Shown here: positions 1 through 64,000 of the stretch, piece after piece
Numbering within the stretch: position 1 is the stretch's first letter
Layout: the number at the start of each line of letters is the position of its first letter
Assembly (NCBI RefSeq): GCF_032852305.1
Contig: NZ_CP136594.1
Location: 1,153,501 to 1,217,500 of the forward strand
Length of the DNA stretch: 64,000 nt
Reading direction: 5' to 3'
DNA from: Parasphingorhabdus sp. SCSIO 66989
GTDB taxonomy: Bacteria > Pseudomonadota > Alphaproteobacteria > Sphingomonadales > Sphingomonadaceae
Program-made: the position numbers and the translations under genes
The notes under the pieces: model-generated
Told to the model about the DNA's origin: nothing
The model's database searches: none
Seen by the model: the letters and a program-made list of their open reading frames with translations, nothing else

Positions 1-123
1 GTCTACCGTTGACGGGGCGAGGCCCAATTCCAATGCGATTTCTTTTGACCGCATACCTTTGCCAACCAGCCGCAAGCAATCAATCTGGCGTGGGGTTAAA
101 GCTGTTTCGACATTCTGAGGCAA
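1..123 (-). CDS. LuxR-type HTH regulator, 5' part only
   Basis: The minus strand from about 123 down to 1 reads an open frame containing LTPRQIDCLRLVGKGMRSKE followed by IALELGLAPSTVD, a clear LuxR/GerE helix-turn-helix of the DNA-binding kind. The helix-turn-helix sits at the very N terminus, unlike classical response regulators, an arrangement I associate with small sphingomonad regulators. No ATG is in frame; the frame is closed upstream by TAG near 171, so a TTG at 123-121 is the likely start, with an AGGA-like stretch about a dozen bases before it. The gene is divergent from the dcw cluster and is cut off by the window edge, so its C-terminal part and role are unknown. Confidence 0.6.
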   Translation of the reverse strand, partial: MPQNVETALTPRQIDCLRLVGKGMRSKEIALELGLAPSTVD

Positions 124-547
124 TGCTGACCCTACTTCCTCACTTTTTACGACATGTTTTTCATTGGACTATCCGTGTGGTCAGATTTTGCAATAAGTTG
201 CATGTGTAAAATATTTCGGTGCGCGTCCCTAAGCTGCAGTCGCGTTAGCTTCTAAAAACGAAAGCAAAAGGCTTGTAAAATATTGAACAAAAGGTGAATT
301 TTTGTGAGAATGCAATTCAACTGAGCCCTAGGGCGAAAAAATATTCAATAAAAACAGTGCTTAATTTTATATTCCCGTAAAATCCCGTGAATTCCCCTTT
401 TCTCCCGTGATTAAGGCTGATAAACCCGCTCTAACCATAGGGTGGACTGTTTCCAGTTGCTGATTCTCAGCACCGCTGGCGCATAGCGCTTGTCGGAACG
501 GGAGCGCTTTGCCCTGACCAAATGGGTCAAGACCGGGGTGGAGGAAC
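124..547. other. Intergenic region upstream of the dcw cluster
   Basis: This spacer separates the divergent LuxR-type gene from mraZ. Its first half (about 180-372) is AT-rich and presumably holds the promoters; the best -10-like hexamer is TATATT at 368-373, but I see no convincing -35 box. The MraZ box array follows at 373-408. Further down lie a CtrA-like CTAACCAT (431-438, one mismatch to TTAACCAT) and one GANTC site (462-466). I see no credible gene here. Confidence 0.5.
373..408 (+). promoter_or_regulatory. MraZ box array (four direct repeats, 10-bp period)
   Basis: TCCCGT occurs at 373-378, 383-388 and 403-408, with TCCCCT at 393-398, so the repeats start exactly 10 bp apart. The complement gives GGGA cores, matching the known architecture of MraZ operators (short G-rich boxes spaced by one helical turn upstream of mraZ). 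The array lies 140 bp before the mraZ start, right after a TATATT hexamer, so autorepression of the dcw operon by MraZ is the natural reading. Confidence 0.75.
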
Positions 548-1051
548 GTGAGCGAGCAGCCGAAATATCGGTATAGAGGGACATTTTTCGCCGCCCGTGG
601 CGAAAAAGATCGCTTCGTGCTGCCTGCAGAATTTCGCAAAACCGTTACTGAAAGCAGCGACAAGCGCCTGCTGTGCCTGTCGCGCGACACCCGTTTTCCC
701 TGCCTTGTTGGCTATGGTTTGAGCCGTCAGGACGAGATTGACGCCGAGATTGATCGCCAGGAAGCGCTCGCCACCCAGCGCGGAGAGGTGTTTGATCGTG
801 AAGAGGCTGAGCTGTCGAGTTCGGCGATGGTGTTTGAGACCGGCTTTGACGCGTCAGGCCGGTTTATCTTCCCGCCGCATGCGCGCATCCTCGCCAGGAT
901 TGAAGGGCAGGCGCTGTTTATCGGCGGCGGCAGCCAGTTCCAGATTTGGGATCCTGATGCGCTGCTGGCTTATGAGACTGATGTTCCACGGCTGATCGAC
1001 GCCAAGACGCTGATCCCCTATTTCCGCGAAGAGCTGGAGGCGCGCCAATGA
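548..1051 (+). CDS. mraZ: Transcriptional regulator MraZ
   Basis: MraZ is the DNA-binding regulator of the dcw cluster. The 167-residue protein has two AbrB-like halves: [20 protein letters not shown] near the N terminus and [19 protein letters not shown] near residue 100. The second keeps the DxxGRxxxP signature; the first is degenerate at the glycine. It is slightly longer than the usual 140-150 residues. The GTG start at 548 follows GGAGGAAC, a strong ribosome binding site. The stop overlaps the rsmH start as ATGA. Four 10-bp-spaced boxes upstream are its likely operator. Confidence 0.95.
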
Positions 1052-2010
1052 CCGCTGACAGTGTCTTGATGGACAACCCTCCGCATATTCCGGTTCTGCT
1101 TGATGAGGTCATCACTGCGCTCGCCATCCACCCGGGCGAGCGGCATGTCGATGCCACATTCGGTGCGGGCGGATATACGCGCGCGATGCTGGCTAAAGGC
1201 GCGATGGTGCATGGCTTTGATCGTGATCCCGATGCACGGCCTTATGCTGAGGCTGTGCTGAGCGAGCATGGCGAGATGTTCCGCTTCCACCCGGCGGAGT
1301 TCTCGCAACTGGACAGTGTATTGCGTGAGGCGGGGATCGAGGCGGTTGACGGTATCGTCTTCGATATTGGTGTCTCGTCGATGCAGTTGGACAGGCCGGA
1401 GCGAGGCTTTTCTTTCCGTGAGGATGGTCCGCTCGACATGCGCATGGCCCAGAGCGGTGAGAGCGCTGCGGATTTTCTCAACTCCGCCGAAGCCGATGCG
1501 ATTGCGGATGTGCTGTATCTTTATGGTGAGGAGCGCCAATCGCGCCGCGTGGCCCGTGCGATCTGTGCTGCCCGCCCGCTGCAGACCACGGCAGAGCTGG
1601 CAGCGATCATCCGCAAGGCACTCGGCCATCATCCCGGCATGAAGAAAGATCCGGCGACGCGCAGCTTTCAGGCGATCCGCATCCATGTGAATGGCGAAAT
1701 GGACGAACTGCGCGCAGGTCTGACGGCAGCGGAAGCGATGCTGAAGCCGGGTGGCCGTCTCGCGGTCGTGACTTTTCACAGTCTGGAAGACCGGATTGTG
1801 AAGCAGTTTTTCCGTACCCGGTCCGGGAGGCAGGGGGGTGGTTCGCGCCATCTGCCCGTTACCGATGCCGGGCCGCAACCCAGCTTTGGCAAGCCGGCCA
1901 AAGCCATTCGCGCGGGCGACGAAGAATGCGCCCGCAATCCCCGCGCCCGCTCGGCGACCCTTCGGGCCGCCATTCGCACTGACGCACCGACATGGAAGGA
2001 AGCGGCATGA
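1048..2010 (+). CDS. rsmH: 16S rRNA (cytosine(1402)-N4)-methyltransferase
   Basis: RsmH (MraW) uses S-adenosylmethionine to methylate N4 of C1402 in 16S rRNA, near the P site. The 320-residue protein opens with HIPVLLDEV and the SAM-binding stretch [15 protein letters not shown], followed by FDRDPDA. Later family motifs are [19 protein letters not shown] and [15 protein letters not shown]. Length fits the family. It overlaps mraZ and ftsL by four bases at each end, so all three are co-transcribed. Confidence 0.97.
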
Positions 2011-2630
2011 AACTCGCTGCACGCAGACTGAAAAATCTAGGCTGGCTGGCGCTGGTGTTGGTGGTTGCAATCTCGCTCTATCCGCTCTCGCTCAGCGTTG
2101 CTTCTATCCGCAGCGACCTGTCGCGGACCGAGGCAAGGATTGTCGCGGCCAAAGAGCGGTTGCGTTATCTGGAAACCGAGTTTGCTACGCGCGCCAGCAT
2201 GCGTCAGCTCGAGCTGTGGAATGCGGTCGATTATGGCTATGTAGCGCCTGAAGCGGCGCAATATATCAGCGGTGAGCGTGAACTGGCCAATCTCGGCAAA
2301 GGGCGCGACCATATGCATGACATTGTTGAAGTGGCAATGGTTGGCGTCCAAGATGCGGCGGGCACTGTCGGTTCGCCTTTTGGCGATGGCATCGCCATTC
2401 CCAAGGCAGAGGCCGAAGAAAATGGCGATGCGGTTGCGCCAGGCGGGGCAGCGGGCATGGCTGATGCCGCGCCAAGTGTAGCTGCGGCTGCGGCATCCGG
2501 TTCAGCTACGGTTGCGATTGATCTGCCTAAGAATGCGCCAACGATTGAGGATTTGCTCGAAGCGAACAGCGTGTCGTCGAGCAGTGATGCTACCGCTTCT
2601 GATTCCGGGAAGGATGCGCCGCAACTATGA
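2007..2630 (+). CDS. ftsL: FtsL-like division protein
   Basis: The gene holds the ftsL position between rsmH and ftsI and encodes 207 residues. A short basic N terminus ([10 protein letters not shown]) is followed by one hydrophobic helix ([20 protein letters not shown]) and a stretch typical of the FtsL coiled coil ([20 protein letters not shown], then [15 protein letters not shown]). FtsL bridges FtsQ/FtsB to FtsWI in the divisome. The last ~90 residues are rich in Ala, Ser and Asp and look disordered, making it longer than the usual 100-150 residues. I chose ATG 2007 (ATGA overlap, GGAAGGAAG upstream) over ATG 1992. FtsL diverges strongly in sequence, so the name rests mainly on position and topology. 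Confidence 0.8.
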
Positions 2631-4321
2631 TGGCAATTGCCCAGGGCAAGGAACGCGTCCGCCTGGCCAGTGTCTCGGCCCAAGCCCTGTCCGTCGCACA
2701 TATGCGCGCGTTGGTGGTGCTGTTGCTGCTCGCGTTCACCGTTTTGGTGATGATTGCCCGGTTGTTTTATATCGGTGTTTTTGAAGAGCATCGTGTCGCG
2801 CGTGATACCGGCACGCTCTATATCCCGCCGCGTGCTGATCTGGTCGATCGCAATGGCGTACCCTTGGCGCGGACCATTCCCGCCTTCGCCATTCGTGTCG
2901 AGCCGGAAAAGGTCATTGGTGATCGTAAAGAACTGGCGCGCCAGCTTGCCGAGATTTTCCCCGACACCAGCGCGGACAGCTTCTTCAAGAAACTGAACGG
3001 CACGCGCCCGACCTATTTGCGCCGTCGTGTTGTGCCGGAAGTGGCCAATCGAGTGCATGCGCTTGGCGAGGTTGGGTTCGACTTCCCGCAGGAAAATGAA
3101 CGTTTCTATCCGCAACATGGGCTGGGCGCGCATTTGCTTGGTTATGTTAATGCCGATGGCAAGGGCGTCATGGGCATGGAGCGGGTGCTCAATGATCGGC
3201 TGGTGGATGATGTTCGTCGCGCCGAGCCGGTGCGGCTGGCCATGGATGTGCGGGTGCAGGCTGCCTTGGAGCATGAGCTGGGCAATGCGATGCTCGACCT
3301 ACAGGCCAAGGGTGCGGCGGGGATTGTGCTTAATGCCAATACTGGCGAGGTTGTGGCGCTGGCCTCTTTGCCTGAGTTTAACCCCAATAAGATCGGCAAG
3401 GGTGATATCGCGCGCCAGACCAATGATGTGACGTTCAATGTCTATGAGCTGGGTTCGACCTTCAAGCCACTGACCGTTGCAGCGGCGCTGGATACCGGTA
3501 CTGTGACCAATCTGGCTACCCGCTATGACGCTACACAGCCGCTCCAGGTCGGCCGCTTCAAGATCAGCGATGATCACCCACAGGCGCGCTACCTCAATGT
3601 GCCAGAAACGCTGGTGCATAGCTCGAATATTGTGACCGCTCGGTTGGCGGATAATCTTGGGCGCGATCGCATGGAGGCTATGCTGCGTTCGCTCGGTTTT
3701 GATGCACCACCCGAAGTTGAGCTGACAGAACGCGGTCATCCGCTCTGGCCCCAAAGCTGGGGTCGGGTAACCAATATGACCATCGCCTATGGCCACGGCA
3801 TTGCGGTGACGCCGATGCACCTGGCTTCGGCCTATGCGGCTCTGGTGAATGGTGGTATCTGGCGTCCGGCCAGTGTGCGCAAGCTCAATGCTGATGAAGT
3901 GCCGCAGGGCCGCCGCGTGTTCAAAGCGGCGACAAGCGCGCGGATGCGTCAGTTGCTGCGGATGATTGTGGTCCACGGCACCGGACGCAAGGCCGACGCG
4001 CCGGGTTTCCGCATTGGCGGTAAGACCGGATCAGCAGAAAAGCCGCATAAGGGTGGCTATAAGAAAAGCTCGCTGGTCTCGACCTTTGCCGCCGCCTTCC
4101 CGATGGACAATCCCAAATATGTTGTCGTGACCATGCTCGATGAACCCAAGGGTAGCGCGGCCTCGGCCTATCAACGCACCGCTGGCTGGACCGCGGCGCC
4201 GGTGGTTGGCCGGTTGGTGCCGCGCATTGGCCCGATGCTGGGCGTCGTCCCTGATGACCGGCGCGATGTCGATATTACCGAGCTGACTCCGTTGCTCTGG
4301 AAAGCGAGGCATTCCGGCTGA
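2627..4321 (+). CDS. ftsI: Septal peptidoglycan transpeptidase FtsI (PBP3)
   Basis: This class B penicillin-binding protein cross-links septal peptidoglycan together with FtsW. The 564 residues show a cytoplasmic N terminus, one membrane anchor (ALVVLLLLAFTVLVMIARLF), a PBP dimer domain from about residue 55, and the transpeptidase domain. Catalytic motifs are visible: GSTFK (SxxK serine near residue 276), HSSN (SxN) and GGKTGSAEKP (KTG). It overlaps ftsL by four bases, and its stop shares a base with the murE start. Confidence 0.96.
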   Translation: MMAIAQGKERVRLASVSAQALSVAHMRALVVLLLLAFTVLVMIARLFYIGVFEEHRVARDTGTLYIPPRADLVDRNGVPLARTIPAFAIRVEPEKVIGDRKELARQLAEIFPDTSADSFFKKLNGTRPTYLRRRVVPEVANRVHALGEVGFDFPQENERFYPQHGLGAHLLGYVNADGKGVMGMERVLNDRLVDDVRRAEPVRLAMDVRVQAALEHELGNAMLDLQAKGAAGIVLNANTGEVVALASLPEFNPNKIGKGDIARQTNDVTFNVYELGSTFKPLTVAAALDTGTVTNLATRYDATQPLQVGRFKISDDHPQARYLNVPETLVHSSNIVTARLADNLGRDRMEAMLRSLGFDAPPEVELTERGHPLWPQSWGRVTNMTIAYGHGIAVTPMHLASAYAALVNGGIWRPASVRKLNADEVPQGRRVFKAATSARMRQLLRMIVVHGTGRKADAPGFRIGGKTGSAEKPHKGGYKKSSLVSTFAAAFPMDNPKYVVVTMLDEPKGSAASAYQRTAGWTAAPVVGRLVPRIGPMLGVVPDDRRDVDITELTPLLWKARHSG

Positions 4322-5775
4322 TGCGTCTCGGTTCCATCTTTTCTGCAGTGCCCGCCACCTTGGCCGATCAGCCGGTGACAGGTTTCGCGATTGACCACCG
4401 CAAGGTTGCTCCCGGCACGGTATTCGGCGCCTTTCGCGGTGCGCGCTTCAATGGCGAGGATTTTATTGCGGATGCGGTAGAAGCAGGCGCGATTGCTGTG
4501 GTTGCTTCCGATCAGGCCGATGTCCCGTCCAGCGTCGCCCATATTGTCGATGACGAACCCCGCCGCGCCTTCGCGCAAGGGGCCGCGCGCTATTTCCGCC
4601 CGGTGCCTTCGACTGTTGCTGCGGTGACGGGAACCAATGGCAAGACCTCGACTGCCGAGATGACCCGCCAGCTCTGGCATATGGCGGGCTTTGGCGCGGC
4701 GTCGATTGGTACGCTGGGGGTCACCACCTCTTTTGACCAGAACCGCACCGGTCTTACCACGCCGGATATTGTTACTTTCCTCAACAATATGAGTGGCATG
4801 GCGCGTCAAGGGATCAGCCATGTGATCTTTGAGGCGTCCAGTCACGGCCTGTCGCAATTCCGCACTGAAGGTCTGCCGGTAAAGATCGCTGCCTTCACCA
4901 ATTTCAGCCGCGACCATCTCGACTATCATGGCACGATGGAGGCTTATTTCGCGGCCAAGATGCGGTTGTTTGACGAGGTAGTGGATAGCGATGGCACCGC
5001 CGTCATCTGGGCCGATGATCCCAAATCGCTCGAAGTTCAGGAGCGCTGTGAGACGCGTGGTCTCAAGACGCTGAGCGTGGGTGAGGCGGGTGATGATATC
5101 GTGCTGGTCTCACGCACACCAACGCCACTGGGGCAGGTGCTGATGGTCGAGCATCAGGGCAAAACCTATCGTATCTCACTGCCGTTGATCGGCGCGTATC
5201 AGGCGGCCAACGCGCTCACCTCTGCAGGCATAGCGATCGCCGCGGGCGACGAAGCTGATCAGGTCTTTGACCACGTCGCGCGGCTGCAACCGGTGCGCGG
5301 ACGTCTTGAGCGCGCCGTGATCGCCAGCAATGGCGCACCGGTCTATGTGGATTATGCTCATACGCCCGATGCGCTGGCCTCGGCGATATCGGCGCTGCGT
5401 CCGCATGTTACCGGAAAGCTGATCTGTGTTTTTGGCGCAGGTGGGGATCGTGATAGCGGCAAGCGTCCGGAAATGGGCAAGATCGCACAGGCCCATGCCG
5501 ATCATGTGATCGTCACCGATGACAATCCGCGCGGCGAAGATCCGTCAGCGATCCGCGCCGAGATACTCGCAGCAGCGCCAGATGCAGAGGATATTGGCGA
5601 CCGCCGTTCAGCGATTGCCCATGCGCTTTCCATGGCGGGTTCTGAGGATATCGTGCTGCTTGCCGGCAAGGGCCATGAGCAGGGCCAGATTATCGGACGT
5701 GGTGAAGATCAGCGGGTGCTGCCCTTTGATGATGTCGAGGTTGCGCGGCAAGTCGCCGGGGAGGCGGTGGCATGA
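4321..5775 (+). CDS. murE: UDP-MurNAc-tripeptide synthetase (meso-DAP adding)
   Basis: MurE adds the third residue to UDP-MurNAc-L-Ala-D-Glu in the cytoplasm. The 484-residue Mur ligase has the ATP-binding loop VTGTNGKTSTAEM (about residues 100-112), the central-domain EASSHGL, and a C-terminal DNPRGEDP. DNPR is the known meso-diaminopimelate specificity motif, so the cell wall is of the meso-DAP type. The start ATG shares its first base with the ftsI stop; the stop overlaps murF. Confidence 0.96.
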   Translation: MRLGSIFSAVPATLADQPVTGFAIDHRKVAPGTVFGAFRGARFNGEDFIADAVEAGAIAVVASDQADVPSSVAHIVDDEPRRAFAQGAARYFRPVPSTVAAVTGTNGKTSTAEMTRQLWHMAGFGAASIGTLGVTTSFDQNRTGLTTPDIVTFLNNMSGMARQGISHVIFEASSHGLSQFRTEGLPVKIAAFTNFSRDHLDYHGTMEAYFAAKMRLFDEVVDSDGTAVIWADDPKSLEVQERCETRGLKTLSVGEAGDDIVLVSRTPTPLGQVLMVEHQGKTYRISLPLIGAYQAANALTSAGIAIAAGDEADQVFDHVARLQPVRGRLERAVIASNGAPVYVDYAHTPDALASAISALRPHVTGKLICVFGAGGDRDSGKRPEMGKIAQAHADHVIVTDDNPRGEDPSAIRAEILAAAPDAEDIGDRRSAIAHALSMAGSEDIVLLAGKGHEQGQIIGRGEDQRVLPFDDVEVARQVAGEAVA

Positions 5776-7166
5776 ACACCATCTGGACCGCCGCAGAAAT
5801 TGCCGAAGCGACCGGCGGCACAGCGCATGGCGACTTTGCCATTTCCGGCGTTGCTTTTGACTCACGCGAAGTGGGCACCGGCGACCTATTTATAGCGATG
5901 CGCGGCGAACAAGCCGATGGCCATGGCTATATTGACGGCGCATTGGAAAATGGCGCGGCGGGCGTCATCAGCGAAAAACCGCTGGGCGATGCGCCGTATG
6001 TGCTGGTTGAGGACAGCTTTGCCGCATTGAATGCGCTCGGCCATGCCGCCCGTGCGCGCACCGATGCGACCATTATCGGCGTTACCGGATCGGCGGGCAA
6101 AACCGGCACCAAGGAAGCGCTTTATCTCTCGCTCAGCCGCACCCCGGCGCGCAATGCGCATCGCTCGGTCAAAAGCTATAACAACCATGTCGGCGTGCCG
6201 CTCAGCCTCGCGCGGATGGACCCGGCGGTGGATTATGGCGTGTTTGAGATGGGCATGAACCATGCCGCCGAGCTCAGCGCCCTGACCCGGATTGTCCGAC
6301 CCCATATCGCTATCATCACCACCATCGGTCCTGCACATATCGAGAATTTCGACGATGAAAGCGGTATTGCCCATGCCAAGGCGGAGATTTTCGAAGGGCT
6401 GGAACCTGAAGGCACTGCGATTATTCCGATCGACAACCCGCATTACCCGATCCTGCGCGCTAAGGCCGAGACTTGTGCTAGCCATATCCTCACCTTTGGC
6501 AGCCATGAAGATGCGGATATCCGGCTGATTGATGCCGTCCCAGCCATGGAAGGCGGCACATTGGTGACGGCGCGGATGCTTGACCGCATGCTGGTCTATC
6601 GCGTCGCCGAGCAGGGCGAGCATTGGGTGATGAATTCGCTGGCGGTGATGGCCGCTGTTCATGCTGCCGGCGGTGATCTGGCGCTGGCTGGATTGGCGAT
6701 GTCTGAACTGCCGGGTCTCGCCGGGCGTGGTGCCACGCATGATCTGACGCTGCAGGGTGGTGCCAAAGTCCATCTGATCGACGAGAGCTACAATGCCAAC
6801 CCCGCCTCCATGGCGGTGACACTCAAGACTTTCTCTGAGAATGCGGCTGGCCGAAAGGTCGCTGTTCTGGGCGCGATGAAGGAGTTGGGGGAGCGAAGCG
6901 AGCATTATCATGCCGAGCTGGTCCATCCGATTATCGCCGCCGAGGTCGACCATTGCATCTTGGTCGGTGAAGAGTTGCAAATTCTGGGTAAAAAGCTCGC
7001 AGAAGCGGTTGAGTATCAGGGCGGTTTCGACCATGTGGCCGATGCGTCTGCAGCGCTTGATCAGCTCCGGGCCATCATGGCCGATGGCGATACCGTTCTG
7101 GTCAAGGGGTCCAACAGTGTCAATCTGGGGTCGGTGGTCCGGGCGCTCACCGACGGGGAAACATAA
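5772..7166 (+). CDS. murF: UDP-MurNAc-tripeptide:D-Ala-D-Ala ligase
   Basis: MurF adds D-Ala-D-Ala to the UDP-MurNAc tripeptide. The 464-residue protein shows the substrate-binding N-terminal domain ([18 protein letters not shown]), the P-loop [13 protein letters not shown] near residue 105, the family stretch [10 protein letters not shown], and [11 protein letters not shown] in the C-terminal domain. The order murE-murF-mraY with 4- and 1-base overlaps is the standard dcw arrangement. Confidence 0.96.
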
Positions 7167-8236
7167 TGCTCCTGCTTCTCGCCGAAATGATGGGCTTTGA
7201 GGGCGTCTTCAACCTAATCCGCTATCTCAGCTTCCGTTCTGGCGCTGCCATTGTCACCGCGCTGTTTATCGGCATGGCGATCGGGCCGCGTTTCATCATG
7301 ATGCTGCGGATGCGTCAGGGCAAAGGACAGCCGATCCGTGAGGATGGCCCGCAAAGCCATCTCGCCAAGCGAGGCACGCCGACCATGGGCGGGCTCATGA
7401 TCCTGATCTCGCTGACGATCTCGCTGCTGATCTGGATGGATCTCAGCAATGTCTTTGTCTGGGCCTGTCTGTTTGTGACCTTGGGTTTCGGCACCATCGG
7501 TTTCCTCGATGATTATGACAAGGTGCGAAAGGCCAGTCACAAGGGCGTATCCGGCAAGGTGCGGCTCTTGGCTGAATTTGCCGTTGCAGGCGGTGCAAGC
7601 TGGCTAATCCTCAATCAGACCGGGACCTTCCTCTATGTCCCGTTCTTCAGCAATCTCGCCTTTGAGTTGGGGCTATTCTATTATCCCTTCGCCGCCTTTG
7701 TGATTGTCGGCGCGGGTAATGCGGTCAACCTGACAGACGGGCTGGATGGTCTCGCTACCATGCCTGTAGTGATTGCCAGCGGCACCTTCCTGCTGATCGT
7801 TTACTTGGTCGGTAATACTGTCTTCTCTGGCTATCTCGGCATTCCCTATGTTGAAGGTGTCGGCGAGCTGGCGATTTTCTGCGGTGCGATTATCGGCGCA
7901 TGTCTGGCGTTCCTCTGGTTCAACGCGCCACCGGCAGCGGTGTTTATGGGCGATACCGGATCGCTCGCTCTTGGCGGAGCATTAGGGGCGATTGCCGTTG
8001 CCTCGCATCACGAGATTGTGCTGGCCATTGTCGGCGGCCTGTTTGTGCTCGAAGCGGTATCCGTCATCATCCAGGTGTTCTGGTTTAAACGCACCGGTCG
8101 CCGCGTCTTCCGCATGGCACCGATCCATCACCATTTTGAACAGCTTGGCTGGCCTGAATCCACCGTGGTGGTCCGTTTCTGGATCATCTCGCTTGTGCTT
8201 TCGCTGGCTGGATTGGCGACGCTGAAACTCAGATGA
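7166..8236 (+). CDS. mraY: Phospho-MurNAc-pentapeptide transferase
   Basis: MraY moves phospho-MurNAc-pentapeptide onto undecaprenyl phosphate to give lipid I. The 356-residue integral membrane protein has about ten hydrophobic segments. It carries the catalytic and substrate motifs [20 protein letters not shown] and the cytoplasmic loop [11 protein letters not shown], all hallmarks of the polyprenyl-phosphate N-acetylhexosamine-1-phosphate transferase family. The start overlaps the last base of murF. Confidence 0.97.
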
Positions 8237-9552
8237 TTACCGCACGCGCCTTTGACCGGAAACGCTATGCCGTGCTTGGCCTTGCCCGCTCCGGCAAAGC
8301 TGTGGTCGAGGCGCTGGTTGCTTCCGGCGCGCATGTGCTCGCCTGGGACAATAGCGAGGCCGCGCGCGATGGTTTGCCCGAGGGCGTTGAGCTGGGCGAT
8401 CCGTTGGTTGCGGATTTGACCGGCTATGATGGCATTGTCGTCTCCCCCGGCGTGCCGATCAATCGCCATCCTATCGCCGATAGAGCCCGCGCATTCGATC
8501 TGCCGCTGATCGGCGATATCGAACTATTCGCCATGGCGCGCCCCGAATTGCCGGAGCATAAGGTGGTCGGCATCACCGGCACCAATGGCAAATCGACCAC
8601 CACTGCCCTGGTGCACCATATGCTCAAACAGATGGGCTATAGCAGTTTGATGGGGGGGAATATCGGCCTGCCGATCATGAGCCAGATGCCGCTGCAGCCC
8701 AATGCTAAAGGCCCGGCAGTCTATGTGCTGGAGCTGTCGAGCTTTCAGATTGATCTGACCTACTCGCTGGCATGCGATGTCGCGGTGCTGCTTAACATCA
8801 CCCCGGATCATCTTGATCGCTATGCCGATTACCCCGCTTATGCAGCTGCCAAGGCGAGACTGTTCGGGATGCAAAGGGCCGGGCAGGCGGCAGTGGTCAA
8901 TCGGGAGACCGAGAAGGAATTTGCCGTTCTTGGCCAGCGCGATGATTTGACGGTGCAGTTTCTCGATGAGGTGGCTGTAGAGGGCCAAGATGATTGGCCG
9001 GCGCTGGCCGGACCGCATAACCGCGAAAACGCTGCTGCCGCTCTGGGCGTTGCTGCAGGGCTGGGGCTTGATCCAGCGGAGGCGGCGCGCAGCTTTGCCA
9101 GCTTTGGCGGGCTGTCTCACCGCATGGAGGTTATCACCCAGCATCAGGGTGTTGCCTATGTCAATGACAGCAAGGCCACCAATCCGGCGGCAACCGCCCC
9201 GGCACTGGCGGCTTATCGCAATATCCACTGGATTGCCGGCGGTCTGGCCAAGGAGAAAGGGCTGGATGAATGCGCGCCCTATTTCGACCGGATCAAACAT
9301 GCTTACACCATCGGTGAGGCAGGCCCGGATTATGCCGAACTGCTGGGCACGCACATGCCGGTGAGCAAATCGGAAATGCTGTGCACCGCGGTGCGTGAGG
9401 CTTTTGAAACCGCAGTGCCGGGTGATGTGGTCCTGCTGTCTCCTGCCTGTGCCTCGTTCGACCAGTTTCGCGATTTTGAGGCGCGCGGGGATTGTTTTCG
9501 CAACATGGTGGAAAAGCTGATTGCCGATGAGGAGGCCGGGTGTGACCGATAA
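8233..9552 (+). CDS. murD: UDP-MurNAc-L-Ala:D-Glu ligase
   Basis: MurD adds D-glutamate to UDP-MurNAc-L-Ala. The 439 residues show the N-terminal UDP-binding fold ([15 protein letters not shown]), the ATP loop [15 protein letters not shown] near residue 113, [19 protein letters not shown] and [12 protein letters not shown]. It overlaps mraY by four bases, and the ftsW start lies inside its last codons. Confidence 0.96.
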
Positions 9553-10780
9553 CGTCATGAACGAGAATAATGCTTCGGTCGCCGACGCGCCCGCCATTGT
9601 CGCGCGCGGTATCTCCAAGCGCTTCAAGAGTCGGTTGGGCCGGTCGGACAAGTCGCAACTGGCGATCTGGTTCTGGGAACTTGACCGTGTCACATTGACA
9701 CTGATCGGCATTTTGATGGGGCTTGGATTGATCGCCGTCGCCGCCGCATCGCCTGCTTCTGCGGCACGGCTTTCTACGGCGAGTGTCACGCTCGATCCGC
9801 TCTACTTCTTTTATCGTCAATTACGCTGGCTCGCTGTGGGTGTGCCGATGATGATCGTCATCTCAATGCTCCCCAAAACCCAGGCGCGCCGATTGGCGAT
9901 TGCTGCGGCGCTGTTCTTTGGCTTGCTGCTTATGCTGGTTCCGATCCTGGGGGAAACCAAAAATGGCGCGCAGCGCTGGATTGGCTATGGTTTGACTATC
10001 CAGCCATCGGAGTTTCTCAAGCCCGCCTTTGCGGTCGCAACGGCCTGGATTTTGTCGCTCAAGGCGCGTGATCCTGACCTGCCGGTCCTGGCGGTGACCT
10101 TTGCCATTACCTGCGCAATTGGCTTTTTCCTGATGATGCAGCCCAATCTCGGCGCGACGATTATCTTCTTTGGCATCTGGTTTGTGCTGGCGCTGCTTGC
10201 TGGGCTCTCCTTCCAGATTATCGCGGTATCGATTGTTGCCGGTATCGGCGGCCTGACCACTGCCTATCTTTTCTATCCGGTGGCGACGCAGCGGATTAAT
10301 GCGTGGCTCTTCGGTGGTGATCAGTTTGACCAGGTCAGCTTTGCCCATAACACGCTGACCAGCAGCGGCTTTATCGGCGCAGGCCCAGGACTGGGCACGG
10401 CGAAGTTTCGCCTGCCTGAAGCGCATACCGACTATATCTTCTCGGTGATTGGTGAGGAATTTGGTCTGCTGGCCTGTGCCGCAATTGCGATATTCTATCT
10501 GGTGTTTATGGGCCGGGTGCTTTTGCGGCTACAAGAGGAGAAAGACCTTTTCCTAACCCTGGCAGTCAGCGGTCTGGCGGCGCAGATTGTTGGTCAGGCG
10601 ATGATCAATATCGCCGTCAACCTCCAGCTCTTCCCGTCCAAAGGGATGACCTTGCCGTTTATCAGCTATGGTGGGTCATCGATGCTGGCATTGTGTTTTG
10701 CCGCTGGTTTGCTGCTCGCCTTGAGCCGCAGAAACCCCTATCTTGACCGCTCCTCATTTGACAGGAGTTGGCAGCAGTGA
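9542..10780 (+). CDS. ftsW: Septal SEDS glycosyltransferase FtsW
   Basis: FtsW polymerises lipid II at the septum with FtsI. The protein has a ~55-residue cytoplasmic N-terminal extension followed by about ten membrane helices of the SEDS/RodA type. Family motifs are GAQRWIG, QPSEFLKPAFA, HTDYIFSVIGEEFGL and LPFISYGGSSM. I chose GTG 9542 because GAGGAGG sits six bases upstream; ATG 9521 in the same frame has no ribosome binding site and would overlap murD more. With GTG the length is 412 residues. Confidence 0.94.
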   Translation: MTDNVMNENNASVADAPAIVARGISKRFKSRLGRSDKSQLAIWFWELDRVTLTLIGILMGLGLIAVAAASPASAARLSTASVTLDPLYFFYRQLRWLAVGVPMMIVISMLPKTQARRLAIAAALFFGLLLMLVPILGETKNGAQRWIGYGLTIQPSEFLKPAFAVATAWILSLKARDPDLPVLAVTFAITCAIGFFLMMQPNLGATIIFFGIWFVLALLAGLSFQIIAVSIVAGIGGLTTAYLFYPVATQRINAWLFGGDQFDQVSFAHNTLTSSGFIGAGPGLGTAKFRLPEAHTDYIFSVIGEEFGLLACAAIAIFYLVFMGRVLLRLQEEKDLFLTLAVSGLAAQIVGQAMINIAVNLQLFPSKGMTLPFISYGGSSMLALCFAAGLLLALSRRNPYLDRSSFDRSWQQ

Positions 10781-11973
10781 CTAAAGTTTCCCGCCATTAT
10801 GTTCTCGCCGCCGGAGGGACGGGCGGCCATATGATTCCCGCCTATTCACTGGGCGAGGAATTGATGAAGCGCGGCCATCGCGTTGCCCTGCTCACCGATG
10901 AGCGCGGCGCGAAGATTCCCGGTATCTTTGAAGAAGGTCAGGTACATATCCTGCCGACCGGCAGGCTGTCCGGTGGACCGCTGGCCAAGCTGAAAGGCCT
11001 TCGCAGCATCTGGACCGCGCGCAAAATGGCGCTGGAGCTGATAAAGACTTTTCAACCCACAGCGGTTGTTGGCTTTGGCGGCTATCCTGCATTGCCAACC
11101 TTGTTGGCCGCACACCGCTCCAAGCTACCGACCATTGTGCATGAGCAGAATGCGGTCTTTGGGCGCGTCAACCGGCTGATGGCGCGCAAGGTCGGGGCGA
11201 TTGCCACCGCCTATAAAAAGGTCGAGCGGCTCGACAGCAAATATGCCCATAAGGTGCATGTCGTCGGCAATCCGGTGCGGCAGGCGATCCTCGATATCCG
11301 CACCCAGGATTTTCCGCCCTTCCTACCCGATGGCATTTTCCGGGTGCTGGTAACCGGCGGTAGTCAGGGCGCGAGCATTCTCTCCGACGTGGTACCCGAC
11401 GGTCTGGCGATGTTGCCGACGCATCTGCGCCGTCGCCTGCAGGTGACGCAGCAATGCCGTGAGGAGGATATCGACAAGGTGCGCGAGCGCTATGCCGCGC
11501 ATGAGATTCCGGCGGAGCTTGCGACCTATCTCAATGATCTGCCTGATCGCCTTGCCTGGTCGCACCTGTTTATCGGCCGTGCCGGTGCTTCGACCATTGC
11601 CGAACTAACTGTAGCCGGACGTCCCGCGATTTTGGTGCCACTGCCAATCGCGACCGACAATCACCAGACCTTCAATGTCAAGGATATGGTTGAGGCGGGC
11701 GGCGCACGCTCGATCCAGCAGCCGCAATTTACCGCCAAGGAATTGGCCAAGCAGATTCAGAAAATGGCGATGGACCCGGCGTCGCTCGAAAATGCAGCGC
11801 TGGCGGCGCATAAATGCGGCTACCCCAATGCGACGCAGGACCTTGCCGATCTGGTGGAAAGCGCTGGCGGCGATCCGCTGACCGATACCATCCGCATTCG
11901 TCCCTCCGAACAGGGTCTCGCCACTGCCAAGGAATCCTTGGCGCGCACCAGTGACCAGAAAGAGAGCGTCTGA
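10777..11973 (+). CDS. murG: Lipid II synthase MurG
   Basis: MurG transfers GlcNAc to lipid I on the inner face of the membrane. The protein (398 residues) has the N-terminal GGTGGHM loop, [33 protein letters not shown] and the UDP-GlcNAc-binding C-terminal stretch [23 protein letters not shown] 10777 overlaps the ftsW stop as GTGA with CAGGAG upstream; TTG 10768 is the alternative. The C-terminal ~30 residues beyond the fold look unstructured. Confidence 0.95.
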
Positions 11974-13391
11974 TGCCGGGTGTTGGTACCGATATTGGCA
12001 CCATCCACTTTGTCGGCATTGGCGGCATTGGCATGTCCGGAATAGCCGAGGTAATGCACAATCTGGGCTATAATGTGCAGGGCAGCGATATCGCCGAAAG
12101 CCCGACGGTCGAGCGGCTGCGCGGCAAGGGCATGACGGTGCATATCGGCCATGATCCCGAGCATGTCGCTGATGCCGCAGTGCTGGTCACCTCAACCGCA
12201 GTACGGCGAACCAACCCCGAAGTGGCGCATGCGCTGGAACACCGTATCCCGGTGGTGCGCCGCGCCGAGATGCTGGCCGAGCTGATGCGGCTAAAATCCA
12301 CCATCGCCATAGCCGGGACCCATGGCAAGACGACCACCACCTCGATGGTCGCGGCGATGCTCGATGCTGGCGGTATCGACCCTACAGTGATCAATGGCGG
12401 CATTATCAATCAATACGGCTCCAATGCGCGGCTGGGTGACAGCGACTGGATGGTGGTTGAGGCCGATGAAAGCGATGGCAGCTTCTTGCGGCTCGACGGT
12501 ACTTTGGCCGTGGTCACCAATATCGATCCTGAACATCTCGATCATTATGGCAGCTTTGATGCGATCAAATCCGCCTTTGTCGAGTTTATCGAGAATGTGC
12601 CTTTTTACGGCGCGGCGATTTTGTGCATCGATCACCCGGAAGTGCAGGCGCTGCTGCCACGGGTGAAGGACCGGCGGCTGATTTCCTATGGTTTTTCCGC
12701 GCAAGCCGATATTCGCGGCGACAATGTCACGCCGTTTCCAGGCGGCAACCGCTTTGATGTGGTGGTGCGCGACCGTGATGGCGAGACGCGCACGATAGAG
12801 GGCGTGACCCTGCCGATGCCGGGACGGCATAATGTCCAAAATGCACTGGCGGCGGTCGCGGTTGGCCTGCAAATGGGCATGAGCGATGAAGCGGTCCGCA
12901 CCGGTTTTGACAGCTTTGGCGGTGTGAAACGGCGCTTTACCCGGGTCGGCACCATCACAGTGGATGGTGGCGAGGCCGCGATTATCGACGATTACGGCCA
13001 TCATCCCGTTGAGATACAGGCGGTGCTTTCAGCCGCACGCGAGGGCGCCAAGGGCCGCGTGATCGCGGTGTGTCAACCGCATCGCTATACCCGGCTGCGC
13101 GATCATATGGACGCGTTTCAGGGCTGCTTTAACGATGCCGATATTGTGCTGGTCACGCCGGTGTTCAAAGCGGGTGAAGAGCCGATTGAGGGCGTCGACA
13201 GTGATGCACTGGTCGCGGGCTTGAAACAGCGTGGTCATCGCGAGGCGGCGTTGGTTTCGGATGGGGATGATCTGGCTCGGGTTTTGGCCGGGATCGTGCG
13301 CGCGGATGATATGGTCGTATGCCTGGGCGCGGGCGATATAACCAAATGGGCTGCGGGCCTGGCTGACGCGGTGATGGAGGCGCGTAAATGA
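11973..13391 (+). CDS. murC: UDP-MurNAc:L-Ala ligase
   Basis: MurC starts the peptide stem by adding L-alanine to UDP-MurNAc. The 472 residues show [17 protein letters not shown], the ATP loop [14 protein letters not shown] near residue 110, [22 protein letters not shown] and [10 protein letters not shown]. The start shares a base with the murG stop; the stop overlaps murB as ATGA. Confidence 0.97.
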
Positions 13392-14368
13392 ACGCGGCGC
13401 AATCACCCACTCCGTTCGCCTCGAGCGAAGTCGAGAGGCAGGCAGCAGGCACGGTGTCTCGACTGCGCTCGACACGAACGGGTGAAGAGATTGTTGTTCG
13501 TGGTAAGCTCAAATCCCAAGCACCACTCGCACCATTGGTTTGGTTCAAATCGGGCGGCCATGCCGACTGGCTGTTCGAGCCCAAGGATGCAAACGACCTC
13601 GCCGATTTTCTGAAGCAGCTTGATGGCACTCTGCCCGTATGGCCGCTTGGCCTTGGCTCCAACTGCATCATTCGCGATGGCGGCATACGCGGCGTGGTAG
13701 TGCGGCTCGGCAAGCCCTTTGCCAAAGTCGAAGAAGCAGGCGAAAACCGCATGCGCTGCGGCGGGGGAGCTTCGGGCATATTGGTATCGTCCAAGGCACG
13801 AGATGCCGGCCTTGGCGGGCTGGAGTTTCTGCGCGGTATTCCCGGCACGGTCGGCGGTTTTGTCCGCATGAATGGCGGTGCCTATGGCCGCGAAGTTAGC
13901 GATGTACTGATCAGCTGCGATGTGGTTCTGCCCTCAGGCGAGACACAGACATTGGATGCGGCGGAACTCAACTATAGCTATCGCCACAGCGAATTGCCCG
14001 AGGGTGCGATTGTTGTCAGTGCCTTGTTTCAGGGAACGCCCGCCGACAGGGACGCCATTCAGGCGGAGATGGACCGCATCGCCCAGGCGCGCGAAGACTC
14101 CCAGCCTCTCCGTTCCAAAACCGGCGGTTCGACTTTCAAAAATCCCGATGGCCATAAGGCATGGCAGCTTGTCGATGCGGCAGGTTGTCGAGGCCTCAAA
14201 GTCGGCGGCGCGCAGGTGAGTGAGAAGCACACCAATTTCCTGATCAACACCGGCGATGCCAGCAGTGCGGATATTGAAGCGCTGGGTGAAGAGGTACGCC
14301 GCCGCGTCAGGGACGATTCAGGTGTCGAGCTGCAATGGGAAATCCAGCGCGTGGGGGAAAAGGGATGA
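13388..14368 (+). CDS. murB: UDP-N-acetylenolpyruvoylglucosamine reductase with repeat-derived N terminus
   Basis: MurB reduces UDP-GlcNAc-enolpyruvate to UDP-MurNAc using FAD and NADPH. The catalytic part starts near [20 protein letters not shown] and shows [30 protein letters not shown], the catalytic serine in GGSTFKNP and the terminal glutamate in LQWEIQ. Residues ~9-32 are translated from a palindromic repeat (13412-13482) that also occurs at 14389, 26068 and 42658. The only usual start codon between this element and the core is a TTG inside the conserved LAPLVWF stretch, too late to be the start. The ATG at 13388 (ATGA overlap with murC) or a GTG inside the repeat must therefore be used, and MurB carries repeat-encoded residues. 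Confidence 0.94.
13412..13482. repeat. Palindromic repeat family A, copy inside murB
   Basis: The element begins CCGTTCGCCTCGAGCGAAG and ends GCTCGACACGAACGG, so its ends are inverted copies (CCGTTCG/CGAACGG) around two inner hairpins of the GAGCGAAGTC/GACTGCGCTC kind. It is 71 bp long and read in frame within murB. Related copies lie at 14389-14462, 26068-26139 and 42658-42784, all between genes. Confidence 0.85.
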
Positions 14369-14388
14369 GAGATATTCTGCATCTTTTT

Positions 14389-14462
14389 CCGTTCGTGTCG
14401 AGCGTAGTCGAGACACGGCTCTCCACTTGCACCAGCCTCTCGACTTCGCTCGAGGCGAACGG
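14389..14462. repeat. Palindromic repeat family A, murB-ddl spacer
   Basis: A 74-bp element with CCGTTCG and CGAACGG ends, about 20 bases after the murB stop and 27 before ddl. Its two arms contain GAGCGTAGTCGAGACA and TCTCGACTTCGCTCGAGG. As RNA it would form a strong hairpin within the otherwise overlapping dcw operon and may affect processing or distal expression. Confidence 0.85.
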
Positions 14463-14489
14463 ATTTTTTGAACTTATTGGATCTAAAAC

Positions 14490-15413
14490 ATGACCCTCGC
14501 CAAACTCCATATCGCGGTTTTGATGGGTGGCTGGTCATCCGAGCGCGAGGTTTCGCTGATGTCCGGTGAGGGCATTGCCGAGGCACTTGAAAGCCGTGGG
14601 CACAAGGTGACCCGCATCGATATGGATCGCAACATTGCTTCGGTGATGGAAGGCGTGCGGCCCGATGTTGTGTTTAATGCACTGCATGGCACGCCCGGGG
14701 AAGATGGCCGGGTGCAGGGTATGCTCGATCTGATGCAGATACCCTATACCCATAGCGGCATGGCGGCTTCGGTCATCGCGATTGACAAGCAGCTGACCAA
14801 GAATGAGCTTGTTCCGCATGGCATCCCGATGCCGGACGGTGAGATCATACAGAGCGAGAGCCTTTACAGCGCCGACCCGATGCCGCGCCCCTATGTGTTG
14901 AAGCCGGTCAATGAAGGCTCGTCCGTCGGCGTCGCTATCGTCAAAGAGGACGGTAATTACGGCAGCCCTATTGCACGAGATAGCGAAGGCCCGTGGCAGG
15001 AATTTGATGAGCTACTCGCCGAACCCTTTATCCGTGGGCGCGAACTGACCACCGCTGTGATTGGTGATAAGCCGCTGACCGTCACCGAGCTGCGGGCTAA
15101 ATCGGGCTTTTATGATTATGATGCCAAATATACCGAAGGCCTGACCGAGCATATTTGCCCAGCGGACATCCCCCAGGACATTCATGATCTGTGCCTCAAA
15201 TATGCGCTGGAGGCGCATCGTCTGCTCGGCTGCAAGGGTGTTTCGCGCAGCGACTATCGCTGGGATGACAGCAAGGGTGCAGACGGCCTGTTCCTGCTTG
15301 AGGTCAACACCCAGCCGGGGATGACACCTTATAGCCTGGTGCCCGAACAGGCGGCGCATATCGGCATGGATTATCCGACACTGGTCGAGGCAATCGTGGA
15401 GGCGGCCTTATGA
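14490..15413 (+). CDS. ddl: D-alanine--D-alanine ligase
   Basis: Ddl makes the D-Ala-D-Ala dipeptide used by MurF. The 307-residue ATP-grasp enzyme has GGWSSEREVSLMSG at the N terminus, KPVNEGSSVGV for ATP binding and LLEVNTQPGMTPYSL with metal-binding residues. The ATG at 14490 lacks a good ribosome binding site, and the gene is set off from murB by a palindromic repeat; translation may be weaker than for its neighbours. The stop overlaps ftsQ as ATGA. Confidence 0.96.
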   Translation: MTLAKLHIAVLMGGWSSEREVSLMSGEGIAEALESRGHKVTRIDMDRNIASVMEGVRPDVVFNALHGTPGEDGRVQGMLDLMQIPYTHSGMAASVIAIDKQLTKNELVPHGIPMPDGEIIQSESLYSADPMPRPYVLKPVNEGSSVGVAIVKEDGNYGSPIARDSEGPWQEFDELLAEPFIRGRELTTAVIGDKPLTVTELRAKSGFYDYDAKYTEGLTEHICPADIPQDIHDLCLKYALEAHRLLGCKGVSRSDYRWDDSKGADGLFLLEVNTQPGMTPYSLVPEQAAHIGMDYPTLVEAIVEAAL

Positions 15414-16297
15414 CAGCAGCAAAAACCAAACGCGGCAAACCGCAAAAGGCACGAAAATCGCCGCAGCGAAAGCGGACGGTAAAACGCACAAGCATAATGG
15501 ACCGGCTGCTCAAGGTTCTGCCGTTTACCCCGGAACAGGTACAGCGGGCGATGACCTTTGCGATTGTCGCCGGGGTCGTGCTTGGTGTTCTGGCGGTCGC
15601 CAAGATTGCGGGGGTTACTGATCGCGCCGGCACGCAACTGGCTGAGATCGCAGGCGATGCCGGATTTGAGGTCAAGCATGTTGAAGTGCGGGGCCTTGAA
15701 AATGTCAACGAGCTGAAAGTCTATGAGATTGTCCTCGCCGAAAAAGACCGGGCCATGCCGCTGGTTGATCTCGACCGGCTGCGCAATGAGCTGATGCAAT
15801 TTGGCTGGATTGGTGATGCACGCGTGTCGCGTCAGCTTCCCGATACGCTGATCGTCGACATTGTCGAGCGCGAGCCGCATGCCGTCTGGAATGATGGCAA
15901 GCAATTGGCGATCATCGATGATGAGGGTCGCCTGCTTGAGGTGATTAAGGATGCGCGTGAGGTCGATCTGCCGCTGATCAGCGGCAAGAATGCGAATACC
16001 AAAGCCGCAGCGCTCGATGCGCTGATGGATCAAGCTCCGGCACTGGAACCGATGGTGACCGAGGCCAAATGGGTCGGCAATCGCCGCTGGGACTTGGTGT
16101 TTCAATCCGGCGAGACACTGGCCTTGCCCGAAGGCGAGGAAGCATCGAAGGCTGCCTTTGTGACCTTTGCCCGGATGGAAGGCGTTAACCGGCTGCTCGG
16201 CACCGGGGTTACCCATTTTGATCTGCGCGACCCGGATCGAGCCTATTTCCGTCTGCCGCAAGAGGGTAGCTCCGCAGGTGGGGAGGCACAGCCATGA
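15410..16297 (+). CDS. ftsQ: Division protein FtsQ
   Basis: FtsQ is a bitopic divisome scaffold that recruits FtsL/FtsB. The 295-residue protein has a long basic cytoplasmic tail (~45 residues, KRGKPQKARKSPQRKR), one membrane helix (MTFAIVAGVVLGVLAVAKIA), a POTRA domain starting KHVEVRGLENVNELKVYEI, and an FtsQ domain with DTLIVDIVEREPHAVW. It overlaps ddl and ftsA by four bases each. Confidence 0.93.
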   Translation: MTAAKTKRGKPQKARKSPQRKRTVKRTSIMDRLLKVLPFTPEQVQRAMTFAIVAGVVLGVLAVAKIAGVTDRAGTQLAEIAGDAGFEVKHVEVRGLENVNELKVYEIVLAEKDRAMPLVDLDRLRNELMQFGWIGDARVSRQLPDTLIVDIVEREPHAVWNDGKQLAIIDDEGRLLEVIKDAREVDLPLISGKNANTKAAALDALMDQAPALEPMVTEAKWVGNRRWDLVFQSGETLALPEGEEASKAAFVTFARMEGVNRLLGTGVTHFDLRDPDRAYFRLPQEGSSAGGEAQP

Positions 16298-17577
16298 GCA
16301 GTTCGCCGATCACCAAAGTCTATACCGCGCTCGATATCGGTTCCTCCAAAGTCAGCGCGTTGATTGCCGGGCGCAATGAAGAGGGCAATCTGGTTGCACT
16401 TGGCACCGGGCAGCATGCCAGCGAAGGCGTAAAGCGCGGCTATGTCACCGATGTTGAGCGCACCGAACATGCGGTACGCAATGCGGTGGAACAGGCCGAA
16501 CGGATGGCGGGCATCAATGTCGAGCAGATCTGGGTCGGCTGCACCTCGGGCGGGTTGGTCAGCCGCATCACCACCGTCGAGACTGAATTGCATGGCGAGC
16601 GGATCGAGCAGGATGATATTGACTATCTGCTCGGTCATGGCCGTGATGCGATTGAGCCCGATGGCCGTATGGTGCTGCATGCCGAACCGGCGCTCTACAC
16701 CCTCGATGGTCAGGCCAAGGTGAAGGAGCCCAAGGGGCTTCACGCTGACCGGCTTGGTGTCGATATCCATGTGGTGCTTGCTGATGGAGCACCGGTCCGC
16801 AATATCGATATGTGCGTGCGTGCTGCGCATCTCGATGTGCGAGCAGTCGTGGCCGCGCCGATTGCTTGTGGTCTGGCCTGTCTCAGCGAAGAGGAGCGCG
16901 AACTGGGCGTTGCTCTGGTTGAGCTGGGCGCAGCGGTGACCAATATCTCGCTTTATGCCGGAGGTATGCTGGTCGGGCTGCACAGCATCCCCTATGGCGC
17001 GTCGGATATGACCGATGCCATCGCCTCGGCTTTCGGTATCCGGCGCAATGAGGCGGAGCGGCTCAAATGCTTTTATGGTTCGGCCATTGCCAGCCCTGCC
17101 GATCATCGTGAAATGATCCCGATCAAGCGGTCGGTTGACGGTATTGTCGGCAGCAAGCAGGATGAGGAAGGGGGCAGCGACGACAGGATTGCCCGGGCCG
17201 AACTGGTCAGCGTGATTGTCCAGCAGCTTGATTATCTGCTGAGTGAAGTCTCCACCGGCCTTAAACAGCTTGGCTTTGCCGGACCACGCGGCAAGATGGT
17301 GGTGCTCACAGGCGGTGGTGCAGAGCTCAAAGGCATTGCCGACTATGCTCAGGGTGTATTTGGCCAGACGGTGCGCATTGGTGCGCCGATCAAGATGCAA
17401 GGCCTGCCAGAGGCGCATAGCGGCCCGGCCTTTTCCACATTGGCCGGTCTGGTGCGTTATGCCGACCAGAATCCGCGCGATATCCGCTTGATGCTGCCTC
17501 AAAAACAGGTGGTCCATGGCTATTCCGGTCTGGCCGCATTTCGGCGGCTTTGGCAGACGTTGAAAGAGGAATATTGA
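16294..17577 (+). CDS. ftsA: Division protein FtsA
   Basis: FtsA is an actin-like ATPase that tethers FtsZ to the membrane. The 427 residues open with TALDIGSSKVSALIAG (phosphate 1 loop) and contain VELGAAVTNISLYAGG (phosphate 2) and VLTGGGAELKGIADYA (adenosine loop). The C terminus, LAAFRRLWQTLKEEY, is an amphipathic helix matching the membrane-targeting sequence. It overlaps ftsQ by four bases. A 174-base leader with regulatory-looking sites separates it from ftsZ. Confidence 0.96.
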   Translation: MSSSPITKVYTALDIGSSKVSALIAGRNEEGNLVALGTGQHASEGVKRGYVTDVERTEHAVRNAVEQAERMAGINVEQIWVGCTSGGLVSRITTVETELHGERIEQDDIDYLLGHGRDAIEPDGRMVLHAEPALYTLDGQAKVKEPKGLHADRLGVDIHVVLADGAPVRNIDMCVRAAHLDVRAVVAAPIACGLACLSEEERELGVALVELGAAVTNISLYAGGMLVGLHSIPYGASDMTDAIASAFGIRRNEAERLKCFYGSAIASPADHREMIPIKRSVDGIVGSKQDEEGGSDDRIARAELVSVIVQQLDYLLSEVSTGLKQLGFAGPRGKMVVLTGGGAELKGIADYAQGVFGQTVRIGAPIKMQGLPEAHSGPAFSTLAGLVRYADQNPRDIRLMLPQKQVVHGYSGLAAFRRLWQTLKEEY

Positions 17578-17641
17578 ACCTTCTCGAGACGCGCCGGGAG
17601 CGTCGGCTGAAGAGTTCTGGGGAAAGGTAAAGTTTTTACGT

Positions 17642-17678
17642 GATTCGGCGATTCATTCTGTGCAATGACTATGGTTAA
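17642..17678. promoter_or_regulatory. Two GANTC sites and a CtrA half-site upstream of ftsZ
   Basis: GATTC occurs at 17642-17646 and 17650-17654, and ATGGTTAA at 17671-17678 is the exact complement of the CtrA half-site TTAACCAT. In Caulobacter, ftsZ is controlled by CtrA and by CcrM methylation of GANTC with GcrA. The cluster lies 75-110 bases before the ftsZ start in the only sizeable gap of the distal dcw operon, so a separate cell-cycle-controlled ftsZ promoter is plausible. Confidence 0.5.
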
Positions 17679-17751
17679 TCAACTACAGAACCGTCGCAGG
17701 ACATAACGGGTATTTGTGGGTCGCGTGAGAGGCGATCAGGGAGTGAAGATT

Positions 17752-19299
17752 ATGAGTATCGATATTGGTCCCCCGGCAATGGATGAGCTTCGGCCCCGCA
17801 TTGCGGTTATCGGTGTTGGCGGCGCCGGAGGCAATGCCATTGCGAATATGATTGCCGCCAGCGTTGAGGGCGTCGATTTCATTATCGCCAATACAGACGC
17901 GCAGGCGTTGAACAGCTCGGTCGCCGAACAGCGCATCCAGCTTGGCCCTGATATTACGCAGGGTCTGGGTGCCGGATCGCGCCCTGAAGTTGGTCGCGCT
18001 GCGGCGGAAGAGACCATGGCGGAAATAGACAAGACGCTGGATGGCGCACATATGTGCTTTATCGCCGCCGGCATGGGCGGCGGCACTGGCACTGGCGCCG
18101 CTCCGGTCATCGCCAAGATTGCGCGTGACAAGGGCATATTAACGGTCGGCGTTGTGACCAAGCCGTTCACCTTTGAAGGCTCACGCCGCATGCGCGCGGC
18201 AGAGGCGGGGATTGAGGAACTGCAGAAAAATGTCGATACGCTGATCGTCATTCCCAATCAGAACCTGTTCCTGATCGCCAATGCCGACACCACTTTCAAA
18301 GAAGCCTTCACCATGGCGGATGAAGTGCTGCAACAGGGTGTCCGCTCGATTACCGACCTGATGGTCATGCCCGGCCTGATCAATCTTGATTTTGCCGATG
18401 TCCGTTCCGTCATGCGTGAGATGGGCAAGGCGATGATGGGCACAGGCGAAGCCGAAGGTGATGGTCGTGCGCTGGAAGCTGCCGAGAAGGCCATCGCCAA
18501 TCCGCTGCTTGACGGTGTTTCGATGCAGGGTGCCAAAGGGGTTATCATCTCCATCACCGGCGGCGATGATATGCGCCTGATGGAGGTCGATGAGGCTGCG
18601 AATCATATCCGTGAGCTGGTTGATGCCGATGCCAATATCATTTGGGGTTCTGCCTTTAACGATGATCTGTCCGGCAAAATCCGTGTTTCCGTGGTCGCTA
18701 CTGGTATCGATAGCGATGGCGCGGTCAGCGAAGATAATGCGCGGCCTTTCTCGTTCGCACGCAACGCTGCCCCAGCGGCAGCGCCAGTGCAGGAAACACC
18801 TGTGGTGGAAGAAGAGGCACCTGCTGAAGAGGCTACTGCGCCTGAAGTTGAAGACAGCGGTGCTGAAGCAGAACAGCGTATGCCATTGGTCACGCCGACC
18901 GGCGGTGACAGCCTGACCGACACATCGTCAACCCCGCTCAATTTGCGGGTGGCTGCTGAACCAGCGGCGGAGTCACCCGTGGCAGCAGCAGCTGCGCCGG
19001 TTGAAGATGCACCAATTGCGGAAAATGAGGCAGAGGATGAGCTGCTGCTTGACACTGAATCGATGGAAGAGCAGCCGGAAGCCGATGAACCGCCAGTATT
19101 ACAGCCGCCCGAGCCAGCCAACAGCGATGAAATAGAGCCAAGCAAGCCCGCACCGCGTATCGCCAATGGCGGCGGCACTCTGTTTGAACGCATGGCCAAT
19201 CTCTCGCGTAACGAACGTGGCGAAGAGGATAAAGATCAGCCAGAGGATGGCGGCTCGCTGAACATCCCGCGTTTTCTGAACCGGCAGAACAACCAGTAA
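17752..19299 (+). CDS. ftsZ: Division GTPase FtsZ
   Basis: FtsZ polymerises into the Z ring. The tubulin-like core has [13 protein letters not shown], the GTP signature [15 protein letters not shown] and the T7 loop FADVRSVM. From about residue 335 a linker of ~165 residues follows, very rich in Ala, Glu and Pro, typical in kind for alphaproteobacteria. The protein ends with [13 protein letters not shown], the C-terminal peptide that binds FtsA and other partners. I chose ATG 17752 with AGGGAG upstream (515 residues); a GTG at 17716 would add 12 residues with no ribosome binding site. Confidence 0.97.
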
Positions 19300-19330
19300 A
19301 CGATCATTTTGGGTTTAGTATATCTAGCAA

Positions 19331-19358
19331 AGGGCGGGCACAGCAATGTGTCCGCCCT
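19331..19358 (+). terminator. Stem-loop after ftsZ
   Basis: AGGGCGGGCACA and TGTGTCCGCCCT form a 12-bp stem with one G-U pair around a GCAA loop, 32 bases after the ftsZ stop. A weak T-containing tail follows. It is the likely end of the dcw operon, which has no gene on the plus strand before 19461. Confidence 0.7.
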
Positions 19359-19460
19359 CTTGCTATTACGGCTCTTGCGGCCTGCTAGCTGTGCAGAAAT
19401 TGCGATTAAAATCATGACTTTTGCTCGCTGGACCGGACATATTCCGATAGGGTTCCGTCA

Positions 19461-21344
19461 ATGATATATTATCTTAAAGGCATGGCTTCCCATTTTCCTT
19501 TGATACAATCTGCACGGTTCTGGCCGCTCTGTATTGCCGGAACGGCAATGATGGTGCCGTTTACCCATGGTGGCATATCGCTGGCACAGCAGTCCGGGGC
19601 GCAGTCCTCGCTTGATGTGCGATCCCCTGAAGGCACGCGCGAATTGGGGAATGCGTTGCAACGGCTGGCGCGTAATTCGCGTGACCTTAACGCGCTCATA
19701 GACGCGGGGAATGCGGCACTCACACTGGGTGATCCGACGGCGGCGATCGGCTTTTTTGCTCGTGCCGAGGAGATTGACCCGCGCAATGGCCGGATCAAGG
19801 CAGGGCTGGGCAAGGCTGTGTTGGGCACCGAAAACCCCTATGAAGCGCTGCGGCTGTTTGATGAGGCGAGTGCACTGGGCATTCCCGCCAGCTCGTTCGC
19901 TGCTGATCGCGGGCTAGCTTATGATCTGGTTGGAAAACAGGAACTCGCACAGCAGGATTACCAGATTGCGATGCGGCGCGAAAACAGTGATGAGCTGACG
20001 CGGCGCTATGCATTATCGCTCGGCATATCGGGTCGTAAGGACGAGGCTGAGGCAGTATTGACGCCCCTGCTGCGCGAACAGGACGTGGCTGCCTGGCGGA
20101 TGCGCGCTTTCATATTGGCGATCAATGACGATATGGACGGGGCCATCGCGATTTCCGATGCGACCATGCGCCCGCGCGGAGCGCGTGCTATTCGCCCGTT
20201 CCTGCGCTACTTTCCCAAACTGACGCCAAGCCAACAGGCAGCCGCCGCGCATTTTGGTCATTTTCCACAAGAGGCCAATATTGGACGCGATAATCCACGC
20301 AATGCGGAGTTTGCGGACCGCAGTTCGTCCGGTTCCTCGCGGCGCATCTTTCGCGGCAGCCGTGCCGATGCAGGCTTAATACCGGTTGGTGAGCCTCTGG
20401 GGGCACAATCGGGTGATGGTAAGCCCGAACGGGTTGTGGATCGCTCGCCACGGCGCAGGCCTGGCAATTCGAGTGAAACAGCGCCTTCGTCACCGGCACC
20501 TGCGCCTGCGCCGGTCGAGACGGTAGTGACACAGCAGACCGAGCAGGTTGCGGTAGCCGAAGCTATTCAGGATTTAGAAAGCGGTGCTCAACCCGCAAAT
20601 ACAGATAGCGGATCAGAGACCGCTCGCCCGCCAGCGGGCCCGGAGTCGACTGAGTCGGCAGCGCTAGAGGTAGAGCAAGCGGCAGCGAATCCACCGGAAT
20701 CTCTTTTGGCGCAGACGGGCAGTCCCAGTGGTGAAGCGGCGCAGAATATAGCATCCGCTGCACCTGACTCCACCATTGCAGCGGCAGAAACCCAGCCTGT
20801 TGCGCCGCAATCGACAGTGCCTATGCCGGGGTTTGAAAGCCTTGGCGATCCCGCCACGAGCAGCTTTGACCTTGCCAATACAGGCAGCGCGGCTGCAGAG
20901 GGTGGCGATGCGGCGCAACCGCCGAAAGAAGAGCCTGCCGACTTTGCTTCTCTGATGGCCGATCTATCGGTACCTAAGGAGGAGTTAGCCAGAGATCAGG
21001 GTGCGGTCGATATTACCGCTATCACCCCGGCCAAACCCAAGCCCAAGCCTGCTCCTGAACCGGCTGAACCCAAGCATCCCAGCCGTCACTGGGTTCAGGT
21101 AGCAATAGGCGCGGATGCGGCAGCGCTGAGTCGCGAATGGCGGCGCTTGTCGCGCAAGGCTCCCGATGCTTTTGCGGGAAAGAAAGGCTGGTACACCCCG
21201 CTCAATCAGACCAACCGCGTTCTGGCTGGCCCGTTTGGCAGCAGGCGCGAGGCACAGGCCTTTGTCAACACTCTGGCGGAATCAGAGTTTTCGGCCTTTA
21301 CCTTCACCAGCGATGAAGGACAGGTGATTACGCCACTGAAGTAA
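19461..21344 (+). CDS. TPR and SPOR domain envelope protein
   Basis: The 627-residue protein has an N-terminal signal-like segment (FWPLCIAGTAMMVPFTHGG), TPR-like helices at about residues 60-260 (ALTLGDPTAAIGFFARAEE and similar), a long Ala/Pro/Glu-rich disordered middle, and a C-terminal SPOR domain beginning HWVQVAIGADAAALSREW and ending at residue 627. SPOR domains bind denuded septal glycan, so a septal location is expected, in line with its place just after ftsZ. The start is uncertain; ATG 19461 has no clear ribosome binding site. Specific role unknown. Confidence 0.8.
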   Translation: MIYYLKGMASHFPLIQSARFWPLCIAGTAMMVPFTHGGISLAQQSGAQSSLDVRSPEGTRELGNALQRLARNSRDLNALIDAGNAALTLGDPTAAIGFFARAEEIDPRNGRIKAGLGKAVLGTENPYEALRLFDEASALGIPASSFAADRGLAYDLVGKQELAQQDYQIAMRRENSDELTRRYALSLGISGRKDEAEAVLTPLLREQDVAAWRMRAFILAINDDMDGAIAISDATMRPRGARAIRPFLRYFPKLTPSQQAAAAHFGHFPQEANIGRDNPRNAEFADRSSSGSSRRIFRGSRADAGLIPVGEPLGAQSGDGKPERVVDRSPRRRPGNSSETAPSSPAPAPAPVETVVTQQTEQVAVAEAIQDLESGAQPANTDSGSETARPPAGPESTESAALEVEQAAANPPESLLAQTGSPSGEAAQNIASAAPDSTIAAAETQPVAPQSTVPMPGFESLGDPATSSFDLANTGSAAAEGGDAAQPPKEEPADFASLMADLSVPKEELARDQGAVDITAITPAKPKPKPAPEPAEPKHPSRHWVQVAIGADAAALSREWRRLSRKAPDAFAGKKGWYTPLNQTNRVLAGPFGSRREAQAFVNTLAESEFSAFTFTSDEGQVITPLK

Positions 21345-21355
21345 GCAGTGATCGC

Positions 21356-21943
21356 TTACTCAGTGTCTGCCTTGGTCACTATTGCAACTGTCAGTCGCGC
21401 CAATGCTTGTGGTGACCTGTCTTCGATCACATCATCGGCGAGCCGGTCATCCGCGAGCAAAGAGCCGAGGCCATGGACCAGCGCCCAGGCGGCCAGGGTC
21501 CGCTTGTCACTCTGGTCCGCGCTGTCCTCAACATATGTCATGCGGATTGCGGCGCGCAGCACGTCATAAGCAGCACGTGATGCAGTGTAGAGTTTGGCGT
21601 CGGACTCAAGCTGGACACCGGTGTTGAACATCAGGCGGTACAGCCCGACATTCTCGACACAAAATTGCAGGTAGCGCTCTGCGAGAATTGTAAGGTCTGA
21701 CGGTGCTGCATCCTCGCCTGCGTACAGCGATTGCTGCAGTTTCGAAAAACCATCTGCAGCGACGGCCGCCAACAGGTCGGTCTTTGTCTTGAAATGGGCA
21801 TGTGGGGCGGTTGCGCTGACGCCGATTTTGCCCGCTAGGCCTCTGATACTCAGCGCGCAATTGGGGTCTGCCTGCAGTTCCTCTTCTGCCGCTTCCAGCA
21901 GAGCCTGCCGCAAATCGCCATGATGATATGTCTTCTCTACCAT
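21356..21943 (-). CDS. TetR-family regulator with WHG-type C domain
   Basis: The 195-residue protein has a TetR helix-turn-helix at the N terminus (HHGDLRQALLEAAEEEL, then LSIRGLAGKIGVSATAPHAH, FKTKTDLL), and a C-terminal domain that reads like TetR_C_33/WHG (YLQFCVENVGLYRLMFN). It is divergent from the small membrane-protein gene at 22027. The intergenic DNA carries the perfect palindrome ATCGTACGAT (21990-21999), a candidate operator. Ligand unknown. Confidence 0.85.
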   Translation of the reverse strand: MVEKTYHHGDLRQALLEAAEEELQADPNCALSIRGLAGKIGVSATAPHAHFKTKTDLLAAVAADGFSKLQQSLYAGEDAAPSDLTILAERYLQFCVENVGLYRLMFNTGVQLESDAKLYTASRAAYDVLRAAIRMTYVEDSADQSDKRTLAAWALVHGLGSLLADDRLADDVIEDRSPQALARLTVAIVTKADTE

Positions 21944-21989
21944 TTCTTCAATCTAAGCGTTGCAAAGTTAGCAGTGCATAGTTATATGG

Positions 21990-21999
21990 ATCGTACGAT
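21990..21999. promoter_or_regulatory. Candidate TetR operator palindrome
   Basis: ATCGTACGAT is a perfect 10-bp palindrome embedded in ATATGG...ATATTC, midway between the divergent TetR gene and the 22027 gene. Placement fits an operator acting on both; no binding data exist here. Confidence 0.4.
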
Positions 22000-22026
22000 A
22001 TTCTTTAGCATGAAAGGGACATTTCA

Positions 22027-22239
22027 ATGGGTGCTGCGGCATTGAGGAAGACACTGCGCTGGCTGCATATTATCGGCGGCTTGATATTGGGCACCTATCT
22101 CTATTCTCCCTGGGGTTCTGACCCCGTATTTACCTTTGCTACGCTCTACATCATTATACCGGCAATGGCGATTAGCGGCATATGGATGTGGCAACAGGCT
22201 GCTATTTCACGGCTTTTCCGGCGACAGGCAAAAAGCTAA
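22027..22239 (+). CDS. Small membrane protein, 70 residues
   Basis: Two hydrophobic segments are visible: WLHIIGGLILGTYLYSP and FTFATLYIIIPAMAISGIWMW, with a basic C terminus (RLFRRQAKS). The ATG follows AGGGAC at a good distance. The gene is divergent from a TetR regulator and probably under its control. I do not recognise a family; it resembles one half of a small heme- or quinone-binding membrane protein, but this is only a guess. Confidence 0.6.
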   Translation: MGAAALRKTLRWLHIIGGLILGTYLYSPWGSDPVFTFATLYIIIPAMAISGIWMWQQAAISRLFRRQAKS

Positions 22240-22243
22240 GTCC

Positions 22244-23215
22244 TCACGCCCCCGGCACCGAAAGTGCCGCCGCCGCTTCGCGCACTTTGCGCAGTTTGTC
22301 GCCATCATTGCGGAAGGCAGTGCTCGCATCCTGCAGGGCCTTGGCGGCTTTGCCGGTTTCGCCCAGCTGCATACGGCTGCGCATCAGCATGATCCAGCCA
22401 TCAGGATTGTCGGGATTGGCGGCCAGCTTGTCGGCCAGACCATCGACCATGCCCCGGATCATCTCTTCCTGCTGCCCTTGCGGCAAGGCAGAAGCAGCCT
22501 GCATCTGGTCGCGACTAGGTCCGGGAATCGCCGATGAAGCGACCGCTACACCATCGGTTTTCAGGCCGCCTGTAGGTGGTGCAAATTGCGTGCTGGCCAG
22601 CCGCTGTTCGACTTCTATGCCGCGCTCTTTACCGACATTGCGGATCACATTGCGCACGTCTTCCGCCCATGGCGCATCTGCCGGTGTATCGGCGAGCAGC
22701 GCGAACCAGCTATTGATCGCTGCTTCATGCTGACCGTCCATATCCATGGCTGCAGCCTGAAAATAGCGCGCGCGCGGGTCTTTCGGGTCAAGCTCCAGCG
22801 CCCGGTTAAAAGCGGCGCGGGCATCGGCGGGGATGGCACCTGCATCACTTGCCAGCACCAAAGCCTCGCCCAGCATCGAATGATATTCGGCATTGTCCGG
22901 GTCGAGATTGGTGGCGCGCTTCATCGCAGTGGCGGCTTCGGCAAAACGCGAGGTTTCAAAGAAGGACCAGCCGAGCATGCGCCAGCCTTCGGCATCATCC
23001 GGGTTTTCCTGCAGCTTCTTTTCCAGCGCCGCGATAACCTCGCCCACCGGCGGGGCCTGCTCGCTGCTATTCGCGGCTATCGGCGCTGTATTGGTGTCAC
23101 TGCTATCGGGCCGAAACACGGCTATACCCACTGCCGCCAGCGCGATGACTCCCGCACCCACCATGATCCAGCGGCTGATATTGGTGCCTTTGTCCTGCTC
23201 CGTATCTTCGCTCAT
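22244..23215 (-). CDS. TPR protein resembling the C-terminal part of CcmI/NrfG
   Basis: The 323-residue protein has one membrane helix near the N terminus (WIMVGAGVIALAAVGIAVF) and a periplasmic TPR region (GWRMLGWSFFETSRFAEAA, NAEYHSMLGEALVLASD, DPKDPRARYFQAAAMD). This matches the TPR module of cytochrome c maturation proteins CcmI/NrfG, which present apocytochrome c. It is divergent from an operon encoding a decaheme cytochrome. ATG 23215 follows GAGGGAC; an in-frame upstream start would add 17 residues without support. The exact role is an inference from fold and context. Confidence 0.7.
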   Translation of the reverse strand: MSEDTEQDKGTNISRWIMVGAGVIALAAVGIAVFRPDSSDTNTAPIAANSSEQAPPVGEVIAALEKKLQENPDDAEGWRMLGWSFFETSRFAEAATAMKRATNLDPDNAEYHSMLGEALVLASDAGAIPADARAAFNRALELDPKDPRARYFQAAAMDMDGQHEAAINSWFALLADTPADAPWAEDVRNVIRNVGKERGIEVEQRLASTQFAPPTGGLKTDGVAVASSAIPGPSRDQMQAASALPQGQQEEMIRGMVDGLADKLAANPDNPDGWIMLMRSRMQLGETGKAAKALQDASTAFRNDGDKLRKVREAAAALSVPGA

Positions 23216-23509
23216 ACGTCCATGTCCCTCATATGCTGCGATATGGCACAATCGTGGCTGCCGCAACCATATGCAGGCTAAAACGCCAAAAGCCGCCCAG
23301 AACCATTAAGCACAGAATTTGCCAAAAGCCTGTGGCAATCATCACAGATATTGCGTAAAGTCTCTGGCAGGGTTCGCGAAAATATGCGGCAATCAAGGCC
23401 GTAGCTGCGCATTTCGGCGCGTGACGCGACAGAGTGAGGGCAAGCGATAGCCTATCGCCACCTCGCATTTTTCTCGCGAAACACGTCGGCTTTTGGGGGA
23501 AGCGGACCG
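23216..23509. other. Divergent intergenic region
   Basis: This 294-base spacer must hold the promoters of the TPR gene (minus) and the redox operon (plus). The clearest element is the CRP-like palindrome at 23331-23346. The ribosome binding site GGGGGAAG precedes the GTG at 23510. No gene is visible. Confidence 0.5.
23331..23346. promoter_or_regulatory. CRP-like binding site
   Basis: TGTGGCAATCATCACA matches the CRP/FNR-family consensus TGTGA-N6-TCACA in nine of ten defined positions. It lies 164 bases before the start of an oxidoreductase that itself has two cyclic-nucleotide domains and in whose operon a cyclic-nucleotide phosphodiesterase lies. A CRP-type regulator binding here is an inference; alphaproteobacteria use several CRP/FNR proteins with similar sites. 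Confidence 0.5.
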
Positions 23510-26044
23510 GTGAGCGAGACGTTCAAGGTAGCGATAATCGGATCAGGGCCAGCGGGCATGAGCGCGGCGGGTCGTGCGGCGGAACTGGGCCTGTCCCATG
23601 TGTTGCTGGAAAAGACCGACCACCTTTCAGATACCATCTATAAATATCAAAAGGGCAAGCATGTGATGGCGACGCCATCGCAGCTTATCCTGCGCTCCGA
23701 CATGGATTTCGACGCGGGTAAGCGTGAGGCTATACTCGGCACATGGAATGACCAAACCGAGGCGCTTAAGGTCAATGTGAAATATAATGCCGAGGTCAAG
23801 GCGATCAAAGGTACCGGCCCGGCCATTTCGGGCAGCGTGCATGTCATCGAAATCCGCAAGCGCGATGGCACCAAAGAGACCAAAGAAGTCCAGCGTCATG
23901 AGCCGCCTTATGAGCTGACGCTCACCAATGGCGAGACGATTATCGCGGAAAATGTCGTGCTGGCCATCGGTACCCAAGGCAACCCCAATCGCATGCGCTG
24001 CGAAGGGGCCGACCTGCCGCATGTGCAATATCAGTTGGATGACCCGACCGAATATATTGACGAGCATATCGTTATTGTTGGTACCGGGGATGCGGGGATT
24101 GAGAATGCGCGTGGCCTTGCTGAAGACCCGGCGCAGCGCAATACCGTCAGCATTCTCAACCGCAAGGTTGATTTCGCCACCGCAAAGGACGCCAATGTCA
24201 AGGCGCTGCAGGCCGACCACGAGGCGGGCAAACTGACGATACGGCTGGAGACTGAGACGGCGAAGATTGAAGAAGGTTTCATTGCTCTCAACACCCGTGA
24301 TGGCGAGGAGCGTATTCCATGCAATCGCGTGATTGCCCGCATCGGCTCGGCACCGCCGCGCATGTTCGTCGAGGAATGTGGTATCGCTTTTACCGGCCCG
24401 GACCGGACGGCTTTTCCCGAATTGTCGCCGGTTTTTGAGTCGACCGCGCCCAATATCTTCGTCATCGGCGCGCTGGCGGGCTATCCGCTGATCAAGCACT
24501 GTATGAATCAGGGCCATGATGTTATCGAATTCATCAACGGCAATACCGAGCTGAAACCGGCAGATGAGCCGATCCTCGAAGCCAAATTTTCCGATCTGCC
24601 AGGCAATAACAGCGTTGCCGAATGGCTCGAATTTCTGCGCGCCAATGTCCGCATATTGAATGGCCTCAACCCACTGCAGATGCGCGAGTTTATGCTCGAC
24701 AGCGATGCGAAATATTATCGCAAGGGCGAGGTGATTTTTGAACGCAATGCGCCGGGGTCATCGCTGTTCGCCATTGCCGATGGCTCGGTGGCGGTGCAGG
24801 TCGATCCCGATGATCCGCGCATCACGGTGCCGATTGAGAGCGGCTCGATCTTTGGTGAGGTTGGCCTGATCTCCGGGCGCAAACGCGGTGCCACGATTAC
24901 CGCCGCCGAGGACACTATCTGTGTCGAGATTTCGCGGCTGGCAGCGCTCAAACTGCAATCGCAATCCGAGGCGGCCAAACAGCGCATTGAGCGTATTTCA
25001 ACAGAGCGACAATTGCTGCAGATGTTCGGCTCGGGCCTGACGTCGGAAGACATCGAAGAGGCTGTCGAGACCAGCGAGATACTGTCGGTTCGCGCTGGAG
25101 AGTCGATCATCACCGAGGGCGATGAGGGCAATGACATCTACGTCATCCGCGTCGGCTCGATGGTGGTGGAGAAGATGATTGGCGGCAAGCCGGTGTTCCT
25201 CTCCTATCTGCCCGCCGGCTCCTATGTCGGTGAGATGGCGCTGATCGCCGGTGGTCAGCGCACCGCGACAGTAAAGGCGGCGATCAAATCGGAAGTCATC
25301 AAGATCAACGGTGATGCTTTTGCCAAGGTGCTGGCTGAGCATCCTGAGCTGATGGCCAAGGCCAAGCGCGATATGGCTTCGCGGCAGGATATCAATGCCT
25401 TTGTCGAGGCCAAGAAGGACAGCTTTTCGGGCGTTGTCGATATGTATTCCGAGGTTGCCAGCTTCCTCGTCGATCAGGGCATTGGCGAGGCGACCGATGT
25501 GCTGCTGATCGATGAAAATCTCTGTATAGGCTGCGATAACTGCGAAAAAGCCTGTGCCGACAGCCATGAGGGGTTGTCGCGGCTCGACCGTGAGGCGGGC
25601 AAGACCTATGCGCATCTGCACGTGCCGACCAGCTGCCGCCATTGCGAGCATCCGCATTGCATGGCTGACTGCCCGCCCAATGCCATCCATCGTGGTCCCG
25701 ACGGTGAGGTCTTTATTGATGATACCTGTATCGGCTGCGGCAATTGCCAGCGCAACTGCCCCTATGGCGTGATCCGCATGGACAAGGTGCCGCCGAAAAA
25801 GCCCAATCTGCTGAGCTGGCTGTTTCTTGGCTGGGGGCCGGGTCCGGGCGAGCCGGACAAAGGCTGGGCCAATGAGAATAGCGATCCGGATGTCGAGAAA
25901 CCGAAAAAGGCGATCAAATGCGATATGTGCGCCGGGATCAATGGTGGGCCAGCCTGTGTCCGTGCCTGCCCCACCGGGGCGGCGATCCGGGTTGCTCCCG
26001 ATGAGTTTCTGACCGTCGCGCGGTTTGAAGGGGAGGATGCGTGA
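23510..26044 (+). CDS. Fused FAD/NAD(P) reductase, two cNMP-binding domains, four-cluster ferredoxin
   Basis: An 844-residue soluble protein. Residues ~1-340 are a thioredoxin-reductase-like flavoprotein with AIIGSGPAGMSAAGRA (FAD) and IVIVGTGDAGIENARG (NAD(P)H), but without the redox CxxC of true thioredoxin reductases. Residues ~390-500 and ~503-625 are two cyclic-nucleotide-binding domains; the phosphate-binding cassettes read FGEVGLISGRKRGAT and GEMALIAGGQRTATV, each keeping the key Glu and Arg. From residue 672, four Cys groups follow (CIGCDNCEKAC, CRHCEHPHCMADC, CIGCGNCQRNC, and CDMC with CVRAC), as in DmsB/NrfC-type subunits with four [4Fe-4S] clusters. I infer electron flow from NAD(P)H through FAD and Fe-S to the membrane partner downstream, gated by cAMP or cGMP. 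GTG 23510 follows GGGGGAAG. I know no characterised member. Confidence 0.88.
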   Translation: MSETFKVAIIGSGPAGMSAAGRAAELGLSHVLLEKTDHLSDTIYKYQKGKHVMATPSQLILRSDMDFDAGKREAILGTWNDQTEALKVNVKYNAEVKAIKGTGPAISGSVHVIEIRKRDGTKETKEVQRHEPPYELTLTNGETIIAENVVLAIGTQGNPNRMRCEGADLPHVQYQLDDPTEYIDEHIVIVGTGDAGIENARGLAEDPAQRNTVSILNRKVDFATAKDANVKALQADHEAGKLTIRLETETAKIEEGFIALNTRDGEERIPCNRVIARIGSAPPRMFVEECGIAFTGPDRTAFPELSPVFESTAPNIFVIGALAGYPLIKHCMNQGHDVIEFINGNTELKPADEPILEAKFSDLPGNNSVAEWLEFLRANVRILNGLNPLQMREFMLDSDAKYYRKGEVIFERNAPGSSLFAIADGSVAVQVDPDDPRITVPIESGSIFGEVGLISGRKRGATITAAEDTICVEISRLAALKLQSQSEAAKQRIERISTERQLLQMFGSGLTSEDIEEAVETSEILSVRAGESIITEGDEGNDIYVIRVGSMVVEKMIGGKPVFLSYLPAGSYVGEMALIAGGQRTATVKAAIKSEVIKINGDAFAKVLAEHPELMAKAKRDMASRQDINAFVEAKKDSFSGVVDMYSEVASFLVDQGIGEATDVLLIDENLCIGCDNCEKACADSHEGLSRLDREAGKTYAHLHVPTSCRHCEHPHCMADCPPNAIHRGPDGEVFIDDTCIGCGNCQRNCPYGVIRMDKVPPKKPNLLSWLFLGWGPGPGEPDKGWANENSDPDVEKPKKAIKCDMCAGINGGPACVRACPTGAAIRVAPDEFLTVARFEGEDA

Positions 26045-26067
26045 TGGCCATTTTCCCCCTATCCACC

Positions 26068-26139
26068 CCGTTCGTGTCGAGCGAAGTCGAGACACAATGC
26101 TGCGACTGCCTGTCTCTCGACTACGCTCGAGACGAACGG
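26068..26139. repeat. Palindromic repeat family A inside the redox operon
   Basis: A 72-bp element with CCGTTCG/CGAACGG ends and inner GAGCGAAGTCGAGACA and TCTCGACTACGCTCGAGA arms. It lies between the flavoprotein and the membrane-protein genes, leaving a 121-base gap in an otherwise tight operon. A hairpin here could set the ratio of soluble to membrane components. Confidence 0.85.
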
Positions 26140-26165
26140 AGCATGTTTGCCGGGGGACAAATCTA

Positions 26166-27053
26166 ATGGCCAGTGCAGCCAAACCCGCCGGGGCCACCCA
26201 TGGGTCACGCAGACGCCAGAGTCAGCATGTCGGTTTTCTCGGGCATAATGGCTTCAAATGGCTCAAGATTGCGGTGTTTCTGTCACTGGTCTGTCTGGTC
26301 AGCTATTTCCTGATCGATGTCGAGCCGCGGCATAATGGCGGTAGCTGGTATGGCTATACGCTAGGTACAATCGGCGCGCTGCTGATCCTGTGGTTGACCA
26401 TGCTGGGCTTACGCAAAAGGACGATGACGCCGGGCGGTTGGTCTTTAAAAGCGTGGACCAGCGCGCATGTCTATCTCGGCCTGTCGCTAATCGTGATTGG
26501 CACGCTACACACCGGTTTTCAGCTTGGTTGGAATGTCCATACACTTGCTTGGGCGCTGATGATGATTGTCATCATATCCGGCATTTTCGGCATCTATGCT
26601 TATGCGACGCTGCCGCAATCGCTGTCGAATAACCGAGATGAAATGACCGAGACGCAGATGATCGAGGCGCTGCGCTCTCTGGATCGACAATTGCATGATG
26701 CGGCGCAGCCTTTGGAGCCAGAACAAGCTGCCTTGGTGCAATCATCGCTCGAACAGGATCCCTTTGCCGGCGGCCTGATCCAGCGACTGAGCAATAGCTA
26801 TCCCGGCTGCGCTACCCGCAAGGCACAGGCCGAATTGCGCCGATCACGCGCCTATCAGCCGCGTATGGGCGATGATCCGCTCGACAAGATCGACAATCTG
26901 CTCGAGCGCAAGGAGGCGACATTGGCGCGGGTGCGGCGGCATTTGCAGATCAAGGGCCTGTTGCAGATATGGCTTTATGTTCATGTGCCGATGACCTTCG
27001 CGCTGCTCGCGGCGCTGTCGGCACATATTGTCAGCGTGTTTTTCTACTGGTGA
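26166..27053 (+). CDS. Di-heme cytochrome b-like membrane protein
   Basis: The 295-residue protein has five hydrophobic segments (about residues 32-51, 65-84, 100-118, 124-150 and 266-292) and a cytoplasm-like charged insert between the fourth and fifth. The third segment contains HVYLGLSLIVIGTLH and the fifth HVPMTFALLAALSAH; both have two His 14 residues apart, the spacing that binds two b hemes between a pair of helices. This strongly suggests a transmembrane two-heme wire. I chose ATG 26166, after GGGGAC and beyond the palindromic repeat; the open frame further upstream is only the repeat. No named family recognised. Confidence 0.8.
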   Translation: MASAAKPAGATHGSRRRQSQHVGFLGHNGFKWLKIAVFLSLVCLVSYFLIDVEPRHNGGSWYGYTLGTIGALLILWLTMLGLRKRTMTPGGWSLKAWTSAHVYLGLSLIVIGTLHTGFQLGWNVHTLAWALMMIVIISGIFGIYAYATLPQSLSNNRDEMTETQMIEALRSLDRQLHDAAQPLEPEQAALVQSSLEQDPFAGGLIQRLSNSYPGCATRKAQAELRRSRAYQPRMGDDPLDKIDNLLERKEATLARVRRHLQIKGLLQIWLYVHVPMTFALLAALSAHIVSVFFYW

Positions 27054-27069
27054 GGCGGGGGCAGATGTC

Positions 27070-28917
27070 ATGACATTCATCGTCCGCCAGATCGCGCTCA
27101 AGGCTGATGGCAGTGAGATTGTCCGCGAAACCACGCCCGAGGGTGCCGAGATGACCATCGGCCGTAATAGCGATAATGCCATCCATCTACCCGACCTTGC
27201 GGTTAATCCGGTGCATGCGAGCATCCGCCGCAATGGCGACGATAGCATTATTGTGGAAGCGGTTTCCGGCCAGCCATTTCAGGTCGATGGCATTGATGTC
27301 ACGACCGCGACCGTCAAGCTGGCGCGTGGTGCAGAGCTCGGCTTTGGCGGCCATCGCATAGCTGTTGGCCTTGATGCCGATGGCGCAGCGGTAACGCTGA
27401 CGGTCCGCCGCACCGATGCGGTTGCGGATAGCGAGGAAGAGAAGGACGAACGCGAGATTTACTCGCTTATCGGCAAGCTGCCCGGAAAACGCGGCAGTGC
27501 CTGGGGTTTTGTCGCGTTGGTGGTGATCGCCTGTCTCGCCTGGCCGGTCTATACCTGGGCGACCTATCGCGACCTTGCCTATAATGAAGATGTGAAACGC
27601 CCCGATGGCGTGCATGGCGACGGCTTTTGGAGTTCAGGCAGCCTGAGTCTCGCGCATAACAGCCTCAAAGATGACTGTCAGGCCTGCCATGTCGATGCTT
27701 TTGTCTCGGTCCGCGACAAGGCGTGCATGACCTGTCATGATGATGATGCGCATGATCATGCACCCAAACCGCGTCTCGCCAGTGCGCGCGGAGAGCTGCA
27801 GGGCTTTGCCGCCTTTCGCCGCGCGGTGGCCAGCGCGTTCAACAAACCGCAGGGCAGGTGTGTGGAATGTCACACCGAACATGAGAGCGCAGGTGCTATG
27901 CAACCCACTGTGCAGCGATTCTGTGCTGAATGTCACGATGGACTGGATAGCAGGCTGACCGATACGACGCTCCTCAATGCCGCCGATTTCGGCAAGGCGC
28001 ATCCGCAGTTCCGCCCGGCGGTGCTGATCAATGCGGTGGAGGGCGATGACCCGGAGAAGGCACCAAGGCGGCGTATCTCGCTGGACCGCAAGCCGAGCGA
28101 GGATAATGGCCTCAAATTCCCGCATGACCTGCATCTCGATCGGACCGGCGGTGTCGCGCAAATGGGGCGGCGACTGTCTGCAAAATATGGCTTTGGCGAT
28201 GCGCTGGATTGTGCCGATTGCCATACGCCCGATCCCAATGGCGTGCGCTTTGAGCCAGTCGATATGGAAGAGAATTGTGCCATGTGCCACAGCCTTTCCT
28301 ATGACGAGATTGATGGCACTTTCCGCCAGTTGCCACATGGCAAGCCCGATCTGGTGAAGGCTGATCTGCGCGCCTATTACCGCTCAACCGGGCCGAACCG
28401 CCCGATCAATCTTGGAAGCTTACCGCGCCAGCGCCCAGGGACCGTCAACCGCCAGCGCACCGCAGCGGATTATGCCCGTGCGGTGCGTTTCCGCCCGACC
28501 CGTGCCAATCAGGCGATCCGCGCGGTCTTCTCCGAGGGCGGGGCCTGTTATGATTGTCACAGCGTCAATGCGCTGGGTGGATTGAACTACAGTATCGACC
28601 CGGTGACGCAGACTGACCGCTATATGCACAAAGGCTGGTTCAGCCATGCCGCGCATGAAGAAGAGGATTGCACCGATTGCCATAAGGCAACCACATCAAA
28701 ACAGGCGACCGATCTGTTGCTGCCGGGCATTGCGACGTGTCGCGAATGCCATGGCGGTGAGGCGTCGGACACCGATGTGCCCTCGACATGTGCGCTCTGT
28801 CATGAATATCATGCTGATGGCGGCGCGCCCTGGCTGGTGCGTCAGCAGAATAAGGACAAACAGCGCCGCGAGAAGCGCAAACAATCGGAAAAGCCGAAGA
28901 TCGTGGCGCGGCGGTGA
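27070..28917 (+). CDS. FHA-domain decaheme cytochrome c
   Basis: A 615-residue bitopic protein. Residues ~1-100 form a forkhead-associated domain (MTIGRNSDNAIHLPDLAV) whose usual SxxH becomes NPVH, so phosphothreonine binding may be lost. A linker leads to one membrane helix (WGFVALVVIACLAWPVYTW, about residues 145-165). The rest is periplasmic with ten CxxCH motifs: CQACH, CMTCH, CVECH, CAECH, CADCH, CAMCH, CYDCH, CTDCH, CRECH and CALCH. Many extra His can serve as distal ligands. It starts 16 bases after the di-heme protein and likely takes electrons from it to an unknown acceptor. ATG 27070 follows a GGGGGC stretch. The tail is very basic. Confidence 0.9.
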   Translation: MTFIVRQIALKADGSEIVRETTPEGAEMTIGRNSDNAIHLPDLAVNPVHASIRRNGDDSIIVEAVSGQPFQVDGIDVTTATVKLARGAELGFGGHRIAVGLDADGAAVTLTVRRTDAVADSEEEKDEREIYSLIGKLPGKRGSAWGFVALVVIACLAWPVYTWATYRDLAYNEDVKRPDGVHGDGFWSSGSLSLAHNSLKDDCQACHVDAFVSVRDKACMTCHDDDAHDHAPKPRLASARGELQGFAAFRRAVASAFNKPQGRCVECHTEHESAGAMQPTVQRFCAECHDGLDSRLTDTTLLNAADFGKAHPQFRPAVLINAVEGDDPEKAPRRRISLDRKPSEDNGLKFPHDLHLDRTGGVAQMGRRLSAKYGFGDALDCADCHTPDPNGVRFEPVDMEENCAMCHSLSYDEIDGTFRQLPHGKPDLVKADLRAYYRSTGPNRPINLGSLPRQRPGTVNRQRTAADYARAVRFRPTRANQAIRAVFSEGGACYDCHSVNALGGLNYSIDPVTQTDRYMHKGWFSHAAHEEEDCTDCHKATTSKQATDLLLPGIATCRECHGGEASDTDVPSTCALCHEYHADGGAPWLVRQQNKDKQRREKRKQSEKPKIVARR

Positions 28918-28963
28918 TCCGCTATCGAGACGCATATAGGATGGGCCTGATAGGGAGGGTGAT

Positions 28964-29830
28964 ATGTCATCACAGCAGATGCTGATCGCACAGGTCACCG
29001 ATATTCATCTCGGCTTTGACCCGGATAATCCGGCCGAATTCAACCGCAAACGGCTAGACCGCATCATCGAGGACATGCTGTCGCTCGACACCCCACCGGA
29101 TATGCTATTGGCGACAGGTGATTTGATCGACCGTGGCGATGCCGAAAGCTATCGCCGTCTCGCCAATGCTTTTTCGGTCTGCCCGTTTCCGGTGCTTATG
29201 GCGCTGGGCAATCATGACATGCGCGCTACCTATATTGCCGAATTTCCCGATCCGCCTTTCGACAATGGCTTTCTGCAATATGTTGTCGATGCGGGTCCAT
29301 TGCGGCTTATCGTGCTTGATACGCTGGAGGAAGGCCGCCATGGCGGCGCGTTTTGCGAGGCGCGCGCAAACTGGCTCAAGGCGCGGCTGGATGAGGACAG
29401 CGAAACGCCGACAGTGATCGTCCAGCATCATCCGCCTGTCGAAGTCGGCATTGCCTGGATGAACACCCATCCGGAAGAACCATGGGTGGCGCGGCTGGGC
29501 GAATGTCTCGAAGGCCGCACCAACATCGTCGCCATGCTGTGCGGTCATGTCCATCGCACCATCCAATCCTCCTGGCGCGGCATCCCCATCGCCGTTTGCC
29601 CTTCCAGCGCGCCACAGGTGGCACTGAACCTGTCCGACATCGATCCCGAGGCCCCTGATGGTCGCGATATGATTATCGCCGATCCGCCTGCCTATGCCCT
29701 GCACTGGTGGAATGGCCGCCAGCTGGTCAGCCATATCCAAACCGCCGAAGAGCATGTCATGCTGGCGCGCTATGATGAGAAGATGCAGCCATTGGTGCGC
29801 AGCCTGCTGGCCGAAAGACCGACGGAGTAA
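28964..29830 (+). CDS. cpdA: CpdA-like metallophosphoesterase (probable cyclic-nucleotide phosphodiesterase)
   Basis: The 288-residue protein carries the calcineurin-type motifs in order: TDIHLG (DxH), GDLIDRGD, GNHDM, QHHPP and CGHVH, which bind two metal ions. Overall it reads like class III 3',5'-cAMP phosphodiesterases (CpdA, Icc). The gene follows the decaheme gene by 46 bases on the same strand with AGGGAGGG before the start. Since the first gene of the operon binds two cyclic nucleotides, local signal turnover is a sensible role. Related enzymes can hydrolyse other phosphodiesters, so the substrate is not certain. Confidence 0.82.
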   Translation: MSSQQMLIAQVTDIHLGFDPDNPAEFNRKRLDRIIEDMLSLDTPPDMLLATGDLIDRGDAESYRRLANAFSVCPFPVLMALGNHDMRATYIAEFPDPPFDNGFLQYVVDAGPLRLIVLDTLEEGRHGGAFCEARANWLKARLDEDSETPTVIVQHHPPVEVGIAWMNTHPEEPWVARLGECLEGRTNIVAMLCGHVHRTIQSSWRGIPIAVCPSSAPQVALNLSDIDPEAPDGRDMIIADPPAYALHWWNGRQLVSHIQTAEEHVMLARYDEKMQPLVRSLLAERPTE

Positions 29831-29875
29831 GCGCGCTTTATCAGCCGGTTGCGATCAGTTTTCACGTTCCTCAAT

Positions 29876-29958
29876 CGTCATTGCGAGGAGCGAAGCGACG
29901 CGGCAATCCAGAGCAGGTGCGTGTTGCACTGGATTGCTTCGCTACGCTCGCAATGACG
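29876..29958. repeat. Palindromic repeat family B, copy 1
   Basis: Starts CGTCATTGCGAGGAGCGAAG and ends GCTACGCTCGCAATGACG, two inverted arms around a central CAATCCAGAG/TGGATTG pair. This REP-like family is widespread in bacteria. It separates the redox operon from the M3 peptidase gene and can act as a bidirectional hairpin. Other copies: 50023-50106 and 60227-60317. Confidence 0.85.
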
Positions 29959-30101
29959 AGAAAAAAGTGATCGAATCGACCAATGGCATAGAGCTTTCGA
30001 CTGGCAGAGCTATGGGCTTTGCTTTACCAGTATTTAGCGATTACACCTCGCTCCATACAACCTCCGCACCAGACCGTGCGGCGGCATGGGGAGAGACGAA
30101 A

Positions 30102-32288
30102 ATGCCAAAAACATCCTTGAAAATCAGCGCGTCGTTATTGGCACTGGTTATGACGGTGCCGACCGCGCACGCTATGGAGGCAGACAGCATGGAAGCAGCA
30201 CAACAGGAAAGCGCTACCGCAACCACTGCCAGCGCCGCAATCATTACCGAGGCCTGGCCGGGTCCCTTTGAAGGGGTGCCGCAATGGGACAAGGTGACGC
30301 CCGATATGTTCCCTGCTGCATTCACCGATGCGATGGAAACGCTGCGCACGGAATTTGAAGCGGTCGCTTCAAATCCTGAAACACCGAATTTTGAGAATAC
30401 CAACAAGGCTTTGGAGCTGGCTGGTGAGCAGATCAATCGCACCTATTCGATGTGGGGTGTGCATCTCAGCAACCTTTCCAATCCCGAAGTACGGGCGTTA
30501 CAGGGCGAATGGGGGCCCAAGCTCTCGGCCTTTTTTGGCGAGCTGCAACTCGATCCGCGCATCCTGAAGCGCTATAAAGCGGTCTACGATAATCGTGAAA
30601 ATCTCGGGCTTAACCAACAAGAATTGCGGCTTGTTGAACGCGATTATGACAATCTGGTGCGTAATGGTGCCTTGCTCAGCGACGAGGACAAGGCGCGGCT
30701 GATCGCAATCAATACCGAATTGTCGAAACTCTACAGCAACTTCTCCAACAAAGTCTTGGCCGATGAAGAGACCTTTATCTATCTCGACAGCGAGGATGAT
30801 CTGGCTGGGCTTCCCGACAGTTTCATCGCCTCAATCCGCAGCGCCGCCGAGGCACAGGACAAAGAGGGCTGGGCGCTGAAAAACACCCGCTCGGTGATGC
30901 AGCCTTTCCTGGCAAACTCGACCCGCCGTGATCTGCGTGAACAGGTCTATATGGCCTATATCAATCGTGGCGATAATGGCGATGATAATGACACCAATGC
31001 CACCATTGCCGAAATCCTGAAATATCGAGTCGAGCGGGCCAAGCTGCTCGGATTTGAAACCCATGCCCATTATCGCATGGCCGATACCATGGCGAAGGAC
31101 CCCGAACGCGCCATGGATCTGATGATGCAGGTCTGGCCCGCTGCGGTTGCACGGGTGAAGGAAGAGGTCGCCGATATGCAGGCGATTGCTGATGCAGAAG
31201 GTGCGGGCATCACTATCGCACCATGGGATTATCGTTTCTATGCCGAAAAGGTACGCAAGGCGAAATATGATCTCGATGCGGCGGAGCTTAAACCCTATTT
31301 CCAGCTCGACAAGCTGATCGACGGTATGTTTGATGCTGCCGGGCGGCTCTATGATCTGGAGTTCAAGGAGAATACCGGCGACATTCCGGTGTTCCACCCC
31401 GATGTGCGCACCTTCATCGTCACCGACAAGCGCGATGGCAGCAATGTTGGCGTGTTCTACATGGATAATTATGCCCGAGACGGAAAACGCTCGGGTGCAT
31501 GGGCCACCACCTATCGCTCGCAGCAATCCTTAGGTGGCGAGCGCAATGTGCTGTCATCCAACAACAATAATTTCGTTAAAGGCGGTGACGGCGAGCCGAC
31601 ACTGATCAGTGTCGATGACGCGACGACCCTGTTCCACGAGTTCGGCCATGCGCTGCACAGCCTGCTCACCGATGTTACCTATCCGGGCTTGCGCGGCACG
31701 CCGAGGGACTTTGTTGAATATCCCTCACAGGTGAACGAGAATTGGCTGTTAACACCTTATATTCTCAACAAATATGCGGTGCACTATCAGACGGGTGAGC
31801 CGATCCCACAGGAATTGGTCGACAAGGTGGAGGCCTCATCCAAGTTCAATGAAGGCTTTGCCACTGTCGAATATCTCTCCAGCGCGATTGTCGATATGAT
31901 GCTGCACAATCGTGATGAGGCAGTAACCGATGTGGATGCGTTTGAGCGCGAGACACTGGCGGAAATTGGCATGCCTGACGAGATTGTGATGCGCCACCGC
32001 CTGCCGCAGTTTAACCACCTTTTCTCCTCTGATTCCTATTCAGCCGGCTATTACAGCTATCTCTGGTCGGAGACGATGGACGCCGACACCTGGGCCGCCT
32101 TTGAACAGGCCGCGGATGGCGTCTGGGACAAGGGCGTGGCGGATAATTTCCGCAAATTCCTGCTCTCCACCGGCAATGAGACCGAGCGCGTCGATGCCTA
32201 TCGCCAATTCCGTGGCCGTGATCCGGATGTACGCTATATCATGAAAAAGCGCGGGTTCCCGGTGAGTGAGGACAGTTCGGCGGATTGA
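30102..32288 (+). CDS. dcp: M3-family peptidyl-dipeptidase, exported
   Basis: A 728-residue zinc peptidase of the thimet oligopeptidase clan, closest in length and motifs to dipeptidyl carboxypeptidase Dcp. HEFGHALHS (near residue 512) gives the HExxH-type zinc site, with the third ligand in the downstream NEGFATVEY region. The N terminus MPKTSLKISASLLALVMTVP followed by TAHA is a signal peptide, so it should act in the periplasm, removing dipeptides from peptide C termini. ATG 30102 follows GGGGAGAG; the open frame further upstream overlaps repeat B and cpdA and is not real. Confidence 0.9.
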   Translation: MPKTSLKISASLLALVMTVPTAHAMEADSMEAAQQESATATTASAAIITEAWPGPFEGVPQWDKVTPDMFPAAFTDAMETLRTEFEAVASNPETPNFENTNKALELAGEQINRTYSMWGVHLSNLSNPEVRALQGEWGPKLSAFFGELQLDPRILKRYKAVYDNRENLGLNQQELRLVERDYDNLVRNGALLSDEDKARLIAINTELSKLYSNFSNKVLADEETFIYLDSEDDLAGLPDSFIASIRSAAEAQDKEGWALKNTRSVMQPFLANSTRRDLREQVYMAYINRGDNGDDNDTNATIAEILKYRVERAKLLGFETHAHYRMADTMAKDPERAMDLMMQVWPAAVARVKEEVADMQAIADAEGAGITIAPWDYRFYAEKVRKAKYDLDAAELKPYFQLDKLIDGMFDAAGRLYDLEFKENTGDIPVFHPDVRTFIVTDKRDGSNVGVFYMDNYARDGKRSGAWATTYRSQQSLGGERNVLSSNNNNFVKGGDGEPTLISVDDATTLFHEFGHALHSLLTDVTYPGLRGTPRDFVEYPSQVNENWLLTPYILNKYAVHYQTGEPIPQELVDKVEASSKFNEGFATVEYLSSAIVDMMLHNRDEAVTDVDAFERETLAEIGMPDEIVMRHRLPQFNHLFSSDSYSAGYYSYLWSETMDADTWAAFEQAADGVWDKGVADNFRKFLLSTGNETERVDAYRQFRGRDPDVRYIMKKRGFPVSEDSSAD

Positions 32289-32298
32289 CCAATGGTCT

Positions 32299-32399
32299 CC
32301 CTCCCCTTTAGGGGAGGGATTAAGGGAGGGGACTGTCCATAAGCACTGCATAATTTGGATAGCCCCCTCTCCCAACCCTCTCCCCTGAAGGGGAGAGGG
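32299..32399. repeat. Two G/C-rich hairpins between dcp and the dehalogenase gene
   Basis: CCCTCCCC (32299-32306) pairs with GGGGAGGG (32311-32318), and CCCTCTCCCC (32376-32385) with GGGGAGAGGG (32390-32399). The two hairpins are related in sequence and face opposite strands, like a small mobile palindromic unit. They probably terminate dcp transcripts; the second sits directly before an ATG at 32402. Confidence 0.8.
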
Positions 32400-32425
32400 C
32401 TATGTTAAAAGAGAGGATTCGCCCG

Positions 32426-33334
32426 ATGACCATAAAAGCCCTGCGTACCCCCGAAGAGCGTTTCGCCAATATCCCCGATTTCGACTACCCGGTCAGCTAT
32501 GTCGATGACCTTCCGGGTTATGAGGGGTTACGCATCGCCTATGTGCATGATGGCCCGGAGGATGCGGAGCACACCTTTCTCTGCCTGCACGGCGAGCCAA
32601 GCTGGTCGTTCCTCTATCGCCGCATGATCCCGGTCTTTCTGGAAAGCGGCGCGCGGATTGTCGCGCCTGATCTGCTCGGCTTTGGTCGCTCTGATAAGCC
32701 AGCGGAACAATCGAACTATAGCTTCCACTTCCATCGCAACTATCTGCTGGCGCTGGTCGAGCGGTTGGACCTTAAAAACATCACTTTGGTGGTGCAGGAT
32801 TGGGGGGGCTTGCTGGGTCTAACACTGCCGGTTGATGAAAAATTCCGTGCCCGCTTCTCGCGGCTGATCGTGATGAATACCGGCCTCGGCCTCGGACGCG
32901 GCATGACCGAGGGTTTCAAGGCGTGGAAGAACTATGCACTGTCGACTCCTGACCTTCCTATCGGTCCTTTGATCGCGCGCGGCACGCCGCATCTCACACC
33001 CGAAGAAATCGCCGCTTATGATGCGCCTTTCCCCGATCCCAGCTATAAGGCCGGGGCGCAGGTTTTCCCGGCGCTGGTTCCGGTTGAGGCCGATATGGAA
33101 GGCGTTGATGTCTCCAAACAGGCTGCTGCCTATTGGTCAGAGACGTTTGACGGCCCGAGTTTTATGGCCATTGGCGCTGCAGACCCAGTGCTGGGCACCG
33201 AAGCCATGACGGGCTTACGCAAATTGATCAAAGGCTGCCCTGAACCGATGATCATCGAAGATGGCGGCCATTTCGTGCAGGAATGGGGCGAACCCATTGC
33301 CCGCGCGGCGTTGAAGCATTTCGGCGATCTCTAA
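32426..33334 (+). CDS. dhmA: Haloalkane dehalogenase (subfamily I type alpha/beta hydrolase)
   Basis: The enzyme would cleave carbon-halogen bonds of haloalkanes by an aspartate nucleophile. Visible features in 302 residues: oxyanion motif HGEPSWSFLYR, LLGFGRSDKP, nucleophile Asp near residue 125 in VVQDWGG with the adjacent Trp that helps hold the halide, an acid Asp in GAADPVLG after the cap domain, and catalytic His near 282 in GGHFVQEWG. This layout matches subfamily I (DhlA/DhmA). ATG 32426 has GAGAGGA eight bases upstream; ATG 32402 in frame is the alternative. Natural substrate unknown. Confidence 0.88.
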   Translation: MTIKALRTPEERFANIPDFDYPVSYVDDLPGYEGLRIAYVHDGPEDAEHTFLCLHGEPSWSFLYRRMIPVFLESGARIVAPDLLGFGRSDKPAEQSNYSFHFHRNYLLALVERLDLKNITLVVQDWGGLLGLTLPVDEKFRARFSRLIVMNTGLGLGRGMTEGFKAWKNYALSTPDLPIGPLIARGTPHLTPEEIAAYDAPFPDPSYKAGAQVFPALVPVEADMEGVDVSKQAAAYWSETFDGPSFMAIGAADPVLGTEAMTGLRKLIKGCPEPMIIEDGGHFVQEWGEPIARAALKHFGDL

Positions 33335-33360
33335 CCGCCGCGCCGCGCTTAATTGCGCAA

Positions 33361-33609
33361 TCAGGCGGCCAAAATAGTCGCTGATTCAGTGACGTGGAAC
33401 AGCGGCTGCATCGGCTGCGCCGCGACATGCGCCAAGGGTATAGCAGTACCACAATGCGCACATTCGGCGCTCATTCGGCCCACATGCCATTGCGTCTGAC
33501 CACAGCCGGGGCAGTGATTGACGCTGCCTGCACGATAAAGCGGCCGAAAGCCGCGCGCTGCCAAACCCATTGTTCGTGATTGACTCTGAATATCGCTCTG
33601 TAACTGCAT
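33361..33609 (-). CDS. Zinc-ribbon protein, 82 residues
   Basis: Two CxxC pairs, CPGCGQTQWHVGRMSAECAHC, form a compact zinc ribbon. The rest has no known motif. ATG 33609 follows AAGGGAAAAAAG; a further in-frame ATG at 33654 lacks a ribosome binding site. It is convergent with the dehalogenase gene. Function unknown. Confidence 0.6.
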   Translation of the reverse strand: MQLQSDIQSQSRTMGLAARGFRPLYRAGSVNHCPGCGQTQWHVGRMSAECAHCGTAIPLAHVAAQPMQPLFHVTESATILAA

Positions 33610-33809
33610 CTTTTTTCCCTTCGCTGCCGGTATTGTTCTTTCATCTGTCGGCATGTTGTGCCTGAGATGCGGTGAACGGACATGGAATCGTGCGTTCAGA
33701 TTCCGGCCAGCTTTGCAAAATCGTGAATCATGGCGCGGAGATGGCGGTTTTCCTCGCTTTCGACACGCACAAGCACGTCTGACTTGATTTTTATTTAAAA
33801 TAATATAAA

Positions 33810-33821
33810 TATGATATCATA
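33810..33821. promoter_or_regulatory. Perfect palindrome in the AT-rich promoter of the SPFH gene
   Basis: TATGATATCATA lies 26 bases before the SPFH start inside a strongly AT-rich stretch (33784-33826). A symmetric site there suits a dimeric repressor, possibly the ribbon-helix-helix protein encoded two genes down. Confidence 0.5.
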
Positions 33822-33847
33822 ATTAATTCGCAGATGAGGAGATTCGC

Positions 33848-34744
33848 ATGACAGAGACGCGGGATACGGGATTGAATGAAACAACCGAAACGGTTGCTAA
33901 CACGAGTAACGGCTACGCCATGTTGATGGTTTGCCTCGTCCTTTTCGTGGTAGCATTGCTTTGCCTGTTCAACCTTAAGAGCGGCGGCATTCTCTTTGTT
34001 ATCGGTCTGGCCGTTTCCGCCTTTCTGCTGCTTTTTGTTTCCGCAGGTTTTTATCTGCTCAACCCCAATCAGGCCGCCGCTATTCAGCTATTCGGTGAAT
34101 ATCGTGGCAGTGACCGCAACACCGGATTGCGCTGGGTTCTCCCTTGGCTGACGCGCAAGCGTATCTCGGTCAGGGTGCATAATGTCACCTCTTCGACGGT
34201 GAAGGTGAATGACCTGCGTGGCAACCCGATCGAGATTGCGACTAATGTGGTCTGGCGTGTGACCGATACTGCAAAGGCGCTGTTCGACGTCGAGGACTAT
34301 CACGAATTTGTCGATATTCAGATTGAAAGCGCGGTGCGCGTGATTGGCGCACGTTACCCTTATGATGATCTTGAGCATAAGGAAGTCACGCTGCGCGGCG
34401 ATGCGGAAGAGGTCAGCGAGGAGCTGGAGAAGCAGTTGCAGGAGCGCGTAGCCCAAGCGGGTGTCATCATAGATGAGTGCCGCCTGACGCATCTCGCCTA
34501 TGCCCCGGAAATCGCGCAGGCCATGCTGCGTCGCCAACAGGCCGAAGCCGTCGTTGCCGCACGCACCCGTCTGGTCGATGGTGCGGTTGGCATGGTCGAG
34601 ATGGCACTGGAGAAGCTGAACGAGAAGGATGTTGTTGACCTAGATGACGAGCGTCGGGCAGCGATGGTTTCCAACCTGATGGTGGTGCTATGCGGTGAGC
34701 GCGACACCCAGCCGGTCGTGAATACCGGATCGCTCTATCAATGA
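33848..34744 (+). CDS. SPFH/band 7 domain membrane protein
   Basis: The 298-residue protein has two N-terminal membrane helices ([19 protein letters not shown] and [20 protein letters not shown]), then an SPFH domain ([46 protein letters not shown]) and a charged coiled-coil region ([33 protein letters not shown]). SPFH proteins build membrane-associated oligomeric cages and scaffold proteases or microdomains. It is followed by a small ribbon-helix-helix gene, a pairing I have seen in other bacteria. Confidence 0.88.
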
Positions 34745-34793
34745 TGTAATCAGCTAATACGGTCGGGGCGGTCGCTCCGGCCGGGAGGCTCTA

Positions 34794-35012
34794 ATGCCCG
34801 ACAATTCCAAGCCAGCAGCTAAAAAGGCATTCGCTCTACGCGTCGATCCGGCGTTGCATGATGCGATTGAACGGCTGGCCGCCAGTGAGCTGCGCAGCGT
34901 GAATGCGCAGATTGAGGTCTTGCTTCGCGATGCTCTGGCGCGACGCGGTGTTAAGCTTGCGCCGCCAGTCAGAGCAAAACGCGGGCGTCCGCCAAAGCGG
35001 GAGAAGAAGTGA
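34794..35012 (+). CDS. Arc-like ribbon-helix-helix protein
   Basis: The 72 residues contain KAFALRVDPALHDAIERLAA followed by SELRSVNAQIEVLLRDAL, which fits the Arc/MetJ ribbon-helix-helix fold, and end in a basic tail (RAKRGRPPKREKK) with an AT-hook-like RGRPPK. It is 49 bases after the SPFH gene, so it is likely co-transcribed and may bind the palindrome upstream of that gene. Confidence 0.75.
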   Translation: MPDNSKPAAKKAFALRVDPALHDAIERLAASELRSVNAQIEVLLRDALARRGVKLAPPVRAKRGRPPKREKK

Positions 35013-35289
35013 TTCTTCACATGTTTCTCAATGAGCACCAATGTTTCTTCAAAAGCGTTTTGGATATGGCGCGGGATGGCCGTTAAAATAGCAGGGATGG
35101 GCGCTGCTGCTGACCTATTTTTTTTACCGTTCTAGGCATCGCAAAAAACATCGTGCACGTCGATGGCTTTAAGCGCATATCAGGCATTATCTGTATTTCC
35201 GTTGTGACTGCTGTCACCATTTGAATCGCCGGTCGAAAGACGCAGCGCGGTTGGCGATGGCGATGGCGCAGGGGTGACTGGCACCACGC
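35013..35289. other. Convergent intergenic spacer
   Basis: Separates the ribbon-helix-helix gene from the convergent nuclease gene. I see no repeat, gene or clear terminator in it. Confidence 0.4.
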
Positions 35290-36144
35290 TCACCCCGCCA
35301 ATGCCCGGTCAATCAATATCGCTATTCGCAACCCGGCCTTGCGCACCTGTTCCCGGGCTAAGGGTGCGAGATCAGTGATTTCCTCATTGTCGATAATCGC
35401 GCGTTGATTGCGGTCCAGTGGTTCGGAGCAGGCTTCGCGTTCCTGTGCAGCGGGATAGACATAGCTGCGCGACAGGTCGAAGGCTTCCTTCTGCCAGTCG
35501 GCTATAGAGCCTTGTTCCGCAGCAGCACGCTCGTTGTCGCTGTAGCGGCGGGCGATATCGGCTTCTTCGCTTATAGCGCGTTCGGCAAGCGGGCCATCCC
35601 ATAGCCAATGCAGGTTCATTCTTCCGCCGACAATGCCATAGGCTGCACGGACATCATTGCCGCCACGATCAGCGCGACTGCCGGAGTGTAGCGGCATATG
35701 CATATCGCCGGTAAAATGGACCAACCATGCCAATGCCTCGAGCCGGACATGGGCAGGAAGCGATTTATCTGCTAACAAGGCCGCATTGCGCTCCACCTGG
35801 GCGCTGACGCAATTACCGTTGCGGCAGGCATTGGCCGGGTCCCAGGGACGACAGATATCGTGGCTCTGATAATGCCAGGCGGCGGTATAGCCCCAGCGCA
35901 AGCGGTCGCGGCGCACACAATCGGCCCATACACTGGCCTCGCGCATATTGCCCAGCGGGCAATCAGGCGTACCGATCAACTTTTCGGCTTTGAACAATTG
36001 CCGTATTTGGGCGCGAGATGATGCGCTGAGATTGGCCTCGGCGATTTCGGCCGTCTTCTTATGTGCGTAAAAGCCCCAGGCAAAGGCCGGTTGGGCGGTG
36101 AATGTCAGAGCGAGAGCGACCAGCGTCAACAGTGTTTTGTGCAT
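35290..36144 (-). CDS. S1/P1-type zinc nuclease, secreted
   Basis: A 284-residue protein with a signal peptide (LLTLVALALTFTAQPAFA) cut so that the mature chain starts with WGFYAHK. An N-terminal Trp is the first zinc ligand in S1/P1 nucleases and related phospholipase C. Other ligand motifs follow: HYQSHDI, LVHFTGDMHMPLH, GGNDV and NLHWLWDG. It should degrade single-stranded DNA/RNA or 3'-nucleotides in the periplasm or outside the cell. Confidence 0.88.
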   Translation of the reverse strand: MHKTLLTLVALALTFTAQPAFAWGFYAHKKTAEIAEANLSASSRAQIRQLFKAEKLIGTPDCPLGNMREASVWADCVRRDRLRWGYTAAWHYQSHDICRPWDPANACRNGNCVSAQVERNAALLADKSLPAHVRLEALAWLVHFTGDMHMPLHSGSRADRGGNDVRAAYGIVGGRMNLHWLWDGPLAERAISEEADIARRYSDNERAAAEQGSIADWQKEAFDLSRSYVYPAAQEREACSEPLDRNQRAIIDNEEITDLAPLAREQVRKAGLRIAILIDRALAG

Positions 36145-36270
36145 GGATCGAAGGCCTATGCGTTCGCCATGACAGGAGCAAGACGAAACATTGCGTAAAC
36201 TCGCCCGGGATTATCCAAAGTCGAGGACAAAGCGCTTGCCGCTTATGGCTGATTTTGCAACAGACGCCAT

Positions 36271-36963
36271 GTGAGTGAGAATGGCGAAATGTCAGGGGTT
36301 TCCAATCAAAAGGCAATAACAGCCTGGGAGAAGGTGCGCGCTGACGACTCTATTCAATTTGAGCTTCCGCCGCCACCAGAACCCCCCGAACCGCCCAAGC
36401 CGCCGCCCCAATGGCAGGTTGAACTGCAGGAGTGGTTGAGCAGTGTTTTCTCGCCCATAAGCGAGTTCCTGCTCCGTATATGGCCAGTGCTGAGCTATGT
36501 GCTGCTGGGACTGCTGATCCTCGGCATTGTGGTGTTGATTGCCTATATCGCCCGCGAAGCTGTTGCTGGCAGACGCAAGGTCGATGGCGCGGCCGAGGAA
36601 GAAATTGGCTGGAAGCCAGAGCTGGGGGCAGCACGTGCCCTCCTACAAGAGGCTGATATGCTGGCTTCTGATGGCCGCTTTGCCGAAGCTATCAGGCTTA
36701 TTCTTTGGCGCTCTATTGAGGACATTCAAAAGGCTGAGCCGCGGGCTGTGGTCCCTTCCAACACAGCGCGCGAAATTGGTCGGTTCACTATCTTGTCCGA
36801 TCATGCGCGGCAGGTCTTCACCATGATTGCAGGGCATGTAGAACGTGGAATCTTTGCCGGGCAACCCTTGACAGAGGGCGCCTGGCAGGAAGCACGCAGC
36901 GCTTATGATGGTTTTGCGATCCGGGATGATAAACAATCTCGGCGCGGTTGGGGAGGGCGTTAA
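36271..36963 (+). CDS. DUF4129-type membrane protein of the MoxR cluster
   Basis: The 230-residue protein has a Pro-rich juxtamembrane stretch (LPPPPEPPEPPKPPP), one membrane helix (VLSYVLLGLLILGIVVLIAYIA) and a cytoplasmic helical domain (AEAIRLILWRSIEDIQ, VPSNTAREIGRF) fitting DUF4129. GTG 36271 or ATG 36289 may be the start. It is the first gene of a six-gene run with overlapping ends that includes MoxR and DUF58, so it likely takes part in a MoxR-dependent envelope process. Confidence 0.75.
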   Translation: MSENGEMSGVSNQKAITAWEKVRADDSIQFELPPPPEPPEPPKPPPQWQVELQEWLSSVFSPISEFLLRIWPVLSYVLLGLLILGIVVLIAYIAREAVAGRRKVDGAAEEEIGWKPELGAARALLQEADMLASDGRFAEAIRLILWRSIEDIQKAEPRAVVPSNTAREIGRFTILSDHARQVFTMIAGHVERGIFAGQPLTEGAWQEARSAYDGFAIRDDKQSRRGWGGR

Positions 36964-38288
36964 TGGCTACATCCCTGACATCGTCAGCCTCTGCCGCTCC
37001 GGCCAAACCCGATGGCAATGCGGCGCCGTTCTCGCGTGTCGGCGTGTTGGTGCTTATTCTGGTTGGGTTTCTTGCCTTTCTCGCAATGCTCTATGGCATG
37101 GGTAGTGGCGAGGGATTGATTAATCAGACCAACGGCCGCTCGCATGCAGCATCCAAAAGCCTGGTTGGCTATAAGGCATTGAGCGATGTGCTGCGCGGAA
37201 CGGGAAAATCAGTTGAACTGTCACGTACTCCGGGCAGCGCCAGCAACCCCGGCATACTGATCATTACCCCCGATTTTGGCAGCAATTGGGAAGACATTAA
37301 CGCGCTGATCGATGCTCATCGTTATTACGGCCCGACACTAGTTATCCTCCCCAAATGGGTGGCGGTGCCTGCTCAGAGCTTGGGTGACAATTGGGTACGC
37401 CTGCTAAATCCGATGCCGGTTGAATTTGAGCTGGCGGGATCGAATTTTGGTACCGAGCTTGGCGATAACGAAGGTGCTACATCGGCTTTGCAGACAGGGT
37501 TTGGCACAGCGCCGAAAACTCCGGATCAGCTGATAACCATGGGGCCTGACGGGCTTTACCCCATGGTGAGAGATGAAACGAGTGGCCGGACCGCTATCGG
37601 CTATCTTGATGATGATTATTATCCATGGCTCGAGCGCCTGCCACTGGACGAGAACGAGCAGATTATCGAAGACGCGGATAATCAGGACTTTAGTGATTCC
37701 ATCCATCCTGTGATCCTTGTCGCAGATCCCGATTTGTTCAATAATAAGGGTTTGGCCGACAAGCAGACTGCACTGCACGCGCTCACTATCATTGATGCGA
37801 TTGATGACGGTGGTGATTATCCGATTATCTTCGACCTTACCGCCAATGGCCTGGGCAAGTCGGACAATCTGCTGACGCTTGCCTTTCGCCCGCCATTCCT
37901 GGCGGCGACGATTTGTTTCCTGGTTGCTGCGGTCATGGTCGGCTGGGTCGCCTTTACCCGTTTTGCTCCGCCGATCATGGCAGCGCGGGTTATCGATTTC
38001 GGCAAAGAAACGCTGGTGCATAACAGCGCTGCGACAATGCGGCTATTGCGGCGCGAGCATTTGTTGCGTGAGCCCTATGCCCGGTTGATCCGGCGGATAG
38101 CGATGCGGCGGCTGAACCTGCCGCCAAGCCTAGACGAAGAGGCGATTGACGTGCGGCTTGATGCACAGACGCCGGATGACGTGATGCCCTTTACCGCGCG
38201 GCGGGCCAAGTTGCTCGCGGCGCAGAAACCTGAAGATATTGCCGCTGCATCCGCGGCGCTGCATGAATGGAAGAAGGACTATTTATGA
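36963..38288 (+). CDS. DUF4350 domain membrane protein
   Basis: A 441-residue protein with an N-terminal membrane helix ([19 protein letters not shown]), a periplasmic DUF4350-like domain ([40 protein letters not shown]), and a second helix near residue 310 ([20 protein letters not shown]) followed by a cytoplasmic helical tail. ATG 36963 shares its A with the previous stop and has GGGAGGG upstream. DUF4350 genes commonly neighbour MoxR/DUF58 genes. No activity is known. Confidence 0.75.
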
Positions 38289-39244
38289 CCGATATAGCCT
38301 CGGTACAGTCACTGGCGGAGCAGATCCGCGCCGAGATCGCCAAGGCGGTGGTCGGGCAGGAAGAGGTGGTCGACCACCTGCTGATCGCACTGTTTTCCGG
38401 CGGGCATATCCTGCTCGAAGGGCCTCCTGGGACGGCGAAGACGTTTCTGGCGCAATGCTTTGCTGCAACACTATCGCTCGACTATGGCCGTATCCAGTTC
38501 ACCCCGGACCTGATGCCGGGCGATATTCTTGGCTCCAACCTGTTCAATTTCCAGACCAGCCAGTTCACACTGACGCGCGGACCTATTTTCTGCGAGCTGT
38601 TGCTGGCGGACGAGATCAACCGCACCCCGCCCAAGACACAGGCGGCGCTGCTGGAAGCAATGCAGGAGCGCGCCGTGACGATTGACGGCGAGCGTCATAT
38701 GCTGCTTGATCAATTCATGGTGGTGGCAACGCAGAACCCGATTGAGCAACAGGGCGTCTATCCGCTGCCCGAGGCGCAGCTTGACCGTTTTCTGTTCAAG
38801 GTAATCGTCGATTATCCGAGCCATGAGGAAGAGCGTAATATCGTTGCCACCTATGGCCAGCGGCCGCGGGTGCAGCGCCCCGGTGATCTGGAGGTCAAGG
38901 GTGTGGTAGATAAACCCAAGCTGGCCGAGGCGCTGGATGTGGTGCGGCAAGTCAAGCTGGTCGATGACATTGTCGACTATATCGTCCGGCTGGTGCGTGC
39001 GACGCGCGATAATAGCGCGCTGGAAAGCGGCGCCAGCCCGCGTGCGGCGGTGATGCTGGCTAATGCAGCACGTGCGCGTGCGGTGCTGCATGGCCGCGAC
39101 TATGCCATTCCCGATGATGTCAAAGCGCTGGCGGGTTCAGTGCTGCGTCACCGCATCATGCTGTCGCCAACGGCAGAGATTGAGGGGCGTCAGGTTGAGG
39201 ATATTGTCGACAGCCTGATCGAGCAAACCGAGGCACCGCGTTGA
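38285..39244 (+). CDS. MoxR-family AAA+ ATPase
   Basis: MoxR ATPases act as chaperones that mature or activate protein complexes. The 319 residues show Walker A GPPGTAKT, Walker [16 protein letters not shown], sensor [18 protein letters not shown] and arginine finger region LDRF. ATG 38285 overlaps the upstream stop as ATGA, with AAGAAGGA before it. The product likely works with the DUF58/DUF4350/DUF4129 proteins encoded beside it. Confidence 0.94.
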
Positions 39245-40590
39245 TAGCACCTACCCAGAGAGCCGTGCTTCTTGTTGCCGCCGGCGCGCCCATTGCGCTG
39301 GTGATTGCGGCGGTGGCACCGGCTGCCTGGGCGTTGGGTATTGCCTGGTCGGGGCTCATCATTCTGATGATGCTGTTTGATGCCTTAATGGCACCAAGAG
39401 TGGACAGTGTGCGCTTTTCAATTGCGCACTTTGGAGAGGTTGGCCAGCCACTTGCAGCGCAGATGCAGGTCATGCTGAAATCGAGACTGTTTCAACGCAG
39501 CATGGAAGGCTATGCAGCGGTGGACAGCCGTCTCGACAATAGCGGGCGGAGCCTGTTCAAGCTTCGCCGTGACGAACAGGCGATCTTTGAGCGCGATGAC
39601 CCGCAGGACAAACGGGATATCTGGTCGGCAGAAATCGTCTTCACCCCCCATCGCCGCGGTCCGGCTATGATTGAGCGTTGCGGCGTGCGCTGGTCTGGTC
39701 CGCTGGGCCTGGTCTGGCGGCAGCAAGAACGGACTTGCGACCATGAAGTACGCATACTGCCCGATGTTTCGCCCATTCGCAGCCCTACGGTGCAGCTATT
39801 CCTGCGCGATGCGCTATACGGCATTGTCGCGCGTAAATTTCGCGGTGAAGGCACCGAATTTGATGCCTTAGCCGATTACCAGCCTGGGATGGACCGACGC
39901 AGCATCGACTGGAAAGGGTCAGCCCGCCACACCAAGCTCCTGGCCAAGGAATATGATACTGAGCGCAATAACCAGATCGTCTTTGCCGTCGATTGCGGCA
40001 AGGCGATGTGCGAGCCGATTGACAACCTGCCACGGGTTGATCGGGCGGTGCAGGCGGCGCTGCTTACCGGATTTGCTGCGCTGAAATCGGGTGACAGGGC
40101 CTCCATTATGGCGTTTGCCGCGCAGCCGGAGATATTCTCGCCCTTTGTCACAGGAACCCGCGAATTTCATCGCTTTCAAAGCGAGGCCGGAGCGATTGAT
40201 TATCGCCACCAGGAAACCAACTTCACCCTTGCCATGGCGACGCTGGCGGCGCGATTGAAACGCCGTTCGTTGATCGTAGTGCTGACAGACTTTGCCGACA
40301 CCACCAGCGCGGAGCTGATGCTGGAGTCCGTCGGGCGGTTGGTTGATCGGCATCTGGTGCTGTTCGTTGTTATGAAAGATGCGGTACTGGAAGACATTGC
40401 CGAACAGGCCCCGCGGCATATTGATGGCGTCGCCGAAAGCGTCACTGCGGATGCGCTCATCACCGAGAAGCAATTGGTAATCAGCCGCCTGCAGCATATG
40501 GGTGTCAGCGTAATCGAAGCACCGCATCAGGATATCGGCACGCAGCTGCTCAATGCCTATCTCAGGATCAAGAAGCGGGGGACGCTATAA
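39241..40590 (+). CDS. DUF58 domain protein
   Basis: A 449-residue protein with two N-terminal membrane helices ([35 protein letters not shown]) and a C-terminal von Willebrand-like DUF58 domain marked by [17 protein letters not shown] and [13 protein letters not shown] start at 39241 overlaps the moxR stop (TTGA) with GAGG upstream. DUF58 proteins are standard MoxR partners and likely adaptors or clients. Confidence 0.9.
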
Positions 40591-41690
40591 TGGCAGAGCA
40601 ACAGACGGCATCCCATATGGTCGCAGAAGCGCAGGCGGCGCTGGATGATATGGCGGTTTTGCGCTCTGACCGCTTTCGTCTGGAGCGCGAAGGCGATTGG
40701 TCTCGGCTGGACAGCATTATCACTATGCTGGAAAAGGGCAGGCGTTCGCGCATCAGCGATGAGGATTCACTGGCGCTTCCCACATTGTATCGCAAGACTG
40801 TGTCGGCGCTGTCCATCGCGCGCGAGAGCTCACTCGACGCCGGTTTGATTGGGTATCTCGAAGCCCTTACATCGCGCGCTTATTATCAGGTCTATGGTCC
40901 CCGCACCGGATTTGCTGCATGGTTTGTCGGCTTTTTTGGCGGCGGCTGGAGCCGGGCAGTTCGGGCGATTTGGCTGGACCTTCTGATCATCATATTGGTG
41001 ATGATCGCAGGCGGTGTGGTTGGCTATATTCTGGTCGATCAGAATACGGACTGGTATTACTCGCTGGTTGATGCTCAGATGGCCAGCGGTCGTGTACCCG
41101 GCGCTGATCCGGAACTTCTCAAGCAGTCGCTGGGCGGGGGCAGTGGTGACGATGGCCTCTCGGTTTTCGCTGCTTTTCTGTTCAGCAATAATGCGCAAGT
41201 CGCGATCTTGGCCTTTGCGCTGGGCTTTGCGCTCGGCATCCCTTCGATATTGCTGGTTGTGCACAATCTTGCTCTGCTGGGCGCTATGTTGTGGGTTTTT
41301 GTCGATGCCGGGCTGGGCGCGGAGTTTGTTGGTTGGCTGTCCATTCACGGCACTACCGAGATATTGGCCATTGCTTTGGCGGGCGCAGCGGGCCTGCATA
41401 TTGGCCGGTCAATCGCGTTTCCGGGTAAGCAGTCGCATATGGCGGCGCTGCGATCAGCGGGCCTTACCAGTGCCATTGTGATGACCGGTGTTGTTCTGAT
41501 GCTTGTGCTGGCGGGCCTGCTGGAAGGCTATGCCCGGCAGCTGATCACCCAGACCCCTATCCGCTATGCCATTGGCTATACGTTGCTGGCGCTATGGGCG
41601 GGCTATTTCGCCTTTGCCGGACGTCGCAAAGAGGCTTTGATGGTGCAGGCCGAACAGGGTCACGAACTGGGGAATGATGATGGCCGGTAA
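40590..41690 (+). CDS. SpoIIM-like (DUF95) membrane protein
   Basis: The 366-residue protein has a soluble helical N terminus and at least five membrane helices, with the stage II sporulation protein M fold (FGGGWSRAVRAIWLDLLI, FLFSNNAQVAILAFALGFAL, SIHGTTEILAIALAGAAG). The organism type is not expected to sporulate, so the name marks only homology. It shares a base with the DUF58 stop and overlaps the RDD gene. Confidence 0.85.
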   Translation: MAEQQTASHMVAEAQAALDDMAVLRSDRFRLEREGDWSRLDSIITMLEKGRRSRISDEDSLALPTLYRKTVSALSIARESSLDAGLIGYLEALTSRAYYQVYGPRTGFAAWFVGFFGGGWSRAVRAIWLDLLIIILVMIAGGVVGYILVDQNTDWYYSLVDAQMASGRVPGADPELLKQSLGGGSGDDGLSVFAAFLFSNNAQVAILAFALGFALGIPSILLVVHNLALLGAMLWVFVDAGLGAEFVGWLSIHGTTEILAIALAGAAGLHIGRSIAFPGKQSHMAALRSAGLTSAIVMTGVVLMLVLAGLLEGYARQLITQTPIRYAIGYTLLALWAGYFAFAGRRKEALMVQAEQGHELGNDDGR

Positions 41691-42627
41691 AGCTGCCCCC
41701 GCTTTGCGTCAGTCTGGATTGCGCAAATTTGATCGCATGCTGGTCACCCCAGAGGGGGTCGGCCTGAATATCTCGGTCGCCAGCGCCAGCACGCGCTTTG
41801 GCGCTCTGATGCTGGATATGGTTTTTATCAATCTGATATATATCGCCTATTTCCTGGTTCTTACTCTTCTGTTCTCCTTGTTGGGGCTAAACTCGGCGCT
41901 GATGTTTGAGGGCAAGGCAGAGGCGCTTAACGGAATTGTCAGCTTCCTGTTTGTCGTCTCAATCATCTTCGTGTTTCTGGTGCGCAACGGCTATTTTCTC
42001 TATTTTGAACTGAGCCCGCAAGGTGCCACTTGGGGCAAGCGTATATTGGGTATCCGGGTTGCCTCGCGTGATGGGGGTAGGCTTGCGCCGGAGGCGGTGG
42101 TGGCGCGCAATTTGCTGCGTGAAGTCGAACTGTTTTTGCCGATACAGTTTATCGTGCTTTTGATGGTGCAGGGTAATAGCAGCACACTCACATTATGGGC
42201 TGGCGTCATCTGGGTTTTGATCTTTGCTTTTTTCCTGCTGTTCAACAAGGACCGGATGCGTTGCGGTGATTTGATCGCGGGAACTTGGGTGGTGCACGCG
42301 CCCAAGCAACAACTCACCGAGGTCGTCGCGCCGCAGGACAGCATGGCCTCCGCCGCTCGCCATGGCGCGGATTATCGCTTCAGTGATGCCGAGCTGGCCA
42401 TCTATGGCGAATATGAATTGCAGACGCTGGAACGGGTATTGCGTGATCGTTCGGAAGAGAGCGAGCGCACCGTCTATGTTGCGATCTGCAACAAGCTGGG
42501 CTGGGAACCGGGTTCAGGTGATGAGCGCGCTTTTTTGGAGAATTACTATACCCAGCTCAGACAAAAGCTGGAAAGCGGTATGCGCTTCGGCAAAAGGCGC
42601 GCGAACAAATATGAGCGCGAAGGGTAG
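41674..42627 (+). CDS. RDD-family membrane protein
   Basis: A 317-residue protein with an N-terminal RDD domain: three to four membrane helices starting ASTRFGALMLDMVFINLIYI, with WGKRILGIRVASRDGG and DRMRCGDLIAGTWVV. The C-terminal ~100 residues are soluble. ATGs at 41674, 41677 and 41680 are all in frame; the last sits best behind GGGGA. It closes the MoxR cluster. Transport has been shown for some RDD proteins but is not evident here. Confidence 0.82.
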   Translation: MMMAGKAAPALRQSGLRKFDRMLVTPEGVGLNISVASASTRFGALMLDMVFINLIYIAYFLVLTLLFSLLGLNSALMFEGKAEALNGIVSFLFVVSIIFVFLVRNGYFLYFELSPQGATWGKRILGIRVASRDGGRLAPEAVVARNLLREVELFLPIQFIVLLMVQGNSSTLTLWAGVIWVLIFAFFLLFNKDRMRCGDLIAGTWVVHAPKQQLTEVVAPQDSMASAARHGADYRFSDAELAIYGEYELQTLERVLRDRSEESERTVYVAICNKLGWEPGSGDERAFLENYYTQLRQKLESGMRFGKRRANKYEREG

Positions 42628-42657
42628 GGCGTTTTTGCTTCAACTTACGCATTTAGG

Positions 42658-42784
42658 CCGTTCGCCTCGAGCGAAGTCGAGAGGCCGGTGCAAGTGGAGA
42701 GCGGTGTCTCGACTTCGTTGCGTGGCAACGAAGTTTGCCCTGAGCGCCTGCCTTGCAGGCAGTCGAAGGGCTCGACACGAACGG
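42658..42784. repeat. Composite palindromic repeat family A
   Basis: A 127-bp version of the family A element with the same CCGTTCG/CGAACGG ends. Its second arm is interrupted by extra hairpins: CTTCGTTGCGTGGCAACGAAG and GCCTGCCTTGCAGGC. It fills the space between the convergent RDD and crtI genes and looks like one repeat inserted into another. Confidence 0.8.
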
Positions 42785-42834
42785 CATAATGCTGAAGTAC
42801 TTCTGACCCTGTAAAGGAGGCTTAGGATCAGTAT

Positions 42835-44517
42835 CTACTCCGCCGCAATAGCAGGCGCTGCTTCCTCCGCCATTTTCGGGCTGCCATTGACAATGGCATC
42901 CGGCACATCAAAATCCTTCGCCACTTCGCGCGCCGTCATTTTTGCCGACATCATCACCGAAGGGGTGCCACCGCCGGGCTGGGTGCCCTGACCGACCAGA
43001 TAGAGGTTGGTGATGTCTTCGCTGCGGTTGTGCGGGCGGAAGAATGCCGTCTGAGTCAGCACCGGCTCGACGCCAAAGCCGTTGCCCATATGCGAGTTCA
43101 AAGTCTGCTGGAAATAATTGGGCGTGACGAAGCTCTTATAGACCAGCCGCTCGCGCAAATTGGGGATATGGCCGCGTTCATCAAGGAAGCGCAGCACCGT
43201 CTCGCAGAATTCCTCGCCAATTGCATCCCAGTCGAGGTCGCTCTGATTATTCGGCACCGGCACCAGCGTATAGGCGGCATGATGGCCTTCGGGCGCGAGG
43301 CTGGGGTCGGTCAATGTCGGGATATGCAGATATTGCGAGAAATCGGGGCCGAGGATTTTGCGGTCGAAAATATCGGTCAGCAATTCCTCATAGCGTGGCC
43401 CCAAAATGATATTATGGTGCCGCAAATCCGGGTCGCCATCGGCTTTCTTGTAGCCGAAATAGATGACCATGATCGACATGCTCTGCTTGCGGAATTTGAC
43501 CAGCGCATCGCGGTTGATCTTGCGGTGCTTTTTGTCGACGAGATTGAGATAGGTGCTGGCATAATCGCCATTCGAGACCACCAGATCGGCATTGAGGGTA
43601 TCGCCCGATTTCAGCGTCACACCGGTGGCGGTGCGCTTGCCATTGATCTTCTCAACATCAATGCGCTCGACCTCGGCATTGAGCCGCAGCGTGCCGCCCA
43701 TCTCCTCGAACTTGCGGATCAGTCCGTTGACCAGTGCGCCGGTGCCGCCCATGGCGAAATGCACACCCCAGGTGCGCTCGACAAAATGGATCATCGCATA
43801 GATGGCGGGGACTTTGAGCGGGTTGCCGCCGACCAGCAGCGGCTCGAAGCTGAACACCTGACGCATCTTGTCGGATTTGAAATATTTTTTCACCAGCCCG
43901 AAAAGCGGTCGCACGGCATCCAGCCGGAGCAGATCGGGTACGACCTTCAGCATCGCGCCGATATTGCCGAAATAGGTATAGCCCAGTTCCAAAAAGCCGC
44001 GATCGAATATAGCCCGCGCCGCCTTGTGGAACTGCTCATAACCCTCCAGATCCTCTGGTGCGAGTTTCTGAATCTGGGTGCGGATATTCTCCGGGTCGGC
44101 ATCATAGTCGAAATAGGTGCCGTCATCGAAATAGACGCGGTAAAAGGGCAGGATCGGGATGATCTCGACATATTTGCTGGTATTCGGCCCGCCGCTCACA
44201 CCGCTGGTGATGCGTTGATTGTCGCCCAAAATCTCGTCCGGAAAGTCGGGCTGGCCCAGCATGGCGCAATCGCGCTCGAGCGAAAACAGCTCTTCAATAA
44301 AATGTGGCACGGTCAGCACCGTTGGTCCCATATCGAAGGTAAAGCCATCCGCCTTTCGGACATAGGCGCGACCGCCAGGAGCATCCAGCTTCTCGACAAC
44401 GGTCGTATCAAAACCGAGGCTCTGCAGCCGCATTGCACAGGCAATACCGCCAATGCCCGAGCCGATGACGATGGCCTTTTTGCGCTCGCTGGTGTTGCTG
44501 GTTGTCATTGTGCTCAC
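42835..44517 (-). CDS. crtI: Phytoene desaturase (CrtI family)
   Basis: CrtI-type enzymes dehydrogenate phytoene toward lycopene using FAD at the membrane. The 560-residue protein starts with the dinucleotide motif [20 protein letters not shown], has [33 protein letters not shown], and the C-terminal [20 protein letters not shown] signature. It is longer than the usual ~490-510 residues, with an extra stretch after residue ~95. A GTG start (44517) nine bases before an in-frame ATG is likely. No crtB or crtY is nearby, so other carotenoid genes must lie elsewhere. Confidence 0.9.
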
Positions 44518-44603
44518 GCTTTGCCTTTTCTTTTCGCTATTGGCCCGGTTTCAGGGCGTTCCCAATGTCGCAAATAACGCAAGCTGACGGGCTTTGTTCC
44601 GGC

Positions 44604-46124
44604 TCAGGCACCCAATTTGCGCCAGGCCAGATCGGCAAATTCGCACAACAACGGCCGGGTATCGCGTGGGTCGATAATGTCCTCGACCGCGAATTTCTCG
44701 GCAGTGCGGAAGGGGGAGGTGACGGCATCAAGCCGCGCTTTGATTTCCTGTAATCGCGCCTCCGGGTCTTCGGCGGATTCCAGCTCTGCCTTATAAGCAA
44801 CCTCCAGCCCGCCCGAAATCGGCAGCGAGCCCCAATCGCCCGAAGGCCAGGCAAAGCGGTACTGGAAGCTCTCCGCATTGCTCATCGCGCTGCCGGCAAT
44901 GCCATAGGCACGGCGGATAATGACACAGGCGAGCGGCACCTTGGCGCGATAGACCGCGTTCATCGCGTTGACGCCATAGCGGATGGTGCCGGCTTTCTCG
45001 GCCTCGCTGCCAATCATAAAGCCGGGATTATCGACCAGATGCACAATCGGCAGGCGGAATTGGTCAGCGAGTTTGACGAAGCGCTCGGCCTTTTCGGAAG
45101 TCTTTGCTTCCCATGAGCCACCGAGATAGCTCGGGTCACTGGCGAGCACCGCCACAGGCCAGCCATCCAACCGGGCAAAGGCGGTAATCACCGCACGGCC
45201 CCAGCGTTTACCCATCTCGAACACGCTGCCGCTATCGCACACGCTTTCGATAATCCGGCGCATGGAATAGACCTGATCGCCCTCGCGCGGCACGGCGGAG
45301 AGCAGCGCCTCGTCGCGTCGGTCGGTCGGGTCGCTGTTGTCCACGCGTGCGGCCAGACTGTCGATGGAGGAGGGCAGATAGGAAAGGAACCGCCGCGCCA
45401 CAGCAAAGGCCTCGGCCTCGCTGGCGACTTCCTCATCGACCACGCCATTGCGGGTATGGATATCCGATCCGCCCAGTTCTTCCTTGTTGACCGTTTCGCC
45501 AATCGCGGCGGCGACTGCCGGGCCAGCGGCGAAGAGCTGTGACAGCCCCTTGACCATCACCGAATAATGGCTGGCCACCGTTCGCGCTGCGCCTAGACCT
45601 GCCGTCGGCCCCAAAGCCAGCGCCACCACCGGCACGGTCTCCAGATTGCGGATGACATCATCCCAGCCAGGGACATAGGGCACATAGGTATAGCCCATAT
45701 CCTCAAGCATCTTGACCGATCCGCCGCCGCCAGTGCCGTCAATCATCCGGATCAGCGGCAGCCGCATCTCATGCGCCATCGCCTCGCACTGAACGAATTT
45801 GCGATGCAGCGCCGCATCGGCGGCACCGCCGCGCACGGTAAAATCATCGGCGCTGGCAACAACCGGGCGGCCCTCAATATCGGCGCGGCCGAAGATGAAA
45901 TTGGAAGGCGAGGCATCGACCAACTGCCCCTTGTCATCATATTCCCCGCGCCCGGCAATCTTGCCAATCTCGCGAAAGCTGTCGGCATCGACCAAAGCCG
46001 CCAGCCGCGCCCGCGCATCCATTTTGCCGCGATCATGCTGGCGCTTCACCTTATCCGCGCCGCCCATTTTCTCCGCTGCATCCTGACGAAAACGCAGCTC
46101 TTCCAGTTCTTTTTCCCAACTCAT
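44604..46124 (-). CDS. Acyl-CoA carboxylase carboxyltransferase (beta) subunit
   Basis: The 506-residue protein has the two-lobed crotonase-like carboxyltransferase fold of propionyl-/methylcrotonyl-CoA carboxylase beta subunits: KQHDRGKMDARAR-like start (KVKRQHDRGKMDARARLAAL), DGTGGGGSVKML, GPTAGLGAARTVASH, and LVDNPGFMIGSEAEKAGT with the oxyanion loop. It transfers carboxyl from biotin to an acyl-CoA. No biotin carboxylase subunit is adjacent, so it must pair with one encoded elsewhere; the acyl-CoA substrate is not clear. Confidence 0.88.
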   Translation of the reverse strand: MSWEKELEELRFRQDAAEKMGGADKVKRQHDRGKMDARARLAALVDADSFREIGKIAGRGEYDDKGQLVDASPSNFIFGRADIEGRPVVASADDFTVRGGAADAALHRKFVQCEAMAHEMRLPLIRMIDGTGGGGSVKMLEDMGYTYVPYVPGWDDVIRNLETVPVVALALGPTAGLGAARTVASHYSVMVKGLSQLFAAGPAVAAAIGETVNKEELGGSDIHTRNGVVDEEVASEAEAFAVARRFLSYLPSSIDSLAARVDNSDPTDRRDEALLSAVPREGDQVYSMRRIIESVCDSGSVFEMGKRWGRAVITAFARLDGWPVAVLASDPSYLGGSWEAKTSEKAERFVKLADQFRLPIVHLVDNPGFMIGSEAEKAGTIRYGVNAMNAVYRAKVPLACVIIRRAYGIAGSAMSNAESFQYRFAWPSGDWGSLPISGGLEVAYKAELESAEDPEARLQEIKARLDAVTSPFRTAEKFAVEDIIDPRDTRPLLCEFADLAWRKLGA

Positions 46125-46255
46125 GCAAATGTCATTGCGCGTCTGTAGGGAAGTGTCCAGTTCTATTGACGAAGGTTACAATAGTTACACATAAATGCCC
46201 CGGAAAAGTTGGATTTGGATATCGCCAACAAAGCTTCCACGTACATGGTAGAGGG

Positions 46256-46906
46256 CTAAGCGCCGCGCGCTATTGCCACGCCGCTTTCCACCCAGCCCAA
46301 TATGCGTGGAGTTTTCGGCATATATTCGCCGGTTGGGTTTTCGACATGGAAGCCTTGGGCGCGTACCGCATCGGCGATCGGGCGGGTGAGGTGACAGCCA
46401 CCGGCGATGCGTTTCCATATTGGCTCAACTCGGCGTTGCCACAGATGCACACCGGGGTCGGGGGCGGCACCATGTTCGAGGAACAGCAACTGCCCATCGG
46501 GCTTGAGTACGCGGCGCGCCTCTTTCAATGCCTGCGCCTGATCCTGCACCGAGCACAGGGTGAAGGTGATCAGCACGGTATCGAAACTGTCGTTCTCAAA
46601 GGGCAGGGCTTCGGCCACACCGCCGACAAGATCCATCGGGAGTTGTGCCGCCGCGACATTGTCGCGGGCGCGGTCGAGCAATTCTGCCGAGGGATCGATA
46701 CCGGTGATATGCTCAATCCGCTCGGGATTATAGAATTGTGCGTTTATGCCGCCGCCCGCGCCAAATTCCAGGACCTTGCCCCGCGCCTGCGGCACAATCT
46801 GGCTGCGCCGCTTCATAATCTGCGGCTGGCCACAGGCACAGCAGATCAGGCGCGGGACCACATGGCGGTCCCAGAAATTGGGTTGCGGGATTTGGGGCGG
46901 GGTCAT
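46256..46906 (-). CDS. Class I SAM-dependent methyltransferase
   Basis: A 216-residue protein with SAM motif I VLEFGAGGGINAQFY, acidic motif ITGIDPSAEL, and ALPFENDSFDTVLITFTLCS, of the UbiE/Methyltransf_11 type. The N terminus has a CCACGQ stretch unusual for the group. No neighbour points to a substrate. Confidence 0.82.
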   Translation of the reverse strand: MTPPQIPQPNFWDRHVVPRLICCACGQPQIMKRRSQIVPQARGKVLEFGAGGGINAQFYNPERIEHITGIDPSAELLDRARDNVAAAQLPMDLVGGVAEALPFENDSFDTVLITFTLCSVQDQAQALKEARRVLKPDGQLLFLEHGAAPDPGVHLWQRRVEPIWKRIAGGCHLTRPIADAVRAQGFHVENPTGEYMPKTPRILGWVESGVAIARGA

Positions 46907-46963
46907 GCGGCCAGCATAACCGTTCGGGCTGAGCTTGTCGAAGGGCAGTTGTTACCAGTGATC

Positions 46964-46987
46964 GTCATTCCGGCGAAGGCCGGAATC
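46964..46987. repeat. REP-like repeat family C, left of the IS
   Basis: GTCATTCCGGCGAAGGCCGGAATC contains the palindrome ATTCCGGCgaagGCCGGAAT, a common bacterial intergenic repeat. Just before it (46918-46946) lies a fragment of another repeat reading GCTGAGCTTGTCGAAGGGC. The matching right-hand hairpin CCCCGGCCTGCGCCGGGGCG (48081-48100) is on the far side of the IS. Confidence 0.7.
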
Positions 46988-47030
46988 TATCCCATATCTC
47001 CGAAATGGTCGACAGACGGGCTGGACCCCC

Positions 47031-48077
47031 TAGACTCACGGAACAAGTGCAACACCTGCTAGAGGTGTTGATGCGATGGGAAGAAGGTACAGCCAGCTCA
47101 GCTTAGAGGAGCGTAGTGTGATCGACCACCTGCATGCAGGTGGTCGATCAATCCGTCAGATAGCGCATGAGATTGGGCGCAGTGCAGCGACGATCAGCCG
47201 CGAGTTGCGGCGTAATGCCAAGCCAACAAAGTCATGGTCTGGTGGCTATGATGCCACCCGTGCCAACAGCTTGCGCTTAAACGCAGGCTATGGCTGGGCA
47301 ATCGACGTTTCAAACTGGTGCGCCAGCCAGACCTGCAAGCTCGCGTCCATGATTACCTTGCGATGGGACAATCACCTGAACAAGTCGCTGGCCGACTGGC
47401 GCTGGAACATGGTCACAAGGTTATCAGTCATGAGTCAATATATCGCTTCATCTATTATCGCAGCGCCCAGAAAGAATATTGGCATCGTCTGCTGCCGCGC
47501 GGTAAATATCGCCGCGGACGCTATGCCATGCAGGGTGGCTCGCCAGCCCACTTCATCAGGCATCGCCGCTCTATCCATGACAGGCCTGCCAGTGCTGCTG
47601 ATCGACAACAGGCCGGGCACTGGGAAGCAGACCTGATGAACTTCTCAAAACCAGGCGAGGCCATACTCATCTTGCATGAACGCGCCTCGCGCCTCATCTT
47701 GATGACCAAGCTCACCAGCAAACATGCCGATAAGGTCAGCGATCATCTGTATCACTGGCTCGACCAGTTCCCGCCACAGCTGCGCCATACCCTCACCATG
47801 GATAATGGCACCGAGTTTGCCCGACACTATCGCCTGCAAAAAGACACTCAAACCTTCTTTTGCGATGTCCGCTCACCATGGCAAAAGGGGGGCATCGAAA
47901 ACGCCATCGGACGACTAAGACGCGACCTGCCGCGCAAAACCAAACTGGCCAACATCTCGCAGGACCAGATTGACGCCATCAACCGAAAACACAATAATAT
48001 ACCAAGAAAATGCCTCGGCTATCTCAATCCCGCCGAAGCATTCCATAAACAACTGTTGCACTTCAATCGTGAATCCA
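47031..48077 (+). mobile_element. IS30-family insertion sequence
   Basis: About 1,047 bp. The termini are imperfect inverted repeats of 24 bp (18 matches), sharing the inner core AAGTGCAACA at 47045-47054 and its complement at 48054-48063. A hairpin (AACACCTGCTAGAGGTGTT, 47051-47069) lies just inside the left end, before the transposase start. The element sits between two halves of a REP-like repeat region; flanking CCC runs may be a short target duplication, but this cannot be decided by eye. Its transposase gene is frameshifted. Confidence 0.8.
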
Positions 48078-48214
48078 CACCCCGGCCTGCGCCGGGGCGA
48101 CGGAGAGCTATCCCTCGTCCTTCAGCTTCTCCACCGCCTCAAAGGTCAGGCGTACATGGTCGCGATAGTCCATCTCGCTGTGCACCATGGCGATATTACC
48201 ATCCTGGGCGATAA
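47076..48214 (+). pseudogene. IS30-family transposase, frameshifted
   Basis: The first frame (from ATG 47076) gives the helix-turn-helix part: YSQLSLEERSVIDHL and IRQIAHEIGRSAATISREL. Near 47264 the homology moves to the -1 frame (QQLALKRRLW, then LVRQPDLQARVHDYLAMG), as if one C were lost in GCC(C)AAC. The second frame carries the DDE domain: HWEADLMNF, LTMDNGTEFARH and QKGGIENAIGRLRR. It has no stop inside the element and runs on into flanking DNA to 48214, overlapping the convergent peroxiredoxin gene. I think the transposase is inactive; a programmed slip at C TTA AAC (47274-47280) is a less likely alternative. Confidence 0.8.
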
Positions 48215-48725
48215 CATAGCTGGTGCGGCTGGCGGTGGTGAGGTTGGCCGGATCGAGCGCGACGCCATAGCCGGAAAGGATTTCCGGCGTTGCCTGCGCC
48301 ACGGCGAATTCATCGCGACAGGCTTCGGTGGAGAAGCGCGACAGCGTCTCGACATCATCGCCTGACAAGCCGAAGACCTTGGCGCCCATGGCTTCGAAAT
48401 CATCATTGCGGTCAGCAAATTCCTTGGATTCCATGGTGCAGCCGGATGTGAAGGCAGCGGGGAAGAAGTAGAGCACGACTGGGCCGTTTTTCAGCTCTTC
48501 TTCGAGATTGAGCGTAAAGGGCTCCCCTGCGAGTGCGCCATCGGTGGTGAACATGGGAGCAGCAGCGCCAACGGCAAGCGGTGTGCCCGGGTCTTGCTGC
48601 GCTTCTTCCGTGGTTGCCGCGGTTGCGCTGGTTGGTGCAGCCGTTTCGCCGCCGGTGGCATCGCCGCACGCTGCCAAGGCGGTGGTGGATGCAAGCAGAA
48701 GAAGGGCTTCGCGGAAAGTCGTCAT
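48108..48725 (-). CDS. Peroxiredoxin-like lipoprotein
   Basis: The 205 residues begin with a lipoprotein signal peptide (EALLLLASTTALAACGD, lipobox LAAC), a disordered Thr/Ala linker, then a thioredoxin-fold AhpC/TSA domain with VVLYFFPAAFTSGCTMESKE. The Cys in TSGC is the peroxidatic cysteine; PAAFTSGCT stands in for the usual PxxFTxxC. A second Cys (EACRDEF) could resolve it. Membrane anchoring on the periplasmic side is unusual for peroxiredoxins. Its C-terminal end is overlapped by transposase readthrough. Confidence 0.85.
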   Translation of the reverse strand: MTTFREALLLLASTTALAACGDATGGETAAPTSATAATTEEAQQDPGTPLAVGAAAPMFTTDGALAGEPFTLNLEEELKNGPVVLYFFPAAFTSGCTMESKEFADRNDDFEAMGAKVFGLSGDDVETLSRFSTEACRDEFAVAQATPEILSGYGVALDPANLTTASRTSYVIAQDGNIAMVHSEMDYRDHVRLTFEAVEKLKDEG

Positions 48726-48799
48726 CGGGTTGGCTCCGTCATGGCGGGATCGAGTGTCTTTAGGCTATGTAGGGCGGTGTGGGGCTTTGTGAAGGCCGA

Positions 48800-49927
48800 T
48801 TATTCCTCATCGCCATAGATCGCGACGCTCTTCATGCCATCGCTGCTGGCCTTGCCGCGATACATTCCCGGCGTGTCAAAGCTGTAGCCGATATGCCTCC
48901 AGGGCGTGACATATATGATACCGCCAGAACCGCCGAGCGAGCCCATATCGCCGATTACCGTGTCGGCAATGCCCTGCACCTCGTCAGCCGTGAGCGGATT
49001 GCGTTGCAGCGCCGCTAGTTCTTCGGCATCGGGTTCCTGCTTGCTGTCCACCGCCTGGTTGAGCAAGGTCAGCACATTGGATTCTGCGGCAAAGCGCAGT
49101 TTGGTGCAGATCGCCTGGGCTACGCCGACGCGGATAAAATATTCGCCCGCGCCCGTCGCCGAGACGCCGCAGGAGCGATTATCGGCATAGGTGCCGGCGC
49201 CAATGATCGGGCTGTCGCCGATGCGGTCATAGCGTTTGCCGGTCATCCCGCCGGTGCTGGTTCCGGCGACAATATTGCCCTCCATATCCATCGCTACAGC
49301 GCCGACCGTGCCGAATTTGGTGTCGATATCCAGCGCGCTGACCGGGGTGCCGGCGGCTTTGCGCGCCTTGAATGTGCGCAGCTGTTCGAGGCGGCGCGGT
49401 GTCGCGAAATAGCTGGGGTCCACCTGAGTCAGACCCTGTTCGCGCGAAAATTCGTCCGCGCCTGCGCCTGCGAGCATGACATGCGGGCTTTCCAGCATCA
49501 CTTCGCGCGCCAGCAAGATCGGGTTTTTGGTGCTGCTGACCCCGGCCACAGCCCCGGCATTGCGGTCCGCGCCATTCATGATTGATGCGTCGAGGCGGTT
49601 GGTCTCATCCCAGGTAAAGACAGCGCCATAGCCGGCGTTGAACTCGGGGGAATTTTCCAGAACGGTGATCGCGGTGGTCACTGCCAGCATCGCGGTGCCG
49701 CCGTCAGCTAGCACGGCTGAGCCTTCGCTGAGCGCCTTGTCCAAAGCCGAGCGGATGCGGGCATCCTCTTCAGGCGTAATCTTGTCGCGCGCAATGGTGC
49801 CCGCGCCACCATGGATCACCAGCGACCAGAGTTGCTCTTGCTCAGGAGCGGGGCTTTCCGCCTCTTGCGCCAGTGCCGGAGAACACAAGCCGATACAGGC
49901 GAGCAGAATGATCAGATATGTGCGCAT
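48800..49927 (-). CDS. iaaA: Isoaspartyl peptidase/L-asparaginase, exported
   Basis: A 375-residue type 2 asparaginase precursor. The N terminus (TYLIILLACIGLCSPALAQ) is a signal peptide. The enzyme is made as a proenzyme that cuts itself before the nucleophile Thr in KFGTVGAVAMDMEGN; GGMTGKRYDRIGDSPIIGAG is the substrate-binding stretch after it. It removes isoaspartyl (beta-linked) dipeptides and may hydrolyse asparagine. ATG 49927 with GGGAG upstream is preferred over GTG 49933. Confidence 0.9.
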   Translation of the reverse strand: MRTYLIILLACIGLCSPALAQEAESPAPEQEQLWSLVIHGGAGTIARDKITPEEDARIRSALDKALSEGSAVLADGGTAMLAVTTAITVLENSPEFNAGYGAVFTWDETNRLDASIMNGADRNAGAVAGVSSTKNPILLAREVMLESPHVMLAGAGADEFSREQGLTQVDPSYFATPRRLEQLRTFKARKAAGTPVSALDIDTKFGTVGAVAMDMEGNIVAGTSTGGMTGKRYDRIGDSPIIGAGTYADNRSCGVSATGAGEYFIRVGVAQAICTKLRFAAESNVLTLLNQAVDSKQEPDAEELAALQRNPLTADEVQGIADTVIGDMGSLGGSGGIIYVTPWRHIGYSFDTPGMYRGKASSDGMKSVAIYGDEE

Positions 49928-50022
49928 AACCACGACTCCCTTTTGTCGGAGACAGGTCTAGCATTGATTGGCGTACAGGCAATAAGCGCTACAAATTAGG
50001 TCGAATCAGGTTAAATTAACTT

Positions 50023-50106
50023 CGTCATTGCGAGCGAAGCGAAGCAATCCAGAGCGTTTCGCGTGAGACTCTGGATTGCCGCGTCGCTGCGCTCCTCGCA
50101 ATGACG
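50023..50106. repeat. Palindromic repeat family B, copy 2
   Basis: CGTCATTGCGAGCGAAGCGA at the left is mirrored by GCGCTCCTCGCAATGACG at the right, with CAATCCAGAG/CTCTGGATTG inside. It fills the gap between the iaaA start and the SDR stop. Confidence 0.85.
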
Positions 50107-50125
50107 GCACCCTTACGATGTTGAA

Positions 50126-50788
50126 TTACCACGGCAGAGCCTTGCCGGTGTAGTCCTTGAATGCGCCGGTCTCATCGAATGTCAGCGCATCAATCACCTG
50201 TATCAGACCACTCGCGCTTTCGGGCGTCGTAATGCTCGCATTGGGGCCGCCCATATCGGTCTGCACCCAGCCGGGGTGGAGCGTCGCAACGGTGATACCA
50301 TCATCGCGCATATCGATGGCGAGCGACTGCCACGCGGCATTGAGCGCGGCTTTGGAGGAACGATAACGCATCATCCCGCCGCTATCATTCATCGCAATGC
50401 TGCCCAGGGTGGAGCTCATCGCGATCAGCTTTTTCTGCTCGCTGGACGCGACATTGGCTTTCAGCGCTTGCGCCAACATGGAGGGGGCGACGGTGTTGAC
50501 CATCAGCGTGTTCAGCCAGCCCTCGGGATCATCGCCCTCTGCGCCGCCGATACCGGCATTGTTGATAAACACATCAATCGGCTGATCGCCAATCGCTGCG
50601 ACAAAGGCATCGCGGCTGGCATCGTCCGCAACATTGAGCGGCAGCAGCTTCGCACCCGTCGCCGCCAGCTCATCCGCAGCATCCACATTACGCGCCGTGG
50701 CGATAACCTCATGCCCTGCTGCCGCATATTGCTTTGCCAGCTCCAGACCGATGCCGCGATTGGCGCCTGTGATCAAAACTGTCGCCAT
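50126..50788 (-). CDS. Short-chain dehydrogenase/reductase
   Basis: A 220-residue SDR with the NAD(P) motif TGANRGIGLEL, NNAG (FINNAGIGG), a catalytic Ser in AMSSTLGSI, and YRSSKAA with the Tyr-x-x-x-Lys pair (MRYRSSKAALN). ATG 50788 has AAGGAG at ideal spacing. It resembles C-factor-like SDRs of unknown substrate and is divergent from ispG. Confidence 0.9.
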   Translation of the reverse strand: MATVLITGANRGIGLELAKQYAAAGHEVIATARNVDAADELAATGAKLLPLNVADDASRDAFVAAIGDQPIDVFINNAGIGGAEGDDPEGWLNTLMVNTVAPSMLAQALKANVASSEQKKLIAMSSTLGSIAMNDSGGMMRYRSSKAALNAAWQSLAIDMRDDGITVATLHPGWVQTDMGGPNASITTPESASGLIQVIDALTFDETGAFKDYTGKALPW

Positions 50789-50894
50789 GATAGTCTCCTT
50801 CAATATCGTAAATCAGACCGCTTTAGTCTCGAATATCCGTTTGTGATCCGCTATATGGGTGGAAACGCGTAACAATGAACAAAGGTTGCCTTTA

Positions 50895-52064
50895 ATGTCT
50901 GCTGGAAATCCTTCATTGCGTCCATGGCGCGATATTGAGCGCCGCCAATGCCGCCAGATCATGGTCGGCGATGTCGCCGTGGGTGGCGATGCGCCGGTCT
51001 CGGTGCAGACCATGACCAACACCCCGACCGATGATGTCAAAGCCACGGTCGACCAGATCCGTCGCTGCGAAGAGGCGGGCGTCGATATTATCCGCGTCTC
51101 CTGCCCCGATGTGGAATCAACCGCGGCGATGAAGCAGATCACCCGCGCCGCGCGGGTGCCGGTGGTGGCGGATATCCATTTCCACTATAAGCGCGCTCTG
51201 GAAGCGGCTGACAATGGCGCTGCGTGTCTGCGTATCAATCCCGGCAATATTGGTGGCGATGATCGGGTTAAAGAGGTGGTCAATGCCGCCAAGGCCAATG
51301 GTTGTGCCATCCGCATCGGCGTCAACGCCGGGTCTCTGGAAAAGCATCTGCTGGAAAAATATGGCGAGCCTTGCCCCGAAGCACTGGTCGAAAGCGCGCT
51401 TGATCATATCAAGCTGCTGCAAGACCATGATTTCCATGAATATAAGGTCGCGGTGAAAGCATCGGATGTGTTCCTCGCTGTGGCGTCTTATAGTCAGCTG
51501 GCCGATGCAGTGGATTGCCCGCTGCATGTCGGCATTACCGAGGCGGGTGGCCTGATCGGTGGCTCGGTGAAATCGGCTATTGGCATGGGTAATCTGCTCT
51601 GGGCGGGTATCGGCGACACCATCCGCGTCTCGCTCTCGGCCGAGCCGGAAGATGAAGTCCGCGTCGGCTATGAAATCTTGAAATCGCTCGGCATCCGCAC
51701 CCGGGGTGTCAAAATCATCTCCTGCCCGTCATGTGCGCGCCAGGGTTTCGATGTGATCCGCACGGTACAGACTCTGGAAGAGCGGTTGCAGCATATCAAC
51801 ACGCCCATGTCGCTTTCGGTCCTAGGCTGTGTCGTCAACGGGCCCGGCGAGGCGCGCGAGACCGACATCGGTCTTACCGGAGGCGGCAAGGGCAAGCATA
51901 TGGTCTACCTCTCTGGCATCACCGACCATACGGTCGAGGATGGCGATATGCTCGACCATATCGTCAAACTGGTCGAACAAAAAGCCGCCGCTATCGAGGC
52001 AGGCGAAGCCGTGGCATTTGACCCGCATGCCGAGCCGCAGAAACAGGTCGAAGCGGCGGAGTGA
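50895..52064 (+). CDS. ispG: 4-hydroxy-3-methylbut-2-en-1-yl diphosphate synthase
   Basis: IspG (GcpE) catalyses the penultimate step of the MEP isoprenoid pathway with a [4Fe-4S] cluster. The 389-residue protein shows [34 protein letters not shown] and the cluster region [12 protein letters not shown] with [11 protein letters not shown] (three Cys and a Glu). ATG 50895 is the expected start; an in-frame GTG at 50859 is less likely. The MEP pathway supplies precursors for undecaprenyl phosphate and carotenoids made by enzymes encoded elsewhere in this window. Confidence 0.97.
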
Positions 52065-52067
52065 GGA

Positions 52068-52865
52068 GTGTCAAGAAAGAGATTGACCCAAGACGATTAT
52101 GACCGTTTTGCTCTTGAAGATGAGCTGTGGGATGTTCTTGATGAGGCTTGGGAAACCAATGACGATCTCAAAAGAGCCAAGCTAGCGCGCGATATCCTGA
52201 CCTTGAACCCAAAGGTCATCGACGCTTATTACCTTCTAGCCCTATCCAGCGGAAACACAGCGGAACGCTTAGCTTTGCTTTTTGAAGCTACACGTAGGGG
52301 ACGGTTGCAGTGGAAGGATGCAATAAAGCGCCCTCGGCAGCATGACTTTTGGTTAGATATTAATACGCGTCCATTTATGCGCGCATTGCATTTCTTGGCT
52401 CTTACGCTTTGGGAAATGGATGAACGAGAAGCTGCTATATCGGAGGCAAAACTGCTTCTGAAACTAAACCCAAATGACAATCAAGGCGTACGCTTCATAC
52501 TAATGACTTGGTATCCTTTGATGGGCGACTGGGAGAGTCTTGAGAAGCTTTTGAGAAAGTATGGGGACGAGTATCGTATCTACAGCGCATACAGTAGGTG
52601 GCTGCTGAATTTTCATATGGCAGAACCTACGGCTAAAGCGCTCAAAAGAGCGATTAATATTAATCCATATGTTCCTTCGCTCCTCGCCAAACTCTTAACA
52701 GGAGTGGAAATGAGGCAGGACGAGTCGAAGTCAGAAGAATTTGTGCCGGCTGGGTCACAAGAAGAGGCTTGGGAATATATCCAGTTTAGCAGCGAGCTTT
52801 GGGAAAATACTGATGGTGCGATGCTTGCCATTACCAGTGCCGCAGAAGCTATAGCGTTGGATTAA
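52068..52865 (+). CDS. TPR-repeat protein of unknown function
   Basis: A 265-residue soluble helical protein with TPR-like repeats: KLARDILTLNPKVIDAYYLL, REAAISEAKLLLKLNPNDNQ and AKALKRAININPYVPSLLAK. The layout resembles the ST7/TPR-like group seen next to SEC-C proteins, but I cannot name a family. GTG 52068 follows GAGGA, three bases after the ispG stop. Its DNA is visibly richer in A/T than its neighbours, which suggests acquisition by transfer. Translation is probably coupled to ispG. Confidence 0.7.
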   Translation: MSRKRLTQDDYDRFALEDELWDVLDEAWETNDDLKRAKLARDILTLNPKVIDAYYLLALSSGNTAERLALLFEATRRGRLQWKDAIKRPRQHDFWLDINTRPFMRALHFLALTLWEMDEREAAISEAKLLLKLNPNDNQGVRFILMTWYPLMGDWESLEKLLRKYGDEYRIYSAYSRWLLNFHMAEPTAKALKRAININPYVPSLLAKLLTGVEMRQDESKSEEFVPAGSQEEAWEYIQFSSELWENTDGAMLAITSAAEAIALD

Positions 52866-52963
52866 TTGGCTTGTTTCGGCCCGCTTTTACGGAACAGTAA
52901 TCTTCTGGTCAGCTTTGCGGCGCTACATCGGATGGCCATACATATTGTTTTTATGAGGTTTTT

Positions 52964-53467
52964 ATGCGTTCACTCTGCGCGCTAACCGCGTTCTTGCTGC
53001 TCTGCCAGTCGCCAACGGCTCTGTCCGCACAACAAGCGGAGTCCGAGGCTGAGAGCAACAACACCGCCGCGCAATGTCGCTTTAACACAAAAATCACCTT
53101 CTATACGGTTAATGATTTTGACGACAGCAAGGTCAATAAGCAGGCGGTCACGACGGCCATCCGCGCCGCGCTGGTCGAGGCCTGTGGCGAGCAGGATGTC
53201 ATCGAGCCGGAATTTCTGCAGGATTATGACAGCTTCTCGGTCGTAACCGGCTCAGAACCCGGGCGCACGGTGGTCTGGCCATGCGATGAGTTCAACAGCG
53301 ATGACAAGAAATGCTATAATCTGATCCCGGAAAACAGCTTCGTCTTCGAGCTGTCGCCGTCAAACGGCTATAGCCCGAGCTCGGACGACCTGCTCTTCGC
53401 CCTACGCTGCGGCTTTGCGCCGGAGACAGTGGAAGAGGAAGACGAGACGGCCTGCCTGGTAGATTGA
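52964..53467 (+). CDS. Secreted protein of unknown function
   Basis: The 167-residue product starts with a signal peptide (LCALTAFLLLCQSPTALSA) and an acidic mature chain containing five Cys (QCRF, EACGE, WPCDE, KCYNL, RCGFA and TACLVD region), so disulfides are likely. No family recognised. A 98-base gap separates it from the TPR gene. Confidence 0.6.
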   Translation: MRSLCALTAFLLLCQSPTALSAQQAESEAESNNTAAQCRFNTKITFYTVNDFDDSKVNKQAVTTAIRAALVEACGEQDVIEPEFLQDYDSFSVVTGSEPGRTVVWPCDEFNSDDKKCYNLIPENSFVFELSPSNGYSPSSDDLLFALRCGFAPETVEEEDETACLVD

Positions 53468-53500
53468 CCAACAAAGCTTGCTTTGCTACTTTTTCCTACC

Positions 53501-53773
53501 ATGGGAAAAGTGGAAAAAATCTCCATCGCGCTCACTGACGAATTGCTGGCCACGGTAAAGGAAGCCGTCGCATCGGGCGATTATGCGTCGAACAGCGAAG
53601 TGCTGCGCGAAGCGTTGCGCGAATGGCGTGACAGGCAGCGCGAAAAGCAGGCGATTGCCAAGGTCAGGGCGCTTGTCGCTGAGGCTGATGCCAGCGGCTA
53701 TCGGCCATTTCCAGGGGTTGAAGACATTAAAGAGCGCGGTCGTGCGAGACTGCGCAAGGACAATAGCAACTGA
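53501..53773 (+). CDS. ParD-like antitoxin
   Basis: The 90 residues begin with a ribbon-helix-helix (KISIALTDELLATVKEAVAS, then NSEVLREALREWRD) and end with a toxin-binding tail (YRPFPGVEDIKERGRARL), the standard ParD/CopG layout. ATG 53501 lies in an imperfect inverted repeat (TTTTTCC...GGGAAAA) that may be its own operator. It shares a base with the toxin gene. Confidence 0.88.
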   Translation: MGKVEKISIALTDELLATVKEAVASGDYASNSEVLREALREWRDRQREKQAIAKVRALVAEADASGYRPFPGVEDIKERGRARLRKDNSN

Positions 53774-54072
53774 TGCCATTTGACCTGATGTGGTCGCGGG
53801 TCGCCGAAAATGATCTCGACGAAATCTGGTATTCCATCGCAGTTGATGATCCCGATGCCGCAGACCGCCAGCTTGATCGTATCCTGTCAGTGCTTTTGAA
53901 ACTGCAAGACTATCCCGAAATGGGGCGAGCGCGAGACGATATCGCTCCTGATTTGCGCGGTATCGCTAAAGACAATTACCTTATACTCTATTGGGCAAAC
54001 AGAAAAATGGAGCAGGTCAAGATCATGCGTATCCTCCATGCCAAGCGCGATATTGCCGGTCTGTTCCAGTAA
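53773..54072 (+). CDS. ParE/RelE-superfamily toxin
   Basis: The 99-residue protein has the RelE/ParE fold signature: SRVAENDLDEIWYSIAVDDP, YPEMGRARDDIAPDLRGI, NYLILYWAN and VKIMRILHAKRDI. ParE toxins poison DNA gyrase; others in the fold cut mRNA. The start overlaps the antitoxin stop by one base (TGATG), so the pair is a type II toxin-antitoxin module. Confidence 0.88.
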   Translation: MPFDLMWSRVAENDLDEIWYSIAVDDPDAADRQLDRILSVLLKLQDYPEMGRARDDIAPDLRGIAKDNYLILYWANRKMEQVKIMRILHAKRDIAGLFQ

Positions 54073-54143
54073 TTGCAAACGGGCTTCGACAAGCCAGATG
54101 GCAATGGTTATGACATAGCCACAACTATATGGAATCAGCCGCT

Positions 54144-55589
54144 ATGACCCAACTCGAAACCGACTATCTGATCATCGGCGCCGGTGCCGTTGGCCTTGCT
54201 TTTGCTGATACGCTGATAGAACAAGACCCGGACTGTGATGTCATCATCGTCGACCGTCATGGCGCGCCCGGCGGGCATTGGAATGATGCCTATGGCTTTG
54301 TCGCGCTGCATCAGCCTTCTGCCTTTTATGGCGTCAATTCGCTCGAGCTGGGCAGTCGCCGGATTGATGAGGCGGGGCACAATAAAGGCTTTTATGAGCT
54401 GGCGAGCGGGCCGGAGGTCAGCGGCTATTTTCACAAGGTGATGCACCAGCAGCTCCTGCCTTCTGGCCGCGTGCGTTACTTCCCGATGAGTGAATATCAT
54501 TGGCCAGATGGGGAAGGGGAGGAGCACCGCTTTACCCATTTGCTTTCCGGCGAAGAACAGACGGTTACCGTCCGCAAAAGGCTGGTCGATGCGACCTATT
54601 ATGGCACCTCGGTGCCCTCCACCCATAAACGCAAATATGCCGTCGCCGATGATGTGCACTGTGTGCCGCCCAATGATCTGCCGCAGCTTTGGAAAGACCC
54701 GGATGCGGTGCCGCCGCACTTCTGTATCTTGGGCGCGGGTAAGACGGCGATGGATGTCGGTGTGTGGCTGTTACAGGCCGGAGCCTCGCCGGATAGTATT
54801 AGCTGGGTCGTTCCGCGCGACAGCTGGCTGCTCAACCGCGCCTGCACGCAGCCGGGCATCGAGTTTTTTGAGCATTCCATAGGTGGCCAGGCGGCATTGA
54901 TGCAGGCGTTGGCCGAGGCGGAGAATGTCACCGATTTATTCCACCGTTTGGAAGATGCCGACTTTATGCTCCGCATCGATCCAGAGGTTGAGCCGGGGAT
55001 GTTCCACTATGCTACCATCTCCAAAGGCGAAGTGGAGATTCTGCAGCAAATCACCGATGTTATCCGCGAAGGTCGGGTAGAGAGCATTGATGCGGCAGGC
55101 ATCACTTTTGCCAATGGCGAGAAGCGCGCCATGCCGGGTGATACGCTCTATGTCGATTGCACCGCCACCGCGGTCGAGTTTCGCGAGCCGGAACCGATGT
55201 ACCAGCCGGGCAAAATCGTGCTGCAAATCGCGCGTATTCCGCAACCAGCATTCAGCGCGGCCTTATGTGCCTTTATCGAAGCCAATTATGACGATGACAA
55301 AGAGCGCAACCGCCTGACGATGCCGGTGCCGTTGCCTGATACACTGGATCAATATCCCGCCGCCTGTATGGGCAATCTGGTCAACCAGATGAACTGGACC
55401 AGTGACGGCAAGCTGCGCGACTGGTTGCTCAAGAGCCGGCTAGACGGTTTCAGCGCCACCATTGCCAGCATTGGCCCGGATGATCACGACAAGATCGCGA
55501 CCATGCAGCGCTTCCGCAAATATGGCGGACTTGCGGCGCAGAACATCCCCAAGCTGATTATGCAGGCACAGGCGGCGAAGACCGGCTAA
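54144..55589 (+). CDS. FAD/NAD(P)-binding monooxygenase-like flavoprotein
   Basis: About 481 residues. The FAD motif LIIGAGAVGLAFADTL is followed by VDRHGAPGGHWNDAYGFV, close to the GGxW region of flavin monooxygenases. A second nucleotide motif reads FCILGAGKTAMDVGVWLL (residues ~190-210). Substrate unknown; I cannot place it in a named subfamily. ATG 54129 in frame would add five residues; neither start has a strong ribosome binding site. Confidence 0.75.
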   Translation: MTQLETDYLIIGAGAVGLAFADTLIEQDPDCDVIIVDRHGAPGGHWNDAYGFVALHQPSAFYGVNSLELGSRRIDEAGHNKGFYELASGPEVSGYFHKVMHQQLLPSGRVRYFPMSEYHWPDGEGEEHRFTHLLSGEEQTVTVRKRLVDATYYGTSVPSTHKRKYAVADDVHCVPPNDLPQLWKDPDAVPPHFCILGAGKTAMDVGVWLLQAGASPDSISWVVPRDSWLLNRACTQPGIEFFEHSIGGQAALMQALAEAENVTDLFHRLEDADFMLRIDPEVEPGMFHYATISKGEVEILQQITDVIREGRVESIDAAGITFANGEKRAMPGDTLYVDCTATAVEFREPEPMYQPGKIVLQIARIPQPAFSAALCAFIEANYDDDKERNRLTMPVPLPDTLDQYPAACMGNLVNQMNWTSDGKLRDWLLKSRLDGFSATIASIGPDDHDKIATMQRFRKYGGLAAQNIPKLIMQAQAAKTG

Positions 55590-55615
55590 GTCTTAGACAA
55601 CCTTGTTCTGGCACC

Positions 55616-55636
55616 TTTTCTATACTATATAGAAAA
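55616..55636. promoter_or_regulatory. Operator-like palindrome upstream of vapBC
   Basis: TTTTCTATA and TATAGAAAA are perfect inverted 9-bp arms separated by CTA, 27 bases before the antitoxin start in an A/T-rich gap. VapB antitoxins repress their own operons at such inverted repeats, so this is the likely autoregulatory site and overlaps the promoter. Confidence 0.7.
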
Positions 55637-55663
55637 AGGAAAGTTGCTGGGGCGATCTGGGTT

Positions 55664-55924
55664 ATGGCATTGAGTATCAAGGATAAGGAAACCGACACTC
55701 TGGTGCGGCGTCTGGCGCGGGTGCGCGGTATTAGCTTTACTGCGGCTATTCGGCTTGCAGTAAGCAACGAGTTGCAGCGTCAGGCGCATAGAGTCGATGA
55801 TGACTGGGACAAGCGTTGGGCCGCTATTCGCGCTGTTCAGCAAAAGACCGCAGCTTTGCCGGTGCTAGATGATCGCGCTGACGATGCCTTCCTTGGCTAT
55901 GACGACCATGGTCTGCCACAGTGA
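55664..55924 (+). CDS. vapB: VapB-like antitoxin
   Basis: The 86 residues contain MALSIKDKETDTLVRRLARV and TAAIRLAVSNEL, the AbrB/PSK-type (Rv0623-like) antitoxin start, and an acidic tail (DDRADDAFLGYDDHGLP) fitting the toxin-binding arm. The stop overlaps the toxin start as GTGA. Confidence 0.88.
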   Translation: MALSIKDKETDTLVRRLARVRGISFTAAIRLAVSNELQRQAHRVDDDWDKRWAAIRAVQQKTAALPVLDDRADDAFLGYDDHGLPQ

Positions 55925-56316
55925 TCGCAGTGGATACCTCGGCCCTGATCGCTATTCAACAGGGCGAGCCGGAAGCAGAGCAATTTGGCAGTATTTTGCA
56001 AGCTGAGGAAGCGGTTATCGCATCCCCCAATCTGCTGGAATATTATATGGTGATTACAGCGCGCTATGGTGAGGCGGGGGCAGAGCAGGCGCGTGCCATG
56101 ATCGCGCACCTGGATGCGACGATATTCCCTTGGCCGGAAGAGTGCGTTGCGCTCGCGCTTGCGGCGTTTGAGACCTATGGCAAAGGGCGGCATCGGGCAG
56201 CTCTGAATTTCGGCGATTGCATCGCCTATGCTCTGGCAAAATATCTGGGCATTGCGCTCTTGTTCAAAGGCGATGATTTCCGCCACACGGATATCCGTCC
56301 TGCATGGCAGGGGTAA
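55921..56316 (+). CDS. vapC: VapC-like PIN-domain ribonuclease toxin
   Basis: The 131-residue PIN domain has the acidic active-site residues in [31 protein letters not shown] and GDDF. VapC toxins cut specific tRNAs or rRNA with magnesium. GTG 55921 is the start. The next gene starts only four bases after the stop, so toxin and deacetylase-like gene may share a transcript. Confidence 0.9.
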
Positions 56317-56320
56317 GCTT

Positions 56321-57232
56321 GTGCTCCACGTCGTTCACCATGCCGATTATATGGCTCCTGCGCCTGAGCGCGGGACGTTCAAGTTCGACAAATATTATCT
56401 GGTGATGGACGAGCTGCGCCGCAGCGGCGCGCCGGTGACCGAACATGCGCCACAGCCGATGCCGCGTGACTGGCTGGCCGCGGTGCATAGCCCGGATTAT
56501 GTCGATGAGGTGCTGCGCGCCGAGGTTCCGCATGAGAAGGAACGGCGTATTGGTTTCCCGGTAACGCCGCATATTTCCTCACGGGTGCAGCATACCAATG
56601 GCGGCACATGGCTGGCGGCACAATTGGCGATGCAGCATGGCTATGCCGCCAATAGTGCGGCGGGCAGCCATCATGCGCTGCATGATACTGGTGCGGGTTA
56701 TTGCGTGTTCAATGATCTGGCGGTGGCGAGCAATCGGCTGATCGCCGAGGGCGATGCGCGGCGGATATTGATCATCGATCTCGACGTGCATCAGGGTGAC
56801 GGCACCGCGTCTTTATTGGCGGGGCGTGAGGATGTGTTCACCCTGTCGGTGCATGCGGAGAAGAACTTCCCCGTGCGCAAGGCGCGTTCCAGCCATGATA
56901 TTGGCCTGGCCGATGGCATAGGTGATAGCGATTATCTTACTATGCTGGAGCGCGAACTACCGCCGATTATGGAGAGCTTTCGGCCCGATTTCATCTTCTA
57001 CCAAGCCGGCGTCGATCCGCATAAGGAGGATCGGCTTGGACGGCTGGCGCTGACCGACGACGGGCTGGCGGCGCGGGATCGCTTTGTGGTGCATCAGGCG
57101 CGGCGGCGTGGCCTGCCGGTCGCCAGTGCGCTGGGCGGCGGCTATGGCCATGATCAGCGCGCCGTAGCGGCGCGCCATGCGGCCTCAATGCTGGCCATGG
57201 CAGAGGAAAATGCGCGCCATAAAGGTGGTTGA
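56321..57232 (+). CDS. Histone deacetylase family hydrolase
   Basis: The 303-residue zinc hydrolase has the arginase/deacetylase fold: [20 protein letters not shown] with the His pair and [16 protein letters not shown] with zinc-binding Asp/His, [27 protein letters not shown] and LGGGYGHD. It resembles acetylpolyamine or acetoin-utilisation type deacetylases; substrate unknown. GTG 56321 follows AGGGG. Upstream vapC codons in the same frame are not part of it. Confidence 0.88.
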
Positions 57233-57257
57233 CCTTCGCCAAGGCAATCACCATAGA

Positions 57258-57274
57258 ATGTGACATCATTACAT
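57258..57274. promoter_or_regulatory. Candidate Zur box
   Basis: ATGTGACATCATTACAT matches the gammaproteobacterial Zur consensus ATGTTATANTATAACAT at 12 of 16 defined positions, with both outer arms (ATGT/ACAT) perfect. It lies 39 bases before the start of a COG0523 GTPase gene, a class often under zinc control, so zinc-responsive repression by Zur is likely. Confidence 0.6.
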
Positions 57275-57313
57275 TTGTGCTTTTCTCATCCGCCATGCAA
57301 GGAGTGCATCGCA

Positions 57314-58540
57314 ATGCAGCCTGATAACCGCCTTCCTGTCACCGTTCTGTCCGGTTTTCTTGGAGCAGGGAAAACGACCTTGCTGAACCGCATTCTCGCC
57401 AATCGCGAAGGCCGCAAGGTCGCGGTGATCGTCAATGATATGTCGGAAGTGAATATCGATGCCGAGCTGGTGCGTGGCGGTGAAGCGGCGCTGTCGCGCT
57501 CTGAGGAAACTCTGGTCGAAATGACCAATGGTTGCATCTGCTGCACTTTGCGTGATGATCTGCTTCAGGAAGTGCGTGGCCTCGCCGAAGAAGGCCGGTT
57601 TGACTATCTGGTGATCGAAAGTACCGGCATTTCCGAGCCGCTGCCGGTGGCGGCGACCTTCTCTTTTCGCGATGAGGATGGCGATTGTCTCGGCGATGTT
57701 TCGCGTATCGATACCATGGTGACAGTGGTGGATGCGGTTAATCTGCTTAAGGATTATTCGAGCCAGGATTTCCTCGCTGATCGCGGGGAATCGCTCGGCG
57801 ATGATGATGAGCGTTCGCTGGTCGGTCTGCTGGTTGAGCAGATCGAATTTGCCGATATTGTCATCATCAATAAAGCCAGCGAGGTGTCGCCGGAACAGCT
57901 CAAGGTGGTGAAGCAATTGGTGGCCTCGCTCAATGCAGGCGCCAAGATCGTCACAACTGATTATGGTGATGTTGATCTTTCGCTGATCCTCGACACCGGT
58001 CTGTTCGATGAGGAGAAAGCGCAGGAGCATCCGCTCTGGTTCAAGGAGCTGTATGGATTTGCCGACCATGCGCCCGAGAGCGAGGAATTCGGCATTGAGA
58101 GCTTTGTCTATCGTGCCCGCCGTCCTTTCGATCCGGGCAAGTTCCATTTCTTTCTGACCCAAGGCGGCATGGACAATGTCGTCCGCGCCAAGGGCCTGTT
58201 CTGGCTCGCCACACGCCCCTGGTGGGTTGGCGATCTGGCGGTCGCAGGCAGCCAGACGGTAACCTCGCGCCTTGGCCGCTGGTGGGCCGCAGTGCCCAAA
58301 AACCAATGGCCGCATGATGGCAGCTTTGAAGAGCATGTCGCCGGGCATTGGGACGAGACATGGGGTGATCGCCGCCAGTCACTGGTGTTTATCGGCATTG
58401 GCATGGACGAAGAGAAAATCCGCAAGCGGCTGGATGCCTGCCTTGTTGATGCGGACGAATATGATCCCGAGAAATGGGTCAGTCTCGATGACCCGTTCCC
58501 CGATTGGGGCCCGCAGACCCACGCAATGGAAGCGGCATAA
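57314..58540 (+). CDS. COG0523 metal-handling GTPase (ZigA-like)
   Basis: The 408-residue G3E-family GTPase has Walker [16 protein letters not shown], the metal-binding CxCC in [25 protein letters not shown] for guanine recognition and a C-terminal CobW_C domain ([11 protein letters not shown]). Such proteins insert or guard zinc (or another metal) during starvation. ATG 57314 with AAGGAG upstream is preferred. A Zur-like box just upstream supports a zinc role. Confidence 0.9.
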
Positions 58541-58598
58541 CGCCTATATCGTCGACTCGGCTATTGTGTGAACGAGGCCGGATAGTCATAGAAGCGGC

Positions 58599-59171
58599 AT
58601 GTCAAACCAGAGCCTCGTCATCGCGACCGCACTTCTCTCTGCGTTTTTTGCCACATCGCTTGGCATAGCGTCGGCGAATCCGGCGCAACCGGAGTCTGCA
58701 GCGCAGCATTCCGACAATAGCCATTTAGTAGCGGTTGAAAGCGACGATGCGCCGACCGATCCTTCGCGGCCCTATGATGAAACGCGTTATGCGTTAGCAG
58801 ATGTGGAGGCCGCGCTATTTCGGGCCAGAGCACGGAGGGTCAATACCATCATCGTCATGGGCGCTAATTGGTGTCATGACAGTCGTGGCCTTGCGACCCA
58901 TCTTTCCAGCAAGCGGTTCGCGCCAATGATCGCGCAGAAATATGAACTGGTTTATGTCGATATCGGCAGCCCACAAGCAGGAGCGGGGCGCAATCTGGAT
59001 TTGGCTGAGCGATTTGGGGTCACAGGCATTAGCGGCACGCCCAATGTTCTGATTGTCTCGCCCAATGGCATGTTGCTCAACAGCCCAAAAGACGCCAAAA
59101 GCTGGCGCAACGCGGATAGCCGCGACGCCGATGATATTTATGCCTATTTTGAAGGCTATAGCCAAGAATAG
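58599..59171 (+). CDS. Exported thioredoxin-fold protein with a single active-site Cys
   Basis: A 190-residue protein with a signal peptide (LVIATALLSAFFATSLGIASA) and a thioredoxin-like domain: VNTIIVMGANWCHDSRGLAT, KYELVYVDIGSP and GVTGISGTPNVLIVSPNG. The usual CxxC is WCHDS, so the second Cys is missing and classical disulfide exchange is unlikely. The domain fits the Thioredoxin_7 group. It lies 58 bases after the COG0523 gene and may share its zinc-controlled transcript. Confidence 0.78.
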   Translation: MSNQSLVIATALLSAFFATSLGIASANPAQPESAAQHSDNSHLVAVESDDAPTDPSRPYDETRYALADVEAALFRARARRVNTIIVMGANWCHDSRGLATHLSSKRFAPMIAQKYELVYVDIGSPQAGAGRNLDLAERFGVTGISGTPNVLIVSPNGMLLNSPKDAKSWRNADSRDADDIYAYFEGYSQE

Positions 59172-59175
59172 GTTC

Positions 59176-59233
59176 ACGCGGAGGCGCGGAGACGCAGAGT
59201 TATTCCTCTTTGCGTCTCCGCGCCTCCGCGTGC
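59176..59233. repeat. 22-bp perfect inverted repeat (hairpin family E)
   Basis: The arms 59176-59197 and 59212-59233 are exact complements, built on GCGGAGGCGCGGAGACGC, with a 14-base loop. This type of GCGGAGACGC repeat is scattered in many bacterial genomes. It sits five bases after the stop of the thioredoxin-fold gene and would make a very stable hairpin terminator or processing site. Confidence 0.9.
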
Positions 59234-59282
59234 AATATTTTCCGTTGCTGCTTTTTATCCTGACAGTATTACCGGAAGCAGT

Positions 59283-60197
59283 ATGAATTCCCTCGCATCC
59301 AATCGTCTCCTCCCTTTCCTCGCCTGTGCGGGCGGGATCATGACCTTTGGCGCGATGGATGCGGTGATGAAGGCGCTGTCGCTCGATATCGGCACCTATA
59401 ATGCGCTGCTCTGGCGCTGCATGATTGGCGCTTTGATGGCGCTGCTGCTTTTCCTGTTGCGACCCGGGCGTATGCCGCATGGTGAGGCATTGCGGCTTCA
59501 TATCATCCGCGCCAGTGTGACGGCGGTTATGGCTTTCACCTTTTTCTGGGGGCTGGCACGTACGCCGATGGCTGAGGCGATTGCGATCAGCTTTATCGCG
59601 CCGCTGATCGCGCTCTATCTGGCGGCGGTTTTGCTCGGTGAGAAGATCAGCCGTTATGCGATTATTGCCTCGCTGCTGGGGCTGGCTGGCGTGGTGGTGA
59701 TTGTTATCGGCAAGCTGGGTGAGGATTTCTCCAGCGAGGCGCAATTGGGCATCGCCGCAATCCTTGTTTCCGCGTGTCTTTATGCCTGGAACCTGATCTT
59801 ACAGCGTCAACAGGCGCAGATTGCGCGGCCAGAAGAGATCGCGCTTTTCCAGAATGGCATCGTTACCTTCTGGCTCGCACTGTTTGCGCCATGGTTTGCG
59901 GTTTTTCCGGTGCAAAGCGTGATGCCGCTGATTGGGCTGGGCGCATTATTGTCGATCGTCTCGGTGCTGCTGCTCAGCTGGGCCTATGCCCGCGCCGAGA
60001 CACAGGCGCTGGTGCCCATTGAATATAGCATGTTCCTGTGGGCCGCGCTTTTTGGCTGGCTGTTCTTCAACGAGCCGCTTAGCGAAACGGTAATTATCGG
60101 CACCGTGCTGATCGTCGCGGGGTGCCTTTTGGCCACACGCAACCAGCCGCATGAACATGAATCGCCGGAGACACTGGACGGGCAGGTCTCCGGTTAG
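59283..60197 (+). CDS. DMT-superfamily (EamA) transporter
   Basis: A 304-residue membrane protein with ten hydrophobic segments arranged as two EamA repeats: FLACAGGIMTFGAMDAVMKA, AFTFFWGLARTPMAEAIAIS and, in the second half, SIVSVLLLSWAYARAETQAL and PIEYSMFLWAALFGWLFFNE. It is a probable exporter or permease of small metabolites. Substrate not predictable. Confidence 0.88.
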   Translation: MNSLASNRLLPFLACAGGIMTFGAMDAVMKALSLDIGTYNALLWRCMIGALMALLLFLLRPGRMPHGEALRLHIIRASVTAVMAFTFFWGLARTPMAEAIAISFIAPLIALYLAAVLLGEKISRYAIIASLLGLAGVVVIVIGKLGEDFSSEAQLGIAAILVSACLYAWNLILQRQQAQIARPEEIALFQNGIVTFWLALFAPWFAVFPVQSVMPLIGLGALLSIVSVLLLSWAYARAETQALVPIEYSMFLWAALFGWLFFNEPLSETVIIGTVLIVAGCLLATRNQPHEHESPETLDGQVSG

Positions 60198-60226
60198 CGC
60201 ATGATCCACGTCGATTGAAACGATTG

Positions 60227-60317
60227 CGTCATTGCGAGCGACCGAAGGGAGCGCGGCAATCCAGAGCCACTAAGCACGGCCCTGGATTGCTTCGTCGCTG
60301 CGCTCCTCGCAATGACG
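60227..60317. repeat. Palindromic repeat family B, copy 3
   Basis: CGTCATTGCGAGCGACCGAA at the left mirrors TCGCTGCGCTCCTCGCAATG-ACG at the right, around CAATCCAGAG/CTGGATTG. It lies between the convergent transporter and secreted-protein genes, a terminator-like placement. Confidence 0.85.
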
Positions 60318-60354
60318 ACTCAATCAGGATGAACTGGACTCTAGCAACGATCCC

Positions 60355-60924
60355 TTAACGCACCACGGCGCGGAAGGTCAGCTTGCCTTTTTCGCCCGGT
60401 GCGATCGGTTTGGGGAACGTCCAGCGAATATGGGTGACATCGGCGGGCGCTGCCGAGCGGGTTACCGTAGTGGTCGCGGCGGCATCTTCATCGCTGCGGT
60501 CTGCGGCGACGGTCAGCTCATTCAGCTTGCCCCAGGTCTTGCCATCATCGACCGATACTTCGGCCCAGTCTTCGTCGACAGAGACAAAGGCGAGGGCAGG
60601 GTGGATCGGGTTGGTGGTGACAAAATTGGACGCGGCCTGGCTTCCGGTGTTCTGGTAGCTGTTGACAATAACCACGCGATCACCCGGTACAACCGGAGCC
60701 GAATTGGGATCGCTCAATACCGTTTTTTGTTGGCCGTTGGCGTCGGTCTCGACACGCTCTACCTTGATTTCGCTGGTGGTGCTGACATTGCTGTTCGCGC
60801 TTTGCGCCTTTGCTTCGCTGGTGCCAACAAGGCTGCCGCCAAAACTGGCCGCGCTGAAAGCCAGCGCATAGAAAAACCCATTTGCGAGCCGCGAGTACAG
60901 GCGGCTATTGTGGATGGCTGACAT
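60355..60924 (-). CDS. Secreted protein with a conserved-repeat (DUF11-like) domain
   Basis: The 189 residues start with a signal peptide (GFFYALAFSAASFGGSLVG, then TSEAKA) and continue as a beta-rich domain with VVPGDRVVIVNSYQNTGSQA, ASNFVTTNPIHPALAFV and IRWTFPKPIAPGEKGKLTFR, similar to surface-protein conserved-repeat domains. AAGGGA precedes the start. A CtrA-like box sits 60-80 bases upstream. Role unknown, probably cell surface. Confidence 0.7.
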   Translation of the reverse strand: MSAIHNSRLYSRLANGFFYALAFSAASFGGSLVGTSEAKAQSANSNVSTTSEIKVERVETDANGQQKTVLSDPNSAPVVPGDRVVIVNSYQNTGSQAASNFVTTNPIHPALAFVSVDEDWAEVSVDDGKTWGKLNELTVAADRSDEDAAATTTVTRSAAPADVTHIRWTFPKPIAPGEKGKLTFRAVVR

Positions 60925-60986
60925 GTTTCTATCCCTTTAATGCAGGCCGGATCGGCCACTTTCATAGCAGATTTAGCTGCACTATA

Positions 60987-61002
60987 GTTAACCAAAGGTA
61001 AA
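60987..61002 (-). promoter_or_regulatory. CtrA-like box upstream of the secreted-protein gene
   Basis: Read on the minus strand, TTTACCTTTGGTTAAC fits the CtrA consensus TTAA-N7-TTAAC with one mismatch and exact spacing. TATAGT and TATGAA -10-like hexamers follow toward the gene. CtrA sites are frequent upstream of surface genes in alphaproteobacteria. Confidence 0.4.
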
Positions 61003-61185
61003 CCGGATTGTAAAATGGCGCATGCAATCTGCAGCTTTTGTATCATGCCAAGGCGGCTTGCCATTGCCTCACCCAGACCCTTGGGCTAAAGCGCGCGCAA
61101 GATTTCACGATTCCGGCCTTTCGTTATCGCTATGCGCCTTGCTTAGCATCCCCTTGCGAGCGGCCCTTCAGATGGAGAAACCCCT

Positions 61186-63861
61186 ATGACCGCAGTTGGA
61201 AATGATACCCTTGGCACCCGCAAGACGATGTCCGTCGCTGGCAAGGAAATTGCCTATTATTCGCTGGCTGCGGCGGCGGAAAAGCTGGGGGATGTTTCCC
61301 GATTGCCGATGACGCTGAAAGTGCTGCTGGAGAATATGCTGCGCTTTGAAGATGGCGTAACGGTCATGGCCGAGGATGCGCAGGCAGTCGTCGACTGGCA
61401 GAAACACGCCAAATCCACTGCCGAGATTCAGTATCGTCCGGCCCGCGTTCTGATGCAGGACTTTACCGGCGTTCCGGCTGTTGTGGACCTTGCCGCGATG
61501 CGTGATGGCATCAAGGCGCTGGGTGGCGATCCGCAGAAGATCAACCCGCAGGTTCCGGTGCATCTGGTGATTGATCACTCGGTGATGGTCGATGAATTCG
61601 GCACGCCGCAGGCATTTGAGAACAATGTCGCGCTCGAATATCAGCGCAATATGGAGCGCTATGAATTCCTCAAATGGGGTTCCAAGGCGTTTGACAATTT
61701 CGCGGTTGTTCCTCCGGGCACCGGTATCTGCCACCAGGTGAATCTGGAGCATATTGCGCGCGGCGTATGGTCAAGCAAGGATGGCGACGGTGCGGAAGTT
61801 GCTTATCCTGATACCTGTGTCGGCACCGATAGCCACACCACCATGATCAACGGCCTCGGCGTTCTCGGCTGGGGCGTGGGCGGTATTGAGGCGGAAGCCG
61901 CGATGCTGGGTCAGCCGGTTTCGATGCTGATCCCTGAAGTGGTCGGCTTCAAACTGACTGGTGAGCTGGCCGAAGGCATTACCGCCACCGACTTGGTGCT
62001 GACCTGTGTGCAGATGCTGCGCGAAGTCGGCGTTGTCGGTCGTTTTGTCGAGTTTTACGGCCCCGGCGTTGCGGCACTGTCGCTCGCCGATCGTGCCACC
62101 ATCGCCAATATGGCACCTGAATATGGCGCCACTTGCGGCTTCTTCCCGATTGATGACAAGACGCTCGACTATCTGCGCCTCACCGGCCGTGGCGAAGACG
62201 AGATCGCCATCACCGAAGCCTATGCCAAGGAGCAGGGTTTCTGGCGCTTCGACGATGCGCCCGAGGCGATCTATACCGCCACACTCGAGCTCGATATGGC
62301 CAGCGTTGTGCCGTCGCTTTCCGGCCCGAAACTGCCGCAGCAGCGCGTTTCGATGAAGGATCTCGACGAAGGCTTTAACAATGACATTACCGAAGTGTTC
62401 GATTCCTCCGATCCCGACAAGCGCGTCGCGGTTGAGGGCGAGGACTTTGATCTCGGACATGGTGATGTCACCATCGCCGCAATTACCAGCTGCACCAACA
62501 CCTCCAACCCCAATGTGCTGATCGCCGCCGGTCTGGTGGCGCGCAAGGCGCGTGAAAAGGGTCTGCAGCGCAAGCCTTGGGTCAAATCTTCGCTGGCACC
62601 CGGCTCGCAGGTTGTGACCGATTATCTTGATAAGGCCGGCCTGTCGGATGATCTCGATTATCTCGGCTTCAATCTTGTCGGCTATGGCTGCACTACCTGT
62701 ATCGGCAATTCCGGCCCGCTGCCCGCCCCGATTTCCAAAGCGATTAACGACAATGATCTGGTCGCCGCTTCGGTGCTGTCGGGCAATCGTAACTTTGAAG
62801 GCCGTGTGTCCCAAGACGTGCGCGCCAACTATCTCGCATCGCCGCCGCTGGTGGTTGCCTATGCGCTCAAAGGCACGGTGCGTGAGGACATGTATGAAAC
62901 TCCGCTGGGCACCGGAACCGATGGTGAACCAGTGTTCCTGAAGGACATCTGGCCGTCAAATGACGAAATCACCCTCGCAATGCAGGGCGCGGTCAGCCGC
63001 GAAATGTTTGAGGCGCGCTACGCCAATGTCTATGATGGCGATGACGCATGGCGCGCGATCGACGTCACCGGCTCCGACACCTATCAGTGGCGCGCCGGTT
63101 CCACCTATGTCGCCAACCCGCCTTATTTTGAGGGCATGGAAATGACCCCGGCACCGGTGAGCGATATTAACGACGCCAAGGTGCTGGCGCTGCTCGGCGA
63201 CAGCATCACCACCGACCATATCTCGCCCGCAGGCGCGATCAAGGCGGATAGCCCGGCCGGCGAATATCTCTCCAGCCACCAGGTCGCGCGTCAGGACTTC
63301 AACTCCTACGGCTCACGCCGCGGCAATCATGAAGTGATGATGCGCGGCACTTTCGCCAATATCCGCATCAAGAACCAGATGGCTGACGGCAAGGAAGGCG
63401 GCTACACCAAATATGATGGCGAGATCATGCCGATCTATGACGCCGCAATGCGCCATAAGGACAATGGCACGCCGCTGGTGGTTATCGGTGGTGAGCAGTA
63501 CGGCACCGGCTCCTCACGCGACTGGGCGGCCAAGGGCACCAATCTGCTTGGCGTTAAAGCGGTGATCGTGGAGAGCTATGAGCGTATCCACCGCTCCAAT
63601 CTGGTCGGCATGGGCGTTCTGCCGCTGCAATTTGCCGAAGGCGTGAACCGCAATACGCTTAACCTCAATGGTACAGAGAGCTTCACCATCACAGGCGTTG
63701 CTGATCTGGAACCGCGTCAGACGGTCACCGTCGAAATGACCCGCGCCGATGGCAGCACCGAGACTTTCGAGACGCTGTGCCGCATCGATACCGCCAATGA
63801 GATGGAATATTTCCGCAATGGCGGCATCCTGCATTACGTGCTGCGTAAGCTGGCGGGGTAA
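61186..63861 (+). CDS. acnA: Aconitate hydratase A
   Basis: Aconitase converts citrate to isocitrate in the TCA cycle with a [4Fe-4S] cluster. The 891-residue AcnA-type protein shows [35 protein letters not shown], the cluster Cys in [13 protein letters not shown] and [14 protein letters not shown], and the C-terminal swivel domain with [17 protein letters not shown]. Length fits the family. The stop shares a base with the next start. Confidence 0.98.
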
Positions 63862-64000
63862 TGATCGGCCTAGTCGCAGCTTTATCCGCAGCGCTCGCCG
63901 TCGCCGCCGGTGCCTTTGGCGCACACGGCGCGGCGGGTGAGCAGGAAGCGGAATGGCTGCGTACCGGCGGTTTCTATCAACTGATCCACGCGGTCGCTGC
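63861..64000 (+). CDS. DUF423 membrane protein, 5' part
   Basis: The first 46 residues, [20 protein letters not shown] then AHGAAG and WLRTGGFYQLIHAVA, match the start of DUF423 (YwdK-like) small membrane proteins. The start overlaps the acnA stop (TAATG). Cut off by the window edge. Confidence 0.8.
   Translation, partial: MIGLVAALSAALAVAAGAFGAHGAAGEQEAEWLRTGGFYQLIHAVA

Follow-up and report, generated by a model that had tools for sequence, protein, structure and literature searches.

Cyclic-nucleotide-binding domains in a conserved bacterial gene set: a putative trans-envelope electron conduit

The locus and its genes

The window analysed here is a 64,000-nucleotide stretch of the genome of Parasphingorhabdus sp. 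SCSIO 66989 (assembly GCF_032852305.1, contig NZ_CP136594.1, positions 1,153,501 to 1,217,500 of the forward strand). Between positions 23510 and 29830 of this window lie four genes on the forward strand, which we term A, B, C and D. A preliminary description made from the sequence alone had reported these four open reading frames as one redox operon, and we find that this observation holds.

Gene A (23510-26044, +) begins with a GTG start codon and encodes 844 residues, with three parts recognised by Pfam: an FAD/NAD(P) reductase domain (Pyr_redox_2/3; 23522-24514, residues 5-335; Pyr_redox_2 81.6 bits), two tandem cyclic-nucleotide-binding domains (cNMP_binding, PF00027, matched in two stretches with 117.2 bits against a cut-off of 27.5; 24677-25342, about residues 390-480, a boundary that is approximate, and 526-611), and a four-cluster ferredoxin domain (Fer4 families; 25505-26002, residues 666-831) with 16 cysteines in four cluster motifs. 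The Gly, Glu and Arg of the binding cassettes are residues 449/450/459 and 574/575/584, and the profile of A matches the regulatory regions of cAMP- and cGMP-dependent protein kinases across both domains. The nearest NCBIfam model for the FAD domain is the bacillithiol disulphide reductase YpdA, which it does not reach (104.7 bits against a cut-off of 339.9), and we read the domain as an electron-entry module; the ferredoxin domain matches four-cluster ferredoxins of the AegA/YgfT and DmsB/HydN type (73.5 bits over the AegA region), but A is far below their cut-offs. The A-B intergenic stretch (26045-26165) holds one copy of a dispersed repeat of about 75 bp.

Gene B (26166-27053, +; 295 residues) has a start set by alignment, the mechanical ORF starting earlier, and encodes a membrane protein with five predicted membrane helices that is a candidate di-heme b cytochrome. 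Two pairs of histidines, each with 13 residues between them, are candidate heme ligands: H101/H115 in helix 3 (26466-26510) and H273/H287 in helix 5 (26982-27026), within predicted helical segments 94-116 and 238-294. No Pfam family exceeds its cut-off: only PF01292 (Ni_hydr_CYTB; E=0.013, 15.7 of 30.1 bits) and PF00120 (E=0.51) are listed at E<=1, with no ferric-reductase match, and there is no NCBIfam match at E<=1. Nor did structural comparison yield a relative of known function. Foldseek returned no match at E<=0.001 (best E=0.096, to an F-BAR domain), VIA listed sensor helical bundles first (Z 11.7) with cytochrome b561 and STEAP4 at Z 7.4, which is inside the noise stated for the method and does not stand above generic helical bundles, and a profile search of the PDB gave three matches (best E=0.076), none relevant; we therefore make no fold claim. 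A search of viral contigs gave no match to B.

Gene C (27070-28917, +; 615 residues) combines an FHA domain (PF00498; 27154-27348; 26.8 bits, cut-off 20.7), one hydrophobic segment near residues 142-165 (27493-27564), and ten CXXCH heme motifs (27676-28803, residues 203-578). The segment, read as a single transmembrane helix, is preceded by net basic residues, from which we infer that the N-terminus is cytoplasmic and the hemes periplasmic. C also matches PF22113, the MtrC/MtrF domain (35.5 bits, cut-off 30), alongside several other multiheme families.

Gene D (28964-29830, +; 288 residues) is a calcineurin-like phosphoesterase (Metallophos, 63.0 bits, cut-off 21.5), with metal-ligand motifs that are invariant in the 20 sequences aligned. 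The preliminary description had called it CpdA-like, which requires correction: D scores best with SpdA, a 2',3'-cyclic nucleotide phosphodiesterase (139.8 bits, cut-off 400), ahead of the 3',5'-cAMP phosphodiesterase CpdA (87.7 bits, cut-off 225), and is below both cut-offs. A scan for promoters and terminators found 5 and 6 sites against 4.0 and 5.2 expected, on which we base no claim.

Conservation of the gene set

Rare adjacency of the redox genes had been set beforehand as grounds for rejecting the system, and it is not what we observe. Among 98 genomes of the family searched, A-B-C is contiguous in 21 of the 21 that have C, and D follows in 20 of these 21. In the best 80 of 582 confirmed relatives, all named loci, A is seen in 79, C in 78 and D in 74, with each miss at a contig end. 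At the level of the class, B was found in 50 of 385 genomes (37 strong and 13 weak matches), and at the level of the phylum in 50 of 398 (30 at E<=2.5e-17 and 20 weaker, several only fragments). The surroundings of 40 of the class hits were examined (beyond the three from the same family, already included; the others were left out), together with 20 stretches from the phylum hits. A lies beside B in 36 of the 40 class-level loci, but not in the remaining 4 nor in 5 of the 20 further loci, so B works without a neighbouring A in some lineages; in two genomes A and B are fused into one protein of 1120-1125 residues. Chance adjacency is thereby rejected. Loci are mostly 10-21 kb long, such that absence of a neighbour means absence within that stretch, and where we called genes ourselves these are ORF calls made without a gene finder.

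The candidate ligands are conserved. The four histidines of B are invariant in 81 of 81 loci, although these were chosen by a B match (or, in the family, by C) and some conservation is thus expected. Full-length A (matches over 700 bits) keeps its 16 Fe-S cysteines and the Gly, Glu and Arg of both cyclic-nucleotide cassettes in 54 of 54 sequences, and C keeps all 30 heme-motif residues in 57 of 57, a count limited to profile scores over 100 bits that leaves out distant decahemes without FHA. In the same 57 sequences the FHA domain keeps its Gly-Arg (Arg in 57 of 57) but has the usual phosphate-site Ser in only 4, by the column of this alignment, lacking it in 53, and the window's own genome has no Pkinase (PF00069) match at E<=0.001.

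A further 18 loci, counted apart, have an A without its reductase domain (judged by profile coverage and length, and checked with Pfam in one of them only). Of these, 16 encode an unrelated NADH-type reductase, an FNR-type FAD/NAD/2Fe-2S protein, against 0 of the other 42 of the 60 loci tested. Only 12 of the 18 reductase-less A proteins show a cyclic-nucleotide-binding cassette recognisable by pattern, so nucleotide control may not be universal. The window's own genome has two PF00211 matches, to class III cyclases.

A second operon with a predicted outer-membrane barrel

The preliminary description had left the terminal partner of the chain unidentified. We find a candidate in a second, separate operon of four genes: E (a decaheme protein with a propeller), F (a predicted outer-membrane barrel), G (HbpS-like) and H (a tetraheme protein). 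In the same 98 genomes, C occurs in 21, E in 22 and F in 22: 21 genomes have all three, one (67% complete) has E and F only, and 76 have none (Fisher p=1.7e-20, not corrected for shared ancestry). Across the class, F occurs in 28 of 372 genomes, and all 28 are among the 37 with strong B matches, although the two class searches (385 and 372 genomes) did not draw the same set. In the window's own genome E-F-G-H lies about 1.55 Mb from A-B-C, and E was seen within the locus in only 17 of the 80 named loci.

F is modelled as an 18-strand protein whose best PDB match is AlgE (E=4.6e-17), in a model with a mean pLDDT of 69.7 and a disordered N-terminus, and F ends in Tyr/Phe in 35 of 35 sequences. 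E carries ten CXXCH motifs in 27 of 27 and H four in 9 of 9, incomplete E, F, G and H at locus ends being left out of these counts, and hydrophobic N-termini were recognised by eye. In two loci E, F, G and H are adjacent. The operon shows the marks of a trans-outer-membrane porin-cytochrome conduit, in that a predicted barrel is encoded together with multiheme c cytochromes whose export is inferred. E gave a match below cut-off to the MtrC/MtrF domain PF22113 (21.8 of 30 bits). Some distant loci carry an unrelated pentaheme/barrel pair (P and Q) instead, and none of 60 loci shows both modules within the stretch examined.

Comparison with described systems

Porin-cytochrome conduits (MtrCAB/PCC) likewise encode a beta-barrel with multiheme c cytochromes that carry electrons across the outer membrane, fed from an inner-membrane cytochrome. 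Here F models closest to AlgE, and the inner module seems to take NAD(P)H directly instead of quinol and carries cyclic-nucleotide domains. The Geobacter extHIJKLMNOPQS selenite/tellurite cluster (PMC5877670) holds a porin, 12-, 10-, 5- and 4-heme cytochromes and an inner-membrane b cytochrome, and E shares about 50 residues with ExtM, but at 60.9 bits against an equivalog cut-off of 800. The inner module of that cluster is described as a Rieske protein and a bc-type cytochrome b, whereas the one here is A-B-C, with no Rieske or bc-type match among the Pfam families listed for A-D; no NAD(P)H reductase is listed in the description consulted, and the term cyclic nucleotide does not occur in the main text.

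NOX/ferric reductases and cytochrome b561 proteins place two stacked b hemes across one membrane on His pairs spaced by 13 or so, fed in NOX from NADPH and FAD. B has two such His pairs on two helices, but its FAD partner has a disulphide-reductase-type fold plus four Fe-S clusters, and it is followed by a decaheme c cytochrome. Cyclic-nucleotide domains and a membrane partner of this kind are not known to be part of the AegA/YgfT and DmsB/HydN families.

A published system of this composition had also been set beforehand as grounds for rejection, and none was found in the open-access literature searched. Literature searches combining cyclic-nucleotide-binding and FHA domains with multiheme cytochromes and ferredoxins, FHA domains with decahemes, multiheme cytochromes of Novosphingobium with cyclic nucleotides, or cyclic-nucleotide-binding domains with ferredoxin, cytochrome c3 and electron transfer returned no papers, and neither PMC5877670 nor PMC11976967 nor PMC10654088 was seen to describe the gene set, although only open-access papers were covered and a description elsewhere is not excluded.

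Discussion

We propose, with a probability of roughly 0.6, that these genes encode an NAD(P)H-driven trans-envelope electron conduit with built-in cyclic-nucleotide control. In this view A would take electrons from NAD(P)H on FAD in the cytoplasm and pass them to its four [4Fe-4S] clusters, with the two tandem cyclic-nucleotide domains between reductase and ferredoxin acting as a ligand-operated switch; the ferredoxin would hand them to B, whose two stacked b hemes (H101/H273 inner, H115/H287 outer) would carry them across the inner membrane; the membrane-anchored decaheme C would take them into the periplasm; and a tetraheme c554-like carrier (H) and the outer-membrane barrel with its decaheme/propeller protein (F and E; in some lineages the unrelated pair Q and P) would deliver them to or beyond the outer membrane. 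What the sequences themselves establish is the gene content, its conservation, the topology signals, the genetic linkage and the co-occurrence of the two modules, while the binding of heme and of cAMP or cGMP, the gating, the outward direction, the order A-B-C-H-F/E, the export of E and the final acceptor (perhaps an extracellular oxidant, with E as a possible terminal reductase) are inferred without biochemical evidence.

The interpretation given in the preliminary description is partly supported. Its proposal that the three redox genes form one system, with electrons moving from NAD(P)H through FAD and Fe-S to b hemes and c hemes, is supported by gene order, by the A-B fusion and by the replacement of the reductase domain, and B has a di-heme-type ligand set. 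Its proposal that cAMP/cGMP binding sets the rate rests only on conserved binding residues. Its proposal that D closes the loop as a phosphodiesterase is weak: besides its closer match to SpdA than to CpdA, no D match lay beside the core in 40 of 40 class-level loci outside the family (a few of these being short contigs), nor in one of the 21 family loci. We therefore reject D as a core subunit and regard it as an optional accessory of the family-level loci. A phosphothreonine-reading role for the FHA domain, given its missing Ser and the absence of a Pkinase match, is doubtful.

Of the alternatives, the one that survives best, though still less likely than not, is that the wiring is the same but feeds one specific envelope reductase (E, or P) acting on a soluble substrate in the periplasm or at the surface (for example an oxyanion, a nitrogen or sulfur compound, heme or a peroxide), rather than a general extracellular electron exporter. 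E is unusually conserved (70-74% identity to the Parasphingorhabdus copy in 22 of 22 aligned relatives), with many invariant non-heme residues, which looks like an enzyme, and the short similarity to ExtM and the HbpS-like G are in keeping with this. By contrast, the unrelated P and Q module with the same core suits a general electron supply, and no catalytic family was recognised in E or in the one P tested. It is unlikely, but not excluded, that the cyclic-nucleotide and FHA domains are structural (dimerisation, assembly) and bind no ligand, leaving an unregulated redox chain: the FHA domain and the 6 of 18 reductase-less A proteins without a recognisable cassette point this way, whereas the conserved cassettes of full-length A, the resemblance to kinase regulatory regions and the two cyclases point against it. 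Reverse flow, with extracellular or periplasmic electrons entering through E/F/C/B to reduce NAD(P)+ or balance redox under cyclic-nucleotide control, is improbable; multiheme conduits can run both ways and direction cannot be read from sequence, but an NAD(P)H-type reductase stands at the inner end, no energy-coupling subunit was noticed, and uphill transfer to NAD+ from typical c hemes would need a driving force that is not evident here. Least likely is a redox sensor that carries little current and reports envelope redox state to the cyclic-nucleotide or FHA module, for although signalling-type domains sit on both A and C and D is a phosphoesterase, no DNA-binding, cyclase or kinase output domain is seen in A or C, a ten-heme and barrel module is costly for a sensor, and co-occurrence with E and F is near complete.

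A bolder reading, which we hold to be possible but somewhat short of even odds, is that of a widespread and unnamed class of trans-envelope electron exporters in which a second messenger directly gates electron flow: cAMP or cGMP binding to tandem domains inside the electron-carrying polypeptide would open an NAD(P)H-to-cell-surface wire that bypasses the quinone pool and is plugged into at least two unrelated outer-membrane cytochrome/barrel modules. This would make sphingomonads and other alphaproteobacteria regulated extracellular electron donors. The outer-membrane conduits known to us draw on the quinol pool, and none is known to have a second-messenger domain in the electron path; here a conserved core links NAD(P)H, by inference, to multiheme cytochromes, and all 21 family genomes with the core also have an outer-membrane cytochrome/barrel module, in a group of environmental bacteria not known for extracellular electron transfer. 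If confirmed, the system gives a genetically simple, switchable electron exporter, a function for proteins largely annotated as hypothetical in public plasmid records, and a direct test of whether cyclic nucleotides can gate redox chemistry allosterically.

Organization of the locus

Four co-directional genes occupy positions 23510-29830, as the preliminary description had stated, and that observation holds. Gene A (23510-26044) combines a Pyr_redox FAD/NAD(P) module, two cNMP_binding domains and a ferredoxin with four cluster motifs; gene B (26166-27053) encodes a membrane protein without a Pfam family over cut-off; gene C (27070-28917) encodes an FHA domain, one hydrophobic segment and ten CXXCH motifs; and gene D (28964-29830) encodes a calcineurin-like phosphoesterase, whose best NCBIfam models, SpdA followed by CpdA, are both missed by a wide margin. 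The spacer between A and B (26045-26165) holds a copy of a dispersed repeat of about 75 bp (about 26065-26141); a search of the own genome gave 70 matches, many of them the same place on both strands, so that the element is palindrome-like. Just after D, at 29875-29959, lies an inverted repeat (13-nt arms, 100% complementary, with a second inner pair), which reads as a spurious ORF extension. Upstream, the divergent gene (22244-23266, minus strand) encodes a CcmH/CycH-type TPR protein (cytochrome c biogenesis); an ORF antisense to it was seen upstream of the operon in 14 of 21 family loci, and a TPR gene is found there in Sphingobium herbicidovorans. Downstream are genes for an M3 peptidase and an alpha/beta hydrolase.

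Conservation and phylogenetic distribution

Of 98 genomes searched with C (including the own genome), 21 have it, and in all 21 the genes A, B and C are contiguous in one direction, mostly with short or overlapping junctions, with D following in 20. A scan of named genomes with the B alignment gave 582 confirmed relatives, of which the best 80 were kept; 77 of these carry Sphingomonadales names and three only broader labels. In these 80 loci A is found in 79, C in 78 and D in 74, and each miss sits at a contig end. In 12 Sphingobium replicons of the plasmid collection the A and B genes are mostly annotated as hypothetical, and in S. herbicidovorans the set reads "cyclic nucleotide-binding domain-containing", "hypothetical", "cytochrome c3 family" and "metallophosphoesterase".

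A class-wide sample revealed B in 50 of 385 genomes (37 strongly and 13 weakly), and a phylum-wide sample in 50 of 398 (30 at E<=2.5e-17 and 20 weaker, several of these only fragments). Among the 40 class-level loci that were retrieved, A lies beside B in 36 and a C match is present in 39: A is missing in the loci L088, L091, L095 and L102, and locus L109 has a ten-CXXCH ORF beside B instead of a C match. In 20 further loci A is beside B in 15. In two genomes of another class (loci L230 and L231) A and B are one continuous polypeptide of 1120-1125 aa, which is direct evidence that they work together. By contrast, L088 and L091 (and L095) have B and C, and an outer-membrane module, but no A beside them, and another electron donor to B may be used there. 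In L102 and in three of the further loci (L245, L246 and L249), distant B-like membrane genes stand next to cytochromes with 19 to 27 CXXCH motifs in about 550-800 aa, without a full A beside them, possibly a third kind of wiring of the same candidate di-heme membrane module.

Conserved ligand residues and predicted topology

Across loci at down to about 18% identity, the four candidate heme-ligand histidines of B are invariant in 81 of 81, while two other histidines vary (H21 is present in 50 and H125 in 57 of 81). Full-length A keeps all 16 Fe-S cysteines, and the Gly, Glu and Arg of both cyclic-nucleotide cassettes, in 54 of 54, and C keeps all thirty heme-motif residues in 57 of 57. The AlphaFold model of B has five membrane-type helices (mean pLDDT 87.0). 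Basic residues sit in the N-terminus and in the loop between helices 2 and 3 (4 each, against 1 and 0 in the other two short loops), which puts the N-terminus inside; helices 3 and 5 would then run in the same direction, and we infer that H101/H273 and H115/H287 form two levels, as in di-heme cytochromes. Fold searches do not assign B to a known family.

Proposed electron entry

A second type of locus has A without its reductase domain (cyclic-nucleotide domains plus ferredoxin only), as judged by profile coverage and length in 18 loci, and by Pfam in the class-level locus L111. Of these 18 loci, 16 carry an unrelated FNR-type reductase (FAD_binding_6, NAD_binding_1 and Fer2 in L111), the two without being L106 and L240, whereas none of the other 42 of the 60 loci examined has it. 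The replacement of one NAD(P)H reductase by another of different fold is the strongest sequence evidence for NAD(P)H as the donor side. The C of L111 shows no FHA match and the other distant C matches begin after the FHA part of the profile, so that FHA is optional.

A co-occurring, predicted outer-membrane module

In S. herbicidovorans the operon is next to a second one, encoding a cytochrome c family protein (H), an HbpS-like protein (G), a hypothetical protein (F) and a large multiheme protein (E). There the core and outer-membrane operons (loci L192 and L193) lie together on pMSHV, a replicon typed as conjugative by PLSDB, so the whole conduit may be mobile. The own genome has E-F-G-H side by side at C1:2733724-2743274, about 1.55 Mb from the A-B-C operon. 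E has ten CXXCH motifs in 27 of 27 complete copies, and LVIVD propeller repeats in both copies examined for them. F ends with Tyr or Phe in 35 of 35, is modelled with 18 strands (mean pLDDT 69.7, the barrel part higher), and matches the outer-membrane exporter AlgE at E=4.6e-17. H has four CXXCH motifs in 9 of 9. G (L196:13899-15890, minus strand, in a locus where E, F, G and H are adjacent, and relatives) is an HbpS-like protein (heme-degrading/GlcG type) with several matched stretches, in the own copy with a lipoprotein-like start, and stands next to F in the loci where both were seen.

E and F were each found in 22 of the same 98 genomes: all 21 genomes with C have both, one genome with 67% completeness has E and F without C, and 76 have none (Fisher p=1.7e-20, not corrected for ancestry). 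Class-wide, F was found in 28 of 372 genomes, all among the 37 with a strong B match. Of two genomes assigned to the same genus (G016 and G420), one has B and F and the other has neither, so gain and loss happens within a genus. Physical linkage is looser, as E lies within the locus in 17 of the 80 named loci. Among the 29 class-level loci L072-L100, 22 carry G, F or E, four carry instead an unrelated pentaheme (P) and barrel-like (Q) pair, and three carry neither (one of these is a 4.8 kb contig); 7 of the 11 loci L101-L111 carry P or Q. P and Q show no meaningful similarity to E and F, and no locus of the 60 shows both modules within the stretch retrieved. Q is called barrel-like only from its sequence character and from the aromatic C-terminus of the four sequences inspected.

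Proposed mechanism

The simplest account is that electrons would pass from NAD(P)H to FAD and four Fe-S clusters (A), to two b hemes (B), to ten c hemes (C), to a periplasmic tetraheme (H), and finally to an outer-membrane cytochrome/barrel module (E/F or P/Q). What the sequences themselves establish is the content, conservation, linkage and co-occurrence of these genes, whereas heme and nucleotide binding, the switch, and delivery to an acceptor outside the cell are inferred, as is the direction of flow, from the donor chemistry. The inference of a switch rests on the tandem cyclic-nucleotide domains, which lie between the reductase and ferredoxin of A, have intact cassettes and match regulatory regions of cAMP- and cGMP-dependent protein kinases, and on the two class III cyclases encoded in the genome. 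As regards the final acceptor, the strong conservation of E and the short stretch it shares with Geobacter ExtM leave open that E is itself a reductase.

The interpretation offered in the preliminary description, in which cAMP/cGMP binding sets the rate of a redox chain and a phosphodiesterase closes the loop, is only partly supported. D was seen beside the core only at the family level, and its scores against SpdA and CpdA do not assign it a substrate. The FHA domain of C, whose role as a phospho-reader is weakly supported, keeps Gly-Arg in 57 of 57 but has Ser at the usual place in only 4 of 57 by this alignment; the genome has no Pkinase match, although 11 of 14 control genomes do, and this FHA is the only FHA match in the genome at E<=0.001.

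Comparison with known systems

In this view the system would work like a porin-cytochrome extracellular conduit, its outer module having both a predicted barrel and multiheme cytochromes, although homology to MtrCAB has not been shown. With respect to the Geobacter ext system, whose inner module is described as a Rieske protein plus cytochrome b (PMC5877670), E does not qualify as an ExtM and no Rieske or bc-type match was found among the family matches of A-D. We found no published description of this gene set in the open-access literature searched. What is new relative to these conduits is the inner module, which is linked to NAD(P)H and bears cyclic-nucleotide-binding domains.
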